From NCBI GenBank assembly GCA_016871195.1, contig VFZN01000003.1:127902-191901 (forward strand): a stretch of DNA of 64,000 nt, given 5' to 3'. Below are positions 1 through 64,000 of the stretch, piece by piece (the stretch's first letter is position 1; the number at the start of each line of letters is the position of its first letter). The translations under genes were made by a program, and so were the position numbers. This DNA is from Acidobacteriota bacterium. Its GTDB lineage: Bacteria; Acidobacteriota; Vicinamibacteria; Vicinamibacterales; UBA2999. The notes under the pieces are model-generated. The model ran no database searches. It was not told where the DNA came from and saw only the letters and a list, made by a program, of their open reading frames with translations.

Positions 1-425
1 GGTGCCGGTCCGGGGCAACGCATGAGTGCGTGATCGAGGTCGCACCTGAAGACTGTGACGTCTGTGGAGGCTCGAGCATCGTGGCTGCCGCGCGCCGCTT
101 CACGGACGCCTGTCGTCGGGCCGACTGCCGGCGCGTGCTGATCGTCGGAGGCTCGCCCCGGTATCATGCACAGCTGACCGCAGCCCTGCAGGCAGACGGC
201 CTCGAGCTGACGCTGGTGGAAGGAAACCGGAAGCTGCCTGCCGCACAGGCCCGCCAGCTCTGCGATCGGGCCCACCGAGGGTTCATCTGGGGCCCGACGA
301 TCCTCGACCATGCGGTCAGCGGACTGTTTCAGGGCTCGCGCATTCAGACGGTGCACGTGCGAGGCATCACCCGGTTCCTCGACGAAGCCGCGCGCCTGCT
401 CGGCCAGCCAGTCGCCACCCGCTAG
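1..425 (+). CDS. Hypothetical protein, DUF2325-like (5' end outside window)
   Basis: The reading frame is open to the left edge, so the true start probably lies outside the window; an in-frame GTG at 30 is a possible internal start. The visible part has a Cys pair (CDVCGG) followed by a Rossmann-like stretch (VLIVGGSPRYH) and a closing alpha/beta segment. This resembles the DUF2325 family, small proteins of unknown function, but that is recognition from the sequence pattern only. It converges with the GT4 gene on the minus strand, and both stop codons lie in one CTAG at 422-425. Confidence 0.55.
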   Translation, partial: CRSGATHECVIEVAPEDCDVCGGSSIVAAARRFTDACRRADCRRVLIVGGSPRYHAQLTAALQADGLELTLVEGNRKLPAAQARQLCDRAHRGFIWGPTILDHAVSGLFQGSRIQTVHVRGITRFLDEAARLLGQPVATR

Positions 426-1459
426 CGGACCAGTTCGCGGACGGCGGCGTCCCAGGTCATCGGGGCCACGACGGCATGCCCGGCCTCACCCATCCGGATC
501 GCGCGGGTGCGGTCGCGCATCACCGCACTGATCGCTGCCCCAAGTGCCTCGGGCGTGGGCACGACCACCGCGCCGGTGACCCCGTCCGTCACCAGTTCCG
601 CAGGGCCACCGCTATCGGTCACCGTGATCACCGGCTTCGCGCACGAGAATGCCTCGACGGTGACGAACCCGTAATCCTCGTTCCACGGCACAAACGCCAC
701 GGCGCGGCAGCGCGCCAGATGCGCCACCATCTCGGTATCGCTGAGCTGCCCGGCAAACTGCACGCGCGACTCGAGCCCGAGCTGTGCGCGCAGCCGCACC
801 AGTGCGGCCATCTCGCCTCCTTCACCGGCAATCACGCACCGGATACCGGCGGCCACGGGTTCCGCAAGCGCACGCAGCAGCAGATCGAACCGCTTGAGCG
901 GAGCCAGACGCGACACGGCGAACAGATAGTCGTCGTAGCCGTCGCAGCGATACTCGCGCTCGGGTGGAGGCGGATACAGCACGGTGGACGCGGTCCCCCC
1001 CCAGCGCTGTAACCGTGCCTGCACGGTCGCGGAAATGACATACCGGCGTGACATCCGTTCAAACAGAAACTTGTCGGCGCGATGAATCAGCGCGCGGCGT
1101 ACCTGCTCCTTGGCCCTGGCCTTCCACCCCAAACCCTGCGAGAAGCGGTCCCACAGGTCGTAGTACTCGCGCATGCGGTGGTTGAGCCACAGCACGTGGT
1201 GGTCGTGCTGCACTGCATATGCGGGAAACCGCAGCGAAATGACCTGATCGATTTTCTGATCTTCGTGGGCCAGCCCCACGTCGGTGCACCACGCGGCCAG
1301 ATAGGCCGCCCCCTGCTGACCAAAGCGATTCTGCGGAGTGACGATGAGCCCCGACTGGTGCCCAGCAGCACGCAGGGCCTGCACCAGTTCGCGGGCCATG
1401 ACAAGGTGCCCGCCTTCCGCAAATGCCGGGCTGGCCGTGACGACGGCGACGGTGGCCAT
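422..1459 (-). CDS. Glycosyltransferase family 4
   Basis: A 345-residue retaining glycosyltransferase of the GT-B fold, expected to move a sugar from an activated nucleotide donor onto a growing glycan at the cytoplasmic face of the membrane. The N-terminal acceptor half begins with a beta strand and a glycine-rich loop (AEGGHLV). The C-terminal donor half has SRLAPLKRFD and the acidic motif EDYGFVTVEAFSCAKPVI, the E-x7-E signature of GT4. It is the last gene of a five-gene operon and begins 2 bases after the membrane protein upstream. The sugar and acceptor cannot be told from sequence. Confidence 0.88.
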   Translation of the reverse strand: MATVAVVTASPAFAEGGHLVMARELVQALRAAGHQSGLIVTPQNRFGQQGAAYLAAWCTDVGLAHEDQKIDQVISLRFPAYAVQHDHHVLWLNHRMREYYDLWDRFSQGLGWKARAKEQVRRALIHRADKFLFERMSRRYVISATVQARLQRWGGTASTVLYPPPPEREYRCDGYDDYLFAVSRLAPLKRFDLLLRALAEPVAAGIRCVIAGEGGEMAALVRLRAQLGLESRVQFAGQLSDTEMVAHLARCRAVAFVPWNEDYGFVTVEAFSCAKPVITVTDSGGPAELVTDGVTGAVVVPTPEALGAAISAVMRDRTRAIRMGEAGHAVVAPMTWDAAVRELVR

Positions 1460-1461
1460 GG

Positions 1462-3429
1462 CTACTCGTAGATCGGGCGCAGCGTGACGTGCACCCCCAG
1501 ATAGCGCGAGTCATTGACGCCGGTCTCAAAGAGCGGCACAAATCCCCGGTCCGCGCCGATACGCAGCCGATACACGTAGTTCGTGGGATATCGGGGATCG
1601 GGTCGGTACGGCACGCCGCGGCTCATCGGCAGGCGCACCTGCTGACGGGCGCTGGCCGCCAGCGTCACGGTCTGGGCGGCTCCGTCTGTGTCCAGCGTGA
1701 CGATGGTGGCCCGCGGACCCGATTCCAGCGTGAGTTCGACCGCCTGCAGACGCCGCGGTGTAACCACGCGTCCCGTCGGCAGGTCGTCGGCGGTGACCGG
1801 AGCGCGCAGGATGATGTCGGCGGCCTGCTCGCCCTTCACCCAGAAGCTGCGCCCCTCGCGGTTGTAGGCATGGCTGTCCACGAAATACGCGAGAATCGGC
1901 GCATCGTCTGTGCCCAGGGGCTGCCGCGATCGCTCGGGCCGCACATTGACGGGCAGATCGTTGACCAGCGTCAGTTCGATGGGCAGCCATCGGAACGGAC
2001 CTCGTCCGGTGTGCTGATCGGGATTGAGTGAAGCCCCGACCGGATTGAAGATCAGCTGCGCCGTGAAGGCACCGCTCACGACAATCGCCACCAGCGCCGG
2101 CACGGAGGTCTGGAGCGCCGGCGTGAGGAACAGAAAGATTGGATACGTCCCAAGAAAGTACCGATTGCCGATGGGCGCGCCGCCCCCCGAATAGGTGAAC
2201 GGCATGTAGAGAATCAGCCCGACGGCGGCACCGACCCCGGCCAGCAGCGTGAGCCACTGCCAGACGGCGCGGTCGCGGGTCGCTGCGAGAAACAGCAGCA
2301 CCGACATCACCCCCGGGAAGAAGTACGGCAGGAATCCCGTGTGCCGCCCGAGCAGGAAGTAGCCCAGATTGTGACGGAACACGTCGACGAGTGCCTCCTT
2401 GCTGGTGAGCACTTCGATCAATACTTCGTTCGTGGTCCGTCCCTGCCCGATGACGTAGAAGTCATCGTTGAGAAACGGAAAGCCTCCGCTGCCGTTGTAG
2501 AAGGTGCGGCGGTCGCCGCCCTGATAGTTCCATTCCCCGGTGATGGCGACGTTGGCGGCAAAGAGCAGCCCCACGGTCAGACCGAAGAACGCGCCGATGC
2601 GCAGGGTGCGCTGCCACTGACGGCGCAGCACCGCCGACGCCAGCAGGGGAAGAATCAGCGCCACGTGCGTGGGCTTCGAGAACGTGGCGATGCCGAGGAA
2701 GATGGCGGCCACCGCGTCCGACCTCGTGCCGAGCAGCCACCGGATGCGCGCCTTCGCCGACCAGGCCACCGCGGCCGGCCCGACGACATCCTTGTAGGCC
2801 CAGAAGAAGTAGCCGAACGTGACCATGGCCATGTTGAAGAAATCCGGCGTCACCCACACGAGATAGACCGGGGCCACACAAATGAAGAGATACGCCAGCG
2901 CGTAGGTCGCCGCAGCGACCGGGCGGCTGCGTGCGACGAGGAACGCATAGGCGCACAGGAACATCAGGGTCATCAGCACCGCATGAAACACCAGAAAACC
3001 ATTGGTGCCGAACACGCGCACAAACGGCGCGGCCATGAGCGGATAGATGAATGCCTTGGCGTAGTAGAAGTGGCTGAGATCGGGATCAGGCTGGCTGCTG
3101 ATGCGCACGAAGGGTGGTGTCCACTGCCAGCTGATGTCGAGGTCGGTGCCGCGTTTCAGGAAGAGCCCCTGCGGGCCGACCGGAAACTCGTGCCACACCC
3201 GCTCGAGATCGGTACGCCGGTACTGGAAGTCGCCGTCGGCCGCAATGCTGTGCCCGAGGCTGTAGTAGGTCGCCGCATCGCCGAAAAATCCCTCAAAGGT
3301 CTCGGCGTAGTCGACGGTGAGGGCCCACGTCAGCAGCAGGGCCCCGAGCGCCAGAGTGGCCGACGCACCAAGCCGCCAGCCGGCAGTGCGGCCGGTGAGG
3401 CGTTCGGCGACTGGCGCATCAATGGTCAT
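1462..3429 (-). CDS. Multi-pass membrane protein, GT39-like glycosyltransferase
   Basis: A 655-residue protein with about ten hydrophobic segments in the first 450 residues and a soluble, beta-rich C-terminal domain of about 200 residues. A conserved-looking acidic loop after the first helix (FEGFFGDAATYYS) fits polyprenol-phosphate-dependent glycosyltransferases of the GT-C fold, which use lipid-linked sugars on the periplasmic side. It sits between two GT4 genes in the same operon (gap 5 upstream, 2 downstream), which supports a role in the same glycan. The exact subfamily was not recognised; a polymerase or another envelope membrane protein remains possible. Confidence 0.7.
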   Translation of the reverse strand: MTIDAPVAERLTGRTAGWRLGASATLALGALLLTWALTVDYAETFEGFFGDAATYYSLGHSIAADGDFQYRRTDLERVWHEFPVGPQGLFLKRGTDLDISWQWTPPFVRISSQPDPDLSHFYYAKAFIYPLMAAPFVRVFGTNGFLVFHAVLMTLMFLCAYAFLVARSRPVAAATYALAYLFICVAPVYLVWVTPDFFNMAMVTFGYFFWAYKDVVGPAAVAWSAKARIRWLLGTRSDAVAAIFLGIATFSKPTHVALILPLLASAVLRRQWQRTLRIGAFFGLTVGLLFAANVAITGEWNYQGGDRRTFYNGSGGFPFLNDDFYVIGQGRTTNEVLIEVLTSKEALVDVFRHNLGYFLLGRHTGFLPYFFPGVMSVLLFLAATRDRAVWQWLTLLAGVGAAVGLILYMPFTYSGGGAPIGNRYFLGTYPIFLFLTPALQTSVPALVAIVVSGAFTAQLIFNPVGASLNPDQHTGRGPFRWLPIELTLVNDLPVNVRPERSRQPLGTDDAPILAYFVDSHAYNREGRSFWVKGEQAADIILRAPVTADDLPTGRVVTPRRLQAVELTLESGPRATIVTLDTDGAAQTVTLAASARQQVRLPMSRGVPYRPDPRYPTNYVYRLRIGADRGFVPLFETGVNDSRYLGVHVTLRPIYE

Positions 3430-3434
3430 GGGCC

Positions 3435-4631
3435 CTACTGCTCCAGGAACGTGAGGTCGGCCTGCAGTATGCCCTGCCGCCGGGTCGCGCGCGAGGTGGC
3501 ATGCAGCAGGTCGTACAGGCGCTCCATCTTATGCACGAACGCCTGGATGTCGTAGCGGGCGCCGGTGCGGCTCGCGCCTTGCCCCAGGCGGCCGGCCAGG
3601 GCCGGGTCGTCGAGCAGGTGGCCAACCGCGCCGGCCAGGGCCGCCGGATCGCGCCGCGGCACGACCAGCGCGTCACGGCCGTCGACGAGGACGTCCATCA
3701 GGCCATCGGCATCGGTGGCCACCATGGGCTTGCCCATCGCCAGCGCCTCGAACACCGTCAGCGGCGTGCCTTCCCACAACGAGGGAAACACCAGCACGTC
3801 GAGGGCCGACAGCACGGCGGCCACGTCGCGCTGGAAGCCGCAGAAGACCAGCCGGTCTCCCAGCTGCAATGCCGCCGCCTGCGTCTCGAGGGACGCCTGC
3901 AGTTCCCCTTCCCCGACGATGAAGACGCGGGCACGCGGATGCCGACGCACGATCTCCGGCACCGCCGCCACCAGATATTCGTTGCCCTTCGAGGGCATGA
4001 GTCTCGTGACGGTGCCGACGGCGAGGTCGTCGGGGTTCATCCCCAGAGCGGCGCGGGCCTCCGCCACCTCATGTGGCGGGCGCACGCGGGCGAACTCGTC
4101 GAGCGGGGCTCCGAGATACACGGTGCGGGTGCGTTCGGCGGGCATCAGTCGCGCCCGGATGGTGAACTCGGCAGTGGACGCCGACACCGCCAGCGCCAGA
4201 TCGGTGTGCGGTGCCAGCAGCCGATCGGCCACCTTCTGGAACCACGGCGTGTCGCCGTGATTGGCGTGCTCGTGCAGGATGGCGGGAATGCCCAGGCGCC
4301 ACGCGCAGAGTCGCCCGAACGTGGTGGCCCCGTAGCCGTGCAGGTGCACGACGTCGGCCTGCTGGGCCTGCAGCACCTTGAGCAGCGCAGCGTATGTGCC
4401 CGGGTCGAACTTGTGCCGGCCCAGATAGGTGACGTCAATCCCGAATTGCTCGAGCGTGTCTTCGCTGAGGTCCTTCCGTCGCAGGCTGACCAGCGTGACG
4501 CGGTAGCGTGACGCGTCGAACCGCGGAATCATCCAGGCAAACAGCCGCTTGACGCCGTGCATCCGTGAGCCGGTCCACCCTAGGTGGTCGCAGACATGCA
4601 CGATGTGGAGAGGACGAGGCGGCGCACTCAC
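3435..4631 (-). CDS. Glycosyltransferase family 4
   Basis: A 398-residue GT-B glycosyltransferase. The N-terminal half carries HVCDHLGWTGSRMHGVKRL, typical of the acceptor domain, and VVHLHGYG. The C-terminal half has TRLMPSKGNEYL and FPSLWEGTPLTVFEALAMGKP, the acidic donor-binding motif of GT4. The start codon overlaps the stop of the upstream SDR gene by 4 bases (ATGA), so translation is probably coupled. It is expected to extend a polysaccharide or lipid-linked oligosaccharide in the cytoplasm; the sugar is unknown. Confidence 0.9.
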   Translation of the reverse strand: MSAPPRPLHIVHVCDHLGWTGSRMHGVKRLFAWMIPRFDASRYRVTLVSLRRKDLSEDTLEQFGIDVTYLGRHKFDPGTYAALLKVLQAQQADVVHLHGYGATTFGRLCAWRLGIPAILHEHANHGDTPWFQKVADRLLAPHTDLALAVSASTAEFTIRARLMPAERTRTVYLGAPLDEFARVRPPHEVAEARAALGMNPDDLAVGTVTRLMPSKGNEYLVAAVPEIVRRHPRARVFIVGEGELQASLETQAAALQLGDRLVFCGFQRDVAAVLSALDVLVFPSLWEGTPLTVFEALAMGKPMVATDADGLMDVLVDGRDALVVPRRDPAALAGAVGHLLDDPALAGRLGQGASRTGARYDIQAFVHKMERLYDLLHATSRATRRQGILQADLTFLEQ

Positions 4632-5620
4632 AGCAGATGCTCCTGACGATACCAGTCGGCCGTGCGGTGAATACCCTCTTCCAGATCGACGGCCGGGGCG
4701 AAGCCCAGTTCGGTGCGGGCCCGCGTGGTATCGAAGGCGCGGCTCTTGGTGAAAAAGTCGACGCGCCGCCGATAGAGGGGGGGCTCGATCCCCAGCGGCA
4801 CACAGACCAGTTCACACAGGGCGCCGGCCATGAAGAAGGGCCACACCGGCAGATGCACCCGAGGCGGACGCCGACCGACCTCATGGGCCACCAGCGTCAC
4901 CAGGTCGTTGAGGGTCGTGTAGCGCGGCCCTGCCAGGATGTAGGTGCGACCGCAGGCCGCGGGCACCTCGCCGCAGCGAATGAACCCGTCGACCAGATCG
5001 TCGATGTAGGTCAGGTGATAGAAGGCGGTGCACGGCCCCAGCATGGGAAACCGTCCTCGCGCGAGGCCGCGGAACATCTTGAGAAAGCGCGTGTCTCCAG
5101 GCCCGTAGATGCCGATGGGCCGGGCGACGACCACATCGAGCCCGGTCTGATCTGCATAGCGGCGTGCGGCCAGTTCGGCTTCGAGCTTCGAGTCCTGATA
5201 GATGTCCCCGGGGTTGAAGGGGGCATCTTCCGTCGCAGGCGGCTGCGCGATGTGGCCATGCACGCCGCCGGTGCTGCAGTGCACGACGCGCTGCACGCCG
5301 GCCGTCCGTGCGGCCTCGAGCAGCGAGAGGGTGCCCTCGACGTTCACGCGGCGGTAGGCCTCGTCCGGCTGGCCGGCTTCCCGATACGTGGCGGCAATGT
5401 GATAGACCACCGACACACCCATCGTCGCCCGCTCGAGCGAGGCGCGGTCGGCCAGATCACCCTCGACGCACTCGACGCCGAGGGCCGGCAGTGGCGATTG
5501 CTCGAAGCGTGTCCGGCTCCGCGGCCGCACAAGCGCACGGACCCGATGCCCTCTCCGGGCCAGGGTCGATGCCAGATGCCCTCCGGTAAATCCGGTGGCA
5601 CCGGTCACCAGCACCGTCAT
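4628..5620 (-). CDS. NAD-dependent epimerase/dehydratase, extended SDR
   Basis: A 330-residue extended short-chain dehydrogenase. It starts with the nucleotide-binding TGATGFTGGHLA, followed by the acidic turn (VEGDLAD), the conserved NVEGT, and a YQDSK active-site pair with CSTGG as the serine motif upstream. The family covers nucleotide-sugar epimerases, dehydratases and ketoreductases. Its place between two GT4 genes, with 4-base overlaps on both sides, suggests that it supplies or modifies a sugar nucleotide for the operon. It could instead act on a lipid intermediate; the substrate is not readable from sequence. Confidence 0.85.
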   Translation of the reverse strand: MTVLVTGATGFTGGHLASTLARRGHRVRALVRPRSRTRFEQSPLPALGVECVEGDLADRASLERATMGVSVVYHIAATYREAGQPDEAYRRVNVEGTLSLLEAARTAGVQRVVHCSTGGVHGHIAQPPATEDAPFNPGDIYQDSKLEAELAARRYADQTGLDVVVARPIGIYGPGDTRFLKMFRGLARGRFPMLGPCTAFYHLTYIDDLVDGFIRCGEVPAACGRTYILAGPRYTTLNDLVTLVAHEVGRRPPRVHLPVWPFFMAGALCELVCVPLGIEPPLYRRRVDFFTKSRAFDTTRARTELGFAPAVDLEEGIHRTADWYRQEHLL

Positions 5621-6822
5621 GCCGAGGCTCCCGTGGCCCCCGCGGCACCCGCTGGCACTCCCAGTCGCGCGTAGGCCGCGGCCGTCCGTTGCAGATACAC
5701 CGCCCGGCTGTATTTCTCGTGTGCCACCTGCCGTGCCCGCTGCGCGAGCACGTCACGTGCCGACGCATCACCCAGCAGCGTGACCATCGCCTCGGCAAAC
5801 GCGTCGGGCGTCGGTGACACCAGGCAAGCCGTGTCGGCCGACAGCACCTGGGTGTGGGTCAGCAGGTTGGTCGCGATGATGGCCTTGCCCGACCGCAAAT
5901 ACGAATAAATCTTGAGCGGGGTGTTGGTGCCGCGGATGCGCGGCGACACCAGCACATCGCACGCCGCGACGTAGCTGGGAATCTCGCGGGCCGGCTGCTG
6001 GCCGGTGAACACCATGACATCCCCCGCACCGGCGTCGCGGGCGCGGCCACGTGCGGCCTCAACCTGCCCGGCATCGCCCCCGACGACGAGGACTCGCGCC
6101 GATGGCACCTGCTGTGCCAGATGCACCGACGCCTCGATCAGCAGGTCGACGCCCTGATATGCCTCGAACGTCCCCGTGTACAGGGCCAGCGGCGCATCGA
6201 CCGCAATGCCCCAGCGCGGGCGCACCTCGTCTGGTGTCAGGGACGGCGGGTCGTCGACGTCGCCCCCCATGACGTTCTCGATGAGCATGGACCGGTCGCC
6301 GGCCCCCATGGCGACCACCGTGTCCTGCAGTTCCTGGCAGATGGTGATGACCGACTGCGACCCGTGAATCATCTGCGCCTCGGCCCATGAGAAGAGGCGA
6401 ATCAGCAGTCCCGAGCGGCTGTATCTGAAGTTGCCCAGCTGCTGCGGCAGGCTCGAGTGCATGTCATACAGGTGCGGAATGCCTAACCACCGCGCGAGCC
6501 AGACGCCCGGCAGCCCCATCTCTTCATGGGAGTGAATGGCGTCATACCGGTGGAACAGGCCACGGCGCGCAATGGTGAACAGCATGAGCCCATCGAGCAG
6601 CAGTTTCCGCACCGACGGGCCAATCGGCACCCGCCGGACAAACGGCGGCCTGAGTCCCCGGAAGATCCGCACGCGGGGAATCTCGACATCGCGTCCGATC
6701 GGATACGTCACCAGGTCGACGTCGTGGCCCAGTTCCGAGAGGGCTTTCAGGCGGTGATACTCGCTGAAGGGCGTGCCGCGCGGCTCGAAGAACGGTTCGG
6801 GCGCCAGCATCAGAATGCGCAC
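5617..6822 (-). CDS. Glycosyltransferase family 4, first gene of glycan operon
   Basis: A 401-residue GT-B glycosyltransferase with an N-terminal APEPFFEPRGTPFSEYHR segment and a C-terminal SPRIRGTNTPLKIYSYLRSGKAI motif. In this branch Lys-Ile-Tyr replaces the usual second acidic cluster, as in WcaI-like GT4 enzymes. The start is GTG. A perfect TATAAT lies only 5 bases upstream on the minus strand (6833-6828), so the transcript is predicted to begin at or next to the start codon. It heads the operon running to 422 and overlaps the next gene by ATGA. Confidence 0.88.
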   Translation of the reverse strand: MRILMLAPEPFFEPRGTPFSEYHRLKALSELGHDVDLVTYPIGRDVEIPRVRIFRGLRPPFVRRVPIGPSVRKLLLDGLMLFTIARRGLFHRYDAIHSHEEMGLPGVWLARWLGIPHLYDMHSSLPQQLGNFRYSRSGLLIRLFSWAEAQMIHGSQSVITICQELQDTVVAMGAGDRSMLIENVMGGDVDDPPSLTPDEVRPRWGIAVDAPLALYTGTFEAYQGVDLLIEASVHLAQQVPSARVLVVGGDAGQVEAARGRARDAGAGDVMVFTGQQPAREIPSYVAACDVLVSPRIRGTNTPLKIYSYLRSGKAIIATNLLTHTQVLSADTACLVSPTPDAFAEAMVTLLGDASARDVLAQRARQVAHEKYSRAVYLQRTAAAYARLGVPAGAAGATGASA

Positions 6823-6827
6823 ACGTC

Positions 6828-6833
6828 ATTATA
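6828..6833 (-). promoter_or_regulatory. -10 element (TATAAT) of the glycan operon
   Basis: Perfect TATAAT on the minus strand, ending 5 bases before the GTG at 6822. No convincing -35 is visible at the expected distance. The spacing leaves no room for a ribosome binding site in the transcript, so a leaderless mRNA is inferred. Confidence 0.6.
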
Positions 6834-6931
6834 CGGTTCCCCCTTCCGCCTCGCCGTCGCAGGAATTTGTGGGGCGCGCTGTAAAGTTCCGCGCAACGAG
6901 GGCCGATACGACGGGGTAAGGAGAATTGTCG

Positions 6932-8143
6932 ATGTCTCGCGTGTCTATTGCTCTGGCGGGTCTCTGCCTGGCGTTGGTGGCCACCGGGTGTGAGCAGGCG
7001 AAGAGCGCCAACCCCCTCAGCCCCACCGTGGCCGGCCCCATCGCCGGCGTCACCATCTCGGCTCCGACCCCGGTCGAACCGTCCACGGGCACGGCCATCA
7101 CCCCCTCGGCTGACGGCGTCTCGTTCGTCGTGCAGAATCCCACCACGACGGGCGAACGGCCCCTCTGGCTCGAATTCGAGCTGGCCTCCGACGCCGGCTT
7201 CGAGACCCTCGTCCACCGGGCCGAGCGCATCACCCCGGGCACGACGGGACGCACGACATATCGCGTGCCGCAAACCCTCGCCCACGCCACCACCTATCAC
7301 TGGCGCATGCGGGCGCTCGACGGCGCCAATACCGGGCCCCACTCGGCCCCTGCGAGTTTCCGGACGTCCGACCCGATCATCCTTGAACCGCCGACACCCA
7401 TGTCCCCATCGGGTGCCGTATCCTCGACGCAGCTGACATTCGCCCTCCAGAACGGGCGCATTTCGGGCACGTCGGGCGTCACCTATCGCATCGAGATTGC
7501 CGACCGGCCCGACCCGTCGGCCGTGGTGGCCGTGCTGACGGTAGCGGCTCACGAGAGCGGCGTCACCACGCTGGCTGCCCCCATCACCGCCGCGTGGAAC
7601 ACCACCTACTACTGGCGGGCCTCGGCGACCGACGGCACGCGTACCACGCCGCACTCGGCGGTGCTGTCGTTCCGGACGCCTGCCCCACCAGCGCCGACAC
7701 CGACGCCCACCCCGACGCCCACGCCGAGCCCCACGCCTGGGTATCGCACCCCGAACCCGGCGCCAGGCCAGCGGTTGCCGCTGCCCTCGTACGGCTGGAC
7801 GGTCACGCAGCAGGTGGCGCAATCCTACCCGGCGGCCCTGCGCAACTCGTGTCAAAGCAGCGGAGGCACCTGGGAGTTCCTCGACCGCCTGGTCGACGCC
7901 CTGCGGGCCCGCGACTCGCGCTGGGGCTATAACGGAAAGCGCGGCAACGTGAACGACCCGTCGCACGACGTGGTCGACTACAACTGGGGCAGCCAGTCAG
8001 ACGAGGGCACGACCGACGTCTACATCATCGACGTCATTGGTGGCCACTGCGGCGGGAACCCGGAGCCGGCCTGGATTGACCAGACTGCAGCCACCCGCAC
8101 GGCCGGCAGCGTCGGGCGTTGGACGGGCCGTGGACGCTTCTAG
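6932..8143 (+). CDS. Lipoprotein with two fibronectin-like repeats and a shared C-terminal domain
   Basis: A 403-residue predicted lipoprotein. The signal peptide ends in VATGC, with Cys20 as the lipidation site. ATG at 6932 is preferred over the in-frame TTG at 6926 because AGGAG lies about 10 bases upstream. Two FN3-like repeats (roughly residues 45-150 and 155-250) each close with a W-R-x-R/S-A...FRT pattern. A Thr-Pro linker near residue 260 leads to a C-terminal domain of about 120 residues with ALRARDSRWGYNGKRG and DVVDYN. The same C-terminal pattern recurs in the lipoprotein at 9191-10069. The function is unknown; a surface-exposed binding or envelope role is inferred. Confidence 0.72.
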   Translation: MSRVSIALAGLCLALVATGCEQAKSANPLSPTVAGPIAGVTISAPTPVEPSTGTAITPSADGVSFVVQNPTTTGERPLWLEFELASDAGFETLVHRAERITPGTTGRTTYRVPQTLAHATTYHWRMRALDGANTGPHSAPASFRTSDPIILEPPTPMSPSGAVSSTQLTFALQNGRISGTSGVTYRIEIADRPDPSAVVAVLTVAAHESGVTTLAAPITAAWNTTYYWRASATDGTRTTPHSAVLSFRTPAPPAPTPTPTPTPTPSPTPGYRTPNPAPGQRLPLPSYGWTVTQQVAQSYPAALRNSCQSSGGTWEFLDRLVDALRARDSRWGYNGKRGNVNDPSHDVVDYNWGSQSDEGTTDVYIIDVIGGHCGGNPEPAWIDQTAATRTAGSVGRWTGRGRF

Positions 8144-8260
8144 CTGACCGTGCGCTCCACAGGGACCCAGGCCTCATGGGCGGGCAAGGCCACGCGTGAC
8201 TGCGCAGCGCTGGAAGCACCGCGGTGGCATCGGATCGGAACCGCCTGGTCCAACGGCCAC

Positions 8261-9022
8261 TCAGAAGCGAAGGCGGAGGCCAAGCCCGGCTTGCGGCCCA
8301 CCGACGGTGGTGTCGACGGACCCGCCGGCGATCGACACGGTCGCCGTGGCTGAGGTATACCGGGCAAAGCCTCCCACGCCCACCGAGGCTCCGCCGATCT
8401 CCCTGACGCGATAGGTGCCGTCAACACCCAGATGGAAGCCCGTCGCCGACTTCTTCGAGGTCGCAATCACGGGGGCGACCTCCAGAGCAGAGAATGGGGC
8501 CCCCACTTCGCTGACCCGGATTTCACCGACCGTGTCCTGGCTGAGCCGGTACGACGAAGGGCCACCGTAGACATACACATCCAGCTTGTCGTTCACGGGC
8601 CACATGTAGCCCACGGAGATATGCACCGCAGCCTCGGTCCTCGAGAACGCCTCAAGGTCCCGAGTGAACGTACGGGCCTGGTTGAACAGCAGCGGGTGGG
8701 GCACCGTACCACTCAGCGTGGCATCTGCCGTCGCGTGCTGACGCGTGTAGGTGACGGAGACACCGATGTTGCCGCGCACCCGAGCGCCCACCGTCACATC
8801 GAACACCGGACCGGCGCCAAACGTGACCTCGCTGCTGGTCGTAGCCGACTGCCCGTAGATGGGGGTGCTACCGCTGGTCGCCAGCGATGCCTCCCCCCCC
8901 TCGAACCCGAAGTTGATGCCCCCGAACACCCGGTCGTTCCACGCCTGTTGAGCGAGGGCCGGGACGTAGAGCACCAGAACAAACAGGACGGCGGCGACGC
9001 CGTGTGCGAAGCGAATGGTCAC
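8261..9022 (-). CDS. Outer-membrane beta-barrel protein
   Basis: A 253-residue protein from the GTG at 9022. This start is chosen over longer in-frame options because AGGGAG lies 8 bases upstream and the product then begins directly with a clean signal peptide (cleavage near PALAQQ). The mature part is rich in alternating hydrophobic strands and glycines (FGGINFGFEGG, VSVTYTRQ, GLGLRLRF) and ends in Phe, typical of small outer-membrane barrels of the OmpA/OmpW type. It lies between the two FN3-like lipoproteins, but no functional link is proven. Confidence 0.7.
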   Translation of the reverse strand: MTIRFAHGVAAVLFVLVLYVPALAQQAWNDRVFGGINFGFEGGEASLATSGSTPIYGQSATTSSEVTFGAGPVFDVTVGARVRGNIGVSVTYTRQHATADATLSGTVPHPLLFNQARTFTRDLEAFSRTEAAVHISVGYMWPVNDKLDVYVYGGPSSYRLSQDTVGEIRVSEVGAPFSALEVAPVIATSKKSATGFHLGVDGTYRVREIGGASVGVGGFARYTSATATVSIAGGSVDTTVGGPQAGLGLRLRF

Positions 9023-9130
9023 AGAGGGCACTCCCTGCATGGAATCGACGATGGGGACGCCGCAGTGCGCGTCGGCATTACCGTGCCAAAAGTCTAGCAC
9101 GGCGGTGCGGTCGTCCACGGCATGGGAGCA

Positions 9131-9160
9131 TTGAGGAAACCCGCGAAAGTGCACTATCAT
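9131..9160 (+). promoter_or_regulatory. Sigma-70-like promoter of the second lipoprotein
   Basis: TTGAGG (9131-9136) and TATCAT (9155-9160) are separated by 18 bases. A short leader with GGAGG at 9183-9187 follows, then ATG at 9191. Unlike many promoters here, this one leaves room for a ribosome binding site. Confidence 0.55.
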
Positions 9161-9190
9161 CACACGACGATAGCTCCACGCTGGAGGTTT

Positions 9191-10069
9191 ATGCGCCCTA
9201 CCCCATCGCCGTCTGCTCTTGTCGCCTCGCTGCTGTCCCTGCTGGTAGTCGCGGCCTGCAACAGTTCCTCGTCCACCCCAACCGCGCCTACGGCCTCCTC
9301 GACCACGGCCGCGGCCGATGGGTCGACCCTCAAGGTGTCGGCGCCGTCGGGGCTGCTGCCTGCCAGCGGGAGCATGCTCGAATCGCGCAGACCCACCCTG
9401 CAGTGGTCAGAGGTCGCTGGCACCTACGTGCGTGCCAATGTGACCTACGAGCTGCAAGTGTTGCTGAATGGCGCGACAATCGCGGAGATCGCCGTGGCCG
9501 GCACGAGCTATGCTGCCGACAGTGACCTGACGCCGGATACAACCTACGCGTGGCGCGTGCGAGCGAGGCAAGACGCAGCCGTCGGCCCCTGGTCGGAGGC
9601 CGCGACATTCACCACCCCGAAGAGTTTTGCGCCTCGCTCGCTGAACCCGCTGCCGTTCGACCCACCCGCCGCCTGCGGGCCGCTGCCGAACCAACCCGGA
9701 GACCGCATCGCTTGTGTCCGGGCAGTCGCGGCCCTCTCGCCAGAGTGGGGAGCCTGCATGCGTGCGAGCAAGGTCGGCTGCTTCAAGTTCACCCGCCACA
9801 TCGCGCAGGCGCTCGCCGCGGGTGACCCGCGCTGGGGCATGATCTCGAAGAACCCAGGCGACACCCAGTGCACCATGGAAACCTGTGGCGCGCTGCGCGG
9901 TGAAGGATACGGCGAGGATGTTGTCGCCTATCTCCCCGCGCACGATGACACCAACCGATGGATCGGATTTGACGTCGTCCTCGGTGCCGGCGGCAACTCC
10001 CCCGGGGTCAACTGGGGGCAGTTGTCGGCGATCCGTCCCGGCAACCGCTGGGTGCCCGTGCCCTTCTAG
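9191..10069 (+). CDS. Lipoprotein with fibronectin-like repeat and shared C-terminal domain
   Basis: A 292-residue predicted lipoprotein. ATG at 9191 follows GGAGG by 3 bases, and the lipobox VAAC places the lipidated Cys at 23. A Ser/Thr-rich spacer leads to one FN3-like repeat (about residues 45-145, closing WRVRARQ...ATFTTP). The C-terminal domain has ALAAGDPRWGMISKNPG, EDVVAYL, FDVVLGAGG and a final W-V-P-V-P-F. It parallels the C-terminus of the protein at 6932-8143, so the two are probably paralogues. It carries extra Cys residues (ACGP, GCF, TQC, ETCG) that could form disulfides. The role is unknown. Confidence 0.72.
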   Translation: MRPTPSPSALVASLLSLLVVAACNSSSSTPTAPTASSTTAAADGSTLKVSAPSGLLPASGSMLESRRPTLQWSEVAGTYVRANVTYELQVLLNGATIAEIAVAGTSYAADSDLTPDTTYAWRVRARQDAAVGPWSEAATFTTPKSFAPRSLNPLPFDPPAACGPLPNQPGDRIACVRAVAALSPEWGACMRASKVGCFKFTRHIAQALAAGDPRWGMISKNPGDTQCTMETCGALRGEGYGEDVVAYLPAHDDTNRWIGFDVVLGAGGNSPGVNWGQLSAIRPGNRWVPVPF

Positions 10070-10094
10070 GGACGGCACACCGTTTCTCGACTTC

Positions 10095-10126
10095 GCACGG
10101 GCCGGGCAGTGCTGCCCGGCCCGTGC
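10095..10126 (+). terminator. Strong GC hairpin after the lipoprotein gene
   Basis: The arms GCACGGGCCGGGCAG and CTGCCCGGCCCGTGC pair perfectly around a very short centre, leaving 13 or more paired bases after loop opening. It lies 26 bases after the stop at 10069 and before the next gene's -10. There is no clear T-tract, so termination is likely but not certain. Confidence 0.55.
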
Positions 10127-10156
10127 TGCGTACGGTCCGCGGGGCCTCGAAGCCGT

Positions 10157-10162
10157 TACAAT
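10157..10162 (+). promoter_or_regulatory. -10 element (TACAAT) close to methyltransferase start
   Basis: TACAAT ends 9 bases before ATG at 10172. The predicted transcription start falls within about two bases of the start codon, implying a leaderless transcript for the methyltransferase and the genes behind it. Confidence 0.5.
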
Positions 10163-10171
10163 GCTGGTCGC

Positions 10172-10897
10172 ATGGCGACTCAGCCCGACACGTTCTACAA
10201 GAGCTTCTCGGAAAAACAGCTGACCTCGTACGGCAGCGAACGCCGCGGCCGGATCGAACGTCACCGCCTGGCACTGCTGCACCGCTTCGTCACTCCACGC
10301 GGACAGATGTTTGAAATCGGCCCGGGTCACGGGTCGCTGGCCGAGCAGGCTGTCGCGGCTGGCTGGGACTACACCGCCGTGGAGGCCAGTCCCATCCTCG
10401 TCGACGTGCTCAAGCGCAAGGGCCTGCGCGTCATCGAAGCCTGGACCCCGCCCATGCCCATGGCTGACGAGTCGGCCGATGTGGTGTACGCCGACCAGGT
10501 GCTGGAACACATGAGCGGCATCGACGCCGCCCGCGCCTTCACGTCCGAGGCCCTGCGCTGCCTGCGTCCGGGCGGACTCTTCTTCGTCGTGGTGCCCGAT
10601 TACTTGAAGGAACGGACGTTTTTCTGGGACGTCGACTACACCCATAACTTCGTCACGACCGAACGCCGTGTCCGACAATTGTTCAATGACTCGGGATTCC
10701 AGACCTTGCACGTGGAGCGCAGCATCGGCGTCGCCACCGGCATCGGGCGGGATGCCCTCGCCGCATTGGCCCTGCTGGTCAATGTGCCCGGAGTCGATGC
10801 CCTGTCTCGCTACACCGGCACCGAAGAGTTCGTGTTCAAAGTTCGGAAGAACCTGTTTGAAACCCTGACCTTCGTGGCCCGGAAACCCCGGTCGTGA
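10172..10897 (+). CDS. Class I SAM-dependent methyltransferase
   Basis: A 241-residue methyltransferase of the methyltransf_11 type. Motif I is FEIGPGHGSLAE, the acidic end of strand 2 is in AVEASP, and the later motif VYADQVLEHMSG is followed by CLRPGGLFFVVVPD. ATG at 10172 is preferred because a TACAAT promoter element precedes it by 9 bases and the longer frame adds no domain. It begins a plus-strand run with a YbhN-like membrane protein 7 bases downstream. The context suggests methylation of a glycan or lipid intermediate; the substrate is unknown. Confidence 0.85.
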   Translation: MATQPDTFYKSFSEKQLTSYGSERRGRIERHRLALLHRFVTPRGQMFEIGPGHGSLAEQAVAAGWDYTAVEASPILVDVLKRKGLRVIEAWTPPMPMADESADVVYADQVLEHMSGIDAARAFTSEALRCLRPGGLFFVVVPDYLKERTFFWDVDYTHNFVTTERRVRQLFNDSGFQTLHVERSIGVATGIGRDALAALALLVNVPGVDALSRYTGTEEFVFKVRKNLFETLTFVARKPRS

Positions 10898-10904
10898 CCT
10901 GGGC

Positions 10905-11822
10905 GTGATGGCGCGACTCCTGCGGCTCGCGATCACGCTCGGCGTGCTCGCGTGGTTCCTGCGCCGCATCGACCTGTCCGCCACGCTGGCGGCGGTCGCA
11001 GCGCTGCCACTCGCGTCGCTCTCGGCAATGGCGGGCCTGACCGCCGTCGACCGCGGGTTGATGGCGTGGCGATGGATCCTGCTCGTCCGGGCGACGGGCA
11101 TCGAATTGTCGACCAAGTCAGGCCTCTGGATTTTTCTGGTCTCTTCCTTTCTGGGAACGGTCGCCCCGGCGGGCATCGGCGGGGATGTGGCGCGGGCGTG
11201 GGAAATCCGCCAGCGCACAGCGCGCGGCATCGATGCGGTTGCGGCCGGCGCCGTCGACCGTTGGCTGGGCCTCACCTCGGTCGCACTCCTCGGCGGGTAT
11301 GGCCTCGCACGGTGGACGTGGACCATGGACCCCAGGATTACCGTGGCGATGGTCACGCTGGTGGTCCTCACGCTGGTCGGTGCGGTGGCCGGACTGTGGG
11401 CTGACCTCATCCTGCCCCGCGCGCTGCCAGCCCCCTGGCTCACTCACGCCCCCTGGCGACAGCTGCACCAGCTGGCCCTGTCGCTTGGGGCCTTCCGCCA
11501 GCAGTGGCGTATCGTCACAGAAGTGGCCGCGCTGTCGTTGGCCGTGCAAGTGCTCCGGGTGGTCCTTGCCTGGGTCATCGGCCGGGGACTCGGGATTCCC
11601 GTCGGTCTCGACTACTACCTGGTGATTATGCCGGTCGCCATTGTCCTGATCCTGCTGCCGATTTCCATCGGAGGGCTGGGCCCCGCACAAGGGGCTATTG
11701 TGTGGATGATGCAGCCGCTCGGAGTCGATGCCGGCCTGGCCTTCGCCATGGGCACCCTGTTCGTCCTGCTCGGCATCGCAGGCAATCTGCCAGGGGCGGT
11801 ACTGTGGCTCAGGCAGAAATGA
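10905..11822 (+). CDS. YbhN/UPF0104-type membrane protein (LPG synthase transmembrane family)
   Basis: A 305-residue integral membrane protein with about eight hydrophobic helices. The conserved stretch SSFLGTVAPAGIGGDVARAW, the DR pair in AAGAVDRWLGL and the late PISIGGLGPAQGAIV are signatures of the lysylphosphatidylglycerol synthase transmembrane (YbhN/AglD-like) family. Members are thought to flip or handle lipid-linked molecules; no soluble synthase domain is attached here. GTG at 10905 and ATG at 10908 are both possible starts. Neighbouring glycan genes fit a lipid-carrier role, which is inferred. Confidence 0.82.
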   Translation: MMARLLRLAITLGVLAWFLRRIDLSATLAAVAALPLASLSAMAGLTAVDRGLMAWRWILLVRATGIELSTKSGLWIFLVSSFLGTVAPAGIGGDVARAWEIRQRTARGIDAVAAGAVDRWLGLTSVALLGGYGLARWTWTMDPRITVAMVTLVVLTLVGAVAGLWADLILPRALPAPWLTHAPWRQLHQLALSLGAFRQQWRIVTEVAALSLAVQVLRVVLAWVIGRGLGIPVGLDYYLVIMPVAIVLILLPISIGGLGPAQGAIVWMMQPLGVDAGLAFAMGTLFVLLGIAGNLPGAVLWLRQK

Positions 11823-11852
11823 CGCCGGCCGTGGCGCCGGGAGCTTCGCCCC

Positions 11853-11858
11853 TATAAT
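11853..11858 (+). promoter_or_regulatory. -10 element (TATAAT) before CmcI-type gene
   Basis: Perfect TATAAT ends 9 bases before ATG at 11868. A GGAGG lies between them at 11860-11864, so initiation slightly upstream could still give a usable ribosome binding site; otherwise the transcript is leaderless. Confidence 0.55.
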
Positions 11859-11867
11859 CGGAGGCGC

Positions 11868-12593
11868 ATGGCTTTTCTTTCCTCGCTATCCCGTGGAGTC
11901 CTGCATGAACTGAAGACGTTCCGCGGAGCCTTCTACCGCAAGATCGCCCGCGCGAAGGACGATGAGCAGGCGCTGGTGCGAGAGTTCCATCGGCTGTATT
12001 TCGACGCCTCGGCCTTCCATATGACGTGGCGCAACACGCAGTGGATGGGGCACGACATTCTGAAGTGCCCGCTCGACCTCTGGCTGTACCACGAGATTCT
12101 CTTCCGCCTCCGTCCGGCTGTTGTGATTGAAACCGGCACCGCGTTCGGCGGCAGCGCGCACTTCCTCGCCTCGATGATGGATCTGCTACAGCACGGACGC
12201 GTCATCACCATCGATGTGGAGGAACGTCCCGGCCGGTCGACGCACCCGCGAATCACCTACCTCACCGGCTCATCCGTCGCTCCAGACATCGTCAACCAGG
12301 TGCGGACCAGCGTGGGCAGCGACGCTCCGGTGATGGTGCTGCTCGACTCGGACCACCGGCGCGACCATGTGCTGGCCGAACTCGAAACGTATGCGCCCCT
12401 GGTGACGCGGGGCAGCTATCTGGTCGTGGAGGACACGAATCTCAATGGACACCCCGTCCTGCCCGATTACGGCCCCGGCCCCATGGAGGCGATGGAGACC
12501 TTTCTGGCCGGGCGTACCGACTTCGCCCACGACACCGCCATGGACAAGTTCTTCCTGACGTTCAACCCCCGGGGCTGGCTGAAGCGGGCCTGA
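11868..12593 (+). CDS. CmcI/rhamnosyl O-methyltransferase-type methyltransferase
   Basis: A 241-residue protein of the CmcI family, which includes cephalosporin 7-hydroxylase/methyltransferase partners and rhamnosyl O-methyltransferases acting on glycolipids. Visible features are the N-terminal FHMTWRNTQWMGHDILKCPLD, the SAM-binding VVIETGTAFGGSAHF, the acidic VITIDVEE, and the metal-binding-type DSDHRRDHV followed by YLVVEDTNLNG. In a glycan region the likeliest role is O-methylation of a sugar. It is preceded by a TATAAT 9 bases from its start. Confidence 0.83.
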   Translation: MAFLSSLSRGVLHELKTFRGAFYRKIARAKDDEQALVREFHRLYFDASAFHMTWRNTQWMGHDILKCPLDLWLYHEILFRLRPAVVIETGTAFGGSAHFLASMMDLLQHGRVITIDVEERPGRSTHPRITYLTGSSVAPDIVNQVRTSVGSDAPVMVLLDSDHRRDHVLAELETYAPLVTRGSYLVVEDTNLNGHPVLPDYGPGPMEAMETFLAGRTDFAHDTAMDKFFLTFNPRGWLKRA

Positions 12594-12619
12594 CACGCTG
12601 GACGTGCGCAGGCGAGTGG

Positions 12620-12649
12620 TTGCGTTCCCCGATGGAAACCCTGTAAAGT
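12620..12649 (+). promoter_or_regulatory. Promoter of the radical SAM gene
   Basis: TTGCGT (12620-12625) and TAAAGT (12644-12649) are 18 bases apart. The -10 ends 10 bases before ATG at 12660, so the leader is at most a few bases long. Confidence 0.5.
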
Positions 12650-12659
12650 CGAAGGTTAC

Positions 12660-13850
12660 ATGGCTCAGGTCTACGCTGCGAAGTACCTCGCGAAGGCCGC
12701 GCTCAGCGCGCCGCGCGACTTTGTCAGGGCCGCCGTGGCCAACTACACCCCGCTCCACCCGACGGTGTTCATCTTCCACTGCACGTTTGTCTGCGACGCT
12801 CGCTGCGAGATGTGCAGCAACTGGACGCGCGGCAACCGCAAGGAGGACATGACCCTCGAGCAGATCGACCGGGCCTTCTCGTCCCCCCTCTGGAAAGACA
12901 TCGAAAACGCCTCGCTGTCGGGCGGCGAGCCGACCACGCGCAACGACATGGTCGACATCTGCCGCGTGATGATCGACCGCTTCCCCAAGCTGCGCAAGCT
13001 GACGCTCAACACCACCGGCATCACGCACCACCGCGCCATTCCGATGCTGACGAAGGTCGTCGAGCTCTGCCACGAGCGCAACATCATCTTCTCGACCCGG
13101 GTGTCGATCGACGGCGTCAACGACATGCACGGCGAAGTGCGCAACGTCAAGAACGCCTTCGAGAAGGCGGGCAAGACCATCGCCGCCATGCAGGAGCTGC
13201 AGAAGACCTACCGGTTCAACTTCGGCATTTCGTCGACCATCTTCCAGAAGAACCTCGACGATGCCGAGAACATCCTGGCGTGGGCGCGCAAGGAGAAACT
13301 CGACATCGTCTTCAATATGGTGCGCTTCACCGACGCCATGCTGGGCAACGCCGACCTCGAGGGCAAGTATCGCCCCATGGGCGTCGAGGAGCAGCGCATG
13401 CGGAAGTTCTTCCTCGACCGCGTCCGCCAGGACCCGCTGCTCGACGGCCAGAACTACATCTACATGCACTACGCCGACATGATCGCCAACGGCTACCACC
13501 GGATGGCGCCCTGCCCGTTCCAGACGCAGGGCATCATGCTCAACCCGAACGGCGACCTGTTCTTCTGCGAAAACAGCGACATTGTCGGCAATGTCACGAA
13601 GGAAGACCCGGAAGCCATTTACTTCCGCGAAGCGTCGCAGGCCCATCGTCGCCACATCCGTGACGAGAAGTGCCCGACCTGCCTCAGCCCGTGCCAGATG
13701 AATGTGGCTGCGATCAAGCAGGTGGTGCCGTATGCGCGGTTCCTCGTCCGGGCGTCGCTCGAGAAGCGCCGGCCTGGCTCTCAGACGGCACTGCCGGTGC
13801 CGCCACCTCTCCCGTCTCCGTCAGCACCTGCGGCGGGAGCTGATCTCTAG
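12660..13850 (+). CDS. Radical SAM protein with SPASM-like C-terminal cysteines
   Basis: A 396-residue radical SAM enzyme. The [4Fe-4S] motif CxxxCxxC is Cys45, Cys49 and Cys52, followed by the SAM-binding SLSGGEPTTR. The C-terminal part has NPNGDLFFCENSDIVGN and then C-P-T-C-L-S-P-C, resembling an auxiliary cluster domain of SPASM type. Such enzymes modify peptides, sugars or lipids by radical chemistry. It is flanked by methyltransferases within a glycan region, so a sugar or polyprenol-lipid modification is plausible but not shown. A promoter with a very short leader precedes it. Confidence 0.85.
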   Translation: MAQVYAAKYLAKAALSAPRDFVRAAVANYTPLHPTVFIFHCTFVCDARCEMCSNWTRGNRKEDMTLEQIDRAFSSPLWKDIENASLSGGEPTTRNDMVDICRVMIDRFPKLRKLTLNTTGITHHRAIPMLTKVVELCHERNIIFSTRVSIDGVNDMHGEVRNVKNAFEKAGKTIAAMQELQKTYRFNFGISSTIFQKNLDDAENILAWARKEKLDIVFNMVRFTDAMLGNADLEGKYRPMGVEEQRMRKFFLDRVRQDPLLDGQNYIYMHYADMIANGYHRMAPCPFQTQGIMLNPNGDLFFCENSDIVGNVTKEDPEAIYFREASQAHRRHIRDEKCPTCLSPCQMNVAAIKQVVPYARFLVRASLEKRRPGSQTALPVPPPLPSPSAPAAGADL

Positions 13851-13883
13851 CGCTGGCCATGCATCTGCGGGTCTGACTCCCGC

Positions 13884-14642
13884 CTACTTGCGGCAGAACG
13901 CCATCAGGTGCCAGCCCAGTGGCCGCACCCAGGCCGTCGGCAGCGCGTTGAATGCGCCGACAAAGCACGTGTTGAACACCAGCCCCTTCCACCCCTTGTG
14001 CAGGCGCGACTTCACGGGAAACCGCTCGGGCATAATCTGCACCTCGGCAAACGGCGTCAGCATCGCGCGATACTCGGCGATGGAGAACAGGCGCAGGCCC
14101 GGCGCGTCCTCGTGCTCGAGTGTAACTTTCATCACCTTCGACAGGGCATTGAGCCACGACACGCGGTTGTAGACCATGAAGATGGCCTGCCCGCCCGGCT
14201 TGAGCACGCGGTGCGCCTCGCGAATCAGTTGAGCCGGGTCTGAGGTGTACTGCACCACGCCGTGTGCGTAGACCACATCGAAGGTGTTGTCTGGAAATGG
14301 CAGCGCCTCACCATTGGCCGTGCGCAAGTCGACCGGCGTCAGACCGTGCGCTTTGAAGTTTTTCCGGGCCAGATCGATGGCCGTCTGTGACAGGTCGACG
14401 CCGGTGACCTGCGCACCACCGCGGGCGAAGCGCACCAGGTCGGTGCCGATGCCGCAGCCGATTTCCAGCACGGTCTTGCCGCCAAAGCCATGCGCAAAAT
14501 CGACCAGCCGCGGCAGGTAGTGCAGCTTGTCGAATCGGTAGTCGTCCAGGTCGTCGAAGAACGCGCGGGTGCCGACCGGCGCGTCGGTCATTTCCAGATC
14601 GTGAATGCGCGTGTTCCAGTAGGCCGTAATCTCGGGGATCAC
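13884..14642 (-). CDS. Class I SAM-dependent methyltransferase
   Basis: A 252-residue methyltransferase. Motif I is VLEIGCGIGTDLVRFA, followed by GVDLSQ, the intermediate motif DVVYAHGVVQYTSD and LKPGGQAIFMVYN. The N-terminal ITAYWNTRIHD is typical of small-molecule or sugar methyltransferases related to UbiE. The start is GTG, 27 bases from the divergent GlpD-like gene; a TACGAT element on the minus strand ends 8 bases upstream. The downstream radical SAM gene converges on it with a 33-base gap. The substrate is unknown. Confidence 0.82.
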   Translation of the reverse strand: MIPEITAYWNTRIHDLEMTDAPVGTRAFFDDLDDYRFDKLHYLPRLVDFAHGFGGKTVLEIGCGIGTDLVRFARGGAQVTGVDLSQTAIDLARKNFKAHGLTPVDLRTANGEALPFPDNTFDVVYAHGVVQYTSDPAQLIREAHRVLKPGGQAIFMVYNRVSWLNALSKVMKVTLEHEDAPGLRLFSIAEYRAMLTPFAEVQIMPERFPVKSRLHKGWKGLVFNTCFVGAFNALPTAWVRPLGWHLMAFCRK

Positions 14643-14650
14643 AATTCCCT

Positions 14651-14660
14651 ATCGTACAAT
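14651..14660. promoter_or_regulatory. Overlapping divergent -10 elements
   Basis: On the plus strand TACAAT (14655-14660) ends 9 bases before ATG at 14670. On the minus strand TACGAT (14656-14651) ends 8 bases before GTG at 14642. The elements overlap by two bases around GTAC. The two polymerase sites are therefore mutually exclusive, and both transcripts are predicted to be leaderless. Confidence 0.55.
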
Positions 14661-14669
14661 GCGGCCGGT

Positions 14670-16304
14670 ATGGTGCGCGACCTCACCCGACTGGCGGACA
14701 CCCGCTGGGACCTGCTGGTCGTGGGCGCAGGCATCTACGGGTGCGCCGTTGCCTGCGATGCTGCCCGCCGCGGGCTGCAGGTGGCCCTCATCGACCGTGG
14801 CGACCTCGGCAGCGGGGCGTCGTTCCACAGCCTCAAGACCGTCCACGGCGGACTGCGCTCGCTGCAGTCGCTCAATCTGGTGCAGATGCGCCGGTTCATC
14901 CGCGAGCGCCGGGCCCTGGCGCGCACGGCTCCCCACCTGCTGCGGCCCCTGTCCTTCCTAGTCCCCACGGCCCGGGCCCCGCAGCGATCGGCCTGGGTCA
15001 TGCGTCGGGCGCTCGCCCTCAACGATCTCATCGCCAACGACCGCAACGACGGCATCCGTGACACGTCCCTGCACCTGCCCCACGGTGACGTGCTCGACCG
15101 CGCGCAGGCCCTGCGGCACCTGACGGCTCTCGACCCCGACGGCATCACGGGCGCCGGGCGCTGGTGGGATTATCAGATGGTCTACGCCGAGCGCGTGCAC
15201 CTGGCCCATGCCCTTACGGCGGCAGCCCACGGGGCCTGCATCGCCTCGTATGTGGCCGCCACTGGCCTGCTGCGCGACCACGAGGCCGTCTGCGGCATCA
15301 CGGGCCACGACCGGCAGGGCGACCAGCGGTTCGACATCCGGGCCCGCCTCGTCATCAACACCACAGGAGCTTCGTCGGGCGAGGTGGCCCGCTGGGCACA
15401 AGCGACGGCCACCTCTGCGCCCGCCCCACTGCTCTCGCGTGCCATGAATCTCGTGCTCGACCTGCCGGCCGAGGTGCATGCCCAGGGCGGGCGTGTCGAT
15501 GGACGCTTCCTGTTCCTCGTGCCCTGGGGCCTCTGGACGATGCTCGGCACGAGCCACGATGTGTCGCCAACCCGCGAGGGTATGCCTGTCGTCACCGGTG
15601 CCGACGTCGACCAGTTCATCGCGGACGGACGCCGGGCCTTCCCCCGAGCCGGTATCGCCCGCGACCGCGTGCGACTGGTGCACCGGGGACTGCTGCCGAT
15701 GACCTCCGGCCAGGGCACGCAGGTCTCGCTCGTCAAGGAAAGCGCCGTGGTCGACCATGCCGACAGCGGAGCCCCTGGCCTCATCTCGGTGCACAGTGTG
15801 CGCTACACGACCGCCCGCCACACCGCCGAGGAGGCTGTGACACGCGCGTTCAAGGTGCTGGGCTATGACACGCCGCCGGCCTCGACGACCGACAGTGCGC
15901 CGCTCGTCGGTGGCGACATCGCCGACCTCGCCGCCCACGACGCTGCCGTTGCGCACGCCGCGGGACGGCTGCTCAGCGCCGAGCACGTCGCCCGCGTGTC
16001 GCGCGCCTACGGCACAGACGCGTTCGACGTCATCGCCCGGATGCAGCACACCCCTGCCCTCGCGCAGCCGCTGAGTGAGGCGTGCCCGGTGACCGGTGCC
16101 GAGGTGATGCACGCCGTGGAGTTTGAAGGCGCGGTCACGCTGGCCGACGCCCTCATCCGTCGCACATCAGCCGGCACGTCGGGCTGCCCCGATGACGCGG
16201 CCCTGTCGGCCGCAGCGGCGCTCGTGGGCGCGCATCAGGCGTGGCCAGTGGAACGTCAGCGGCGTGAGCAGGATGCCGTACGCGAGTTCTATCGGGTGAC
16301 GTAG
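14670..16304 (+). CDS. FAD-dependent glycerol-3-phosphate dehydrogenase-like oxidoreductase
   Basis: A 544-residue GlpD-type flavoprotein. The dinucleotide-binding motif is VVGAGIYGCAVACDAARRG and the substrate-region motif is FHSLKTVHGGLRSLQ, where GlpD usually has SSRLIHGGLRYLE. The C-terminal helical domain, with EFEGAVTLADALIRRT, is the DAO_C domain of GlpD. The family oxidises glycerol-3-phosphate at the inner membrane and passes electrons to quinone. Departures in the HGG region, and its place beside methyltransferases and an asparagine synthetase, leave a special substrate possible. ATG at 14670 is set by the promoter element 9 bases upstream. Confidence 0.8.
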   Translation: MVRDLTRLADTRWDLLVVGAGIYGCAVACDAARRGLQVALIDRGDLGSGASFHSLKTVHGGLRSLQSLNLVQMRRFIRERRALARTAPHLLRPLSFLVPTARAPQRSAWVMRRALALNDLIANDRNDGIRDTSLHLPHGDVLDRAQALRHLTALDPDGITGAGRWWDYQMVYAERVHLAHALTAAAHGACIASYVAATGLLRDHEAVCGITGHDRQGDQRFDIRARLVINTTGASSGEVARWAQATATSAPAPLLSRAMNLVLDLPAEVHAQGGRVDGRFLFLVPWGLWTMLGTSHDVSPTREGMPVVTGADVDQFIADGRRAFPRAGIARDRVRLVHRGLLPMTSGQGTQVSLVKESAVVDHADSGAPGLISVHSVRYTTARHTAEEAVTRAFKVLGYDTPPASTTDSAPLVGGDIADLAAHDAAVAHAAGRLLSAEHVARVSRAYGTDAFDVIARMQHTPALAQPLSEACPVTGAEVMHAVEFEGAVTLADALIRRTSAGTSGCPDDAALSAAAALVGAHQAWPVERQRREQDAVREFYRVT

Positions 16305-16424
16305 CGGCGCCGGCCGCCCCGACGATAATCGAGCGACGGTCTGGCTTCCCATCGCGCAGCACCGATCCTCAGGCGACAGCACGATAGCAGTCGGCCCCGA
16401 TGCCTGCACGCAACAGCCGCCGCG

Positions 16425-18311
16425 CTACGACGGCAGGTGCGCCGTGCACCAGTGCTCGAGCACCATCAGCGGAAACAGCGTGTGCGCATGGTTCTCACGG
16501 CCGGCGACGTGCGCATCGACGAGCCGCGCCACCTCGGCAGGCTCGAACCACCCGCGCGCCGCGACGCGTTCGGGGGCGAGCAGTTCGCGCATCAGCGGCT
16601 GCAGGTCGCGGCGCAGCCAGTTCTTCATGGGAATGCTGAAGCCCTGCTTGCGCCGGGTCAGGATGGTCTCGGGCAGCAGGCCACGCATGGCCTGCTTCAG
16701 CACCCACTTGCGTTCGCCGTTCCTGATCTTCAGGTGCCCCGGCATCGAGAACGCCAGTTCCATCACGTCGGCGTCGAGGAACGGGGCCCGGGTTTCGAGA
16801 GAGGTCGCCATCGACATCCGGTCGACCTTCACGAGAATGTCATCAGGCAGATACACACAGAGGTCCGCATACAGCTGCCGGTTCAGCACATCGTCATCGG
16901 ACCAGCGGGCCAGGGCCTCGTGTACCGGGGCATACACGTCGCTGCTCCGCAGCGCCTCGCGAAGCGCCGGTCGATACAGACGCGCGCGACTGGCCACCGT
17001 CTGATACGTCATCCAGCGATAGTGACCGAGTGCCGCCGGCGCCGATACCGCACCTGCGGAAAACCGCTTGAGGCTGTTGACCAGACCCTTCTTCTGCTCG
17101 GATGGCCGCAGCTGCGCCAGCACGGCATCGGCCAGGGGCAGCAGTGCAGGCCCCAGCCAGCCCAGCCGCGCCCAGGCGGCCTGAGCTTCGTAGGCATCGT
17201 AGCCGCCAAACAGCTCGTCGCCCCCGTCGCCGCTGAGGGCCACGGTCACCTGCTCGCGAGCTAGTGACGACACCATGTAGGTGGGAAACAGCGACACATC
17301 CGCGAACGGCTCGTCGAGGTGCCTCACCAGCCGATCGAACAGCGGACGAAGACCGGGCGTGACCGTGCGCTCGCGGTGATGCGTGCGAAAGGCCACGGCC
17401 ACTTCCCTCGCAAACGCCAGCTCGTTATAGCTGCCATCGTCAAAGCCCATACTGAAGGTGTTGATGGGCTGGGCCGAGGACTGACTCATCAGCGCGACGA
17501 GGGCACTGGAATCGATGCCGCCCGAGAGAAAGGCCCCGAGGGGCACATCGGCCATCATCTGGCCGTCAACGGCGGCCGACAGTGTTGCGCGCAGGGCGTC
17601 GATGGCCTCGCGATCGGTAAACGTGCGCGGGGTCACCTGCGCCGCATCCCAGTAGCGCGTGACGGCGGTGCGCCCCTGCGACCACACCAGCACACTGGCC
17701 GGAGGCAGTTTCGAAATGCCCTGCAGGATCGTGCGCGGGGCGATCACATACTCGTAGGTCAGGAATTGATCGAGGGCCTCAATATCGATGCGGCGCTCGA
17801 CATCGGGACACGACAGCAGGGCCTTCAGCTCCGAGGCAAACCGGATGGCTCCGGCCGTCTCGGTCCAGTAGAGCGGCTTCTCACCGGCGCGATCACGGGC
17901 AATGACGAGTTCGTGGCGTGAACTGTCCCACAACGCCAGGGCAAACATCCCGCGCACGCGGCGCAGCACATCGAGGCCCCAGGCCTCGTATCCGTGCACC
18001 AGGACTTCGATGTCAGACTGCGAACGGAACACGTGGCCGGCGGCCTGCAGCTCGTGCCGGAGACTGCGGTGATTGTAAATTTCTCCGTTGGCAACCAGAT
18101 GCAGGGTGCCTCTTTCGTTGGAAAAGGGCTGCTGCCCGCCTGCCAAATCGACGATAGCGAGGCGGCGCATGGCGAGGCCGGCGGCCCCTACCACGATGTG
18201 TCCCTCGTCGTCTGGCCCCCGGTGCACCAGGGTGCGGACCATCCGGGTGAGCACGCCGATGTCGGCGGGATCAGATGACTCTCGATTGACGAATCCTGCA
18301 ATCCCGCACAT
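16425..18311 (-). CDS. asnB: Asparagine synthase (glutamine-hydrolysing)
   Basis: A 628-residue AsnB-type amidotransferase. Cys2 in MCGIAGF is the N-terminal nucleophile of the glutaminase domain, supported by RLAIVDLAGGQQPF and NGEIYN. The C-terminal synthetase domain has the pyrophosphate loop LSGGIDSSALVAL and SGDGGDELFGGYDAY. It makes asparagine from aspartate and glutamine, but paralogues in polysaccharide loci often amidate sugars or peptides. It begins 6 bases after the acyltransferase and is the last gene of a GT2-acyltransferase-AsnB operon, which favours a glycan-linked role. Confidence 0.9.
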   Translation of the reverse strand: MCGIAGFVNRESSDPADIGVLTRMVRTLVHRGPDDEGHIVVGAAGLAMRRLAIVDLAGGQQPFSNERGTLHLVANGEIYNHRSLRHELQAAGHVFRSQSDIEVLVHGYEAWGLDVLRRVRGMFALALWDSSRHELVIARDRAGEKPLYWTETAGAIRFASELKALLSCPDVERRIDIEALDQFLTYEYVIAPRTILQGISKLPPASVLVWSQGRTAVTRYWDAAQVTPRTFTDREAIDALRATLSAAVDGQMMADVPLGAFLSGGIDSSALVALMSQSSAQPINTFSMGFDDGSYNELAFAREVAVAFRTHHRERTVTPGLRPLFDRLVRHLDEPFADVSLFPTYMVSSLAREQVTVALSGDGGDELFGGYDAYEAQAAWARLGWLGPALLPLADAVLAQLRPSEQKKGLVNSLKRFSAGAVSAPAALGHYRWMTYQTVASRARLYRPALREALRSSDVYAPVHEALARWSDDDVLNRQLYADLCVYLPDDILVKVDRMSMATSLETRAPFLDADVMELAFSMPGHLKIRNGERKWVLKQAMRGLLPETILTRRKQGFSIPMKNWLRRDLQPLMRELLAPERVAARGWFEPAEVARLVDAHVAGRENHAHTLFPLMVLEHWCTAHLPS

Positions 18312-18317
18312 GCCGAA

Positions 18318-19088
18318 TCACCCCTGGGGCGTGCGGCGGTCGCGCTGCACTTTCGCCGGAATGCCTGTCGCGATGGCGTAGTCGGGTACGGTGCCCACGA
18401 CCACGGCGCCGGCGCCGATGATGGCATCGCGGCCGATCGCCGAGCCGTCCGTCACCACCACATGTGTGCCCAGCCACACGCCGTCGCCCACGTCGATGCC
18501 GCGCGCGGTGCGGCCCTGGTCAAGCACCGGGATGTCGATGCGGTCATACAGATGGTCGCCGCCCACGAGATATGTGTAGGCCGCCATCAGGATGCTCTTC
18601 CCCACCGTGACGCGCGAGGCCGAGAAGATTTCGCAGTTGAATCCGATGTTGGCGTGATCGCCAATGACGATGTCGCCATTCTTGCAGCTGAGGATGGTGT
18701 TGCGCCCGACAAACACGCGGTTGCCGATCGCGATGCCCCGGTTGTCTGTGCCCTTCGCATCGAGACAGCACTGGTCGTCGATGACCACGTTGTCGCCAAT
18801 GTGAATCTTGTGGGGATGCCTGAGCGTGACGTGCTGGCCAAAGACCACGTTGCGACCGACACGCCCCAGCACCAGCGGATAGAGCTTCGATCGCAGCAGC
18901 AGACCCAGCGCCCCAGGCACCGTGCTGGCCAGCAGCATCACGAGTTCGAAGCGGATGAGCGGCCACCAGCCAGGCTGGCCGATCACCAGTTCGCGATATT
19001 TGTCGGCACTCGACCGGCGCTCGTTGAACAGCTCGCGCTGAATCACCGTGATGCGCGGGTCGTGCTGACGGGGCGCACCCGAGGCCAT
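18318..19088 (-). CDS. Left-handed beta-helix (hexapeptide) acyltransferase
   Basis: A 256-residue acyltransferase from the ATG at 19088, which overlaps the GT2 stop codon (ATGA). An open frame upstream runs antisense-like through the GT2 gene and is not used. The middle carries repeated hexapeptides such as IHIGDNVVID, IAIGNRVFVG and IVIGDHANIG, ending in IGAGAVVVGTVPDYAIATGIPAKV. The family transfers acetyl or succinyl groups to sugars. It probably O- or N-acylates the glycan made by the surrounding transferases. Confidence 0.87.
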   Translation of the reverse strand: MASGAPRQHDPRITVIQRELFNERRSSADKYRELVIGQPGWWPLIRFELVMLLASTVPGALGLLLRSKLYPLVLGRVGRNVVFGQHVTLRHPHKIHIGDNVVIDDQCCLDAKGTDNRGIAIGNRVFVGRNTILSCKNGDIVIGDHANIGFNCEIFSASRVTVGKSILMAAYTYLVGGDHLYDRIDIPVLDQGRTARGIDVGDGVWLGTHVVVTDGSAIGRDAIIGAGAVVVGTVPDYAIATGIPAKVQRDRRTPQG

Positions 19089-20062
19089 CAGCGTCCGTCC
19101 GTGGCGGTCGCCGTCACCGCATCGCGCACTTCGCGGATGACGTAGGTCGGCTTGTCCTGCGATTCGTAGTAGGTGCGCGCCAGCAACTCGGCCAGCAGGC
19201 CGAAGGTCACCAACTGCACACCGATGAAGAGCAGCATCACGCCCAGCAGCAGCAGCGGCCGGTCGCCAATCGACTGCCCAGCAAACAGGCGCACATACCC
19301 CAGCCAGCCCGTGATGCCCGCACCCAGCGCGAGGGCCACCAGCCCCAGCAGCCCGAAGATCTGCAGCGGGCGCGTCGAGTAGTTGAGCAGGAACTTCACC
19401 GTGGCCAGGTCGAGCACCACCCGCACCGCGCGGCCAAGGCCGTACTTGGACGTGCCGGCCTGCCGCGCCCGATGGTTCACCACCACTTCGTCGATCGACA
19501 CACCGAGCTGACTGGCGATCGCCGGCAGGAAGCGGTGCATTTCGCCGTAGAGCCGCAAGGGCTTGATGACTTCGGCCCTGAATACCTTCAGCGAGCAGCC
19601 ATAATCGTGCAGGGCAACGCCCGTGGCACGCGAGATGATGCTGTTGGCAATGATCGACGGCAGGCGACGGGTGATGAACGTGTCCTTCCGGTCCTTCCGC
19701 CATCCGCACACGATGTCGTGCCCCGCCTCGATGCGCACCACCATCCGGGGAATGTCGCGCGGATCGTTCTGCAGGTCGCCGTCAGAGAGCACGATAAGCC
19801 GCCCCCGGGCGTGCGCGATGCCGGCCGCAAACGCCGCCGTCTGGCCAAAGTTGCGCCGGAACCGGATCACCCGCAGCCGCGGGTCACTCGCCTGCGCGGC
19901 CGACAACTGCGCGAACGTATCGTCGCGGCTGCCATCGTCCACAATGACAAGTTCGTAGGGACGCGCGTAGGCCCCCAGCACCTCGGTGAGCTCATCGTAG
20001 AGCCGCCGGACGTTGGGCGATTCGTTGAAGACGGGGATTACGACAGAAAGCTCGGGCGTCAT
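19088..20062 (-). CDS. GT2 polyprenyl-phosphate sugar transferase (GtrB/ArnC/DPM-like)
   Basis: A 324-residue inverting glycosyltransferase. The N-terminal GT-A domain has SVVIPVFNES, VIVDDGSRDDT, RNFGQTAAFAAGI and the metal-binding VLSDGDLQNDP. Two membrane helices follow (about residues 230-290). This layout is that of enzymes that load a sugar onto undecaprenyl or dolichyl phosphate, providing a lipid-linked donor for periplasmic GT-C enzymes. The divergent gene at 20094 encodes a candidate user of that donor. A minus-strand TATAAT at 20086-20081 lies 18 bases upstream of its ATG. Confidence 0.9.
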   Translation of the reverse strand: MTPELSVVIPVFNESPNVRRLYDELTEVLGAYARPYELVIVDDGSRDDTFAQLSAAQASDPRLRVIRFRRNFGQTAAFAAGIAHARGRLIVLSDGDLQNDPRDIPRMVVRIEAGHDIVCGWRKDRKDTFITRRLPSIIANSIISRATGVALHDYGCSLKVFRAEVIKPLRLYGEMHRFLPAIASQLGVSIDEVVVNHRARQAGTSKYGLGRAVRVVLDLATVKFLLNYSTRPLQIFGLLGLVALALGAGITGWLGYVRLFAGQSIGDRPLLLLGVMLLFIGVQLVTFGLLAELLARTYYESQDKPTYVIREVRDAVTATATDGR

Positions 20063-20080
20063 CGAGCGGACAATTCGGCG

Positions 20081-20088
20081 ATTATATA
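20081..20088. promoter_or_regulatory. Divergent AT-rich promoter core
   Basis: ATTATATA gives TATAAT on the minus strand (20086-20081, 18 bases before the GT2 start) and a weaker TATATA on the plus strand (20083-20088, 5 bases before GTG at 20094). The minus-strand assignment is the stronger of the two. Confidence 0.45.
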
Positions 20089-20093
20089 CCCGC

Positions 20094-21596
20094 GTGTTCT
20101 TTTCCGACCGACTATCCCGGGTGCTTGGCGGCCTCGCCGGCCTCGCCGGCCTGTTCAGCCTGCGCCACTATCTCGCGGCGCACCTCACCCTTGCACACTA
20201 TGACGCCAAGGCGCATCTGGTCGTGGCCCGGCGTGTGCTCGACAGCCTAACGCCCGGCGCCGACCAGATTGGTGCCGTGTGGTTGCCCCTGCCGCACGTG
20301 CTGCAGGTGTTGCCCGTGCAGGTCGACTGGAACTATCGCACCGGGGCCACGGCCATTGCCGTCTCGCTCTTGTCGCTCGTGCTGTCCGCTGCCGCTGCGT
20401 CTGCCACGGTGCGCCATCTGACGGGCTCGATGACCGGCGCCATGGCGGCTGCGGTGCTCCTGGTGTGGAACGCCAACCTGCTCTACCTGCACGCCACGCC
20501 GATGACCGAGCCGCTGCTCTTTGCCACGGTGATGATGGCGGCGTGGCACCTGACCGTCTGGGCCACGGGCGACACCGGGGCACATCCCCGGGCAGCCGGG
20601 GCGTGGATGGTGGCGGCGTGCCTCACGCGGTATGAAGCCTGGCCGGTCACCGGGGCACTGGTGACCGCCGCCGTCTACGCACGCTGGCGCCGGGGCGACC
20701 CGCTCTCGCAGGCGCTGTGGTCGTTCGCATCGCTCGCGGCGTATCCCATCGGCACGGCCCTGCTCTTCGCCTGCTGGAGCCGCTACAGCATCGGCGAGTG
20801 GTTTGTGACTGGAGGCTTCTATGTGCCGGATGCCACCCTGCAGGGGCAGCCTGCGGTCGTGGCCCACAAGATCAGGGAAGGCACCGAGCAATTGTCGAGC
20901 GCGTGGTTCGTACAGGTGGCCCTGGTCAGCGCGGCATTGGTGGGGCTGACAGGCCTGCTCAGCCGTACACGCGCGGCCCTGCTGGTGCCGCTGGGACTTG
21001 CCGCGGCGGTGCTGCTGCCACTCTCGGCCTATCTGTCGGGGCATCCGTTCCGCATGCGCTACGAGCTGCCCCTCGTGGTGGCGGGTGCCGTGGTCACGGG
21101 GCTGGCCGTGGGTCTGCTCCGCTGGGCGGCACCTGTCGCAGCGACGATGCTCATCGCCGCCACCCTGTGGACCACGACCCCATTCGCGCCTGACGCGCCG
21201 ATGGTGCGCGAGGCCCAGCTCGATCGCCCGAACGGTGAGGCCCGACGCACGGTGACCGCCTGTCTGGCGCGCGACTATCGCGGAGACATCATCTTTGCCA
21301 GCATGGGTTCACTGGCGCACTACATGCATGAGCTATCGCAGATCAGCCTGAGCATCCGCGACTTCCTGCACGAGGGCAATCATCCCATGTGGGACGATGC
21401 CATTGTGAATGGCGGGGCCCCGTATGCGGGCTGGATGCTCGTGGAAGAAGTGGCCGAGGGCGGCGACGTCATCGCCGCCCGCATGCGCGAGACGCCCGTC
21501 TTCGCTGCACGTTACACGCGCGTGTGCGAAGGCGGCAATGTGGCGCTTTACCGCCGCACCGAGGTGATGACGGCCAGCATCGCGTCGTGGAGGTGA
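20094..21596 (+). CDS. Multi-pass membrane glycosyltransferase, GT39/ArnT-like
   Basis: A membrane protein of about 500 residues with roughly ten hydrophobic helices and a short soluble C-terminus. The first periplasmic loop contains HYDAKAHLVVARRVLDS, an acidic motif typical of GT-C enzymes that use polyprenyl-phosphate sugars. GTG at 20094 is the best start after the promoter; GTG at 20118 is an alternative, and the longer open frame overlaps the divergent GT2 gene. Its partner may be the adjacent GT2. The last 49 bases overlap the 3' end of the convergent phosphatase gene. Confidence 0.72.
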   Translation: MFFSDRLSRVLGGLAGLAGLFSLRHYLAAHLTLAHYDAKAHLVVARRVLDSLTPGADQIGAVWLPLPHVLQVLPVQVDWNYRTGATAIAVSLLSLVLSAAAASATVRHLTGSMTGAMAAAVLLVWNANLLYLHATPMTEPLLFATVMMAAWHLTVWATGDTGAHPRAAGAWMVAACLTRYEAWPVTGALVTAAVYARWRRGDPLSQALWSFASLAAYPIGTALLFACWSRYSIGEWFVTGGFYVPDATLQGQPAVVAHKIREGTEQLSSAWFVQVALVSAALVGLTGLLSRTRAALLVPLGLAAAVLLPLSAYLSGHPFRMRYELPLVVAGAVVTGLAVGLLRWAAPVAATMLIAATLWTTTPFAPDAPMVREAQLDRPNGEARRTVTACLARDYRGDIIFASMGSLAHYMHELSQISLSIRDFLHEGNHPMWDDAIVNGGAPYAGWMLVEEVAEGGDVIAARMRETPVFAARYTRVCEGGNVALYRRTEVMTASIASWR

Positions 21597-22333
21597 GCGT
21601 TCGAGGCGAGGATGTGCCCTTCATCAGGCATCCAGGGGCCACCATCCATGCCGGTGACGCGGCCTCCGGCTTCTTCCACAATCAGCGCAGCGGCCATCGT
21701 GTCCCACGGATTCAGCGCCTCTTCCCAGAACGCATCCATGCGGCCAGCCGCCACCCAGCACAGGTCGACGGCGGCTGACCCGAAGCGGCGCACCGCGCGG
21801 GCGCGGCGCATGAAGGCGCCGAACAGCTCAAGGTAGCGCTCGGGGTCGTCATGCACGGCGTAGGGAAAGCCCGTGACGAGCATCGCATCGATCATCGTGT
21901 CGGTGTGCGACACGCGCAGCGGCTGGCCATTGAGCCAGGCACCGACGCCACGCTCGGCCGTGAACAGCTCCTGACGGTTGGCATCGAAGACCGCAGAGAC
22001 CGCCGCCTGTCCGTCAATCTCGAGGGCCAGTGCCGCACAGAAAATCGGCACACCGTGGGCAAAATTGGTCGTGCCGTCGAGCGGGTCGAACACCCACCGA
22101 TAGCGTGACGCCGAACGCTCGCCGCCCATCTCCTCGGCGAGGATATCGTGTCCGGGAAAGCGCGCCGACAGCATCGCGCGAATCTCCTGCTCGACCTGCA
22201 CATCAACCTCGGTGACCAGATCGATGGCGCCCTTCTTGTCGATGCGCACCCCCGAGCGGAACTTCGACATGTGAATGTCACCGGCGCGAATGACAGCTTC
22301 GACCGCCGTCGCCAGGAATGCAGGATCGTGCAT
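21548..22333 (-). CDS. suhB: Inositol monophosphatase family protein
   Basis: A 261-residue Mg-dependent phosphatase. The metal-binding motifs are ILAEEMGGE, WVFDPLDGTTNFAHG and the C-terminal WDTMAAALIVEEAGG, the two signatures of the inositol monophosphatase family. SuhB-like members hydrolyse inositol-1-phosphate and related sugar phosphates. It follows the RsbW-like gene by 11 bases, so the two are probably cotranscribed. Its end overlaps the convergent membrane glycosyltransferase gene by 49 bases. Confidence 0.92.
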   Translation of the reverse strand: MHDPAFLATAVEAVIRAGDIHMSKFRSGVRIDKKGAIDLVTEVDVQVEQEIRAMLSARFPGHDILAEEMGGERSASRYRWVFDPLDGTTNFAHGVPIFCAALALEIDGQAAVSAVFDANRQELFTAERGVGAWLNGQPLRVSHTDTMIDAMLVTGFPYAVHDDPERYLELFGAFMRRARAVRRFGSAAVDLCWVAAGRMDAFWEEALNPWDTMAAALIVEEAGGRVTGMDGGPWMPDEGHILASNAHLHDAMLAVITSVRR

Positions 22334-22344
22334 GACGCTCGCTT

Positions 22345-22773
22345 TCAGTGCACAGGCTTCTTGTAGAGCCTGACCAGAGTGCCGCCGCCGGGGCGGGGAG
22401 AAATGTCGACCTCGTCCATGTAGGCCCGCATGAACAGCAGCCCGCGGCCACTGCCCTTCATCAGGTTTTCGGGGGCCAGGGGATCGGCGATGGCCTCGGG
22501 ATCAAATCCACTGCCTTCATCGCTGACCGTCACCGAGAGGCCCTCGGTCGCAGAGCCCCGCCACTCGACGGTCACCTGCCGCATGACGTCCTGACGGTTG
22601 CCGTGCCTGATGGCATTGATCACGGTTTCGCGGATGGCCACACCGACATCGTAGCGCTGGTCGTCGGTGAGACCGGCCTGACGGCCGACCGCGTCGCTCA
22701 TCTCCTGCACGAGGTCAAGCAGGCGGAAGGTGCTGCCGAACTGCAGGCGCACCAGACACGGTGTGTCAGACAC
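22345..22773 (-). CDS. RsbW/SpoIIAB-like ATP-binding regulatory kinase
   Basis: A 142-residue single-domain protein of the HATPase_c_2 family. The N box is AIRETVINAIRHGN, followed by VTVSDEGSGFDPE and GSGRGLLFMRAYMDEV as ATP-lid motifs. Such proteins are anti-sigma factors or serine kinases of partner-switching systems, phosphorylating an STAS-domain antagonist. No STAS protein or sigma factor is visible nearby, so the partner is elsewhere. The start is GTG, 53 bases from the divergent aroA. Confidence 0.88.
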   Translation of the reverse strand: MSDTPCLVRLQFGSTFRLLDLVQEMSDAVGRQAGLTDDQRYDVGVAIRETVINAIRHGNRQDVMRQVTVEWRGSATEGLSVTVSDEGSGFDPEAIADPLAPENLMKGSGRGLLFMRAYMDEVDISPRPGGGTLVRLYKKPVH

Positions 22774-22814
22774 GATGCCTTGGTACTACGGAGCTTCACG
22801 CGGGGTCAAGTTGC

Positions 22815-22820
22815 TATAGT
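22815..22820 (+). promoter_or_regulatory. -10 element (TATAGT) of the aro operon
   Basis: TATAGT ends 6 bases before the GTG start of aroA at 22827. No ribosome binding site fits between, so a leaderless transcript is inferred for aroA-aroK-phosphodiesterase. Confidence 0.55.
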
Positions 22821-22826
22821 GTTCGC

Positions 22827-24107
22827 GTGCCTGTTGTGATTACCCCGGCCCGTACCGTGTGCGGCCGCATGACTGTCCCCGGTGACAAGTCGATTTCCCA
22901 TCGCTACGCGATGCTCGCCGCCCTTGCAGACGGCGCATCGACGCTTACGAACTACGCACCCGGCGCCGACTGTCAATCGACACTCTCGTGCCTCGAGGCC
23001 CTCGGTGTGCAGGTCGAGCGCCCCGGCCCTGGCCGCGTCACCATCAGCGGGCGTGGCCTCGGCGGGCTGCGTGCCCCCACAGGGCCGGTCAACTGCGGCA
23101 ATTCGGGCACGACCATGCGCCTCCTGTCAGGCCTGCTGGCGGCACACCCGTTCGTCACCACGTTGATCGGCGACGCCTCACTGACCGGCCGGCCCATGCG
23201 CCGCGTGATGGCGCCCCTCACCGAGATGGGCGCGCACATCGAGAGTGCCGAGGGAGGCCGGCCTCCACTGGTCGTGTCGGGAGGCGCTCTGCATCCGATT
23301 GCATTCGCGCCATCGACGCCCAGCGCCCAGGTCAAGAGCGCCGTGCTGCTAGCCGCCCTGCACACCGCAGGCACCACGACCGTCACCGAACCGGCCAGGA
23401 CGCGCGACCATACCGAGCGCGCACTGGCGGCCTTCGGCGTCACGGTTGTCTGCGAGGACCACACCGTGCGCCTCACCGGTCCCCAGCGCCTCACCGCCCG
23501 TGCCCTGCAGGTACCCGGCGACCTCTCCTCAGCAGCCTTTCCCGCGGCGGCGGCCGCCGCGCTGCCTGGATCAGAGGTCACCATCGACGCCGTGGGCCTC
23601 AATTCCACGCGCACGGCACTGCTCAATGTGCTGCGCCGCTTCGGGGCCGAGGTCGAGATGCATGTCGACACACGTGTGGCCGGCGAACCGATGGGGCGAA
23701 TCACGGTGCGGCACCAGCGCTACCAGCCGCTGACCATCACCCCGGCCGATGTGCCCGAACTCATCGACGAGTTGCCTGTGCTGGCCGCCATGGCCACCTT
23801 CGGCGGCGGCCTCACGGTCAGTGGCGCCGGCGAGTTGCGCGTGAAGGAGAGCGACCGCATTTCATCGCTGGTCGGAGGACTTCGCGCCCTCGGAGCCGAT
23901 GCCACCGAGGCACCCGATGGCTTCACCATCAGCCCCTTGCGCCAGTTGACCGGCGGTCGCGTCGATGCGCACGGCGACCATCGGCTAGCGATGGCCTTTG
24001 CGATTGCAGGCCTCGGGGCCTCGGGGCCCACCACCATCGACGGAGCAGATATCGTCGCCGTCTCCTATCCGGGCTTCTTTGCCGATCTGGAACGGCTGCG
24101 CGCATGA
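22827..24107 (+). CDS. aroA: 3-phosphoshikimate 1-carboxyvinyltransferase (EPSP synthase)
   Basis: A 426-residue EPSP synthase, the sixth step of the shikimate pathway: it joins shikimate-3-phosphate and phosphoenolpyruvate. Signatures are PGDKSISHRYAMLAALADG, NCGNSGTTMRLLSG, LRVKESDRISSL and DAHGDHRLAMAFAIAG. GTG at 22827 gives the expected family length and lies 6 bases after TATAGT; the longer frame has no support. The stop overlaps the aroK start (ATGA), so the two are translationally coupled. Confidence 0.96.
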   Translation: MPVVITPARTVCGRMTVPGDKSISHRYAMLAALADGASTLTNYAPGADCQSTLSCLEALGVQVERPGPGRVTISGRGLGGLRAPTGPVNCGNSGTTMRLLSGLLAAHPFVTTLIGDASLTGRPMRRVMAPLTEMGAHIESAEGGRPPLVVSGGALHPIAFAPSTPSAQVKSAVLLAALHTAGTTTVTEPARTRDHTERALAAFGVTVVCEDHTVRLTGPQRLTARALQVPGDLSSAAFPAAAAAALPGSEVTIDAVGLNSTRTALLNVLRRFGAEVEMHVDTRVAGEPMGRITVRHQRYQPLTITPADVPELIDELPVLAAMATFGGGLTVSGAGELRVKESDRISSLVGGLRALGADATEAPDGFTISPLRQLTGGRVDAHGDHRLAMAFAIAGLGASGPTTIDGADIVAVSYPGFFADLERLRA

Positions 24108-24604
24108 AAGCTGACAAGATCTATCTGGTCGGCTTCATGGGAGCCGGCAAGTCGACCGTCGCGCGCGCGCTGGCCAAGCGCCTCGACTGGCGCGTGGAAG
24201 ATATCGATGCCCAGATCGAGCAGCGCGAACGATCTGACATCTCAAGCATCTTCCGCACCAAGGGCGAGCCCTACTTTCGTGAGCTCGAACGTCAGTCGCT
24301 GCTCGATGCACGAGTTCTGCGAGGCACCGTCGTCGCCACCGGCGGAGGGACGTTTGTCGATGCCCGAAACCGCGACCTCATCCTGCAGGACGGCGTTGTG
24401 GTGTGGCTCGATGTGCCGTTCCGCACGGTGCTCGACCGGGTGCCCCTCGACGGACGACGTCCGCTCGCGGCCGACCGTGCCTCGCTCGAAGCCCTGTTCC
24501 AGCAGCGGCGCGCCTCGTATGCACTCGCGCACGTGCGCATCGACGCGTCGCGCGGCTCGGCTGAGACCCTCGCCGAACACATCCTCGACGCGCTGCCACG
24601 CTGA
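24104..24604 (+). CDS. aroK: Shikimate kinase
   Basis: A 166-residue P-loop kinase that phosphorylates shikimate, the step before AroA. It has the Walker A GFMGAGKSTVARALA, the shikimate-binding DIDAQIEQ region, F-R-x3-E in EPYFRELER, ATGGGTFVD and the lid RRPLAA. ATG at 24104 overlaps the aroA stop, and its own TGA overlaps the next ATG (TGATG), giving a compact three-gene operon. Confidence 0.95.
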   Translation: MKADKIYLVGFMGAGKSTVARALAKRLDWRVEDIDAQIEQRERSDISSIFRTKGEPYFRELERQSLLDARVLRGTVVATGGGTFVDARNRDLILQDGVVVWLDVPFRTVLDRVPLDGRRPLAADRASLEALFQQRRASYALAHVRIDASRGSAETLAEHILDALPR

Positions 24605-25347
24605 TGCGATATCTCATCCTCAGCGACGTGCATGGCAATCTCGAGGCCCTGCACGCGGTGCTCGCGCACGCGAACGACGCGGGCTGGGACCATCTCCTGG
24701 TCCTGGGTGACCTCATCGGCTATGGGGCCGACCCCAACGCCGTGGTCGTCACCATCCGCGACATCGCGCCCAGAGCGATCGTCCGCGGCAATCATGACAA
24801 GGTGGGCGCCGGGCTCGAACCTGCCGCCGGTTTCAATCCCTCAGCCCGCGCCGCCATCACATGGACCAGACACTCGCTGACACCAGAGGTGATGGACTGG
24901 CTCAGCGCCCTTCCCATGGGGCCGCTCACCGTCGACGATGTTTGTGTGATTTGTCACGGTGCGCCGTTCGACGAAGACGAGTATCTGGAAGACAACCGCG
25001 ACTTCCGGCGGGCCTCCACGCATGTCACCGCCCCCGTCTGTTTCTTCGGGCACACGCATGTGCCGGTGGCCTGGCAGGGCGCCAACGGCCAAACACGTCT
25101 GCTGTGGCCCAGCCGCGAGGCCGAGGCACAGGTAGTTGATGTCAGGACCGGCGGATGGCTGATCAATCCCGGTGCGGTGGGACAGCCCCGCGACGGCGAC
25201 GCACGGGCATCGTATGCGATCTTCGACGCCGCACGGGGTGAGGTCACGCTCGCGCGCGTGCCCTACGACGTGCAGACGGCACAGGAGAAGATTCGGCGCG
25301 CCGGGCTGCCTGAACGGTTGGCCCTCCGTCTGGCGTTAGGCCAGTAG
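24604..25347 (+). CDS. Metallophosphoesterase (YfcE/MJ0936-type)
   Basis: A 247-residue calcineurin-like phosphoesterase. The dinuclear metal ligands are visible in order: ILSDVHGN, LGDLIGYG, VRGNHDK, CHGAP and FFGHTHVPV, then the closing INPGAVGQPRDGD. Members act as phosphodiesterases or nucleotidases; the substrate here is unknown. The start codon overlaps the aroK stop. The end is 23 bases from the convergent small ORF of the Ccm operon. Confidence 0.9.
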   Translation: MRYLILSDVHGNLEALHAVLAHANDAGWDHLLVLGDLIGYGADPNAVVVTIRDIAPRAIVRGNHDKVGAGLEPAAGFNPSARAAITWTRHSLTPEVMDWLSALPMGPLTVDDVCVICHGAPFDEDEYLEDNRDFRRASTHVTAPVCFFGHTHVPVAWQGANGQTRLLWPSREAEAQVVDVRTGGWLINPGAVGQPRDGDARASYAIFDAARGEVTLARVPYDVQTAQEKIRRAGLPERLALRLALGQ

Positions 25348-25370
25348 AAAGCCGTGGACGGGCCCGCGGC

Positions 25371-25532
25371 TTACGCCTGAGGACGGCTGCTTCGCTGCTC
25401 GCGTCGTCGCAGCTCGGCGGCGAAGGCATCCTGCGCGGCTCGCGACCCGAGTACCCATCCGACGACGATGCCGACCAGCAGGATGAAGGGGATGTAGATG
25501 AAGTGTGCGGCGGATGGCAGGCCAATGTCCAC
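25371..25532 (-). CDS. Small membrane protein at the end of the ccm operon
   Basis: A 53-residue ORF starting with GTG at 25532, directly after the ccmD stop codon (25533-25535) with no gap, and ending TAA at 25373-25371. One membrane helix (FIYIPFILLVGIVVGWVLG) is followed by a charged tail, AAELRRREQR. Tight coupling and good codon use argue that it is real. It resembles CcmD in size and layout (one helix, basic tail), so it may be a second accessory subunit of the heme exporter. No named family was recognised. Confidence 0.62.
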   Translation of the reverse strand: MDIGLPSAAHFIYIPFILLVGIVVGWVLGSRAAQDAFAAELRRREQRSSRPQA

Positions 25533-25796
25533 TTACGACCTCCGCCGCTCGAGTTCAGCCAAGTCGCGTTCCGCCTGCGACATGCGACGTCCCAGCGTCC
25601 ACACGTAGCCGACCAGCACCACCCACACGAACCCGTAGGCGGCCCCTACCAGATTGATGGCAGGAATCTGCTCGCCTGGCGGGGCTTCGGCCACCGGTAC
25701 AAACTCGTCAGCCGACGGCTGCGGCTGCGCGTTCGCCTCTCGCGGTCCGAACGCAAGCAGACCAAACAGCAACAGGGGCAGGGCGTGGCGGGTCAT
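25533..25796 (-). CDS. ccmD: CcmD-like heme exporter accessory protein
   Basis: An 87-residue protein from ATG at 25796, preceded by a strong GGAGGAGG and overlapping the ccmC stop (ATGA). A signal-like N-terminal helix, a Pro/Glu-rich periplasmic stretch, then a membrane helix (INLVGAAYGFVWVVLVGYVW) and the basic coiled tail LGRRMSQAERDLAELERRR. The YGF-W...Y-x-W-x-LGRR arrangement is that of CcmD, which stabilises the CcmC-CcmE heme complex and its release. It is longer than typical CcmD because of the N-terminal part. Confidence 0.78.
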   Translation of the reverse strand: MTRHALPLLLFGLLAFGPREANAQPQPSADEFVPVAEAPPGEQIPAINLVGAAYGFVWVVLVGYVWTLGRRMSQAERDLAELERRRS

Positions 25797-26452
25797 GCTT
25801 CCTCCTCCGACAGATACAGGGCTTCGATGCGGGCCCGCTGGCGGGCCAGACCGGCACGCATACTCATGAGCGCCAGGAACAGGAGCAGAAACGCCGTGAG
25901 GCAGAACCAGAGAGGCGCCCCCATTTCGACGGGCAGCGTCGGCACCACCGAGGTCTGCGGATGCAGCGTGCGCCATACGTTCACGGACACGAAGATGAAC
26001 GGCACATTGACGAGGCCGAACAGCGCCATACCCGCCCCCAGCTTGTCAGACCCCGGCCCGCCGAAGCGGCGCAGAAGCAGATAGGCCACGAAGATCAGCC
26101 ACAGAATGAGGCTCGACGTAAGCCGGGCGTCCCATACCCACCACAGACCCCAGGCCTTCCGCGCCCACAGCGGGCCTGTCACGAGCGTGATGATGCCGAA
26201 CACCACGGCCATTTCCGCCGCAGCGACGGCCCAGTAGTCGGCCGACGGTGCGCGCCCGAAGAGGAACCGGGCACTGGCCACCCCCGCCACCAGAGCAGCA
26301 ATCAGGAAGAGCCACGCCGATGGCATGTGGAAGTAGAAGATCTTCTGCACCAGCCCCATCGTCGACTCGTAGGGGGCGCCGTCGATGATCCACGGGGCCA
26401 CAGCCAGCATGGCCCCGGCCAGCGCGAGTTGCAGTTGCTGAACTCTGGTCAC
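25793..26452 (-). CDS. ccmC: Heme exporter protein CcmC
   Basis: A protein of about 219 residues with six membrane helices that delivers heme to CcmE. The tryptophan-rich motif WGLWWVWDARLTSSLILW is the family's WWD signature, and His residues in IFYFHMPSAW and VWRTLHPQTS fit the two axial ligands. GTG at 26452 is preferred because GAGG lies about 11 bases upstream; the longer frame to 26512 would overlap ccmB by 31 bases without a ribosome binding site. It is flanked by ccmB and ccmD. Confidence 0.92.
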   Translation of the reverse strand: MTRVQQLQLALAGAMLAVAPWIIDGAPYESTMGLVQKIFYFHMPSAWLFLIAALVAGVASARFLFGRAPSADYWAVAAAEMAVVFGIITLVTGPLWARKAWGLWWVWDARLTSSLILWLIFVAYLLLRRFGGPGSDKLGAGMALFGLVNVPFIFVSVNVWRTLHPQTSVVPTLPVEMGAPLWFCLTAFLLLFLALMSMRAGLARQRARIEALYLSEEEA

Positions 26453-26481
26453 GGTTGTCTGTGCCTCATTCCGGTCGCTCG

Positions 26482-27165
26482 TCAGTCGGTCATTACTGGC
26501 TCGAACGTCCACAGCGCCAGCGTCACGAACACCACATCGATGAACACCAGAAATGCCAGACAGAACCGCGCCAGCGGCTCATCCGGCGTGGCCTGAAACA
26601 GGGCGGCGGTGCCCCGCACTCCCATGATCATGACCGGAACGGTCATCGGATACAACAGAATCGGCAGCAGCACATCACGACTGCGTGCCCGCACCAGCAT
26701 CGCCGCGAACAGGGTGCCCACCGCCGAGAATCCCACAGTGCCCGCCAGCAGCAGCCCGGCGAGAGACCACGGATAGCGAAGGATGGGTGCCTGGAACAGC
26801 AGACCGATGAGCGGGACGAGCACGGCCTCGATCAGCACCAGCAGCACCAGCATGCCAGCCAGCTTCCCGACATAGAGGGCCGGACGATCGGCCGGTGCCA
26901 TGAGCAGCGCCCGCAGCGTTTCCGCCTGACGCTCGCGCTCGAAGGTGCGGCCCAGGGCCAGCGTGCCCGAGAACGCCAGCGCAATCCACAGGATGGCCGC
27001 CGCGACATCGTCGGCCGGTCGGCCCTCGCGCACGAGGCCAAACGCGAAAATGAGCACCACGGTCACCGAAAAGAACAGCGTGGTCGATACCACTTCAAAG
27101 CTGCGCGATTCGACGCGCAGGTCCTTCTGCACCACCAGCCAGGCGACGCGGAGGAACTGCCTCAT
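26482..27165 (-). CDS. ccmB: Heme exporter protein CcmB
   Basis: A 227-residue membrane protein, the permease partner of the CcmA ATPase in system I cytochrome c maturation. Six helices are visible. The family-typical start is WLVVQKDLRVESRS, then FALGRTFERERQAETLRALLMAP and LLPILLYPMTVPVMIMGV near the end. Its ATG overlaps the ccmA stop. CcmAB use ATP to release holo-CcmE from CcmCD. Confidence 0.94.
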   Translation of the reverse strand: MRQFLRVAWLVVQKDLRVESRSFEVVSTTLFFSVTVVLIFAFGLVREGRPADDVAAAILWIALAFSGTLALGRTFERERQAETLRALLMAPADRPALYVGKLAGMLVLLVLIEAVLVPLIGLLFQAPILRYPWSLAGLLLAGTVGFSAVGTLFAAMLVRARSRDVLLPILLYPMTVPVMIMGVRGTAALFQATPDEPLARFCLAFLVFIDVVFVTLALWTFEPVMTD

Positions 27166-27869
27166 GCCCCGTGCACCGTCGCGTGATAGCGGTCACGCAG
27201 CGTGCCCTGCGAGGCATCGACACCGAGCAACCGTCCCTGACGCAGGATGCACTCGCGAGTCAGCAGGCCGTCGACGGTGTCGAGGTCGTGTGTCGCCAGC
27301 ACGGTCATCGTGCCAGCGCGCTGCACCTGGCGCAGCCGCTCGACCAGCGCCCGCGTCGAGGCCTGATCGAGCCCCGTGAATGGCTCGTCAAGCAGCAGAA
27401 GCCGTGGCTCGTGCAGCAGGGCGCGCTCCAGTGCGACGCGCTGACGCATGCCCCTGGAAAACCCCGCCACTGCGTCGTGGGCACGGTCGCCGAGACCGGT
27501 CCGTGCCAGGGCGGCCTTCGCTCGGGCCTCCGCATCAGCGAGGCCGTAGAGGTTCCCAAAGAACACCAGGTTTTCGAGAGCGCTCAGCTCCGGATACAGG
27601 AACAGGTCATGGCCCAGCATACCGATGCGCCCCCGGAGCGCTGCGCCTCCGCTGGCCGCCGTGAGGGTTCCATAGCGCACGTGCCCTTCAGAGGGTGCGA
27701 GCACCGTCGCGAGAATCGACAGCAGGGTCGATTTGCCCGCGCCGTTGGGACCCAGCAGGCCGATGATGTCACCGGCGTGGCAGGCCAGAGAGACCCGGTG
27801 CAGCGCCTTGCGCCGCCCATAGTGTCGCGACAGCTGTTCGACGGTCAGGGTGGTGAAGTCGGCGCTCAC
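27162..27869 (-). CDS. ccmA: Heme exporter ATP-binding protein CcmA
   Basis: A 235-residue ABC ATPase. Walker A is GLLGPNGAGKSTLL, the Q loop lies in GMLGHDLFLYPELSALENL, the signature is FSRGMRQRVALERAL, Walker B is RLLLLDEPFTGLD and the H loop is LATHDLDT. Cytoplasmic, paired with CcmB. The GTG start overlaps the stop of the preceding CcmI-like gene (GTGA), which ties that gene to the operon. Confidence 0.95.
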   Translation of the reverse strand: MSADFTTLTVEQLSRHYGRRKALHRVSLACHAGDIIGLLGPNGAGKSTLLSILATVLAPSEGHVRYGTLTAASGGAALRGRIGMLGHDLFLYPELSALENLVFFGNLYGLADAEARAKAALARTGLGDRAHDAVAGFSRGMRQRVALERALLHEPRLLLLDEPFTGLDQASTRALVERLRQVQRAGTMTVLATHDLDTVDGLLTRECILRQGRLLGVDASQGTLRDRYHATVHGA

Positions 27870-29083
27870 GCCGCAGCGCCCTGTCCCCCGCCCGGGGCGG
27901 CATCGAGCGACGCCATCACCCGCTCGAGTTCGGCGACGAGACGGGGCTCGCGTTCGGCATCCTTTGCGCGTGGTTGCCCGGCACGACGTCGCTGCTCAAT
28001 CTCGACCAGGTCACGCAACAGGCGGGCCCGCTCCTGTTCGAGCGCCTCGCGCGCGGGTGCCGACGCCCCGCGGCTGGCGTAGACGCCGAATCCCAGGATG
28101 AGGACGACGGCCACACCCACGGCAATCGAGCGGGGCACGACGCTGTGTGCCGGCAGTCCTTCCAGCGTGACGGTGAGTGGTGTGCCGGCCGCGATGGCCG
28201 CACCACTGGCGAGAATGAAGCGCCGTCCGCCTTCCGCATCGATGGTTTCCGACCGCGGCAGTTGCGGCGAGACCAGGGTCACGGTGCCCACCTGCTCCAC
28301 GGCCACAAACGGCTGCGGGTAGCGGATGGGCCACACCTGCGACCACTGCATCGTGGGCGTGTGGTCGGGCAGCGAGAACCCAATCTGCAGATTCGTGGTG
28401 CCGGGGACATACGGGCCGGTCACCCGCACCATCTCGCCCCGCAGCGTCGCCTGCGTGGTGGAACCCTCCATGAGGGTGGGACTCGACGCCCCCCGCGGCA
28501 ACACGATGTCGATCGGCGTCCCAGGGTCCACCGGGCCTGCTGTGGCGTTCACGATTTCCAGCAGGTAGAAGACGGTCAGCACATCGTTCTGCCACTCCAT
28601 CACGACGCGCGTCTGGCCACCGAACTCGACCTGACCGGCCGTCGCCGGGCGGCTGGCGGCCTCCTGCGCTTCGGCCTGCCTGCGCGCACGCGCTGCGGCG
28701 GCTCCGGCCACCAGAGCCACACGCAGTCCACCACGAGCCGGCAGTTGCAGCTCCTCTGAGACGATGAGCTCGTCGCCCACGGTCGTCGTGGCCACGACGG
28801 TCTGCCCGACGGGCAGATCGGCGAATTCAGCGCGCCCTTGGTCGTTCGTCACGCCTGTGCGGGTCTGGCCACCAACCGTGACCGACACCGTCTGGCCCGG
28901 CAGGTTGTTCCCCATGGTCTCGCGGACCACGCGCACCGACAGGGTCCCGGTGGCCAGCTCGGGTGCCGGCAGTGGCAGGCCCGACATCTGCGTGGCATCA
29001 GGCCCCTGGGCGGCGAGGCCCCCATCCATCAGCACCGCCGCCACCGCCACGCACGCCGCCAGGCGCACGAGGCGCCGCCTCAT
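27866..29083 (-). CDS. Signal-bearing protein with Cna/CarboxypepD-like domain and CcmI-like tail
   Basis: A 405-residue protein from ATG at 29083, which overlaps the stop of the preceding gene (ATGA). Order: signal peptide (ends LAAQG); a carboxypeptidase-regulatory-like beta domain (about 45-125) with VTVGGQTRTGVTNDQGRAEF; an Ala/Arg-rich spacer; a second beta-rich region (to about 320); one membrane helix (IAVGVAVVLILGFGVYAS); and a cytoplasmic coiled tail (ALEQERARLLRDLVEIEQRRR). The tail resembles the membrane-proximal segment of CcmI. Its position inside the operon suggests a chaperone or assembly role for apocytochromes, which is inferred. Confidence 0.6.
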   Translation of the reverse strand: MRRRLVRLAACVAVAAVLMDGGLAAQGPDATQMSGLPLPAPELATGTLSVRVVRETMGNNLPGQTVSVTVGGQTRTGVTNDQGRAEFADLPVGQTVVATTTVGDELIVSEELQLPARGGLRVALVAGAAAARARRQAEAQEAASRPATAGQVEFGGQTRVVMEWQNDVLTVFYLLEIVNATAGPVDPGTPIDIVLPRGASSPTLMEGSTTQATLRGEMVRVTGPYVPGTTNLQIGFSLPDHTPTMQWSQVWPIRYPQPFVAVEQVGTVTLVSPQLPRSETIDAEGGRRFILASGAAIAAGTPLTVTLEGLPAHSVVPRSIAVGVAVVLILGFGVYASRGASAPAREALEQERARLLRDLVEIEQRRRAGQPRAKDAEREPRLVAELERVMASLDAAPGGGQGAAA

Positions 29084-29646
29084 CCCTTCAGTGACGTGCC
29101 ACATTGCTTGCAGAACCTCGCATCCTCATCGAACGGCGTCGCGCAGGACGGGCATGCCTTCACCGCCACAGCCGGCCGAGCGGCAGCGACGGCCGCGGCC
29201 ACGTCCTCGGCGATGCGGTCCCGGTATCCGGCCGTGTGGTCAAGCTGCTGCATCAGGCCAACAGCGCGCTGCCGCAGGCGCCCGCCCATCTCGTCAAAAT
29301 CAGCAGGGGAAATCTTCCCCATCGCATAATCGAACTCGAGTTCCTTGATCGACCGCAGCACGAGCGTCTTTTCCCGCTCGAGTGCGGCGCGCGTGCGGCC
29401 ACCCGCCACGACCGGAGCCGTGGCCACCACGTGCGTCACCAGTGGCCCGATGGTGCGATAGGCGGCCAGTCCCACAAAGCTGGCCGCAATCACCGTCAGG
29501 CTGAGGATGATCACGTTGGCAATATGCTGCCCGGTGGCCACCACCACGACGGCGGTCGCGCTGAGCATGCCGCACAGCAGGAAGAACTGCCACGCCGGCA
29601 GTGACTGGTCAGTTGTCGGTTCGGGAACCTGCGGGCTCGACGCCAT
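29080..29646 (-). CDS. CcmI-like membrane protein with C-terminal zinc ribbon
   Basis: A 188-residue protein from ATG at 29646, 7 bases after the ccmF-ccmH stop. Two membrane helices (about residues 20-75), then a coiled segment ALEREKTLVLRSIKELEFDYAMGKIS that closely follows the pattern of the CcmI N-terminal domain (leucine-rich heptads, then LEFD-x-x-x-GKIS). A short linker leads to a zinc ribbon (CPSC...CKQC). CcmI normally carries TPR repeats that hold apocytochrome c; here the ribbon stands in that place. The chaperone role is inferred from position and the CcmI-like segment. Confidence 0.65.
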   Translation of the reverse strand: MASSPQVPEPTTDQSLPAWQFFLLCGMLSATAVVVVATGQHIANVIILSLTVIAASFVGLAAYRTIGPLVTHVVATAPVVAGGRTRAALEREKTLVLRSIKELEFDYAMGKISPADFDEMGGRLRQRAVGLMQQLDHTAGYRDRIAEDVAAAVAAARPAVAVKACPSCATPFDEDARFCKQCGTSLKG

Positions 29647-29653
29647 GAGTGAC

Positions 29654-32161
29654 TCAGTCGAGATCGCGCAGCTCGTCGTCGAGCCGCGACTGCAGCTCGG
29701 GGGCCACGACCGTCGACGGGCCGCCGGCCACGGCGACCGCCGGACGCCGCGTCCACCGCACCGCAGCCATGCCCGCGCCGGCCAGCCCGAGCAGTCCGAG
29801 CGCGTATGGCAGCAGCCATGCGAGGCGACCCGAGCCGACATCGGGCGGTTCGCTCAGCAGCACGTGCCCCGACTCGCCGCGATGCACGTCGTCTTGCGAG
29901 TGCTCGGTCGGGGGCGTGACGTAGTGGGCCAGCACGGCCTTCTCATCGCGCCCCTCGTCCATCATCTGCGTGACTTCCTTCTTCACCAGCGCGCAGTGCC
30001 CGCAGGCACAGTCGCCGACCGGCAGCTTCGAGCAGCCGCCACACCAGCAGGCCAGCTTGCGGGTGACGTCTTTCACTTCCTTCGAGAAGATCTGCAGCTG
30101 TGACGCGGGACCGTCCACATGCTGCGCTTCAGCCACTGCGGGCGCCAGCAGCAGTGCCCCGGCCAGCAGCGACGCCGTCACCGCATCGGCGGGCATCCGC
30201 GCCGCCGCAAAGCTGAGCGCGCGCTCGGGCAGCAGCGCGATGCCGGTGCCGAGGGCCATGATGCCGAAGCCGACCCACAGCCAGTTGACGAGAGGATTCA
30301 CATGCACTTCGACGCTGGCGGTCTGGTCGGCAAGCTCGAACGCCGGCATCACGATGTAGAGGTCTTCGGCAAACGATCGGCGGATGCCCACCTCGGTGGT
30401 GGGTTCTTCCTCGTGCTTGCGGTAATACCACTTGGCGGGATACATGCGGCCGAGGTCAGCGCCGTCGGTGTCCTTCACGCTGATGTGCGCGGTCACCATC
30501 TGCTTCTGCCCGTCGTCGGTCACGCGAATCGCATCCATGCGCAGCACATAGCGGCCGACCGTGGCTTCCTCACCCGGCTTGAGCAGCAGCTGCTCGTCGC
30601 GGCTGAATCCTTCGCCGGCAAATCCGAGGAACATCAGCACAATGCCGAGGTGCACGACATACCCGCCGTAGCGGCGCTTGTTGCGCCCGACCAGCCCGAC
30701 CATCGCCGTGAACAGATCGGTGCCCGTCATACCGCGGCGCACGTTGGCCCCGCGGTAGAACTCCTGCGCGATGGTGCCAAACACCAGACCGCAGAGGGCA
30801 AAGCAGATACCTGAGCTCCACACGCGCACCCCCATCGCCACGAGGCCGCCAGACACGGCGAGGGCGAGGGCCACAGGGAACAGGAACTGCTGCAGCAGAT
30901 TCTCGATGGTCGACTTGCGCCACGCCAGCAGCGGCCCGATGCCGGTGAGGGCCAGCAGCATGAGGCCGATGGGCGTCATCCACCGGTTGAAGAACGGCGG
31001 CCCGACCGTCAGGCGCTCGCCGTTGATCATTTCGGTGATGGTGGGAAACATCGTGGCGAACAGCACGAAGAATGCCGAGAACAGCAGAATCCAGTTATTG
31101 GCCAGGAAGGCCGCCTCGCGCGAGACCCACGAGTCGAGCTCGTGCCGCGCCTGCAGCAGCGGCAGGCGGTAAATGACCCATCCAAATGAGAAGAGGGCGA
31201 CCACCGCCATGAACGACAGGAACAGCCGCGCCAGCGCCGGGTCATCGCCGAAGGCGTGCACCGACTGCACGACGCCCGACCGCGTCATGAACGTGCCGAA
31301 AATCGTCAGCAGGAACGTGATGATGACCAGTGTCACATTCCACACGCGCAGCATGCCGCGTCGCTCCTGCACCATCACCGAATGCAGGAACGCTGTCGCC
31401 GTGAACCATGGCAGCAGGCCCGCGTTCTCGACAGGGTCCCACCCCCAGAATCCGCCCCAGCCGAGCTCTTCGTAGGCCCAGATCATGCCGAGCGTCAGCC
31501 CGAATGACAGGAAGAACCACGAGAACATCGTCCAGCGTCGCACCGCCCGCAGCCACGAATCGTCGAGGTGACCCGTGATGAGGGCCGCCAGCCCGAACGC
31601 AAAGGGGATCGTCAGACCCACAAACCCCAGATACATCGTAGGCGGGTGGATGGCCATGTAGAAGTTCTGCAGGAGCGGATTGAGTCCCCGGCCATCGGTG
31701 GGGGTCTGCGTCAGATACGTCTCGAACGGATTGTTGTGGATGATCATCAGGAACAGGAAGAACATCTCCACTGCACTGATCACCGCCACCACGTAGGGCA
31801 TGAGCTCGCGGTGCCGCTCGCGATTGACCCTGACGGCGACCGACCCGAAGAGCGACAGCAGGAACACCCAGAACATGACCGACCCGTCGAGACCGCCCCA
31901 GTACGAGGTGATTTTGTAAAAGAGCGGCTGGACGCTGTCCGAGTATCGCTGCACGTAGCGGATGGTGTAATCGCCCGCGACAAAGGCGTAGATGATGACG
32001 CCGCTCGCCACGGTCATGAGCGCGGCCACCAGATAGAACGCGCCGATGCCGCTCTCAATCAGGCGGCTGTTGCGCCGCCGCGCGCCGGCCACGGATGCCG
32101 CCGCTGCATACGCCGCGACCATGAAGGTGAACAACAGGAGGTAGGAACCGAGTGCAGCCAT
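29654..32161 (-). CDS. ccmF: Cytochrome c heme lyase CcmF fused to a CcmH-like domain
   Basis: An 835-residue fusion. Residues 1 to about 660 are CcmF: many membrane helices, the WWD heme-handling motif WGGFWGWDPVENAGLLPWF and the late helix pair VVHLGIVLMFLGFAGEGFS. A helix near 670-690 is followed by a CcmH-like domain with six cysteines (705, 707, 710, 718, 720, 723) and LVKKEVTQMMDEGRDEKAVLAHYV, then another membrane helix. CcmH normally has a single CxxC that reduces the apocytochrome haem site. Joining the two puts the lyase and thiol reductant in one chain. A terminator separates it from ccmE upstream. Confidence 0.9.
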   Translation of the reverse strand: MAALGSYLLLFTFMVAAYAAAASVAGARRRNSRLIESGIGAFYLVAALMTVASGVIIYAFVAGDYTIRYVQRYSDSVQPLFYKITSYWGGLDGSVMFWVFLLSLFGSVAVRVNRERHRELMPYVVAVISAVEMFFLFLMIIHNNPFETYLTQTPTDGRGLNPLLQNFYMAIHPPTMYLGFVGLTIPFAFGLAALITGHLDDSWLRAVRRWTMFSWFFLSFGLTLGMIWAYEELGWGGFWGWDPVENAGLLPWFTATAFLHSVMVQERRGMLRVWNVTLVIITFLLTIFGTFMTRSGVVQSVHAFGDDPALARLFLSFMAVVALFSFGWVIYRLPLLQARHELDSWVSREAAFLANNWILLFSAFFVLFATMFPTITEMINGERLTVGPPFFNRWMTPIGLMLLALTGIGPLLAWRKSTIENLLQQFLFPVALALAVSGGLVAMGVRVWSSGICFALCGLVFGTIAQEFYRGANVRRGMTGTDLFTAMVGLVGRNKRRYGGYVVHLGIVLMFLGFAGEGFSRDEQLLLKPGEEATVGRYVLRMDAIRVTDDGQKQMVTAHISVKDTDGADLGRMYPAKWYYRKHEEEPTTEVGIRRSFAEDLYIVMPAFELADQTASVEVHVNPLVNWLWVGFGIMALGTGIALLPERALSFAAARMPADAVTASLLAGALLLAPAVAEAQHVDGPASQLQIFSKEVKDVTRKLACWCGGCSKLPVGDCACGHCALVKKEVTQMMDEGRDEKAVLAHYVTPPTEHSQDDVHRGESGHVLLSEPPDVGSGRLAWLLPYALGLLGLAGAGMAAVRWTRRPAVAVAGGPSTVVAPELQSRLDDELRDLD

Positions 32162-32190
32162 AGGAGGACCGTGCGACTGACGTCAGACAG

Positions 32191-32226
32191 ATAAAAGACA
32201 CGCGGGCGCCGGCGAGGCGGCGCCCG
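32191..32226 (-). terminator. Intrinsic terminator between ccmE and ccmF
   Basis: On the minus strand a 9 bp stem (CGGGCGCCG with CGGCGCCCG, 32226-32203) and a 6-base loop are followed by CGTGTCTTTTATC, a T-rich run. It lies after the ccmE stop and suggests that maf-ccmE and ccmF onward are separate transcripts. Confidence 0.65.
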
Positions 32227-32244
32227 TCCGGACCGCCCCGGCGC

Positions 32245-32655
32245 CTACGAGGTGGGCGCGCCGGGTTTGGCTTCGTACTTCGAGGGGCACTTAGCCATCA
32301 CCCCGTTCGGCGACACTGCAAAGCCATCAGACGACAGGGTGCCCTTCAGCACCACTTCCGCATCGTCCTTGAACGTGTCGGGCACGACGCCGGTGTAGGT
32401 CGCTTCGACAATATGACCGTTGCTGTGCACCTTAAACTTGTAGTCGAGGCTGTTCTTCCGCTTCAGAATCGAGTCCTGGACGATGTAGCCGTGCAGCTGC
32501 AGCTTCTTCCCGTACCAGTCGCCGGGCTGCGTCATTACTTCATCGACGTGTTTGTAGTATTCGGTGGCTTCACCCATGGTCGAATACAGCAGACCGCCGA
32601 AGGCCAGCGACAGCACCAGACCGGTCAGACCGACTTTGATGGTTTTGTGGGCCAT
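32245..32655 (-). CDS. ccmE: Heme chaperone CcmE, CxxxY type
   Basis: A 136-residue periplasmic heme chaperone anchored by one N-terminal helix (VGLTGLVLSLAFGGLLYS), then an OB-fold with YYKHVDEVM, LHGYIVQDSI, YKFKVHSNG and VVLKGTL. The covalent heme attachment residue, usually His in HxxxY, is replaced by Cys123, with Tyr127 kept (AKCPSKYE). This is the CxxxY form known from some sulfate reducers and archaea. ATG at 32655 is chosen because the protein then begins at the membrane anchor, with AAAGG upstream. It follows maf by 16 bases. Confidence 0.93.
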   Translation of the reverse strand: MAHKTIKVGLTGLVLSLAFGGLLYSTMGEATEYYKHVDEVMTQPGDWYGKKLQLHGYIVQDSILKRKNSLDYKFKVHSNGHIVEATYTGVVPDTFKDDAEVVLKGTLSSDGFAVSPNGVMAKCPSKYEAKPGAPTS

Positions 32656-32671
32656 ATTCGTTGAACCGCCT

Positions 32672-33244
32672 TTACCTATAGAACTCAGAATATCCCAACA
32701 CCCACCGGCATACCAGCGCCACGGGGAGCCCGACGATGGTGGTGTATGAACCGGCAATACCCTCGATGTGGCGAGCCATGGCCCCCTGAATCCCGTAGGC
32801 CCCTGCCTTGTCACGCCACTCGCCCGTCGCCAGATAGGCCGCGATGTCGTCGGCGGTCATGGGCTGCATGGTCACCAGCGCCCGTTCGACGGCGACCTGC
32901 GGCGGTGCCTGCGGGCCGAGCAGGGCCACCCCTGTCAGCACTTCGTGGACACGCCCCTGCAACTGCTGCAGCATCCGCCCAGCCTCGGCCGCGTCTGCCG
33001 GCTTTCCGAGAATTTTTCCATCAACGACCACCGTTGTGTCGGCGCCGAGCACCGGGCGCGTGTCCCCCGGGCGGGTGATGGCCACGACCCGGGCCTTCTC
33101 CTCGGCCAGTCGAGTGACATACGTGGCGGGAGGCTCTCCCGGCAGCGGCGCTTCGTCGATGGGCAGCGTGCAGACCTCAAACGGAATGCCGGCCGCTGTC
33201 AGCAACTGGGCACGACGCGGAGAGGCCGAGGCCAGAATCACCAT
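32672..33244 (-). CDS. maf: Maf family nucleotide pyrophosphatase
   Basis: A 190-residue Maf/YhdE protein that hydrolyses non-canonical or pyrimidine nucleoside triphosphates. Signatures are LASASPRRAQLL at the N-terminus, VLGADTTVVVDG, LGKPADAAEAGRML, the E-W-R-D-K-A-G-A-Y-G-I-Q-G block and a closing GSYTTIVGLPV. A minus-strand TAGCAT ends 7 bases before its ATG. It is probably cotranscribed with ccmE, an unusual pairing. Confidence 0.93.
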   Translation of the reverse strand: MVILASASPRRAQLLTAAGIPFEVCTLPIDEAPLPGEPPATYVTRLAEEKARVVAITRPGDTRPVLGADTTVVVDGKILGKPADAAEAGRMLQQLQGRVHEVLTGVALLGPQAPPQVAVERALVTMQPMTADDIAAYLATGEWRDKAGAYGIQGAMARHIEGIAGSYTTIVGLPVALVCRWVLGYSEFYR

Positions 33245-33251
33245 CCTTACG

Positions 33252-33261
33252 ATGCTATCCT
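33252..33261. promoter_or_regulatory. Overlapping divergent -10 elements
   Basis: Minus-strand TAGCAT (33257-33252) ends 7 bases before the maf ATG. Plus-strand TATCCT (33256-33261) ends 6 bases before the dciA-like ATG at 33268. The whole intergenic gap is 23 bases, so both transcripts would be leaderless or nearly so. Confidence 0.5.
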
Positions 33262-33267
33262 CAGTCG

Positions 33268-33552
33268 ATGGTTCCCGCCCACCGCGTGCTTCCGGGCCTG
33301 ATTGCGTCGCTCGTCCGACCGGCGCCGCTCTGCGACGAAAAGGTGAGCTTTGCGTGGCGCACCTCCGTCGGCACGGCCATGGCGCGCGCCACCCGGGCGC
33401 GGCTGCGTCCGGATGGCCTTCTACAGGTGACAGCCGACACGCCTGCCTGGACGCGCGAGGTGGAACGATCGCTCGGACTCATCCGGTCGCGGCTCGAGGC
33501 GTTTCTCGGGCCCGACGTCATACAGCGTGTGGAGATTCATCATCATGACTGA
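33268..33552 (+). CDS. DciA-like (DUF721) protein
   Basis: A 94-residue protein matching the DUF721/DciA pattern: an N-terminal helix, [15 protein letters not shown], then [23 protein letters not shown] and [15 protein letters not shown] at the end. In many bacteria that lack DnaC/DnaI, DciA loads or stimulates the replicative helicase DnaB. Start ATG at 33268 lies 6 bases after TATCCT. Its last 8 bases overlap the thiolase start, so the two genes are coupled. Confidence 0.72.
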
Positions 33553-34726
33553 AGCCGTCATCGTCAGTGCGGTGCGGGTGCCGACGGGTAAGTTCCTCGG
33601 CACCCTCAAGGACTTCACCGCCCCGCAGCTCGGGGCGATGGTCGTGCGCGAGGCCGTCAGCCGGGCCGGAGTCGACCCGTCCCTGGTGGACGAGTGCATC
33701 ATGGGCAACGTCGTCTCGGGGGGCACCGGTCAGGCGCCCGCGCGGCAGGCCGCCCTGAACGGAGGCCTCAGCCCGCGCGTCGCGGCGCTCACCATCAACA
33801 AGGTCTGTGGGTCAGGGCTCAAAGCCGTCATGCTGGCCCATCAGGGCATCCAGACGGGCGATATCGACATCGCGGTAGCCGGCGGTATGGAATCAATGAG
33901 CAACGCACCCTACCTGCTGCCCCGCGTGCGCGAGGGCCTGCGGATGGGGAATGGCACCGTCGTCGATTCGATGATTCACGACGGCCTGTGGTGCGCCTTC
34001 GAGAACTGGCACATGGGCAACGCCGGCGAGACGGTCGCCCAGGCCTACTCGATCACGCGAGACGAACAGGACCAGTACGCGGCCGACAGTCACCGCAAGG
34101 CCGCTGCGGCCCAGGCCAGCGACGCCTTCGCCGCAGAGCTGCTGCCCGTACCGATTCCGCAGCGGAAGGGCGACCCGGTGCTGTTCGGCCACGATGAATC
34201 AGTCAGGCCTGACACCAGCGCCGAGTCGCTGCGGACCCTGAAGCCGGCGTTCCGGAAGGACGGCACGGTCACCGCCGGCAATGCCCCGCCCGTGAACGAC
34301 GGCGCGGCGGCCCTTGTGGTGATGAACGCAAGCCGCGCCGGTGCGCTGGGCCTGACACCTCTGGCCCGCATCGTGGCCCAGGCCACCAGCGGCATCGAAC
34401 CCAAGATGCTGCTCATGACACCGGTGGAAGCCACCCGGGCGGTGCTGCGAAAGGCCGGCTGGACGCTGAACGACGTCGACCTGCTCGAGCTGAATGAAGC
34501 CTTCGCAGTGCAGGCCGTCGCGGTGATGCGCGAGCTGGGTGTCGACCCTGCGCGGGTCAATGTAAATGGCGGCGCAGTGGCACTCGGTCACGCCATCGGG
34601 GCCTCGGGCGCGCGCATACTGACGACGCTCATCTACGCCCTCGGGAGGCGGGGAGGGCGACGGGGCGTGGCGACGCTGTGCCTCGGCGGCGGCAACGGCG
34701 TGGCCCTCGCCATCGAACGCCTCTAG
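33545..34726 (+). CDS. Acetyl-CoA C-acetyltransferase (thiolase)
   Basis: A 393-residue thiolase II. The nucleophilic Cys is in [14 protein letters not shown], the His motif is in [20 protein letters not shown], and the second catalytic Cys is in [25 protein letters not shown] is the usual CoA-binding block, with APPVNDG where ASGINDG is common. It condenses two acetyl-CoA or runs the thiolytic reverse in fatty acid or polyhydroxyalkanoate metabolism. ATG at 33545 overlaps dciA by 8 bases; the first in-frame Met at 33527 lies deeper in dciA and is less likely. Confidence 0.94.
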
Positions 34727-35238
34727 CGATCAGTCTGGCGGGGCGGGCGTGTGTGCCACCACAGCAGACTCGCCACGCCCGGCCCCAGCAGGACGAGTTC
34801 CTTCACCACGGCCCGAAGATTCGACGGCCAGAAGTTCGGGTCGCGCATGTTCCGGCCGATCGAATCGAAGACATAGAGGTGGCCAAAGTAATACTCGTGC
34901 GACCACGGCCATAGCGCCACCACCCCCAGCGGCGGCCCGTCGTCTGAGCCCAGCCAGTCAAGGAGCGGATGCGTGGCCCACGCCACCGTGACGGCCACCG
35001 CCCAGCGCCACTGCCGGGTAGCCGCCCAGGCGGTCGCGCCAGCCAGCAGTGAGGCGCCGACGCTGTGCGTTTCCATGCTGTGCCGGTTCCACAGGAAATC
35101 GATGTCAGGGGCAGCGGCGGCCACCATGCACGCCAGCACGATCGGGGCTATCAGCGGCGCGGCCCTGCGCGGCCGATGTCCGAGCGCGAGCAGGCCCACC
35201 GTGATTCCACCGAGCGCATGACCGAGGGGGCTGGGCAT
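34723..35238 (-). CDS. YdjM-like membrane-bound metal-dependent hydrolase
   Basis: A 171-residue inner-membrane protein of the PF04307 (YdjM) family. [19 protein letters not shown] opens the protein, and [23 protein letters not shown] holds the Asp and His residues typical of the family. A later [14 protein letters not shown] adds another His/Asp pair. Several hydrophobic helices are present. The enzymatic role is poorly known. Its stop shares a CTAG with the convergent thiolase stop at 34723-34726. Confidence 0.83.
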
Positions 35239-35381
35239 AGAGGCACTGCCACAATAGGCAATTCCTGCGATTTCCCGCAAATGCGCGGGCGCCGAAATAG
35301 CGTCGTTGTCACAGGGCGAAAGTTGGGGGATACCTGCAACTCGTTGATTCCGCATTGCTACCGTGGCAGCGCGTGACCTAT

Positions 35382-35401
35382 TTTCGCTTGACTTTCGCTT
35401 G
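35382..35401 (+). repeat. Direct repeat in the recA promoter (candidate operator)
   Basis: TTTCGCTTG occurs at 35382-35390 and again at 35393-35401, exactly 11 bases apart, about one helical turn. The first copy ends in the -35 box and the second lies in the spacer. This arrangement suits a repressor such as LexA, whose boxes are direct repeats in some phyla, but the motif is not a known LexA box. Confidence 0.5.
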
Positions 35402-35416
35402 GCGCGTTTCTAGGAT
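35388..35416 (+). promoter_or_regulatory. recA promoter
   Basis: TTGACT (35388-35393) and TAGGAT (35411-35416) are separated by 17 bases, a near-ideal sigma-70 promoter. AAAGGA lies about 12 bases before the recA ATG at 35447, giving a normal leader, in contrast to many genes here. Confidence 0.7.
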
Positions 35417-35446
35417 GGGGTCTGCTTCGAAAGGACATCTTCCGAC

Positions 35447-36475
35447 ATGGCAATCGACGAACGACAGGAACGGGTCAAGGCCCTTGACGTGGCCGTGGGC
35501 CAGATTGAAAAGCAGTTTGGCAAGGGCGCCATCATGCGCCTGGGCCAGCGCAACACCATCGCTCCTGTCGAGGCTATCTCGACCGGCGCCATCAGCATCG
35601 ACTATGCGCTGGGCATCGGCGGGCTGCCCCGCGGCCGTGTGGTCGAGGTGTTCGGGCCCGAATCGTCGGGCAAGACCACGCTGGCCCTGCAGGTAATTGC
35701 CGAGGCGCAGAAGGCCGGCGGGCTGGCGGCGTTTGTCGACGCCGAGCATGCACTCGACGCCGAATATGCACGCAAGCTGGGGGTCGACATCGACAACCTG
35801 CTGGTGTCGCAGCCCGACAACGGCGAACAGGCGCTTGAAATCGTCGAGGTGCTGATCCGCTCGGGTAGTGTCGACGTCGTGGTGGTCGACTCGGTGGCCG
35901 CGCTCGTGCCCCGGGCGGAAATCGAAGGCGAAATGGGCGAGGCGCAAATGGGCCTGCAGGCGCGCCTCATGTCGCAGGCCCTGCGAAAGCTCACCGGCGC
36001 CATCTCCAAGTCGAAGACCGTGCTTATCTTCATCAACCAGCTGCGCGAAAAGATCGGCGTCATGTTCGGCAACCCCGAAACGACGACAGGCGGCCGTGCG
36101 CTCAAGTTCTATGCCTCGGTCCGCATCGACATCCGTCGCATCGGCGCAATCAAGGATGGCGAAAATGTCATCGGCGGACGCACGCGCGTCAAGGTGGTCA
36201 AGAACAAGATGGCGCCGCCGTTCCGCGAAGCCGAATTCGACATCGTCTATGGCGAAGGCGTCTCGCGCGAAGGCGACCTGCTCGACCTCGCGGTCGAGAA
36301 GAAGATTGTCGAAAAGAGTGGTGCATGGTTCTCGTACGGCGGCGAGCGCCTCGGCCAGGGGCGCGAGAACGTCAAGGGCTTCCTGCGCGAGCACACCGAC
36401 ATTCGCGATGCGATCGACGTGAAGGTCAGGCGCGAGCTCGGCATGCTTCGCGAGGGCGACGCGGCCGGCGCATAG
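35447..36475 (+). CDS. recA: Recombinase RecA
   Basis: A 342-residue RecA. It polymerises on single-stranded DNA, carries out strand exchange and stimulates LexA self-cleavage. Walker A is [12 protein letters not shown], Walker B is [15 protein letters not shown], and the L1/L2 regions are visible in [22 protein letters not shown] and [21 protein letters not shown]. The C-terminal acidic tail is short (REGDAAGA). It has a strong promoter with direct repeats overlapping it, a hairpin terminator behind it and a tRNA gene next. Confidence 0.98.
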
Positions 36476-36490
36476 CGTAGGTGCCGTTCG

Positions 36491-36517
36491 GCCCCCGGTG
36501 CCTGAGGCGCCGGGGGC
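36491..36517 (+). terminator. recA terminator hairpin
   Basis: GCCCCCGG pairs with CCGGGGGC, extended through a T-G wobble and three more base pairs around a TGA loop, giving a 12 bp stem. TCTTGGG follows, so the T-run is weak. It lies 16 bases after the recA stop. Confidence 0.7.
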
Positions 36518-36528
36518 TCTTGGGCCCG

Positions 36529-36537
36529 TGCTATACT
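36529..36537 (+). promoter_or_regulatory. Extended -10 promoter of tRNA-Phe
   Basis: TGCTATACT is an extended -10 (TG, one base, TATACT), ending 17 bases before the tRNA 5' end at 36555. The region where a -35 would lie falls in the recA terminator stem, so recognition probably depends on the extended -10. Confidence 0.55.
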
Positions 36538-36554
36538 CCGGGGTCTCACCGAGC

Positions 36555-36630
36555 GGCCAGGTAGCTCAGTTGGTAGAGCACGTGACTGAAAATCACGGTG
36601 TCGGGGGTTCGATTCCCTCCCTGGCCACCA
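36555..36630 (+). tRNA. tRNA-Phe (GAA)
   Basis: A full cloverleaf of 76 bases. The acceptor arms GGCCAGG (36555-36561) and CCTGGCC (36620-36626) pair perfectly. The D arm has AGCTCAGTTGG, the anticodon loop CTGAAAA has GAA at 36588-36590, and the T arm has GTTCGAT. Discriminator A and an encoded CCA end at 36630. Its 3' end borders a region with phage and IS remnants, fitting the use of tRNA genes as integration sites. Confidence 0.97.
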
Positions 36631-36957
36631 CGCTAAATTATTGTAATCAAGTAATTTACAGGCAGTTTACGGGGTCGCCAACATCAAGGGGTCTTTCAGG
36701 GGTCACACTGGGGTCACAAACCCTCCCCCAGCCCACGCCTCGACGGAGCAGCCTGTAGCCTGAGAGGCTCGTCAAACACCACACAAATCCTCGCCCGGCG
36801 GCCGCGTCACCGACCCGGCCAGAGGCTCCGCCGTAGGTTCGGAGCCCCGTGGAAGGGGTCGCATCAGTGACGCGCACGCGCCGCCGGGATCATCGGGTGC
36901 CGGCAGATGGGAGCATGACCACCGCCGGCCGGCCTGGCGTGACAAGCCGCGCGGACG
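36631..36957. other. Non-coding junction beside tRNA-Phe with GGGGTC repeats
   Basis: No convincing gene is present. The first 40 bases are unusually AT-rich for this genome. GGGGTC then occurs at 36671, 36688, 36699 and 36710 (spacing 17, 11 and 11 bases), with the last two copies inside GGGGTCACA. The setting suggests the edge of an integrated element, possibly recombinase-arm sites, but no integrase gene is visible and no second copy of the tRNA 3' end was found in the window. Confidence 0.45.
36671..36715 (+). repeat. Four GGGGTC direct repeats
   Basis: Copies at 36671-36676, 36688-36693, 36699-36704 and 36710-36715. The last three are spaced exactly 11 bases apart, so they lie on one face of the DNA helix, as protein-binding repeats often do. 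Confidence 0.5.
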
Positions 36958-37329
36958 TTACGTCCGAACGCCGGTCAGCACCTGGCACGCCTTGCTCTGG
37001 AGCAGCGCAAAGTCATACCGCACGCGCGTAATGACCTGCACCTGATCCGTCGACCCGTAGGAATATGGGTCGAACAGCACGCCGACGTCGGCTCGGCGGC
37101 CGATGACCACCTGGTCCGCATCCACGGCCACGATGTACGAGCAATCCGTGCTCGAGCCCGGGGTTTCCGTGATGCTGATCTGCGAGCTCGTCAGCACGGG
37201 CACGCCGAACAGCGACCGCACCGCGGCCGCCGTGCCCACCATAAATGCAGCGAGCTGGGGTGACCGTGACGAATCGATTTCTCCCGAGCCGCTGCGACGC
37301 TGATGGGTGAGCTGATCTGCGCTGGCCAA
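36958..37329 (-). pseudogene. Phage HK97-type major capsid protein, C-terminal remnant
   Basis: The frame encodes about 123 residues with the usual end of an HK97-fold capsid: [13 protein letters not shown], then DCSYIVAVDADQVVIGRRADVGVLFDPYSYG, then RVRYDFALLQSKACQVLTGV. This matches the capsid P-domain/A-domain tail, where the subunit closes with an R-x-D-x-A-V-like strand. A stop codon lies near 37375 and no capsid N-terminus follows upstream, so the gene is truncated. No other phage gene is visible. It marks a decayed prophage beside tRNA-Phe. Confidence 0.62.
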
Positions 37330-37337
37330 GTCGGCTC

Positions 37338-37363
37338 TGGGTCTGAGAACTGGGTCTGAGAAC
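37338..37363 (+). repeat. Tandem 13-bp duplication
   Basis: TGGGTCTGAGAAC occurs twice in a row (37338-37350 and 37351-37363), just upstream of the capsid fragment on its strand. It probably arose by slippage or as a scar of a mobile element. Confidence 0.7.
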
Positions 37364-37463
37364 AGGCCTTCCGTTCACCGGGAGGCCGCTAATACGGCCT
37401 ATCGTCCGAACGATGGGATGATTTCTTGAGTCGTTCATGGTTACTACACCTTTCGGAGAGACA

Positions 37464-37487
37464 TGCGCTTGATCCGATCGCGTGGAC
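37464..37487 (+). repeat. Left terminal inverted repeat of the IS3 element
   Basis: Starts TGCGCTTGATCCGATC and continues into GTGGAC. It pairs with 38694-38717 at 21 of 24 positions. Confidence 0.75.
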
Positions 37488-37508
37488 ATGTTCCGAAAGG
37501 TGGATACG

Positions 37509-37826
37509 ATGTCCCGAATGGCAGATCGATCAAGTGGCCGGCGTCCGCGTCGGCAATTCTCTGAGGAGTTCAAGGACGGCGCCGTCCGGCTGGTCCTGGA
37601 CCAAGGCAAGACGGTGGGTGCCGTGGCGCGTGAGCTCGACCTGACGGCCTCCGCGCTGGCGTTGTGGGTCCGACAGGCACAGGCCGAGCGGACCAAGGGC
37701 ACGAGCGGGCTGATGCGGGAGGAGCGCGAGGAGTTGGCGCGCTTGCGCAAGGAGAATCGCGAGTTGCGCATGGAGCGCGACATCCTAAAAAAAGCCTCCG
37801 CCCTCTTCGCCAAATACCCGCAGTGA
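37509..37826 (+). CDS. IS3-family transposase OrfA
   Basis: A 105-residue DNA-binding subunit. It has the helix-turn-helix region RQFSEEFKDGAVRLVLDQGKTVGAVARELDLTASALALWV, followed by a leucine-zipper-like coil (LARLRKENRELRMERDILKKA). ATG at 37509 is chosen because AAAGGTGG precedes it at a good distance; longer in-frame starts reach into the inverted repeat. Its stop overlaps the GTG of OrfB, and the A7G slippery site lies near its end. Confidence 0.85.
   Translation: MSRMADRSSGRRPRRQFSEEFKDGAVRLVLDQGKTVGAVARELDLTASALALWVRQAQAERTKGTSGLMREEREELARLRKENRELRMERDILKKASALFAKYPQ
37787..37794 (+). other. Probable -1 programmed frameshift site (A7G)
   Basis: Seven A followed by G within the overlap of OrfA and OrfB. 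Slipping back one base joins the OrfA coil to the OrfB frame (KKSLRPLRQIP), giving the OrfAB fusion that is the active transposase in IS3 elements. Confidence 0.6.
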
Positions 37827-38773
37827 TCTTCGCCACAATCGACGCGGAGAGGGCCCACTATCCCGTGCACACGCTCTGTCGGACGCTGGGCGTGTCGCCC
37901 AGCGGGTTTTATGCGTCGCGGACCCGGCCAGAGTCCCGGCGTGCGCACGAAGACCGTCGGCTCAACGTGCTGCGGCACGCCTCGTGTACGGGCGGGCGCG
38001 AGTATTACGGCAGTCCCCGCATTCACGATGACTTCATCGAGTGGGGCGAGCGTGTGAGTCGGAAGCGGATCATTCGACTCAAACAGGAAGAAGGTCTCAT
38101 CGCCCGGGTGGTCAAGCGGTACAAGGTCACCACCGACAGCGATCACGACCAACCGATCGCCGATAACGTCCTGCGGCAGGACTTCACCGCCCAGGCCCCC
38201 AATCAGCGCTGGGTCGGCGACACGACCGAGCTGCGCATCGGCGACCAGGGCAAAGCGTACCTGGCGGCGATCATCGATTTGTATTCACGGTTTGTCGTCG
38301 GCTGGGCGATCAGCGCGGTCAACGATCGTCATCTCACCATCAACGCACTCGAGATGGCGCTGAAGCGGCGGTGCCCGGACGCCGGCTTACTCCACCACTC
38401 CGACCGCGGTTCGACGTACGCCAGCGAGGACTATCGCGAGGTCTTGGCGACGCACGGCATCACCTGCAGCATGAGCCGCCGAGGCAATTGCTATGACAAC
38501 GCCGTCATGGACGCGTTCTTCTCGATGGTCAAGAGCGAACTCGGCGAGTGGTTCGACAGCTACGGCGATGCCAAGGCCGAGTTGTTTGACTACCTCGAAG
38601 TGTTCTGTAACCAACGGCGTCGGCATTCCTCCGCAGGGCGGATGAGTCCGGCGGCGTACGAACGAAAGATGACTTACGCAGCGAAACTAAACCGTCCACC
38701 AGATCGGATCAACCGCAGGATGTGGCTACATGTGGCTATGATTGAGCCATGGAAACCAGCGTGCGGGACTTGA
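37823..38773 (+). CDS. IS3-family transposase OrfB (catalytic domain, likely impaired)
   Basis: A 316-residue integrase-fold transposase. The N-terminal HTH_21 domain (VHTLCRTLGVSPSGFYA) is followed by the rve core with the first Asp in RWVGDTTEL and the second in LLHHSDRGSTYAS. Where IS3 proteins read D-N-A-x-x-E-x-F-F, this one reads DNAVMDAFF, so the catalytic Glu is Asp (codon at 38510). The frame runs 56 bases past the inverted repeat before a stop. GTG at 37823 overlaps the OrfA stop; use as a fusion by frameshift is also expected. Confidence 0.8.
   Translation: MIFATIDAERAHYPVHTLCRTLGVSPSGFYASRTRPESRRAHEDRRLNVLRHASCTGGREYYGSPRIHDDFIEWGERVSRKRIIRLKQEEGLIARVVKRYKVTTDSDHDQPIADNVLRQDFTAQAPNQRWVGDTTELRIGDQGKAYLAAIIDLYSRFVVGWAISAVNDRHLTINALEMALKRRCPDAGLLHHSDRGSTYASEDYREVLATHGITCSMSRRGNCYDNAVMDAFFSMVKSELGEWFDSYGDAKAELFDYLEVFCNQRRRHSSAGRMSPAAYERKMTYAAKLNRPPDRINRRMWLHVAMIEPWKPACGT
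38694..38717 (-). repeat. Right terminal inverted repeat of the IS3 element
   Basis: Read on the minus strand it starts TGCGGTTGATCCGATC and matches the left end at 21 of 24 positions. The OrfB frame passes through it without a stop. Confidence 0.75.
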
Positions 38774-38781
38774 AAGGCAGG

Positions 38782-39288
38782 ATGACGTCAGACTCAGGCA
38801 TCAATCGTCGGACACTCTTGCGAGGTATCGGTGTGGGTTTCGTCGGATGGGGAGGACGTGACGTTGTGATGACGGGTACGGCGCCAACACTTGTTGAAGC
38901 GTTCTACGAGCGGATCTGGAATCAGGGCGACCTCAACGCCGCCGGCGAATTGCTCGCGGTCGACTTCAAGTTCCGAGGCTCTCTGGGCGCCGAGCTCCGG
39001 GGTATCCCTTCCTTCCTCGAGTACGTCCGCTCGGTGCGCGAGCCCCTCGCCGGATATCGCTGCGACATTCTGGAGTCTGTCGCCGAGGGTGACCGGGCCT
39101 TCGCGAAGATGCAGTTTGGTGGTCGGCATGTCGGCGTGTTCCGCGGATACCAGCCCACCGGCAAGTCGGTGCAGTGGCTCGGTGCTGCGCTGTTTCGGTT
39201 CGAGGCGGGTCGGATCGCTGACTTGTGGGTGCTCGGTGACCTGGCGAGCCTCGAGGCCATGCTGAAGGCCAACGCGCCGGTCCGCTAG
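38782..39288 (+). CDS. SnoaL-like (ester cyclase/NTF2-fold) protein with Tat-like leader
   Basis: A 168-residue protein from ATG at 38782 with AAAGG just upstream; ATG at 38749 is an alternative. The N-terminus INRRTLLRGIGVGF resembles a Tat signal. The body is an NTF2-like cone fold of the SnoaL type: LVEAFYERIWNQGDLNAAGELLAVDFKFRG, then FLEYVRSVREPLAGYRCDI and FRFEAGRIADLWVLGDL. SnoaL-like proteins include polyketide cyclases and many uncharacterised small-molecule enzymes. It lies immediately after the IS element and may be cargo or a resident gene. Confidence 0.68.
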   Translation: MTSDSGINRRTLLRGIGVGFVGWGGRDVVMTGTAPTLVEAFYERIWNQGDLNAAGELLAVDFKFRGSLGAELRGIPSFLEYVRSVREPLAGYRCDILESVAEGDRAFAKMQFGGRHVGVFRGYQPTGKSVQWLGAALFRFEAGRIADLWVLGDLASLEAMLKANAPVR

Positions 39289-39597
39289 CGGCGGTGAGGT
39301 TGGCCCCGGGACCCGTGCATCGCGCCTGGCCTTCGCGTGGCTCGAGCGTTGGTCTTCGGTGCCTGCGGATTCAGCGTCGTGGTCACTGGCGCATCCTGCA
39401 CCGTTGCTGCCAGCGACGGGGGGCGGGGCAGAGATTGCGGGGAGACGCGCGTTCGAGCAGGCTCTGCGCAAACCACTGGTCGAGCGTCTGCCACTATCGG
39501 CTGGAAGACCGGTGCCGCCAGCACTCCGTCGGCCTGTGCCCGTGCATGGGCACGCCTCTCATCAGGAATCGCGAGCAGGCTGGGCGCGGCGAACGGG
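39289..39597. other. Region without an intact gene
   Basis: No intact ORF with recognisable function. One minus-strand frame here (with ARAASPDPFAAPSLLAIPD) reads like the continuation of the photolyase remnant at 39598-39864 after a frameshift. Confidence 0.4.
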
Positions 39598-39864
39598 TCA
39601 GGGGACGCGGCACGAGCATTCCACCTGGCGCCGATAGGTCGAGAAGACGTCCGGCAAGTCATCGAGGGAAAACGGCAGGTCGTCCGGGGCGATGAGCGTG
39701 GTCTCATCGTGCACAACCAGCGAGACATCCGCTCCTTCGAGTGCACGCGCGAACGGAGGTACCGGGGACGCACGCGGCTCCACGCGACCAGCGGCGACAA
39801 TGACTGCAGCGCCGCCGCGCCACGCAATCACCTCGTCCCCGACATCGCGTGCCACCACGCACAT
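39598..39864 (-). pseudogene. Photolyase/cryptochrome-DASH fragment
   Basis: A frame of 88 residues contains VHDETTLIAPDDLPFSLDDLPDVFSTYRRQVE, which matches the segment of DASH cryptochromes and related photolyases where TL-x-x-x-DDLPF is followed by L-P-x-V-F-T-x-F-R-x-x-VE. Both ends are lost: the upstream part does not read as an N-terminal photolyase domain, and the frame breaks after the VE. It is a decayed remnant, possibly left by the same rearrangements as the phage and IS pieces. Confidence 0.45.
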
Positions 39865-39921
39865 GGTCCGCGCCCGCGCGCCGCTGTCAGAATTCAGGCG
39901 CCAGAGAGACGTTCCCTTCCC

Positions 39922-41940
39922 CTAGCGCTCGGAGGCCGCCAGCTTCCGACGCTCGTCCAGCAGGTAGCCCCGCAACTGCGCGACGGCGGGCTTGTCGAGT
40001 TCGGCAAAGCGCGGCATGCCACGCTCGACCATCGACCCATCCAGAATCCGCTCGAGTCCGTTGAGCACCGCGGGCGTCGACCGTCGCAGGTCAGGCAGCA
40101 CGGTGGCCCCCCCATGGCAGCGCGCACAGTAGGTGCTGTAGATCTTCCCGCCTGCGGCAATGTCGGCCGCCGACGCGGCGTTCGGCAACGCGGTGACGCG
40201 CCGCGGCAGTTTCGGCAGCGGCGGGGTCGCATTGCCACCGATGGCGTAGGTCAGCAGCCGTCCCACACTGCGGAACTTCTTCGGAAACGCACCGCCCCAG
40301 CCCGCCATCACCGACACATACTGCTGACCATCGATTTCGTACGTGATGGGCGGGGCCACGATCCCGGTGCCCACATAGGCCGACCACAGCTTCTCGCCCG
40401 TGGTCGCGTTGTAGGCGATGAAGTCACCCGCCGCCGTTCCCTGGAATACGAGGTTGCCGGCCGTGGCCAGCGTGCCGCCGTTCCAGTAGTTGCCGTACTC
40501 GGCGGTCCAGCGCGGCTTGCGCGCCACCGGGTCCCACGCCAGCAGACGCCCCTTCGAGGGAATGTCATAGCCCTCAACGGCACGACCGGCCGCAGCCAGC
40601 GCCAGGTTGTATTCGCCCGGCCTGAACGAAAAGCTCTTGGGCTGCTCGTAGTAGCGCCCGTTGTCCTGCGCCGGAATGTAGACCAGGCCGGTCGTGGGGC
40701 TGTAGGACATCGCCTGCCAGTTGTGACCTCCCAGCGGTCCGGGCCTGATGTAGGTGCCCTTGTCCTTGTACGCGGCACCGGGCACTTCCACGGGGCGCCC
40801 CGTCTTCAGATCGACGTGCGTCGCCCAGTTCACCTCGACATACGGGTCTGCCGCCAGCAGCTCGCCAGTCTCCCGGTCGAGCACATAGAAGAACCCGTTC
40901 TTCGGGGCCTGCATGATCACCTTGCGGGTGCGCCCCTGCCAGGCCAGATCGGCCAGCATCATCGGCTGCACCGAGGTGTAGTCCCACGTGTCGGCCGGCG
41001 TGGTCTGGTAGTGCCACACCAGGTCCCCGTTGTCGGGATTAATCGCGAGAATCGAACACAGATACAGGTTGTCGCCGCCGCCCGGGCTGCGGACATGGCG
41101 GTTCCAGGGCGACCCGTTGCCGGTGCCGACATACAGCAGGTTGAGTTCGGGGTCGTAGACGATCGAGTCCCAGACCGTGCCGCCGCCGCCCACCTTCCAC
41201 CAGGTGTCGCCGGTCCAGGTGGGCAGGGCCTTGTCGAGCGCCCTGTTCTCCTGCGGCTTCGAGGGGTCGCCGGGCACGGTATAGAAGCGCCAGGCCAGCT
41301 GTCCGGTCTCCGCGTCATAGGCCGAGACATATCCGCGGGCGCCGTATTCGGCACCGCCGTTGCCGATGATGACTTTGCCGCGCGCGATGCGCGGGGCACC
41401 GGTAATCGTCAGGGGCTGCGTCTGATCGACGGTCACCGCCGACCAGGCCGGTCTGCCGGTCTTCGCATCGAGCGCCACAAGTCGCCCGTCGAGCACGCCC
41501 ACGTAGACTTTGTCCTTGTAGAACGCCGCCCCGCGGTTGACGACGTCGCAGCAGGCGAGGTTGTCGTACTTGCGGTGCACCTCGGGGTCGTACTTCCAGA
41601 GTTGCTGGCCCGTGCGGGCATCGACGGCATAGGTCACGCTCCACGAGCCAGTCGTGTACATCACACCGTCGACGACGAGCGGCGTGGCCTCGAGGCCGCG
41701 GTCCGTGGCCGTGTCCATCTGCCAGGCGAGACCGAGCTGTGCCACATTCCGATCGGAAATCTGATCGAGCGGGCTGAACCGCTGCTCGTAATAGTCCCGA
41801 CCATACGACAGCCAGTCACCCGCGCGCGCCTCCGGGGCGCGCAACGCGGCGTCATCGATCGGTCCCGGTCTCTGCTGGGCCGCACCCAGCACCATCCACG
41901 ATGCCACCAGAATCAGACCAGCGACGGGCACTCGGAACAT
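39922..41940 (-). CDS. PQQ-dependent alcohol dehydrogenase with C-terminal cytochrome c domain
   Basis: A 672-residue periplasmic quinohaemoprotein. After a signal peptide (ends GAAQQ), an eight-bladed propeller has the vicinal Cys130-Cys131 disulfide ([11 protein letters not shown]) and the catalytic region [10 protein letters not shown]. The second residue after the catalytic Asp is Thr, so a lanthanide-type Asp is absent and calcium use is likely. The C-terminal domain has YCARCHGG (about residues 605-610), a CxxCH haem site. It oxidises alcohols and passes electrons to cytochrome c. A promoter with TATACT and AGGAG precedes it, divergent from the next gene. Confidence 0.92.
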
Positions 41941-41965
41941 ATGCGCTCCTTTTCAGACCGACTGC

Positions 41966-41971
41966 AGTATA
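41966..41971 (-). promoter_or_regulatory. -10 element (TATACT) of the quinohaemoprotein gene
   Basis: TATACT on the minus strand, 25 bases before the ATG at 41940, with AGGAG placed 5 to 6 bases before the start. A conventional leader. Confidence 0.55.
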
Positions 41972-42026
41972 GCCCCGGTGACCGGGGCACCGATATCGGC
42001 ACATTGCGCCGCAGCAGCGCCGGCAC

Positions 42027-42032
42027 TACGAT
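42027..42032 (+). promoter_or_regulatory. -10-like element (TACGAT) before second PQQ enzyme
   Basis: TACGAT ends 7 bases before ATG at 42040, again leaving almost no leader. Confidence 0.4.
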
Positions 42033-42039
42033 TCCCGCC

Positions 42040-44109
42040 ATGCGCATCCAGACCGGGCTCGCCACCCTGCTTGTCTCCGCGGCACTGCTTCCCGCGGTGG
42101 TGCAATCGCAGACGGCTCCCCAGCCGTCGCAGGCGCCCGCAGCGGCGCGCCCGTCGACGGCCACCGGCGAATGGCCCACCTACGGAGGCGACCTGGCCAG
42201 CACCAAGTACTCGCCCCTGTCGCAGATCAATGCTGGAAACTTCGGCGCCTTGCGCGTCGCGTGGCGCACCCGGACACCGGACGCCATGCTCAGTCTCACG
42301 CGGCCCGACGGGTCCGAGTGGACGGCCGACTCATCGCTCATCTTCGCGGAACTGAGCCGGCTCGATCCTGCGCGCTGGCGTGACAACCAGCCGCCGCTCG
42401 TGCAGAACTACAAGGCCACACCGCTGATGGTCGGGGGTCGGCTGTTTGTGAATTCTCCCTCGTCTGTGGGGGCGGCCTACGATGCACGAACCGGCGCACC
42501 GCTGTGGACGTACAACCCCAAAAGTTACGAGGCCGGCACGACGACGATGAGCCTGCGCTGGGTGCAGCGTGGTGTGGCCTACTGGCGCAACGGCGCCGAC
42601 GAACGCATCTACTGGGGCACGGGCGACGGCTATCTCGTCGCTGTCGACGCGCGGACGGGTCGGCCAATCGACGGCTTCGGTCAGGGTGGCCGGGTCGATC
42701 TGATGGAGGGGTTGCCGGGTGCCAGGCGCGGCGCACGCGACTATCTGAATGCCCTCACCTATTCGGTGCAATCGCCTCCCCTCGTGGTCGGTGACCTGGT
42801 CATCACGCCCGCCTCAATCTCGTCGCTCATCAAGGACAAGGAACAGATTCCCGGCTACATCCGCGCCTTCGACGCGCGCACCGGCGCGGTCCGCTGGACG
42901 TATCGCCCCATTCCCGGCCCGGGTGAGTTCGGCGCCGACACGTGGCGCGACGGGTCGAATGCCTACGCCGGCAAGGTCACGGTGTGGACGATGATGAGTG
43001 CCGACGAGGACCTCGGCCTGGTCTACCTGCCGACGAACACCACTGCCCCGGACTTCTACGGCGGGCATCGGCGTGGCGACAACCTGTTCGCCGAAAGTCT
43101 CATCGCCGTCGACCTCACGACGGGCCGACGGGTGTGGCACTTCCAGATGGTGCACCACGGGCTGTGGGATTACGACAACCCGGCGGCTCCTAACCTGATC
43201 GATGTCACGGTGGGCGGCCGTCAGGTGCGGGCCGTGGCGCAGGTCACCAAGCAGGGCTTTGTCTACGCGTTCGACCGGGCGACGGGCACACCCCTGTGGC
43301 CCATGGAAGAGCGTCCGGTGCCCCCGTCCGATGTCCCGGGGGAGGAGGCGGCACGCACGCAGCCTTTTCCCACGCGCCCCGCACCATTCGAAGCGCAGGG
43401 GGTGACGGTCGCCGATCTCGCCGACTTCACACCGGAGATCAGGGCCATGGCCGAAAAGGCCGTGGAAGGCTTCCGCCTCGGGCCGCTGTTCACACCACCC
43501 TCTACTGAGGGCACCCTCATGCGTCCCGGCACGACGGGCGGTGCGAACTGGTCGGGGGCCTCGGTTGATCCGGCCACCGGCCTGCTCTACATCCCGTCAC
43601 GGAACGCCTTCGCGGTCAACCGCGTGGTCCCCGCCGATCCGGCCCTGAACGGCAATCTGCTGTACATGCAGGTACCTGGGCGCTCTCCGCAGATGCCGGA
43701 CGGGCTGCCGCTGTTCAAGCCGCCGTACTCGCGCATGACCGCCATTAACATGCACACCGGTGACCACGCCTGGATGGTGCCCACCGGCGCAGGTGATCGC
43801 ATCCGCACACTGCCGCGCCTCAAGCCGCTGAACCTGCCGCCGGTCGGAGGCGACATCACCCTGGCCGGGCCGCTGCTCACCCGGACGCTGCTCATCTATC
43901 CACTGACGACCGGGGGCACAGAGGGGGGGCCTCGCCTCGTGGCCTATGACAAGGCCACCGGCGCCGAACGGGCATCGGTCGACCTGCCGGGTCCGGCCGC
44001 CGGCACGCCGATGACCTACTTGGTCGACGGGAAGCAATACATCGCTATCACGGTGCAGGGCCCGACGCCGCGCACGCTGCCGGAACTGGTGGTGTTCACC
44101 CTGCCGTAA
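42040..44109 (+). CDS. PQQ-dependent dehydrogenase, glucose-dehydrogenase-like
   Basis: A 689-residue periplasmic quinoprotein. Signal peptide ends VVQSQ; the propeller opens with WPTYGGDLASTKYSPLSQIN and the catalytic region reads HHGLWDYDNPAAP, close to the HHDLWDMDVP of membrane glucose dehydrogenases. There is no N-terminal membrane domain, so the enzyme is soluble or loosely bound, and no cytochrome domain. It likely oxidises a sugar or alcohol, passing electrons to a separate acceptor. ATG at 42040 is set by the signal peptide; a much longer open frame upstream is antisense to the neighbouring gene. Confidence 0.9.
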   Translation: MRIQTGLATLLVSAALLPAVVQSQTAPQPSQAPAAARPSTATGEWPTYGGDLASTKYSPLSQINAGNFGALRVAWRTRTPDAMLSLTRPDGSEWTADSSLIFAELSRLDPARWRDNQPPLVQNYKATPLMVGGRLFVNSPSSVGAAYDARTGAPLWTYNPKSYEAGTTTMSLRWVQRGVAYWRNGADERIYWGTGDGYLVAVDARTGRPIDGFGQGGRVDLMEGLPGARRGARDYLNALTYSVQSPPLVVGDLVITPASISSLIKDKEQIPGYIRAFDARTGAVRWTYRPIPGPGEFGADTWRDGSNAYAGKVTVWTMMSADEDLGLVYLPTNTTAPDFYGGHRRGDNLFAESLIAVDLTTGRRVWHFQMVHHGLWDYDNPAAPNLIDVTVGGRQVRAVAQVTKQGFVYAFDRATGTPLWPMEERPVPPSDVPGEEAARTQPFPTRPAPFEAQGVTVADLADFTPEIRAMAEKAVEGFRLGPLFTPPSTEGTLMRPGTTGGANWSGASVDPATGLLYIPSRNAFAVNRVVPADPALNGNLLYMQVPGRSPQMPDGLPLFKPPYSRMTAINMHTGDHAWMVPTGAGDRIRTLPRLKPLNLPPVGGDITLAGPLLTRTLLIYPLTTGGTEGGPRLVAYDKATGAERASVDLPGPAAGTPMTYLVDGKQYIAITVQGPTPRTLPELVVFTLP

Positions 44110-44135
44110 TCGGGCGCGAACGGCACCGCGGGCCC

Positions 44136-44161
44136 GCGCGTCCTTTACGCGCGTCCTTTAC
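44136..44161 (+). repeat. Tandem 13-bp duplication across the tyrA stop
   Basis: GCGCGTCCTTTAC occurs twice in a row (44136-44148, 44149-44161). The TAA stop of the minus-strand tyrA lies in the second copy. The reading frame would be unchanged with one copy. Confidence 0.7.
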
Positions 44162-45270
44162 GCGCGCTGGCTCGACTGCTGCCGCCGATCGTCCAGATAG
44201 GCACGGCCCTGTTCCATCAGCGTGGCAAACGCCGATTCGTCCCGGGCCAGCACCGCGCGCCTGACGGCTTCCACCGCCTGCGACAGCGCCTCGAGCGATT
44301 CGGCACCGTAATCATTGAGCGCCTGAATCTCGAAATACAGCTGCGGGCTTTCCTGCGCCACGCGCGAAGCCACATCCAGCTGCGAGTCGAACGTCGTGCT
44401 CGACATGCGCGCCAGTCGGGGTGCGGCTTCTCCACTGCCTGCCAGGGCCGTGAAGAACGCGATGTTCAGCGCGTGCGACAGTCCCAGCACATACGCGATG
44501 AGCCGATCATGATCATCCAGCGTCATCGTCACCTGCTCGGCCATCGTCGGGGCGAAGAGCGCCCGCGCGGTGTCGAGGGCTTCGGCGTGTCCGAGGTCAA
44601 TGAAGATCACGTGACGCCCCGAGAGCAGTTCGGTGTCAGGCCCGAACATCGGATGCACCGACGTCACGCGGCAGCCATGCGATTTCAGCGCCATCAGCCC
44701 CGATCGCAATGGGGACTTGAGCGAGCCCACATCAAACACGACGCCCGCCGGACGTCGCAGCGCCAGGGCGCGCAGAATGCCGTCAGTCGCCCCGAGCGGT
44801 GTGGCGACGATGATGAGATCGTGCGAGAGTGGTGCGTCGGCCCAGGGGCCGATATCCGTGGCGCCCGGCCGTGTGCCCGCCGGGTCACTGGTGTCGACGG
44901 CGAATCCCTGCGAGATGAGGAAGTCGGTGAACCAGCCGCCGATCTTTCCAGCGCCACCGATCACCAGCGCACGCCGGCCCGACCCGGTGCCCTGAGCGGC
45001 CACCGAGGCCTGTTCCTGGGTGGTGAGCGAGCTTCTGATGAGGAGGCGCATCAAGGCTTCGGCCACCGGGGGCGCGACGCCGCGGGCCTCGGCTTCGCGC
45101 CGCGCCCCGAGGATGACCTCGCGCTCACGGGCATAGTCTCGGGTGGGTTGACCGGTGCGCTGCTTGACCCGCGCGATGTCACGGCTCGCCTGCTGCCGCT
45201 CGGCAATGAGAGCGATGAGCTGCTGGTCGATGGCGTCAAGCTGGCGTCGGAGGTCGTCGAGCGTGCTCAT
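44158..45270 (-). CDS. tyrA: Bifunctional chorismate mutase/prephenate dehydrogenase (T-protein)
   Basis: A 370-residue fusion for tyrosine synthesis. Residues 1 to about 90 are an AroQ-type chorismate mutase (LDDLRRQLDAIDQQLIALIAERQQ, then VKQRTGQPTRDYAREREV). The rest is an NAD(P) prephenate dehydrogenase with VIGGAGKIGGWFTDFL, VFDVGSLKSPL and the prephenate-binding SVHPMFGPD. ATG at 45270 begins just before the mutase helix; a longer frame upstream runs into the divergent gene. With aroA and aroK elsewhere in the window, part of the aromatic pathway lies here. Confidence 0.93.
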   Translation of the reverse strand: MSTLDDLRRQLDAIDQQLIALIAERQQASRDIARVKQRTGQPTRDYAREREVILGARREAEARGVAPPVAEALMRLLIRSSLTTQEQASVAAQGTGSGRRALVIGGAGKIGGWFTDFLISQGFAVDTSDPAGTRPGATDIGPWADAPLSHDLIIVATPLGATDGILRALALRRPAGVVFDVGSLKSPLRSGLMALKSHGCRVTSVHPMFGPDTELLSGRHVIFIDLGHAEALDTARALFAPTMAEQVTMTLDDHDRLIAYVLGLSHALNIAFFTALAGSGEAAPRLARMSSTTFDSQLDVASRVAQESPQLYFEIQALNDYGAESLEALSQAVEAVRRAVLARDESAFATLMEQGRAYLDDRRQQSSQRA

Positions 45271-45381
45271 GGGGCTGGTAACGGAGTGACGCGCCCAGAC
45301 AGGGGCCGTCTCGCGCCGATCATACGCGGCAGGATGGTCGGTCACACCCTCGGCTAAGATTGAAGGCACCCGCCCGGGCCC

Positions 45382-46695
45382 ATGCCGACACTTCTCTCCT
45401 GGGGACGCCATCCGCAGACCCCGCAGACCCCGACGCCCTGTCACTGGCCCGATGACCTCAGTCGCGGGCTGGCGGATCTGCAGCGGCAGGGACGCACCAC
45501 ACTGGCCTACGGCGCGGGGCTGTCGTACGGAGACAGCGGACTGGCAGCGAGCGACCACGTGCTGCACACGATCGGGCTCGACCGCTTCATCGCGGCCGAC
45601 TGGCAGACAGGGCGAGTGACTGCCCAGGCCGGCGTTACCTTCGAGCAGATGCTGTCGGTGTCCATTCCCCGCGGCTGGTATCTGCCTGTGAGTCCCGGCA
45701 CAAAGTACGTCACGCTGGGCGGAGCCATTGCCAACGATGTGCATGGGAAGAACCATCACCGGCATGGCACCCTCGGCCGGCACATCGTCCGGCTGGGATT
45801 GCGGCGTTCCGATCGGGCGCCGCTGGTCTGCTCAGCCACGGATGAGACCGCACTGTTTCGGGCCACCATCGGCGGCCTCGGACTGACGGGGCTCATCGAG
45901 TGGGCCGAGGTCAAGCTCATGCCCATTCGTTCGAGCCGCATCCGCAGCGTGACGCAGCGGTTCGACACGCTCGACGAGTTCTTTGCGCTGTCAGCCACAC
46001 TCGACCTGCAGCACGAATTCTGTGTGTCGTGGATCGACTGCGGGGCGGCCGGCCGTTCACTGGGCCGCGGCGTCTACATGGCCGGCGATTTCGCAGACGA
46101 GGGCCCGCTCGAGGTCGCACACCCGCGTCGCCTGACGATGCCGGTCACACCGCCCGTGTCGCTGGTGAATCGCGCGACGGTGCGCGCCTTCAATGCGCTC
46201 TACTGGAGGCATGCCACGCGCACGCCCACCGTGCGGACCGGGAGCTATGCCCCCTTCTTCTATCCACTCGACTCGGTGCTGCAGTGGAACCGCATCTATG
46301 GACCGGCGGGGTTTCAGCAGTATCAGTGCGTGATTCCGGAAGCCTCTGCCCGCGATGGCATCGCGGCTCTGCTACGGGAAATTGCGGCCTCGGGCCTCGG
46401 CTCGCCACTCGCGGTTCTAAAGCGCTGCAGCGATTTGGCCTCGCCTGGCCTGCTGTCGTTTCCGATGGCCGGCACCACACTCGCACTCGACTTTCCACAC
46501 AGTGATCGCCTCACCCACGATCTGTTTCCCCGCCTTGACGCGGTCGTACGGAACGCCGGTGGCCGGCTGTATCCGGCCAAGGATGCCCACATGAGTGCCC
46601 GTGATTTTCAGGACAGCTATCCGGCATGGACCGCCGTCGAAGCTCTGCGCGATCCGCAGCTGCTCTCACGCTTCTGGCAGCGGGTGACGCGGTGA
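45382..46695 (+). CDS. FAD-linked oxidase, DprE1-like
   Basis: A 437-residue FAD oxidoreductase resembling DprE1, which oxidises decaprenylphosphoryl-ribose at C2. The FAD-binding half has TLAYGAGLSYGDS and the block SPGTKYVTLGGAIANDVHGKNHH. The C-terminal half ends with LLSFPMAGTTLALDFP and GGRLYPAKDAHMS, as in DprE1. The Cys that benzothiazinones attack in mycobacterial DprE1 seems to be Ala here. The stop overlaps the next gene's GTG (GTGA), an SDR in the place of DprE2, so the pair likely forms a two-step epimerase. Confidence 0.85.
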   Translation: MPTLLSWGRHPQTPQTPTPCHWPDDLSRGLADLQRQGRTTLAYGAGLSYGDSGLAASDHVLHTIGLDRFIAADWQTGRVTAQAGVTFEQMLSVSIPRGWYLPVSPGTKYVTLGGAIANDVHGKNHHRHGTLGRHIVRLGLRRSDRAPLVCSATDETALFRATIGGLGLTGLIEWAEVKLMPIRSSRIRSVTQRFDTLDEFFALSATLDLQHEFCVSWIDCGAAGRSLGRGVYMAGDFADEGPLEVAHPRRLTMPVTPPVSLVNRATVRAFNALYWRHATRTPTVRTGSYAPFFYPLDSVLQWNRIYGPAGFQQYQCVIPEASARDGIAALLREIAASGLGSPLAVLKRCSDLASPGLLSFPMAGTTLALDFPHSDRLTHDLFPRLDAVVRNAGGRLYPAKDAHMSARDFQDSYPAWTAVEALRDPQLLSRFWQRVTR

Positions 46696-47432
46696 CGCGC
46701 ATCCTCCTCGTCGGGGCCTCGTCGGCTATTGCCGCGGCCTGTGCCCGTCGGTGGGCCGCCGACGGTGCCCAGCTCATGCTGGTGGGCCGCGATGCCGACA
46801 AGCTCGAGGCCATCGCCCGTGATCTCACCGTACGCGGTGCGGCGTCGGTCTCGACGTTCGTGCTCGATGCCCTCGACACGCCGCGCCACGCGGAGATGCT
46901 GGCCGCCGCGGTGCACACGCTCGGCACGATCGACATCGCCCTCATCGCTCACGGCACGCTGCCCAACCAGCAGGCTTGTCAATTAGATGTGTCACAGACC
47001 CTGCGCGAGCTTGCCTCGAACGCGACCTCCGTCATTGCCCTGCTGACGCTGCTGGCCACGCACCTCGAGGGGCAGCAACACGGATCACTCGCAGTGATCA
47101 CCTCGGTCGCCGGTGACCGCGGGCGTCCGTCCAACTATGTGTACGGCAGTGCCAAGGCCGCGGTATCGACCTTCTGCGAAGGTCTCAGGCCGCGTCTGTT
47201 CAAGGCCGGCGTGTCACTCACCGACATCCGGCCAGGCTTTGTGAATACCCCGATGACGGCTGGCCTGCCCCTACCGGCGATGCTCGTCGCCGAGCCAGAT
47301 ACGGTCGCCACGCGGATCGTGCACGGCATCGCACGGAAGCGCGATGTGCTCTACGTGCCGGCGTTCTGGGCGATCATCCTCCTGATCGTGCGCCTGCTGC
47401 CCCGCCCGCTGTTCAAGCGACTGTCATGCTGA
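46692..47432 (+). CDS. Short-chain dehydrogenase, DprE2-like
   Basis: A 246-residue classical SDR from the GTG at 46692. It has ILLVGASSAIAAACAR for the dinucleotide site, HGTLPNQ, ITSVAGDRGRPSNYVYGSAKAAV with the catalytic Ser, Tyr and Lys, and DIRPGFVNTPMT. A hydrophobic C-terminus (FWAIILLIVRLLPRP) suggests membrane association. The upstream coupled DprE1-like gene suggests that it reduces the keto-sugar lipid intermediate, together turning a ribose to an arabinose form of a lipid-linked sugar. Confidence 0.82.
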   Translation: MTRILLVGASSAIAAACARRWAADGAQLMLVGRDADKLEAIARDLTVRGAASVSTFVLDALDTPRHAEMLAAAVHTLGTIDIALIAHGTLPNQQACQLDVSQTLRELASNATSVIALLTLLATHLEGQQHGSLAVITSVAGDRGRPSNYVYGSAKAAVSTFCEGLRPRLFKAGVSLTDIRPGFVNTPMTAGLPLPAMLVAEPDTVATRIVHGIARKRDVLYVPAFWAIILLIVRLLPRPLFKRLSC

Positions 47433-47444
47433 CGAGACCGCACG

Positions 47445-48908
47445 TCACTCGGTCGCCGCATCAGTGTCGGGCACCTCGGCATCGACTTCCATTTCCACCA
47501 GATACTCGTCGCCGATCAGCGGGGCGCCCACCATCGTGTTCGCGGGCATGATGTGACCGAAGCGCTCGCCGTGAGCGCGGGCGACAGGCTCCCACTGCTG
47601 CACGTCCTTCACAAAGACGCGCGTGCGCACGACGTCCTCGAGATGACCGCCCAGCGAGTGCAGCGCGCCTTCCACTTTGTCGATGATGCAGTGCGTCTGT
47701 GCGGCAGGGTCACTGCCACCGATGGCTCTCGCACCCAGCGTAGCGGTGGTGCCTGAGATCGCGATGCGACGGCCGACACGCACCGCCCGCGAGTACCCCG
47801 CAATCGGTTCCCACTCGGTGCCGCTCAGACACAGCGTGCGTCGGGACGAGACCGTGCGGGTGTCATACGGCGCCGGCAGGTGATCGAGATGATGGCTGAG
47901 ATCGCCTGAGGCGGTCAGATAGGGCGGTTTCCGATACTCGTCGCCGCAATCGCCCGGAATCGGATGCAGCGTCGCCTGCACTGCTGCGATGGCTGCGTGG
48001 TCGTCCGACGTGAGGGCAACGCTGAAGAGCCGGGCGGTCTCGTCAATGTGTGCACGCTCGCCAAGCCGGGCGCCGATGATGACGCCGGCGACACCGGGCT
48101 GCTCAAGGATGTAGCGACTGGCGACGTTCGCAATCGACACACCGTGACGGTCGGCCACGTCGCGCGCGACACGCAGCAACCGCTGCAGCGCGTCCCATCC
48201 ACCGGCGGTCCGCAGGAACCGCCCGTACTTCATCTGCGACCAGGTACCCGATCGCTCCCAGTCGGGTTCGGCCTGCCCGAGCCATCGGTCACTGAGCCAG
48301 CCGCCGCCCACCGTGCCATACGCCAGCAGCTTGACGTCGTGATCCGCACAGTACGGCCCAAGCCCGCGTGAGGCCCGCTGATCAAACAAGGAATATGACA
48401 CCTGATTCGAGACAATGTCGAGACCGCTGGCAATCACCATCCGCAGGTGTGCCGCGTCGACGTTGGTCAATCCGAGGTGCCTGATCAGCCCTTCGCGCTT
48501 GAGGTCCTGCAGCAGGAACAGCGTGTCAATCCAGCTGGGGTCGGCATAGTTCCATGCGTGATACTGCAGCAGGTCGATCGTGTCAACCTGCATGCGCGTC
48601 AGTGCGCGCTCAACGGCCGCACGCACCTCCGCAGCGGTGACCCTGCCCGGACTCGGTACCCACTTGGTGCAGAGCTGCACCTGCCGGGCACCGTCGAGGC
48701 GGCGATATTTCCCGGCGACAATCTCGGATGACCCATAGTGGTCGGCCATATCAAAGGTCGTCAGGCCGGCGTCCGCGTAGGGATGCATCGCGGCGGCTGC
48801 CGCATCGAGATCGAGCTGTCGGCCATCGCGTTCCTGATCGGCCATCTGCCACAGGCCGGTCAGCACACGCGAGATGGTCAATCCTTCACCGAGCCGCACA
48901 TATTCCAT
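47445..48908 (-). CDS. Aldo-keto reductase fused to a RidA-like domain
   Basis: A 487-residue fusion. Residues 1 to about 335 are an aldo-keto reductase with the catalytic tetrad Asp53, Tyr58, Lys82 and His117 (FDMADHYG, LCTKWV, LQYHAWNY). Residues from about 355 are a RidA/YjgF domain (RRIAISGTTATLG, HLEDVVRTRVFVKD, NTMVGAPLIGDEYLVEME). RidA deaminates reactive enamine/imine intermediates; AKRs reduce carbonyls with NADPH. ATG at 48908 follows the permease stop by 14 bases; a longer frame upstream is antisense-like to that gene. Confidence 0.87.
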   Translation of the reverse strand: MEYVRLGEGLTISRVLTGLWQMADQERDGRQLDLDAAAAAMHPYADAGLTTFDMADHYGSSEIVAGKYRRLDGARQVQLCTKWVPSPGRVTAAEVRAAVERALTRMQVDTIDLLQYHAWNYADPSWIDTLFLLQDLKREGLIRHLGLTNVDAAHLRMVIASGLDIVSNQVSYSLFDQRASRGLGPYCADHDVKLLAYGTVGGGWLSDRWLGQAEPDWERSGTWSQMKYGRFLRTAGGWDALQRLLRVARDVADRHGVSIANVASRYILEQPGVAGVIIGARLGERAHIDETARLFSVALTSDDHAAIAAVQATLHPIPGDCGDEYRKPPYLTASGDLSHHLDHLPAPYDTRTVSSRRTLCLSGTEWEPIAGYSRAVRVGRRIAISGTTATLGARAIGGSDPAAQTHCIIDKVEGALHSLGGHLEDVVRTRVFVKDVQQWEPVARAHGERFGHIMPANTMVGAPLIGDEYLVEMEVDAEVPDTDAATE

Positions 48909-48922
48909 GGTGATCTTCAGTT

Positions 48923-50419
48923 CTATTCGGGAGGAAGCGCGCGGAAGTGCGCGTCGAGATCGACCCCCGAGGCCTGCAGGGCCCGGACTTCGCGCCAGTA
49001 GATGAGCGTGCCGAGCGCCATCACTACCAGCCACACCGGCGTCGATCGGAAGTACCACGCCTCCACCGGCGCTGTCAGGTCCTTGACGGTGTGCACCATG
49101 AGGAAGTCCGACAGCACGACCATGCCGCCCACTGCGATGATGCGCTGGGCCCCGTGCGACGGGAACACACGCACCTCTCGCGCCAGCGCGGGGTTGCGGG
49201 TGGGCAGCCACCACACCGAGGCCGCCATCACGAGAAAGTTGACGAGCATCGAGGTCACGAGAATATCGACGCCGAGGAAGAAATCGCCGGCGAGATGACT
49301 GCCGAGCACACCCAGCGTGGCCATACCCCCGCTGGCGATGATGGCGATGTGCGGCGTGCGGAACCGCGGATGCACGGCCGCCACCTGTCGGGGAAAGATA
49401 CCGTCCTCGGCCCACGCAAACATCAGTCGGGACACGGCCAGCAGCATCGCCGGCAGGTCCTTCGCCAGGGCTACGGCGGCCGCTGACACAATCACCACCG
49501 TCCAGAAGGGCGGCAGCAGATAGCCCAGCAGCCCAGGCGCGGTCAGATCGCGTTGCTGGGCCTGCTCGGCCACATACCACCACGGCACGGCGTGATACAC
49601 CGCCGCCGTGAACAGCATGTAGAACACGCCCACCGACCCGACGGCGATACCAATGGCCAGAGGCAGATTGCGCGCCGGATTCCTGGCCTCGCCACCCGCT
49701 TGCGCGATCGAGTCGAATCCGATGAACGAGGCGAACAGCAGTGCGGCCGCAGACAGGAACGTCGAGGGCGAGCCCGTCGGCGCAGGGGCGGGCGGCAGCA
49801 TCACACCGTCGCGTGCCAGCAGTGCCGCGGCAAATTCCTCATGCGAAAACCAGAAGCCGGCGACGATGACCACGCCGCCGAGGAGGAAGGTGAGGAACAT
49901 CAGGGGCACGATCAGCCGCTCGTACAGCTTCACGCCTCGAAGGTTGATCGCCACGGCCGACCACAGCACGGCCAGGGAGATGGACAACCGGACGGGGCCG
50001 CGCTCGAGGACGGCCGCCATCTCACTCCACGCAAGCGCCACGGCGATGTCGCGCAGAAACGGCACCAGCACATACGAGACCACACCAATGGCGACGCAGA
50101 GCGAAAACCACTGCGAAAACGACGCGACAAAGCCGAGATACGCATTGAGCCCCCGGCTTGCGTACACATAGCTTCCGCCAGCTCGCGGCATGGCCGAGGC
50201 GAGCACGGCATAGGCCAGCCCGGCGAGCACGGCCGGCAGTGCCGCGAACACATAGGCCCCAAGCACGTCGCTGCCAATGCCCGGCACGTTGCGCTGGATC
50301 ATGAAGGGAATGACACTGATGCCGGCCCCCACCATCGAGCACACGCCGGTGGCGGTGAGGCCCAGCAGGCCCATCTCGCGGGCCAGTCGGGGACGGCGCT
50401 CTGCGGTCTCGTGGGCCAT
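48923..50419 (-). CDS. APC-family amino acid/polyamine permease
   Basis: A 498-residue transporter with about twelve helices. The first unwound helix reads GVCSMVGAGISVIPF, with SAMPRAGGSYVYASRGLN after helix 2 and FIGFDSIAQAGGEARNPARNLPLAI after helix 6, all APC landmarks. It probably takes up an amino acid or related amine. It lies between the DUF885 gene (2-base gap) and the AKR-RidA fusion in a single minus-strand set, which suggests uptake and processing of peptide- or amine-derived compounds. Confidence 0.9.
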   Translation of the reverse strand: MAHETAERRPRLAREMGLLGLTATGVCSMVGAGISVIPFMIQRNVPGIGSDVLGAYVFAALPAVLAGLAYAVLASAMPRAGGSYVYASRGLNAYLGFVASFSQWFSLCVAIGVVSYVLVPFLRDIAVALAWSEMAAVLERGPVRLSISLAVLWSAVAINLRGVKLYERLIVPLMFLTFLLGGVVIVAGFWFSHEEFAAALLARDGVMLPPAPAPTGSPSTFLSAAALLFASFIGFDSIAQAGGEARNPARNLPLAIGIAVGSVGVFYMLFTAAVYHAVPWWYVAEQAQQRDLTAPGLLGYLLPPFWTVVIVSAAAVALAKDLPAMLLAVSRLMFAWAEDGIFPRQVAAVHPRFRTPHIAIIASGGMATLGVLGSHLAGDFFLGVDILVTSMLVNFLVMAASVWWLPTRNPALAREVRVFPSHGAQRIIAVGGMVVLSDFLMVHTVKDLTAPVEAWYFRSTPVWLVVMALGTLIYWREVRALQASGVDLDAHFRALPPE

Positions 50420-50421
50420 GG

Positions 50422-52107
50422 TTACTTCAGTCCATCAAGACGGCGAAGTTCCGAGTCGTCGCCGAGCCATTCCCACCGCAGCAGCGACAGGGGCACGTTT
50501 CCGTTCTTCCAGAGATAGTCGTGAAACGCCTGCAGCGAGAACGCATCCCCGCGTGCGCGACGCGCGTCTGCCAGCATCCGCACGATCTGCACCTTTCCGA
50601 TCTGGTAGGTGATGGCCTGCCCTGGCCCGGCGGCAAACGATGCGGCTTCCTCGAGTGCCGTTTCGCGATCCATCGGCACGGTCTTTTCGAGATAGTCGGC
50701 GGCCTGCGGAATGCTGAACTCCCCCGTTGCCAGCCGCACGTCGACTTCCACGCGCAGCGCACGCAGGCGCATGAAGTTGTAGATGATCTCGCGCGAGCGC
50801 GGACTGTCGGCCCACAGGCCGGCCTGCAGCATCATCTCCTCGGCATAGAAGCCGATCCCTTCGTTCGCGCCCGAGTCGTAATAGCGGCGACGGATGGCAT
50901 TCTCGTGCGCCCACGACAGGGCGAGTTGAAAGTAGTGGCCGGGCACGCCTTCATGCACGATGATCGGCCGGGGATCGCGCGCCGTCGACAGGTAAAAGTA
51001 CGGCAGCGTCGGTGCCGGCGCGCGAATGTAGCTGATGCCGTCTTCCGTCAGCCGCGAGGGCCCGGTCAGGTCATCGGTGACCCCGAGAAACGACAACGGG
51101 GCCAGATAGGCTGGCAGCGGAAGATTGCGGTAGTGCTTCACCCACGCCGGCACGGTCAGCAGCCGCTCGCGTTCGAGAAACGACCGGATGCCCTGCTCAT
51201 CGGCGAACGACTTGCTGATCTGGGCCTGTTGGTCGGGAAAGATCGGCATCGGCGGCAGGGCACGGTTGCGGCCCTGCTCGAGGGCCTCGAACGCCACGGC
51301 GCGCTCCCACTCCATGCGCCCCATCATGAGAAGTTCCTCGGGCGTGTAGGGCACCAGGGCCACCTCACGCAGGAACCACACATAGTCAGCGCGCCCGATG
51401 GCCGTCTCGGCCTTCAGCGAGGGTTCACGCGACGCCAGCCACTGCCGGTAGGCGGCCAGCGCTCGGCCTGCCGTCGCCGCTGCGTCGCCGATGGATTCGC
51501 GCGACCCGGGGGCCAGTTGTGGAGCCAGTTCGCGCGCCATCGTGCCGAGGCGTGCCTCGATATCACCGAGCGTGTCGATGGCGAGGCGCGCAAAGGGCCG
51601 ACGCATGTCGGTCAGGTGTCCCTGTGCGTGCGTCAGCACGACCGGCGCATGACGCAACCGCTGCACGATGGCCTCGGACCGCGCCCGATCAAACGGGGCC
51701 GGCGGGAGCAGCAGGTCGAACGTGGGTCCCAGTGCCTGCTGAATGAAAAACGCCGGGTCGCGGCGCCACGCGGCCGCCTTCTCGAGCTCCCAGCGCACCC
51801 GTGCGATCGCCGAACCCATGAGGCGATAGTCGACCTGCCGCGAGACGGGCATGCCCTGCATCGACAGCCCGCGCCACCGCGTCTCGAAGGCACTCAGGGC
51901 CTCCTGCCGCCGCGTCATCGACTCGGGCGACCAGTCGGGCAACCACCCTGCCGGACGTTCGACCCGGGGAATGTCATCCCCGGTCGAAGGCTGGTGGATC
52001 ACCCGCCATGTCCAGAAATCAGCGGCCAGATCATCAAACGGATCCGCAGCCGACGGACGGGCCGCGGAACAGACAAGCAGCAGCGCGAGGAAGACGGAAC
52101 GCAGCAT
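50422..52107 (-). CDS. DUF885 family hydrolase
   Basis: A 561-residue secreted protein (signal peptide ends SAADPF) of the DUF885 family, which resembles zinc carboxypeptidases. The metal-binding motif is HEGVPGHYFQ (about residue 384), followed by GANEGIGFYAEEMMLQAG with a Glu ligand. ATG at 52107 is chosen because it begins the signal peptide and TATAAT lies 9 bases upstream. A peptidase role is inferred, and the divergent S9 peptidase next door supports peptide turnover. Confidence 0.85.
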   Translation of the reverse strand: MLRSVFLALLLVCSAARPSAADPFDDLAADFWTWRVIHQPSTGDDIPRVERPAGWLPDWSPESMTRRQEALSAFETRWRGLSMQGMPVSRQVDYRLMGSAIARVRWELEKAAAWRRDPAFFIQQALGPTFDLLLPPAPFDRARSEAIVQRLRHAPVVLTHAQGHLTDMRRPFARLAIDTLGDIEARLGTMARELAPQLAPGSRESIGDAAATAGRALAAYRQWLASREPSLKAETAIGRADYVWFLREVALVPYTPEELLMMGRMEWERAVAFEALEQGRNRALPPMPIFPDQQAQISKSFADEQGIRSFLERERLLTVPAWVKHYRNLPLPAYLAPLSFLGVTDDLTGPSRLTEDGISYIRAPAPTLPYFYLSTARDPRPIIVHEGVPGHYFQLALSWAHENAIRRRYYDSGANEGIGFYAEEMMLQAGLWADSPRSREIIYNFMRLRALRVEVDVRLATGEFSIPQAADYLEKTVPMDRETALEEAASFAAGPGQAITYQIGKVQIVRMLADARRARGDAFSLQAFHDYLWKNGNVPLSLLRWEWLGDDSELRRLDGLK

Positions 52108-52116
52108 GGCAGGCCG

Positions 52117-52124
52117 ATTATAGT
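52117..52124. promoter_or_regulatory. Overlapping divergent -10 elements (TATAAT / TATAGT)
   Basis: ATTATAGT gives TATAAT on the minus strand (52122-52117) and TATAGT on the plus strand (52119-52124), overlapping by four bases. Each ends exactly 9 bases before its start codon (52107 and 52134) in a 26-base gap. The clearest case of a bidirectional leaderless promoter in the window. Confidence 0.65.
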
Positions 52125-52133
52125 ACTGCCCGT

Positions 52134-54398
52134 ATGCCACGACTCTTCTCCGCCCTGCTGGTATGCGTCTGCGTGCTTGGCCTGGCTCCCCGCGCAACCG
52201 CCCAGCGCGCTGCGCCTGCGCCGCTGTCGGCTGAGCAGATTGCGTCGTATCCCAGCCTCATCGGCACGGCGCCCGCGTCGCCCACGTGGTCACGCAACGG
52301 GCAATGGCTGGCCTTCCGCTGGAATGAGGAAGGCTGGCCGTTCCGCGACCTCTATCTCGTCGGCGCCGACGGGCGGAATCGTCGTCGCCTCACGAATCTG
52401 CAGCAGACCCACCCGGCACCGCCCCCTCCCTCGGGCACGTCGACCGCGGCGCTGGCGGCGCAGTCGGCCGCCCGTGCCCGCGGCGGCATCAGCGAGCTGC
52501 TGTGGCTGCCCGATCATCAGTCGCTGCTCTTCACCGCGAGTGGCCGCCTCTTCAGGGTCACGCTCGATGGCCGCGCCCCGGAGGTGCTGCCCGCCGGCGA
52601 GGGACTGTCGGACATCGCCCTCTCTCCCGATGGCAGCCGGGTGTCGTACCTCAAGGATAGCGACCTGTGGGTCTGGCCTCTCGCAGGCGGTGTGCCAGAA
52701 CGACTGACGACGGTGGGCGTCGCAGGCCCTGGCACCGTGCCACTCGGGTCCTACAACCGGCCCGATGCCGAAGTGGGCACGGGCGTGTGGGGCGCCGACT
52801 GGATGCCCTATCAGTGGGCGCCTGACGGCCGCACCATCGCGCTGCACATGGTTGACCGGCGTCATCTGAGGCAGGTGCGCTTTCCGTGGTTTCTTGGGGG
52901 AGACACCGGTCCGAACATCCTCCGCCGCGGCTATCCCGGCGACGAGAACGAACGCCGCACACTGGCCGTGCTCGACGTCGCCAGCAAGCGCCTGCAGCCG
53001 CTGACGCTGCCGGCCCCGGGTGCACGCGCCATCAGCGACTATGAGTGGTCGGCGACCGGGCGCCTCATGGTCGACCAGGTCAGCGACACCGGCGCCGAGC
53101 GCTGGTTCTGGGTGCTCGAACCGAACACGCTGAGCCCGCGCGAGGTCTGGCACGACCAGCGCGATACGCGCATCTATCCCGCGTATGTCTCACGGTGGCA
53201 CCCTGATGGCCGCCGCATCATCTTCGTCGCCGATCTCTCGGAGCGCGATCATCTTTTCAGCCTCGAGGTCGATCGGCCCGGTGCGACACCGCAGCCGCTC
53301 ACGTCCGGCGACTGGGATGTGGCCGGCGAACGCGGTGCGGCCCCCCTCTCGGTGGGCACTGACGGCACCCTGACATTCACGTCGACACAGGTCAGCCCCT
53401 ACGACCGTCAGGTATATCAGCTCACCCGCAGCACCGGCAGCCCGGTGGCCCTCACCTCGCGCCCGGGGGTGCACGTGCCGTTCATCTCCCCCGACGGCCG
53501 TCACGTCGCCACGCTGTGGTCAGACGACATCACGCCGACAGAGTTGCTCATTCGCCCCGTCACGGCCGGTGCCCCCGACGTGCGCGTCACGCAGTCGCCC
53601 CGTGCCGCCTTTGCCGGCTACGACTGGGTCCGTCCCCGCTACGACACCTTCCGGAATGCCGTGGATGGCTTCGTGGTGCACGCCCGCATCCTCGAGCCCT
53701 CGAACCTCGACCGCAGCCGCCGATACCCTGTCATCTTCGGTCCACTCTACTCGAACACCGTACGCAACCGATGGGCCGGTCTCTCAGGCACCCTCCAGCA
53801 GGCCATGGTTCAGCGCGGCTTCATCGTCGTGCAGGTGGATGTGAGGGGCAGCGTCGGCTACGGCCGGGCGTTCCGGGAAGCCTTCCTGATGGATTACGGC
53901 GGCAAGGACCTTGACGACATCGAGGCCGTGGTGCGTGGACTCGCGCAGCGCCCGTATGTCGATGCTTCGCGGATGGGCATCTGGGGCAGCAGTTACGGTG
54001 GCCTGCTGACCGTGTTCACGCTGCTCAAGAAGCCCGGTCTGTTTTCGGCGGGCGTGGCCGGTGCGCCGGCCACCGACCCGTTCGCCTTCGGCCCTGACGA
54101 TGTGGCCATTACGCGGACTCCGGCGTCGCATCCTGAGGCGTTCGTGCGGGGCTCGGCGCAGCACCTCGGCGAAAATCTGCGAGACCACCTGCTGATCATC
54201 CACGGGGTGATGGATGACGTGGTCCCCTTCCGCACGACGATGACGCTGATTGAGCGGTTGATTCTGCTGGGGAAGGACGTCGACCTCGCGACGGCACCAG
54301 CGGCCACGCACGGGTGGACAGCCCGTGAGCCCTACGCGATCTTCTTTTATCGGAAGCTGCTGAACTACTTCGACCAGCACCTGGGCCCGCCGCGCTGA
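52134..54398 (+). CDS. S9-family prolyl oligopeptidase/DPP-like serine peptidase
   Basis: A 754-residue secreted peptidase. Signal peptide ends RATAQ; a seven-bladed propeller with repeated WAPDG, WHPDGRRIIF-like blades covers about 40-480. The alpha/beta hydrolase domain has the nucleophile Ser620 in GIWGSSYGG, the acid Asp in HGVMDDVVPF and the catalytic His in AATHGW. It cleaves short peptides, probably in the periplasm. ATG at 52134 follows TATAGT by 9 bases. The DUF885 gene is divergently paired. Confidence 0.93.
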   Translation: MPRLFSALLVCVCVLGLAPRATAQRAAPAPLSAEQIASYPSLIGTAPASPTWSRNGQWLAFRWNEEGWPFRDLYLVGADGRNRRRLTNLQQTHPAPPPPSGTSTAALAAQSAARARGGISELLWLPDHQSLLFTASGRLFRVTLDGRAPEVLPAGEGLSDIALSPDGSRVSYLKDSDLWVWPLAGGVPERLTTVGVAGPGTVPLGSYNRPDAEVGTGVWGADWMPYQWAPDGRTIALHMVDRRHLRQVRFPWFLGGDTGPNILRRGYPGDENERRTLAVLDVASKRLQPLTLPAPGARAISDYEWSATGRLMVDQVSDTGAERWFWVLEPNTLSPREVWHDQRDTRIYPAYVSRWHPDGRRIIFVADLSERDHLFSLEVDRPGATPQPLTSGDWDVAGERGAAPLSVGTDGTLTFTSTQVSPYDRQVYQLTRSTGSPVALTSRPGVHVPFISPDGRHVATLWSDDITPTELLIRPVTAGAPDVRVTQSPRAAFAGYDWVRPRYDTFRNAVDGFVVHARILEPSNLDRSRRYPVIFGPLYSNTVRNRWAGLSGTLQQAMVQRGFIVVQVDVRGSVGYGRAFREAFLMDYGGKDLDDIEAVVRGLAQRPYVDASRMGIWGSSYGGLLTVFTLLKKPGLFSAGVAGAPATDPFAFGPDDVAITRTPASHPEAFVRGSAQHLGENLRDHLLIIHGVMDDVVPFRTTMTLIERLILLGKDVDLATAPAATHGWTAREPYAIFFYRKLLNYFDQHLGPPR

Positions 54399-54406
54399 GC
54401 GCGGGC

Positions 54407-55825
54407 TCAGGGGGTGCGGACCGAGAAGTTGACGCCGATGCGTTTGGGACGCCGGCCGGTGTAGGCCGTGGGGCCGGTCACCGGCCACATGGCGCTGACC
54501 CACGGGAACGGGTTCGACACGTCGACCCAGAACAGGCTGACGCGGCCAACGCCGACATCGACAAACGCCCGCAGCGTGCGCTGCCGATCGTTGCGCCCCA
54601 TTTCGACGCGATACAGGCGGTTGAGTGCGAGGTACTGAATCATCGAGTCGTCTCGCGAAAGTTCCTCGCGCACCGCCGAACCTCCGATGCGCACTCCGGT
54701 GAACACGGGGGCCGACAGTTCACCGCCGATCGAGTAGCCGGCCTTGTCGATGCCCGGCAGTTCACCGTAGCCCAGCATGTCTGCCGAGGTGGCGGTGGGG
54801 CCCCAGGTGTACTTCGCGTATTCGCCGAAGATGGCACCCCAGGCCCCGGGCGACAGCCGGACACTGAATACCAGCGCCTTGTCGTGCCGCTTCGAGGCCC
54901 AGTAGGTCGGCAGGCGTTCCACTTTCGAGCCGGTATAGCCCCACTTGTAGGCGGCCCGCAGGTCCACACCGGTCATCGGTCGCAGACGGGCCGAGGCGAC
55001 GGCAGTCACGGCGCTGTTGGTGTCGAGTGAGGTGTTGACGAAGTAGAACCAGTTGTAATCCTTCTCGCGGTTGCCATCGCCGAGAATCGCGCCTGCGGCC
55101 AGGTCAATCAGCGGCTGCCCCGAACGCCGCCGCGCAGAGTAGGCAAACATCGCACCGAAGTTCGCTTCGGCATTGATGCGCTGAATGCGGGTGATGTCCT
55201 TCGCCGTGGCGGCGCCGGTTTCCTGCGGCGTCAACCCGATGGGCAGGATGAATCGGCCGGCGCGCAGCCGCAGGTACCGGCTCATCTGCACGTCGAGATA
55301 GCCTTCACGCAGCATGCCCTGCTGGTTGATGTAGTCGAGCGCAAACGTGTTGTAGGTATCGACGCGCTTGAGGCCGTCTTCCACATCGCAGGGCACGTTC
55401 GGCCCTGGCAAGGTGTAGAGCGACGGATTGTTCGGATAGAAGTAATCAGCCTTGCCGCACGATGGACGCGAGGCGGTCTCGTTCACGGGATTGACCGACA
55501 CCACATACCGCACGCGCGGGCTGACCCTGCCGGTCACCGTGAAGATGGCCATGCCGACGCGCGCCTGCTTCTCGAGGCCGAGGGTGGCCTGCGCCCCATC
55601 GTGCGACCAGGCGGCTACAAACTCCGAGGACACCTTGAATCGCTCGTTCTGCTGGGGCTGCGGCCCGAAGATCGTGAGCGGGGCTGGTTCAGGCGGGGCA
55701 GCGGCGGATTGCTGTGCGGCCGCAAGGGTCGGCACGGCCAGCAGCAGGGTGACCAGACCAGCGCCCGCAGGGGCGCACGTACCGCGGCACATACGACGGG
55801 CGCGATGCGCCAGAGAGGTCAGCAT
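54407..55825 (-). CDS. Porin-like outer-membrane beta-barrel protein
   Basis: A 472-residue outer-membrane protein. Signal peptide ends AAAQQ; the mature protein has many short amphipathic strands (RYVVSVNPV, RLRAGRFILPIGL, VGRVSLFWVDVSNPF) and closes with GVNFSVRTP. The block YLRLRAGRFILPIGLTPQET is typical of phosphate-selective porin-like barrels. It begins 44 bases after the aldose dehydrogenase and could admit its substrates. The GGAG at about 10 bases supports the start at 55825. Confidence 0.75.
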   Translation of the reverse strand: MLTSLAHRARRMCRGTCAPAGAGLVTLLLAVPTLAAAQQSAAAPPEPAPLTIFGPQPQQNERFKVSSEFVAAWSHDGAQATLGLEKQARVGMAIFTVTGRVSPRVRYVVSVNPVNETASRPSCGKADYFYPNNPSLYTLPGPNVPCDVEDGLKRVDTYNTFALDYINQQGMLREGYLDVQMSRYLRLRAGRFILPIGLTPQETGAATAKDITRIQRINAEANFGAMFAYSARRRSGQPLIDLAAGAILGDGNREKDYNWFYFVNTSLDTNSAVTAVASARLRPMTGVDLRAAYKWGYTGSKVERLPTYWASKRHDKALVFSVRLSPGAWGAIFGEYAKYTWGPTATSADMLGYGELPGIDKAGYSIGGELSAPVFTGVRIGGSAVREELSRDDSMIQYLALNRLYRVEMGRNDRQRTLRAFVDVGVGRVSLFWVDVSNPFPWVSAMWPVTGPTAYTGRRPKRIGVNFSVRTP

Positions 55826-55869
55826 GGAAGGTGCTCCGTCTGTCGGAGACTGCTCGGGTGGTTGGCGCC

Positions 55870-57090
55870 TTATCGGCGCGGCACCAGCTTGAAGAGGCGC
55901 GCCGCCGGGCCGTCGGTCAGCACATAGAGCGCGCCATCGGGGCCCTGCCGCACGTCGCGGATGCGTTCCTTGCCCTCGGTGAGCAGTCGCTCTTCCCCGA
56001 CGACGCGGTCACCCTTGACCGAGAGACGCACCAGGTCATTGGTGGCATGCCCGCCGATGAAGAGGCTGCCCTTCCACTGGGGAAAGGCGCTGCCGGTGTA
56101 GAAGGTCATCCCGCTCGGGCCAATGACGGGATCCCAGTAGTAGGCCGGCTGTTCCATGCCCGCCTGCTGCTGGATGCCGCCCGTGATCAGGCCGCCGCGG
56201 TACTCGATGCCATAGGCAATGGTGGGCCAGCCGTAGTCTTTGCCCTTGCGCGCGACGTTGAGTTCATCGCCGCCGCGCGTGCCGTGTTCGACTTCCCACA
56301 GTTCGCCGGTCTCGGGATGCAGCGTGGCCGCCTGAATGTTGCGGTGGCCGAGCGACCAGATTTCCGGACGCACGCCGTCTTTGCCCACGAACGGATTATC
56401 GGCAGGCACCGTGCCGTCGGTCTTGAGGCGCACCACCTTGCCCAGCAGGCCGTCCATCTTCTGCGCCTGCATGCGGCCCTCGGGAATCGAGCGGTCGCCC
56501 TGCGTGATGAAGAGCGTGCCGTCGCGACCGAACACGAGGCGGCTGCCGAAGTGCAGCGTCGAGGCCAGCGTGGGGGTCTGGTGGTAGATGACCTGCACAT
56601 CCTCGAGGCTGGGCACGGCCGCGTCGACGAACTTCCCGCGGGCCACGGCGGTGTTGTTGACGCCGTTACCGCGCGGCTCGGCATAGCTCCAGTAGATGAG
56701 CTGGTTGCGGCTGAACTGCGGGTCGAGCACCACGTCGAGCAGGCCGCCCTGTCCCCGCGCATCCACCTCGGGCAGCCCGATCGCCGCCACCGAGAGCGTG
56801 CCGTCGGCGGCCAGCACGCGCAGGCGCCCGGGACGTTCGGTGATCAGCAGTTTGCCGCTCGGCAGGAACGCCACGCTCCACGGATTCTGTAGCCCCTGCG
56901 CCAGAGTGACCTGATCGAAGGCCACGCCGAGCGCCTGCACCGGCGCATCGGTCTGCCCCGGAAACGCTGGCGTCTGCCCGGTGCCGTTGGGCGGCCGCGG
57001 GTCGACACCCTGCCGCGCCGCTGCCGGCACGGCCGACAGCGCCAGCACACAGATCACCAGAAACCCGGACAGAACGGTCGATCGACGCAC
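55870..57090 (-). CDS. PQQ-dependent aldose sugar dehydrogenase (soluble GDH type)
   Basis: A 406-residue periplasmic enzyme of the soluble PQQ glucose dehydrogenase family with a six-bladed propeller. Signatures are [70 protein letters not shown] and the PQQ-site [13 protein letters not shown]. It oxidises aldoses to lactones. The start is GTG with AAGGAG 6 bases upstream. The gap to the DUF5916 gene upstream is 10 bases, so the two are cotranscribed. Confidence 0.92.
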
Positions 57091-57100
57091 AGGCCACTCC

Positions 57101-59383
57101 TTAGAAATCGAAGAGCCGAGTGTACTTCACAACCACCGAGCGCCCCACCGTGTCATAGGACGTCGAACTCAGCACGTCACGGCGGTCATTGAACACCACA
57201 AAGAGGCCGGTGCCCGAGCGGTTCAGCAGCGCCAGGCGCACGTTCGACGAGTATTGCCCCGTCTGGCCGTTGTACTGCACCAGGGCCGACAGGCTGGCGA
57301 GGTTCGTGAAGGCATAGCTGGCCTTGAATGGGATGAGATTGGCGACAAACGACCCCTGCGGCAATCGGATGTCCTGCCTCGTCCAGCCGAGGCTGGCAAT
57401 GAAGCGGGCCGAGAAGCGGTAGTCACTGGTGATTTCCACCGCGTTGAAATCGCCGTTGTAGTACTGACCCGTCCGGAAACGGAACGTCCCGGTGACGGCC
57501 GAACTCGGATTGTGGAAGTACTCGAACGCATGCTGCAGCCACGAATACTGCCCGGCCGGGATCGTCACGCGTTTGCCGTCGCGGTTGTAGACCGTGAAGG
57601 GCACCAGCGGATTGTCGCGGTTGTGATCGAAGAACCAGCCGAAGCGTCCCCCCTGAATCGGCTGGATTTCGAACAAATGCACGTGGGCATACGACGTCTG
57701 CAGGTTGCCGTTGAGGTCGTAGAACGAGTTGTACGAGAGATGCGGCGACACGCGCCGAATCCAGCGGATGCGCTTGGGCTGGGGCTGGAAGAACACGCGC
57801 AGTTCAGGACGCCGGTATCCGCGGCGGGGCAGGAAGCCGACCTCGGGGTTGAAGCGCTCGCCGACCTGCGTATAGCCACCCGACACCTGCCAGATAGGAT
57901 TGCGGAAGTCGTAGAAGACACGGCTCGAGTAGTCGCTGCCCGTGGCCCCCGGTGAGTCGGTGCGGGCCACAAAGGCCGACACCCGCTGGCCGGGCGACAG
58001 CTGGTAGTTGGCATCCAGGCCATACGCGCGGTTCCACTTCGAGAACGACGTGCCAGCCACAGGGTCCGTCGTCTGCTTGTTCACGAAGATCGCCCCGTAG
58101 CTCGAGCGGCCGATCTCCTTCTGCACACGCATCACGCTGAAGTTGGTGTCGAGCGCGAGCGCACGGCCGCTGAGGTCCTGCTCATCGTTGGTCTGGATGT
58201 TCAGCGCGCCGACATTCCAGCTGCCGCCGACCTTCCCGCTGACGCGGCCACCGGCGATGATTGGAATCGGTTGCAGTGAAGATGCCGCGCCCGACAGGCC
58301 GATGCGGCGCGAGAAGAACAGGTCAATCTGCTGCGGCTGTCCGAACTGGAAGGTCGTGGCGTTTTCAAGGAAGAACGGCCGTTTTTCCGGAAAGAACAGG
58401 TCGAAGCGCGTCAGGTTGACCTGCTCTTCATCGGCTTCCACCTGGGCAAAGTCGGTGTTAATGGTGGCATCCATCGTGAGGCTCGGCGTGATGCCCCACT
58501 TGGCGTCGATGCCGCCATTGAACTTCGTGTCGGTTGGCGCTCCCGCGCGCGTAAAGTCCCGGTTCGAAGATCCGAGCGCATACGGAATGAGCTTGATGTC
58601 GCGCCGCGGCGGCATCACCAGTCCCGGCACCTTGGCGGCCAGCGAAATGCGGTAGATGTCGAACCCGCGAGGAATCTCCGACAGATACACCTGCTCGTTC
58701 TTGTGACGGATGTTCCGCATGACGTTGAAGCCCCACGTCATGCTGTCACCGGTGGCATACCGGAGCGTCTTGAGGGGAATCGCCAGTTCCGCCTCCCAGC
58801 CCCGCTCGGTCACCTGGGCACGTACCACCCAGTCGCCGTCCCAGTTGGGGTTGAAAGCACTGATCGCGCCGCGCTGCGTGCCCGCCGCGCCGCCCCCGAA
58901 GGCCACGCCACCCGATTGCCCTTCGCGCGCGACCTGTCCGTCGTATTCGATACCAAGGGGATTCGTGCCGAAGACAAACGCGTTCTGGTTGTCGTTGAAG
59001 GTATCGAAAATCATGATGACCGAGTCGGTCTCGGCCAGCGATGCGTCGCGTCGCGCCTGCGACATGATGATTTTCGACGGGTCCTGATCGTGGCAGACAA
59101 AGCTCACGTAGACGTGTGTGAGGCTGAAGAGCAACCGCACATCCGTCTTCTCGGTGGCCGGTTCGCCCATGCGGGGATCCTGCTGCGTGAAGGTCGAGTA
59201 TGGGGCCACCCCCTCCCACACAGCCTCGTTCACCCGGCCGTCAATGACCGGCGGCGCTGCCCCGGACGCCAGCCGTCCGGCAGTCACCGTCGGCACCGGT
59301 CCAGTCTGCGCCGCGGCGCTGCCCCCCCCACCCAGACACACCACCACCACCGCGCACACGCGCATGACCCGATTCAGTTCCAC
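57101..59383 (-). CDS. DUF5916 protein with N-terminal CBM9-like domain
   Basis: A protein of about 760 residues. After the signal peptide, an N-terminal domain (about 25-200: [32 protein letters not shown], then [23 protein letters not shown] and [22 protein letters not shown]) is CBM9/DOMON-like. The rest, with [20 protein letters not shown] and [12 protein letters not shown], is the DUF5916 barrel, probably an outer-membrane porin. GTG at 59383 is preferred with AGGG about 11 bases upstream; ATG at 59365 is possible. It likely binds or imports a carbohydrate for the downstream aldose dehydrogenase. Confidence 0.82.
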
Positions 59384-59447
59384 GATGCCGACACCCTGCC
59401 TTCCGGGCCGGAAGTCTAGCATGCGCGTTCGTGATACCTTCGCGGCC

Positions 59448-61514
59448 ATGCAGGCGTGGAGGTGCGGTGTATTGTCGCTGGTCGGCAGCCTGCTGCTGAC
59501 CACAACCGCCGGGGCACAGGCCAGGCCCCCGTCGCTCAGCAAGGCCGAGCGGGAGGCACTCCGCACCGCCGTCCTCGCCACGCGCACGCTCGCCGCAGTG
59601 CCCGAGGCTGTGCCGACCGACGTCTCGGCAGACCTGTTCCGTGCCTCTGACGGCTCGCACTATGTGGCCCTGAGCCTGCCGGCACCGGCCGAGCTGCCGC
59701 CGACAGCGCCCGTGGTGCTGTATGTGAAGCTCGTACCACGCGCCGTGCCCGACGCATCCGGCGTCGTGCCCACCGTGTCTACCGAACCCCGCTCGGCGGT
59801 GCTTGAGTGGCTCGAGGGGGAACGATCGGACCCGCTCCCCATGCGGGCACGGCGGGTCGTCACCGTGCCCACCGGAGAGTTTCCCGTGGGTGGCCCCTCA
59901 TCGATGTCGGGGCGCGACGGCGGCATTGGCCAGTCGACTGCCGCGCTCCGCCTGATGGACCGTCAGCTGGAGCAGCAGCGTGAGCGCGCCGAGGTTCTCG
60001 AGCGTGAGCGCCGGGCCGCCCTTGAAGGCAAGGCCGCACCCGCCGCGACCCTGCTGCCTTTCGAAGATTTCGACCTGCAGGCCCGTCTCGTCAGCCGACC
60101 GGGTCAGGGCCGAAAGCTCGAGCGGGCCATCACGGCGGCACCGGGTGAGTACGACGTCGTGCTCGGCTGGTCGAGCGCCGGCACAGGCGGCCGTGTTGGG
60201 GTGGTCGGGGCGGTCAGGCATCATCTGTCGCTCCCCGCGGCCCCACGCGACACCCTCCGGCTTGGCAGTGTGGTGCTCGCCGATGGCATCAGCGTCATCA
60301 GCGAGCCCTACCGCTCGGAACAGCAGAGCGCACATCCCTACGTCCTCGGCACCACTGACATCACGCCGGCGGCCGATCGGCGCTTCACCAACGACGAACG
60401 CCTCGCCGTGGCGTTCCAGATCATCAATCCCGCCGGAGATACGGCTGGAAAGCCTGACGTCCGCGTCGGCTTCCGGCTCTATCGTCGAACCGGTGCCGGA
60501 GAAACCCTCGTCGGCACCCCCTCGCCGCTCACCTACGCGGCCGACACACTCCCCGTCGACTTCAACGTCGGGCTCGGCCACCCGCTGCTCGCCGCCCTTG
60601 CCCTGCCGCTGAGCACGCTGCCCCGGGGCGACTATCGCCTGGCCATTGCCGTGACCGATCTGCTGGCCCGCACGTCTGCCACGGGGGAGGCCACCTTCCA
60701 GATTGTGCCGACCCGCGCTGCCCTGCTGGCCGCGATTCCCGGCTTGCAGCCCCCGCTGCGACGAGGCCGGGCTGTCAGCGACGAGGCCCTGGCAGCGAGT
60801 CTCGAGCCGCTGCATCCGCTGGGCACTACCCCGATACTCCGACAGATACTGAGTGCCATTGCGCAGCGCCGGTTCGCCGAGGCCATCCGTGACACGCCGA
60901 TGGACGCGTCCGAGCGCCCTCTGGCTGAGCTGCTCCGGACCGTGGCCTACTACGGGCTCGGCGACACTCCGGCCTCTCTGGCAGCCCGGTTGCACCAGGC
61001 CGAATCGCTGGGCGCTCCGACAGGCGCCGTCCGCTACTGGCAGGGGTGGATCGATGCCCTGCAGGCGCGGGACGCCGACGCTGCCGCCGCCTGGCACGAC
61101 GCCAGCCGGCACGGGTGGCCGCCCGCACTGGCGGCACCGCTCGAAAGCGATGCCCTGCTGAGACTGGGACGGATTTCCGAGGCAGCGACCGTCGCGGCAC
61201 GGGCGCTCGACGCCGGCGTCCGTCGCGAATCTCTGGCACAGGCCGTGGCCCTGGCGGCCCTCGAGGACCACCGCGAAGACCAGGCGCTCGCCATCGTCAG
61301 TCCCTTTCTCGCATCGAGCCCCGACGCAGAGACACTGTGGCTGGCCATACGCGCGGTGGCGGTGCCAGTGCTGAAGACGGACTCGTCACTGCCGCCAGAC
61401 CGTCTGACAACGCTGTCAGCGCTGGTCGAGCGCTACCGCGCCCTCCAGGGCCGCCACATGGACCGGGCGGACGAATGGGTGGCCTTCCTTACGGCTTCTT
61501 CTTCGGCGCCTTGA
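59448..61514 (+). CDS. Secreted protein with TPR-like C-terminal repeats
   Basis: A 688-residue protein; signal peptide ends TAGAQ. The N-terminal half is beta-rich with no recognised family (VALSLPAPAEL, RRVVTVPTGEFPVGG). Near residue 190 is a coiled stretch (LMDRQLEQQRERAEVLERERRAALEG). The last 240 residues have alpha-solenoid, TPR-like repeats with many AL/AxA patterns and a YYGLGDTPASLAARLHQAESLG unit. It converges with the VWFA gene, and their ends overlap by 26 bases. The pair probably works together, since VWFA proteins and TPR partners often associate; this is inferred. Confidence 0.6.
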   Translation: MQAWRCGVLSLVGSLLLTTTAGAQARPPSLSKAEREALRTAVLATRTLAAVPEAVPTDVSADLFRASDGSHYVALSLPAPAELPPTAPVVLYVKLVPRAVPDASGVVPTVSTEPRSAVLEWLEGERSDPLPMRARRVVTVPTGEFPVGGPSSMSGRDGGIGQSTAALRLMDRQLEQQRERAEVLERERRAALEGKAAPAATLLPFEDFDLQARLVSRPGQGRKLERAITAAPGEYDVVLGWSSAGTGGRVGVVGAVRHHLSLPAAPRDTLRLGSVVLADGISVISEPYRSEQQSAHPYVLGTTDITPAADRRFTNDERLAVAFQIINPAGDTAGKPDVRVGFRLYRRTGAGETLVGTPSPLTYAADTLPVDFNVGLGHPLLAALALPLSTLPRGDYRLAIAVTDLLARTSATGEATFQIVPTRAALLAAIPGLQPPLRRGRAVSDEALAASLEPLHPLGTTPILRQILSAIAQRRFAEAIRDTPMDASERPLAELLRTVAYYGLGDTPASLAARLHQAESLGAPTGAVRYWQGWIDALQARDADAAAAWHDASRHGWPPALAAPLESDALLRLGRISEAATVAARALDAGVRRESLAQAVALAALEDHREDQALAIVSPFLASSPDAETLWLAIRAVAVPVLKTDSSLPPDRLTTLSALVERYRALQGRHMDRADEWVAFLTASSSAP

Positions 61515-62769
61515 CCGGCGCCGGACGGGGCGGCGGAGGGACGGGACGGTCGGGCTTGAGTGAATAGCTCCGACGCGCCGACACCGCCACGCCGGGACGC
61601 TTCACCTGCACCTCGAGGTCGCGCACCCGGTCGAGGGTGTCGGGATTGGTCGAAGTGTAACCGAGCACGTAGTAGTCGCTCGTTTCCGCATCAATCCGCT
61701 TGAGCGCCGACACAAAATCGTTGTCATTGACGACGGCGATGCCGCCGGTCTGTTCGGCGAGGTAGCGGAGGCTGCTGGTCGTCTTCTGAAGGAACGTCCG
61801 GAACTCGCTCTGGTCGACATACTGCCCGACATCGACCACGCCTGCCAGCCCTCGCGGGTCGATGGTAAACAGGGTCGTGTTGGTGCGGTTGGCCGTCAGG
61901 GTGAGTTCCTGCATCAGCAGGTACAAATCAGCATCCGCACGCACGCTGTTCATGCGGAAGTAGGGATTTTCGGTGTTGATCAGTTCCTTGAGCGGGTCAC
62001 CGAACCGCCCGCCCATGATGCTGTCGCGCCCGAGGCGGCCCTGCGCAAAAGGATCGAGGTCGTAGCCCGGGCTGATGTAGAGCACGGCCTTCCGTCGGTT
62101 GCGCACCTGATCAAGCGAACCCACCAGGCTGTACATCGTCTGGAAGGCCGTCTGCGCACGGAACCGGATGTCGCCGGGTCCGCTCGAGGTCTCGATCATC
62201 CGGAAGATTTCGCTGGGCGATGGTCCACTGCCCCGAATCTTGCTGGCCGCCGACGCAATCAGGCGGTGATCGGACGTCGGGTCAATTTCAATGAAGGAGG
62301 GCCCGCTCGACACCATGGCCACCATGTCGCCCTCATGCAGCATGGTGTCGACAATCTGCTGCACCAGCCGCTTCACGTGCGGCGTGTAGTCGGCTTCGAA
62401 GTGCAGGTCGTCGATGAAGATGATGAGCACACGACCCGAGTCGGCGGTATCGGTCGGGCGCTTGTTGGGCGGCAGCACGATCCCTTCCGGGGCTTCGGGC
62501 GGGGGCGGCTGCAGCAGATTGTAGGTGCGACCGCCGTGGATCATCACGACCGACTCGACCCGCTGTTCGACACCGTCCTCCAGCACGAGGAAATCGTCAC
62601 GTCCGAGATCGGCGACGAAGCTGCCGGTATCTGTTCGGGGAATCACATCGGTCGTCACAATGGTGACGCCCGTGCGGAAGGTGGGCTGCCCGCTGGGTCC
62701 CGCCGGGGTCTGGGTCGACACAGCCACGCCGGTAACCACGCACATCGCCAAGGCTACGAGCACTCGCAT
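61489..62769 (-). CDS. VWFA-related secreted protein
   Basis: A 426-residue secreted protein; the signal peptide ends VAVSTQTP. The N-terminal FVADLGRDDFLVLEDGVEQRVESV is the start motif of the acidobacterial VWFA-related family. The A domain has VLIIFIDDLHFEADYTPHVKRL (a DxL-x-x variant of the metal site), then YISPGYDLDPF, and NSVRADADLYLLMQEL. Proline/lysine-rich C-terminus. A TATAAT 6 bases upstream of ATG 62769 implies a leaderless transcript. Its role may be to sense or tether envelope partners. Confidence 0.85.
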   Translation of the reverse strand: MRVLVALAMCVVTGVAVSTQTPAGPSGQPTFRTGVTIVTTDVIPRTDTGSFVADLGRDDFLVLEDGVEQRVESVVMIHGGRTYNLLQPPPPEAPEGIVLPPNKRPTDTADSGRVLIIFIDDLHFEADYTPHVKRLVQQIVDTMLHEGDMVAMVSSGPSFIEIDPTSDHRLIASAASKIRGSGPSPSEIFRMIETSSGPGDIRFRAQTAFQTMYSLVGSLDQVRNRRKAVLYISPGYDLDPFAQGRLGRDSIMGGRFGDPLKELINTENPYFRMNSVRADADLYLLMQELTLTANRTNTTLFTIDPRGLAGVVDVGQYVDQSEFRTFLQKTTSSLRYLAEQTGGIAVVNDNDFVSALKRIDAETSDYYVLGYTSTNPDTLDRVRDLEVQVKRPGVAVSARRSYSLKPDRPVPPPPRPAPVKAPKKKP

Positions 62770-62775
62770 ACTCGG

Positions 62776-62800
62776 ATTATATGGAGCATTGCCGCATAAT
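62776..62800. promoter_or_regulatory. Divergent -10 elements in a 36-base gap
   Basis: TATAAT on the minus strand (62781-62776) ends 6 bases before the VWFA ATG at 62769. CATAAT on the plus strand (62795-62800) ends 5 bases before ATG at 62806. Both are predicted to give leaderless transcripts. Confidence 0.55.
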
Positions 62801-62805
62801 GGGCC

Positions 62806-63981
62806 ATGCTTTCCAGGCGCCATCTGCTCGGGGCCGGGCTGCTGCTGTGCCGGGAACTCACCCGGCCCGCCGCGGCCATCGCGGCTCGGTTGGCCGACGA
62901 GTGCCTGTCCCCCCTCCCTGGAGGGCAGATAGTCGGCCTGCGCCCCCTCACCGCCGACCGCCCCCGCCCGACGGCATTCGGCACGCCACTCGGTGGCCCG
63001 GGGCTCGACACCCGGCAGTTCACAGACCTGTCCGGGGTGCAGCCCGATCGGATGCTCACGCCGACGCCCGAGGTGTTTGTCCGCACCGCAGCACCGTCAG
63101 GCCTCGAGCAGCGCCAGGGCGAGTGGTCCGTGACCATCCACGGCCGCTTCAATTCCACCGGAGTCACGGCCGAGGAGCTCCGCCGGATGAGCCGACCGAT
63201 GGGGGCCCACGTCATCGAGTGCGCCGGCAACAACGACCCCAACAATTTCGGTCTGCTCAGCCTCGCGGAGTGGGACGGCGTGGCGCTGGCCGACCTGCTG
63301 CCGAGCCTTCGGCCCGACTATGACGATTACGGCATTCTCGTCACTGGCCTCGATGACGAATCGCAGCCGGCGCGCAGTTCCGTGCCGGGTGCGAGCTGGA
63401 TCCTTCCACTTGATGGTTTACCGGAACTGGGCCCCTTCCTGGCCACACGGATGAACGGAGCCCCCCTCAGTCCGGATCACGGGGCCCCGGTGCGACTGGT
63501 GGTGCCCGGCTGGTACGGCTGTGCGTGGATCAAGTGGGTGCAGTCGCTCGAGCTGGTCAAGCGCGATGCTCTCATCACCTATCAAATGGCCGAGTTTGCC
63601 TCGCGCACTCATCAGAGCGGGCAGCCCGTGGAGGTAACCGACTACGCCCCGCCCCTCATCGATCTGGCCGCCACACCGATTCGTGTGGAACAGTGGCGTG
63701 TCGGACGCCGCACCGAGTACCGCGTTGTGGGTCTGGCCTGGGGCGGCCGCATCGCCCAGCCCGCACTCGAGATTCGCATGCATGCGCGAGATGCCTGGCA
63801 CCCGGTACACGTCTGCAGCCCGGCGCTCCAGCCGCATGGCTGGGTGCTCTGGAGCTACCGCTGGCGTCCCGAGCACGCGGGCCCCTACAGCCTGTCGCTG
63901 CGGGCCCAGCCAGGAGCCCAACGGCAGCGGCGGCTCGACATGTTCTTCTACACGCGCCGTGTACAGATCGACGAGGTCTGA
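62806..63981 (+). CDS. Molybdopterin oxidoreductase, sulfite oxidase family
   Basis: A 391-residue Tat-exported enzyme (SRRHLLGAG, Arg4-Arg5). The Moco-binding Cys is Cys139 in GAHVIECAGNNDPNNFG; later come VPGWYGCAWIKWVQSLEL and the dimerisation domain with VVGLAWGGRIAQPALEIRM. It resembles SorA/YedY-type periplasmic enzymes that oxidise or reduce sulfur compounds; the precise substrate is unknown. ATG at 62806 is set by the Tat signal and by CATAAT 5 bases upstream. No cytochrome subunit is visible to its right. Confidence 0.9.
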   Translation: MLSRRHLLGAGLLLCRELTRPAAAIAARLADECLSPLPGGQIVGLRPLTADRPRPTAFGTPLGGPGLDTRQFTDLSGVQPDRMLTPTPEVFVRTAAPSGLEQRQGEWSVTIHGRFNSTGVTAEELRRMSRPMGAHVIECAGNNDPNNFGLLSLAEWDGVALADLLPSLRPDYDDYGILVTGLDDESQPARSSVPGASWILPLDGLPELGPFLATRMNGAPLSPDHGAPVRLVVPGWYGCAWIKWVQSLELVKRDALITYQMAEFASRTHQSGQPVEVTDYAPPLIDLAATPIRVEQWRVGRRTEYRVVGLAWGGRIAQPALEIRMHARDAWHPVHVCSPALQPHGWVLWSYRWRPEHAGPYSLSLRAQPGAQRQRRLDMFFYTRRVQIDEV

Positions 63982-64000
63982 CGACGGGCGTCAGCGGCGT

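Follow-up and report, generated by a model that had tools for sequence, protein, structure and literature searches.

The 26-bp gap between two divergent peptidase genes in this Acidobacteriota genome probably serves as a minimal bidirectional sigma-70-type promoter, from which both mRNAs would be leaderless or nearly so. Its two -10 boxes are interlocked on opposite strands, and this architecture recurs in the genome. Promoters built on -10 symmetry and leaderless genes are each already established; their combination as a minimal, repeated promoter of divergent gene pairs appears, with good computational support, to be a real and modestly novel variant, although not a unique one.

The gap and the two peptidase genes

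The window, that is, the whole 64,000-nucleotide stretch analysed, contains the following features at and around the gap:

48923..50419, minus strand: putative amino-acid permease-like gene, assigned from its open reading frame, directly downstream of the DUF885 gene
50422..52107, minus strand: DUF885 gene, 561 aa, with an HEGVPGH motif (Pfam PF05960, E 1e-50)
52107..52134, no strand: whole predicted bidirectional promoter, 26 bp from start codon to start codon
52117..52122, minus strand: -10 box TATAAT of the DUF885 gene, read on the complement, spacer 9
52119..52124, plus strand: -10 box TATAGT of the S9 peptidase gene, spacer 9
52120..52125, minus strand: alternative -10 box TACTAT, spacer 12
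52134..54398, plus strand: S9 (DPP-IV-like) peptidase gene, 754 aa (PF00326, E 5e-42; PF00930, E 3.8e-25)

Direct reading of the 26 bp between the start codons gives GGCAGGCCG ATTATAGT ACTGCCCGT, flanked by CAGCAT on the left and ATGCC on the right. The minus-strand start codon (CAT on the forward strand) lies at 52105-52107 and the plus-strand ATG at 52134-52136. The shared 8-base element ATTATAGT occupies 52117-52124 and is separated from the start codons by 9 nt on the minus side (52108-52116) and 9 nt on the plus side (52125-52133), with TATA common to the two overlapping opposite-strand elements; each gene has the TANNNT motif that leaderless (TA-led) genes carry about 12 bp before the start codon. 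The first-pass annotation, which had described two -10 boxes interlocked in 26 bases and each 9 bases from a start codon, was exact in these coordinates. Combining TATAGT with the alternative minus box TACTAT, which the first-pass annotation does not mention, instead yields the symmetric TATAGTA. None of the Shine-Dalgarno 4-mers GGAG, AGGA, and GAGG was read in the 20 nt upstream of either gene, and neither box is accompanied by a recognisable -35 element or TG extension. A tRNA was the sole Rfam match in the window, with no riboswitch or leader.

Both start codons are credible, since both proteins open with signal-peptide-like N-termini (MLRSVFLALLLVCSAARPSAA and MPRLFSALLVCVCVLGLAPRATAQ) and match the DUF885 and Peptidase_S9/DPPIV_N families in Pfam. 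Solved structures related to the DUF885 protein include 3o0y, 3u24, and 3iuk, and those related to the S9 peptidase are of DPP-IV. The S9 peptidase encoded on a public contig labelled Acidimicrobiia (VFZG01000088.1; L099) shares 73% identity with that of the window; this contig resembles one from the Acidobacteriota family of the window (G032:C88), and its organism label may be wrong.

Predicted leaderless starts and interlocked boxes across the genome

The genome was sampled as 2.05 Mb in stretches, with starts taken from a crude home-made gene caller. In 1.25 Mb, 154 of 1588 candidate ATG starts were preceded by TANNNT at a spacer of 6-9 nt, the rate being 1.7-3.3% at each of spacers 6, 7, 8, and 9, compared with about 0.5% for most of the remaining positions and, for internal ATGs, about 0.1% at each position. 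The commonest spacers are 6-7, so that the spacer of 9 used by both peptidase genes falls in the tail of the peak. When the 341 candidate starts with a box at leaderless distance in the full 2.05 Mb were aligned on that box, the -10 element favoured TANAAT and no -35 signal was seen. Shine-Dalgarno 4-mers are also enriched before candidate starts (1.25 Mb), indicating, to the extent that sequence can show it, that leaderless and Shine-Dalgarno modes coexist in this genome. Leaderless genes were predicted earlier in all three Acidobacteria genomes surveyed, at a mean of 13.3% (PMC3160421).

Among 267 divergent pairs, 43 carry boxes at spacers 6-9 for both genes, and in 13 of these 43 the boxes overlap. 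Control spacings (mutually overlapping four-spacer windows whose first spacer ranged from 10 to 35) gave 0-6 pairs with both boxes and 0-2 with overlapping ones. The prevailing offsets are 4, at which the boxes share TA (nine pairs), and 2, at which they share TATA (three pairs, including the 52105-52136 locus). Because shared bases make a second box cheap, the count was also made conditional: of 15 pairs that already had one box and a suitably spaced opposite start, 9 carried the final T that completes a shared-TA box, against an expected proportion of 0.166 (p ~2e-4). A reversed-motif, gene-aware control (26 pairs) was discarded, because genuine -10 boxes can match TNNNAT as well.

A fourteenth interlocked pair, which the gene caller missed because one of its genes is short, lies within the window itself at 33242-33270, its boxes sharing TA:

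33244, minus strand: ATG of the Maf gene, box TAGCAT, spacer 7
33268, plus strand: ATG of the DciA gene, box TATCCT, spacer 6

The rarity implied by the first-pass annotation is thus contradicted by 13 interlocked pairs among 267, with Maf/DciA in addition, and the idea of a unique or rare one-off was rejected, the architecture recurring both in the genome and in the window.

Orthologous loci and layouts in related genomes

Eight orthologous loci were found in metagenome-assembled genomes of Acidobacteria/Vicinamibacterales, and their boxes were read directly, locus by locus, because MAFFT misaligned the intergenic regions. The left gene retains a box at leaderless distance at 8/8 loci (TATACT, TACACT, or TAGACT; spacer 7 or 9), and the S9 gene does so at 7/8 (TATAGT, TATCGT, or TACTAT; spacer 6-9), with drifting spacing:

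L092: DUF885/S9 divergent pair; left box TATACT, spacer 9; no plus-strand box at a leaderless position
L094-L097: DUF885/S9 divergent pairs; left box TACACT or TAGACT, spacer 7; right box TATAGT or TATCGT, spacer 8-9; boxes 38-83 bp apart
L093, L105, L110: DUF885 absent; permease at the left box TATACT, spacer 9; S9 box TACTAT, spacer 6-7; offset 13

At the last three loci, the permease orthologues (75% identity) begin at the usual position and box of DUF885, as if the DUF885 gene had been cleanly taken out from behind the promoter or inserted there. The occurrence of the S9 gene opposite the DUF885/permease operon in several genera suggests a common role in peptide use, while the co-regulation of the two peptidases put forward in the first-pass annotation is hypothetical. 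At the DUF885/S9 locus, the interlock is specific to the genome of the window: none of the relatives found has it, and their boxes lie 13-83 bp apart. The simplest account would be that the divergent region was longer in the ancestor, with a separate leaderless -10 element already present for each gene, and became shorter in this lineage.

This genome has a single instance of the strict layout CAT-N9-ANTATANT-N9-ATG, and the backwards control has none. Across 193 genomes of the class, the strict layout with 9-base spacers was found in four, as compared with one in the backwards control, the sites in the other three genomes all adjoining one related gene (GDH); in one of these (L156), the ATG opposite GDH opens just 14 codons. 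With 7-base spacers, the strict layout was found in 12 of 193 genomes versus two in the backwards control. Among these strict-layout sites, three divergent pairs, named by sequence reading, were each found in two genomes, namely TyrS/phosphoesterase (G000 and G001), lyase/acylase (G005 and G151), and GDH/mutase (G102 and G106). Looser, pattern-only scans of the family, covering offset 4 and the symmetric 18-bp layout, hardly exceeded control (12 versus 10 sites and 11 versus 7) and were set aside. Elsewhere, the stretch between two divergent long open reading frames contains a perfect palindrome of 28 bp, CATGGGAGGGATTATAATCCCTCCCATG (L160, 1501-1528); its perfection would give both frames identical promoters and starts.

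Predicted mechanism, alternatives, and known systems

From this layout, we infer that a sigma-70-type RNA polymerase would read the shared -10 region either way, as TATAAT leftwards and TATAGT rightwards, with no -35 element needed for initiation at ATTATAGT. With a distance of 7 bp from -10 to +1, the start sites are predicted near 52110 on the minus strand and near 52131 on the plus strand, a separation of 21 bp, or of 18 bp if the alternative TACTAT is used. The leaders would be about 3 nt long before each ATG, or zero if initiation shifts to the A, leaving no room for a ribosome-binding site, and both mRNAs would be translated without a Shine-Dalgarno site. The upstream contacts of each promoter would fall in the first codons of the opposite gene, at little cost if no -35 element is needed. 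Promoter activity may be low, given the lack of a recognisable -35 element or TG extension at either box. The bidirectional, leaderless character proposed in the first-pass annotation is supported by the TANNNT peak before starts, the boxes of the orthologues, and the literature on -10 symmetry and on Acidobacteria, and it stands as a prediction.

That the 8-mer is an AT-rich chance match between close divergent starts, with neither gene transcribed from it, is highly improbable: although the looser interlock patterns are about as frequent in backwards controls, a chance match would not explain the genome-wide peak at 6-9 nt, the conditional excess of the shared-TA second box, the strict-layout counts (12 versus 2 and 4 versus 1), or the leaderless-distance boxes of the orthologues. 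A reading in which only one box functions is unlikely; the second match would then be a side effect of TATAAT being nearly symmetric, and its gene would have a promoter inside the neighbouring gene. TATA-containing sites are partly self-complementary, one-sided cases exist (the L156 layout by GDH, with its 14-codon opposite frame), and the S9 gene of L092 has no box in the leaderless position; against this, the relatives keep non-overlapping boxes (S9 at 7/8 loci, the left gene at 8/8), which cannot be by-products of one another.

The further possibility that the promoter is a switch, with polymerases competing so that the two peptidases are expressed in opposition, is rather improbable. Two polymerases cannot both occupy overlapping -10 boxes, and the earlier statement that transcription can proceed in only one direction at a time is sterically right. 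In E. coli, moreover, the activated direction can repress the other; such repression, however, was seen only with substantial activation of one side, and at all five bidirectional promoters tested, basal traffic was too low for more than negligible competition (PMC12825309), so that no regulatory effect can be assumed here. In addition, the gene pair persists in the relatives although its boxes are separate there, indicating that exclusion is not a conserved requirement.

The bidirectional reading places the gap close to known systems. Symmetry of the -10 element drives divergent transcription in E. coli (Warman, Grainger and colleagues), with start sites most commonly separated by 18 bp and separations of 10 and 23 also common (PMC12825309, PMC10268837). 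As in those promoters, opposite-strand -10 elements overlap here and a -35 element would not be essential. The separation predicted here is 21 bp for the main pair of boxes and 18 bp with TACTAT as the minus box; unlike in those promoters, both transcripts are predicted to be leaderless and to come from neighbouring genes. TANNNT near the start and the lack of a Shine-Dalgarno site are shared with leaderless TA-led genes (PMC3160421; Deinococcus-Thermus, PMC12340547), but those studies treat single genes rather than a divergent pair. On three plasmids of Deinococcus deserti (1.03 Mb in total), leaderless boxes are plain, but of 105 divergent pairs only 7 have both boxes and none has them interlocked. 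The difference from the present genome is modest (p 0.02, plasmids only), and having leaderless genes may not be enough to produce the arrangement. In Mycobacterium tuberculosis, closely juxtaposed divergent promoters occur, with prpD/Rv1129c resembling the present pair as divergent neighbours with leaderless transcripts, but no shared -10 element is described in the accessible part of that source (PMC3898074). A literature search that fell short of most subscription sources turned up no account of a repeated class in which interlocked -10 boxes serve two leaderless genes.

It is quite possible, although we propose this tentatively, that minimal bidirectional leaderless promoters form a recurrent class in Vicinamibacteria, used as a fixed coupling of divergent genes, with -10 elements sharing TA or TATA, an intergenic region of about 22-26 bp from start to start, and a geometry differing from the commonest one in E. 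coli. For annotators, start codons 22-26 bp apart around a TATA-type core are probably real. The locus also provides a precise test case for whether polymerase competition at a shared -10 element would couple two genes in the absence of leaders or a -35 element. Overall, the arrangement joins -10 symmetry and leaderless mRNA in what looks like nearly the smallest possible promoter for divergent genes, repeated within one little-studied phylum.
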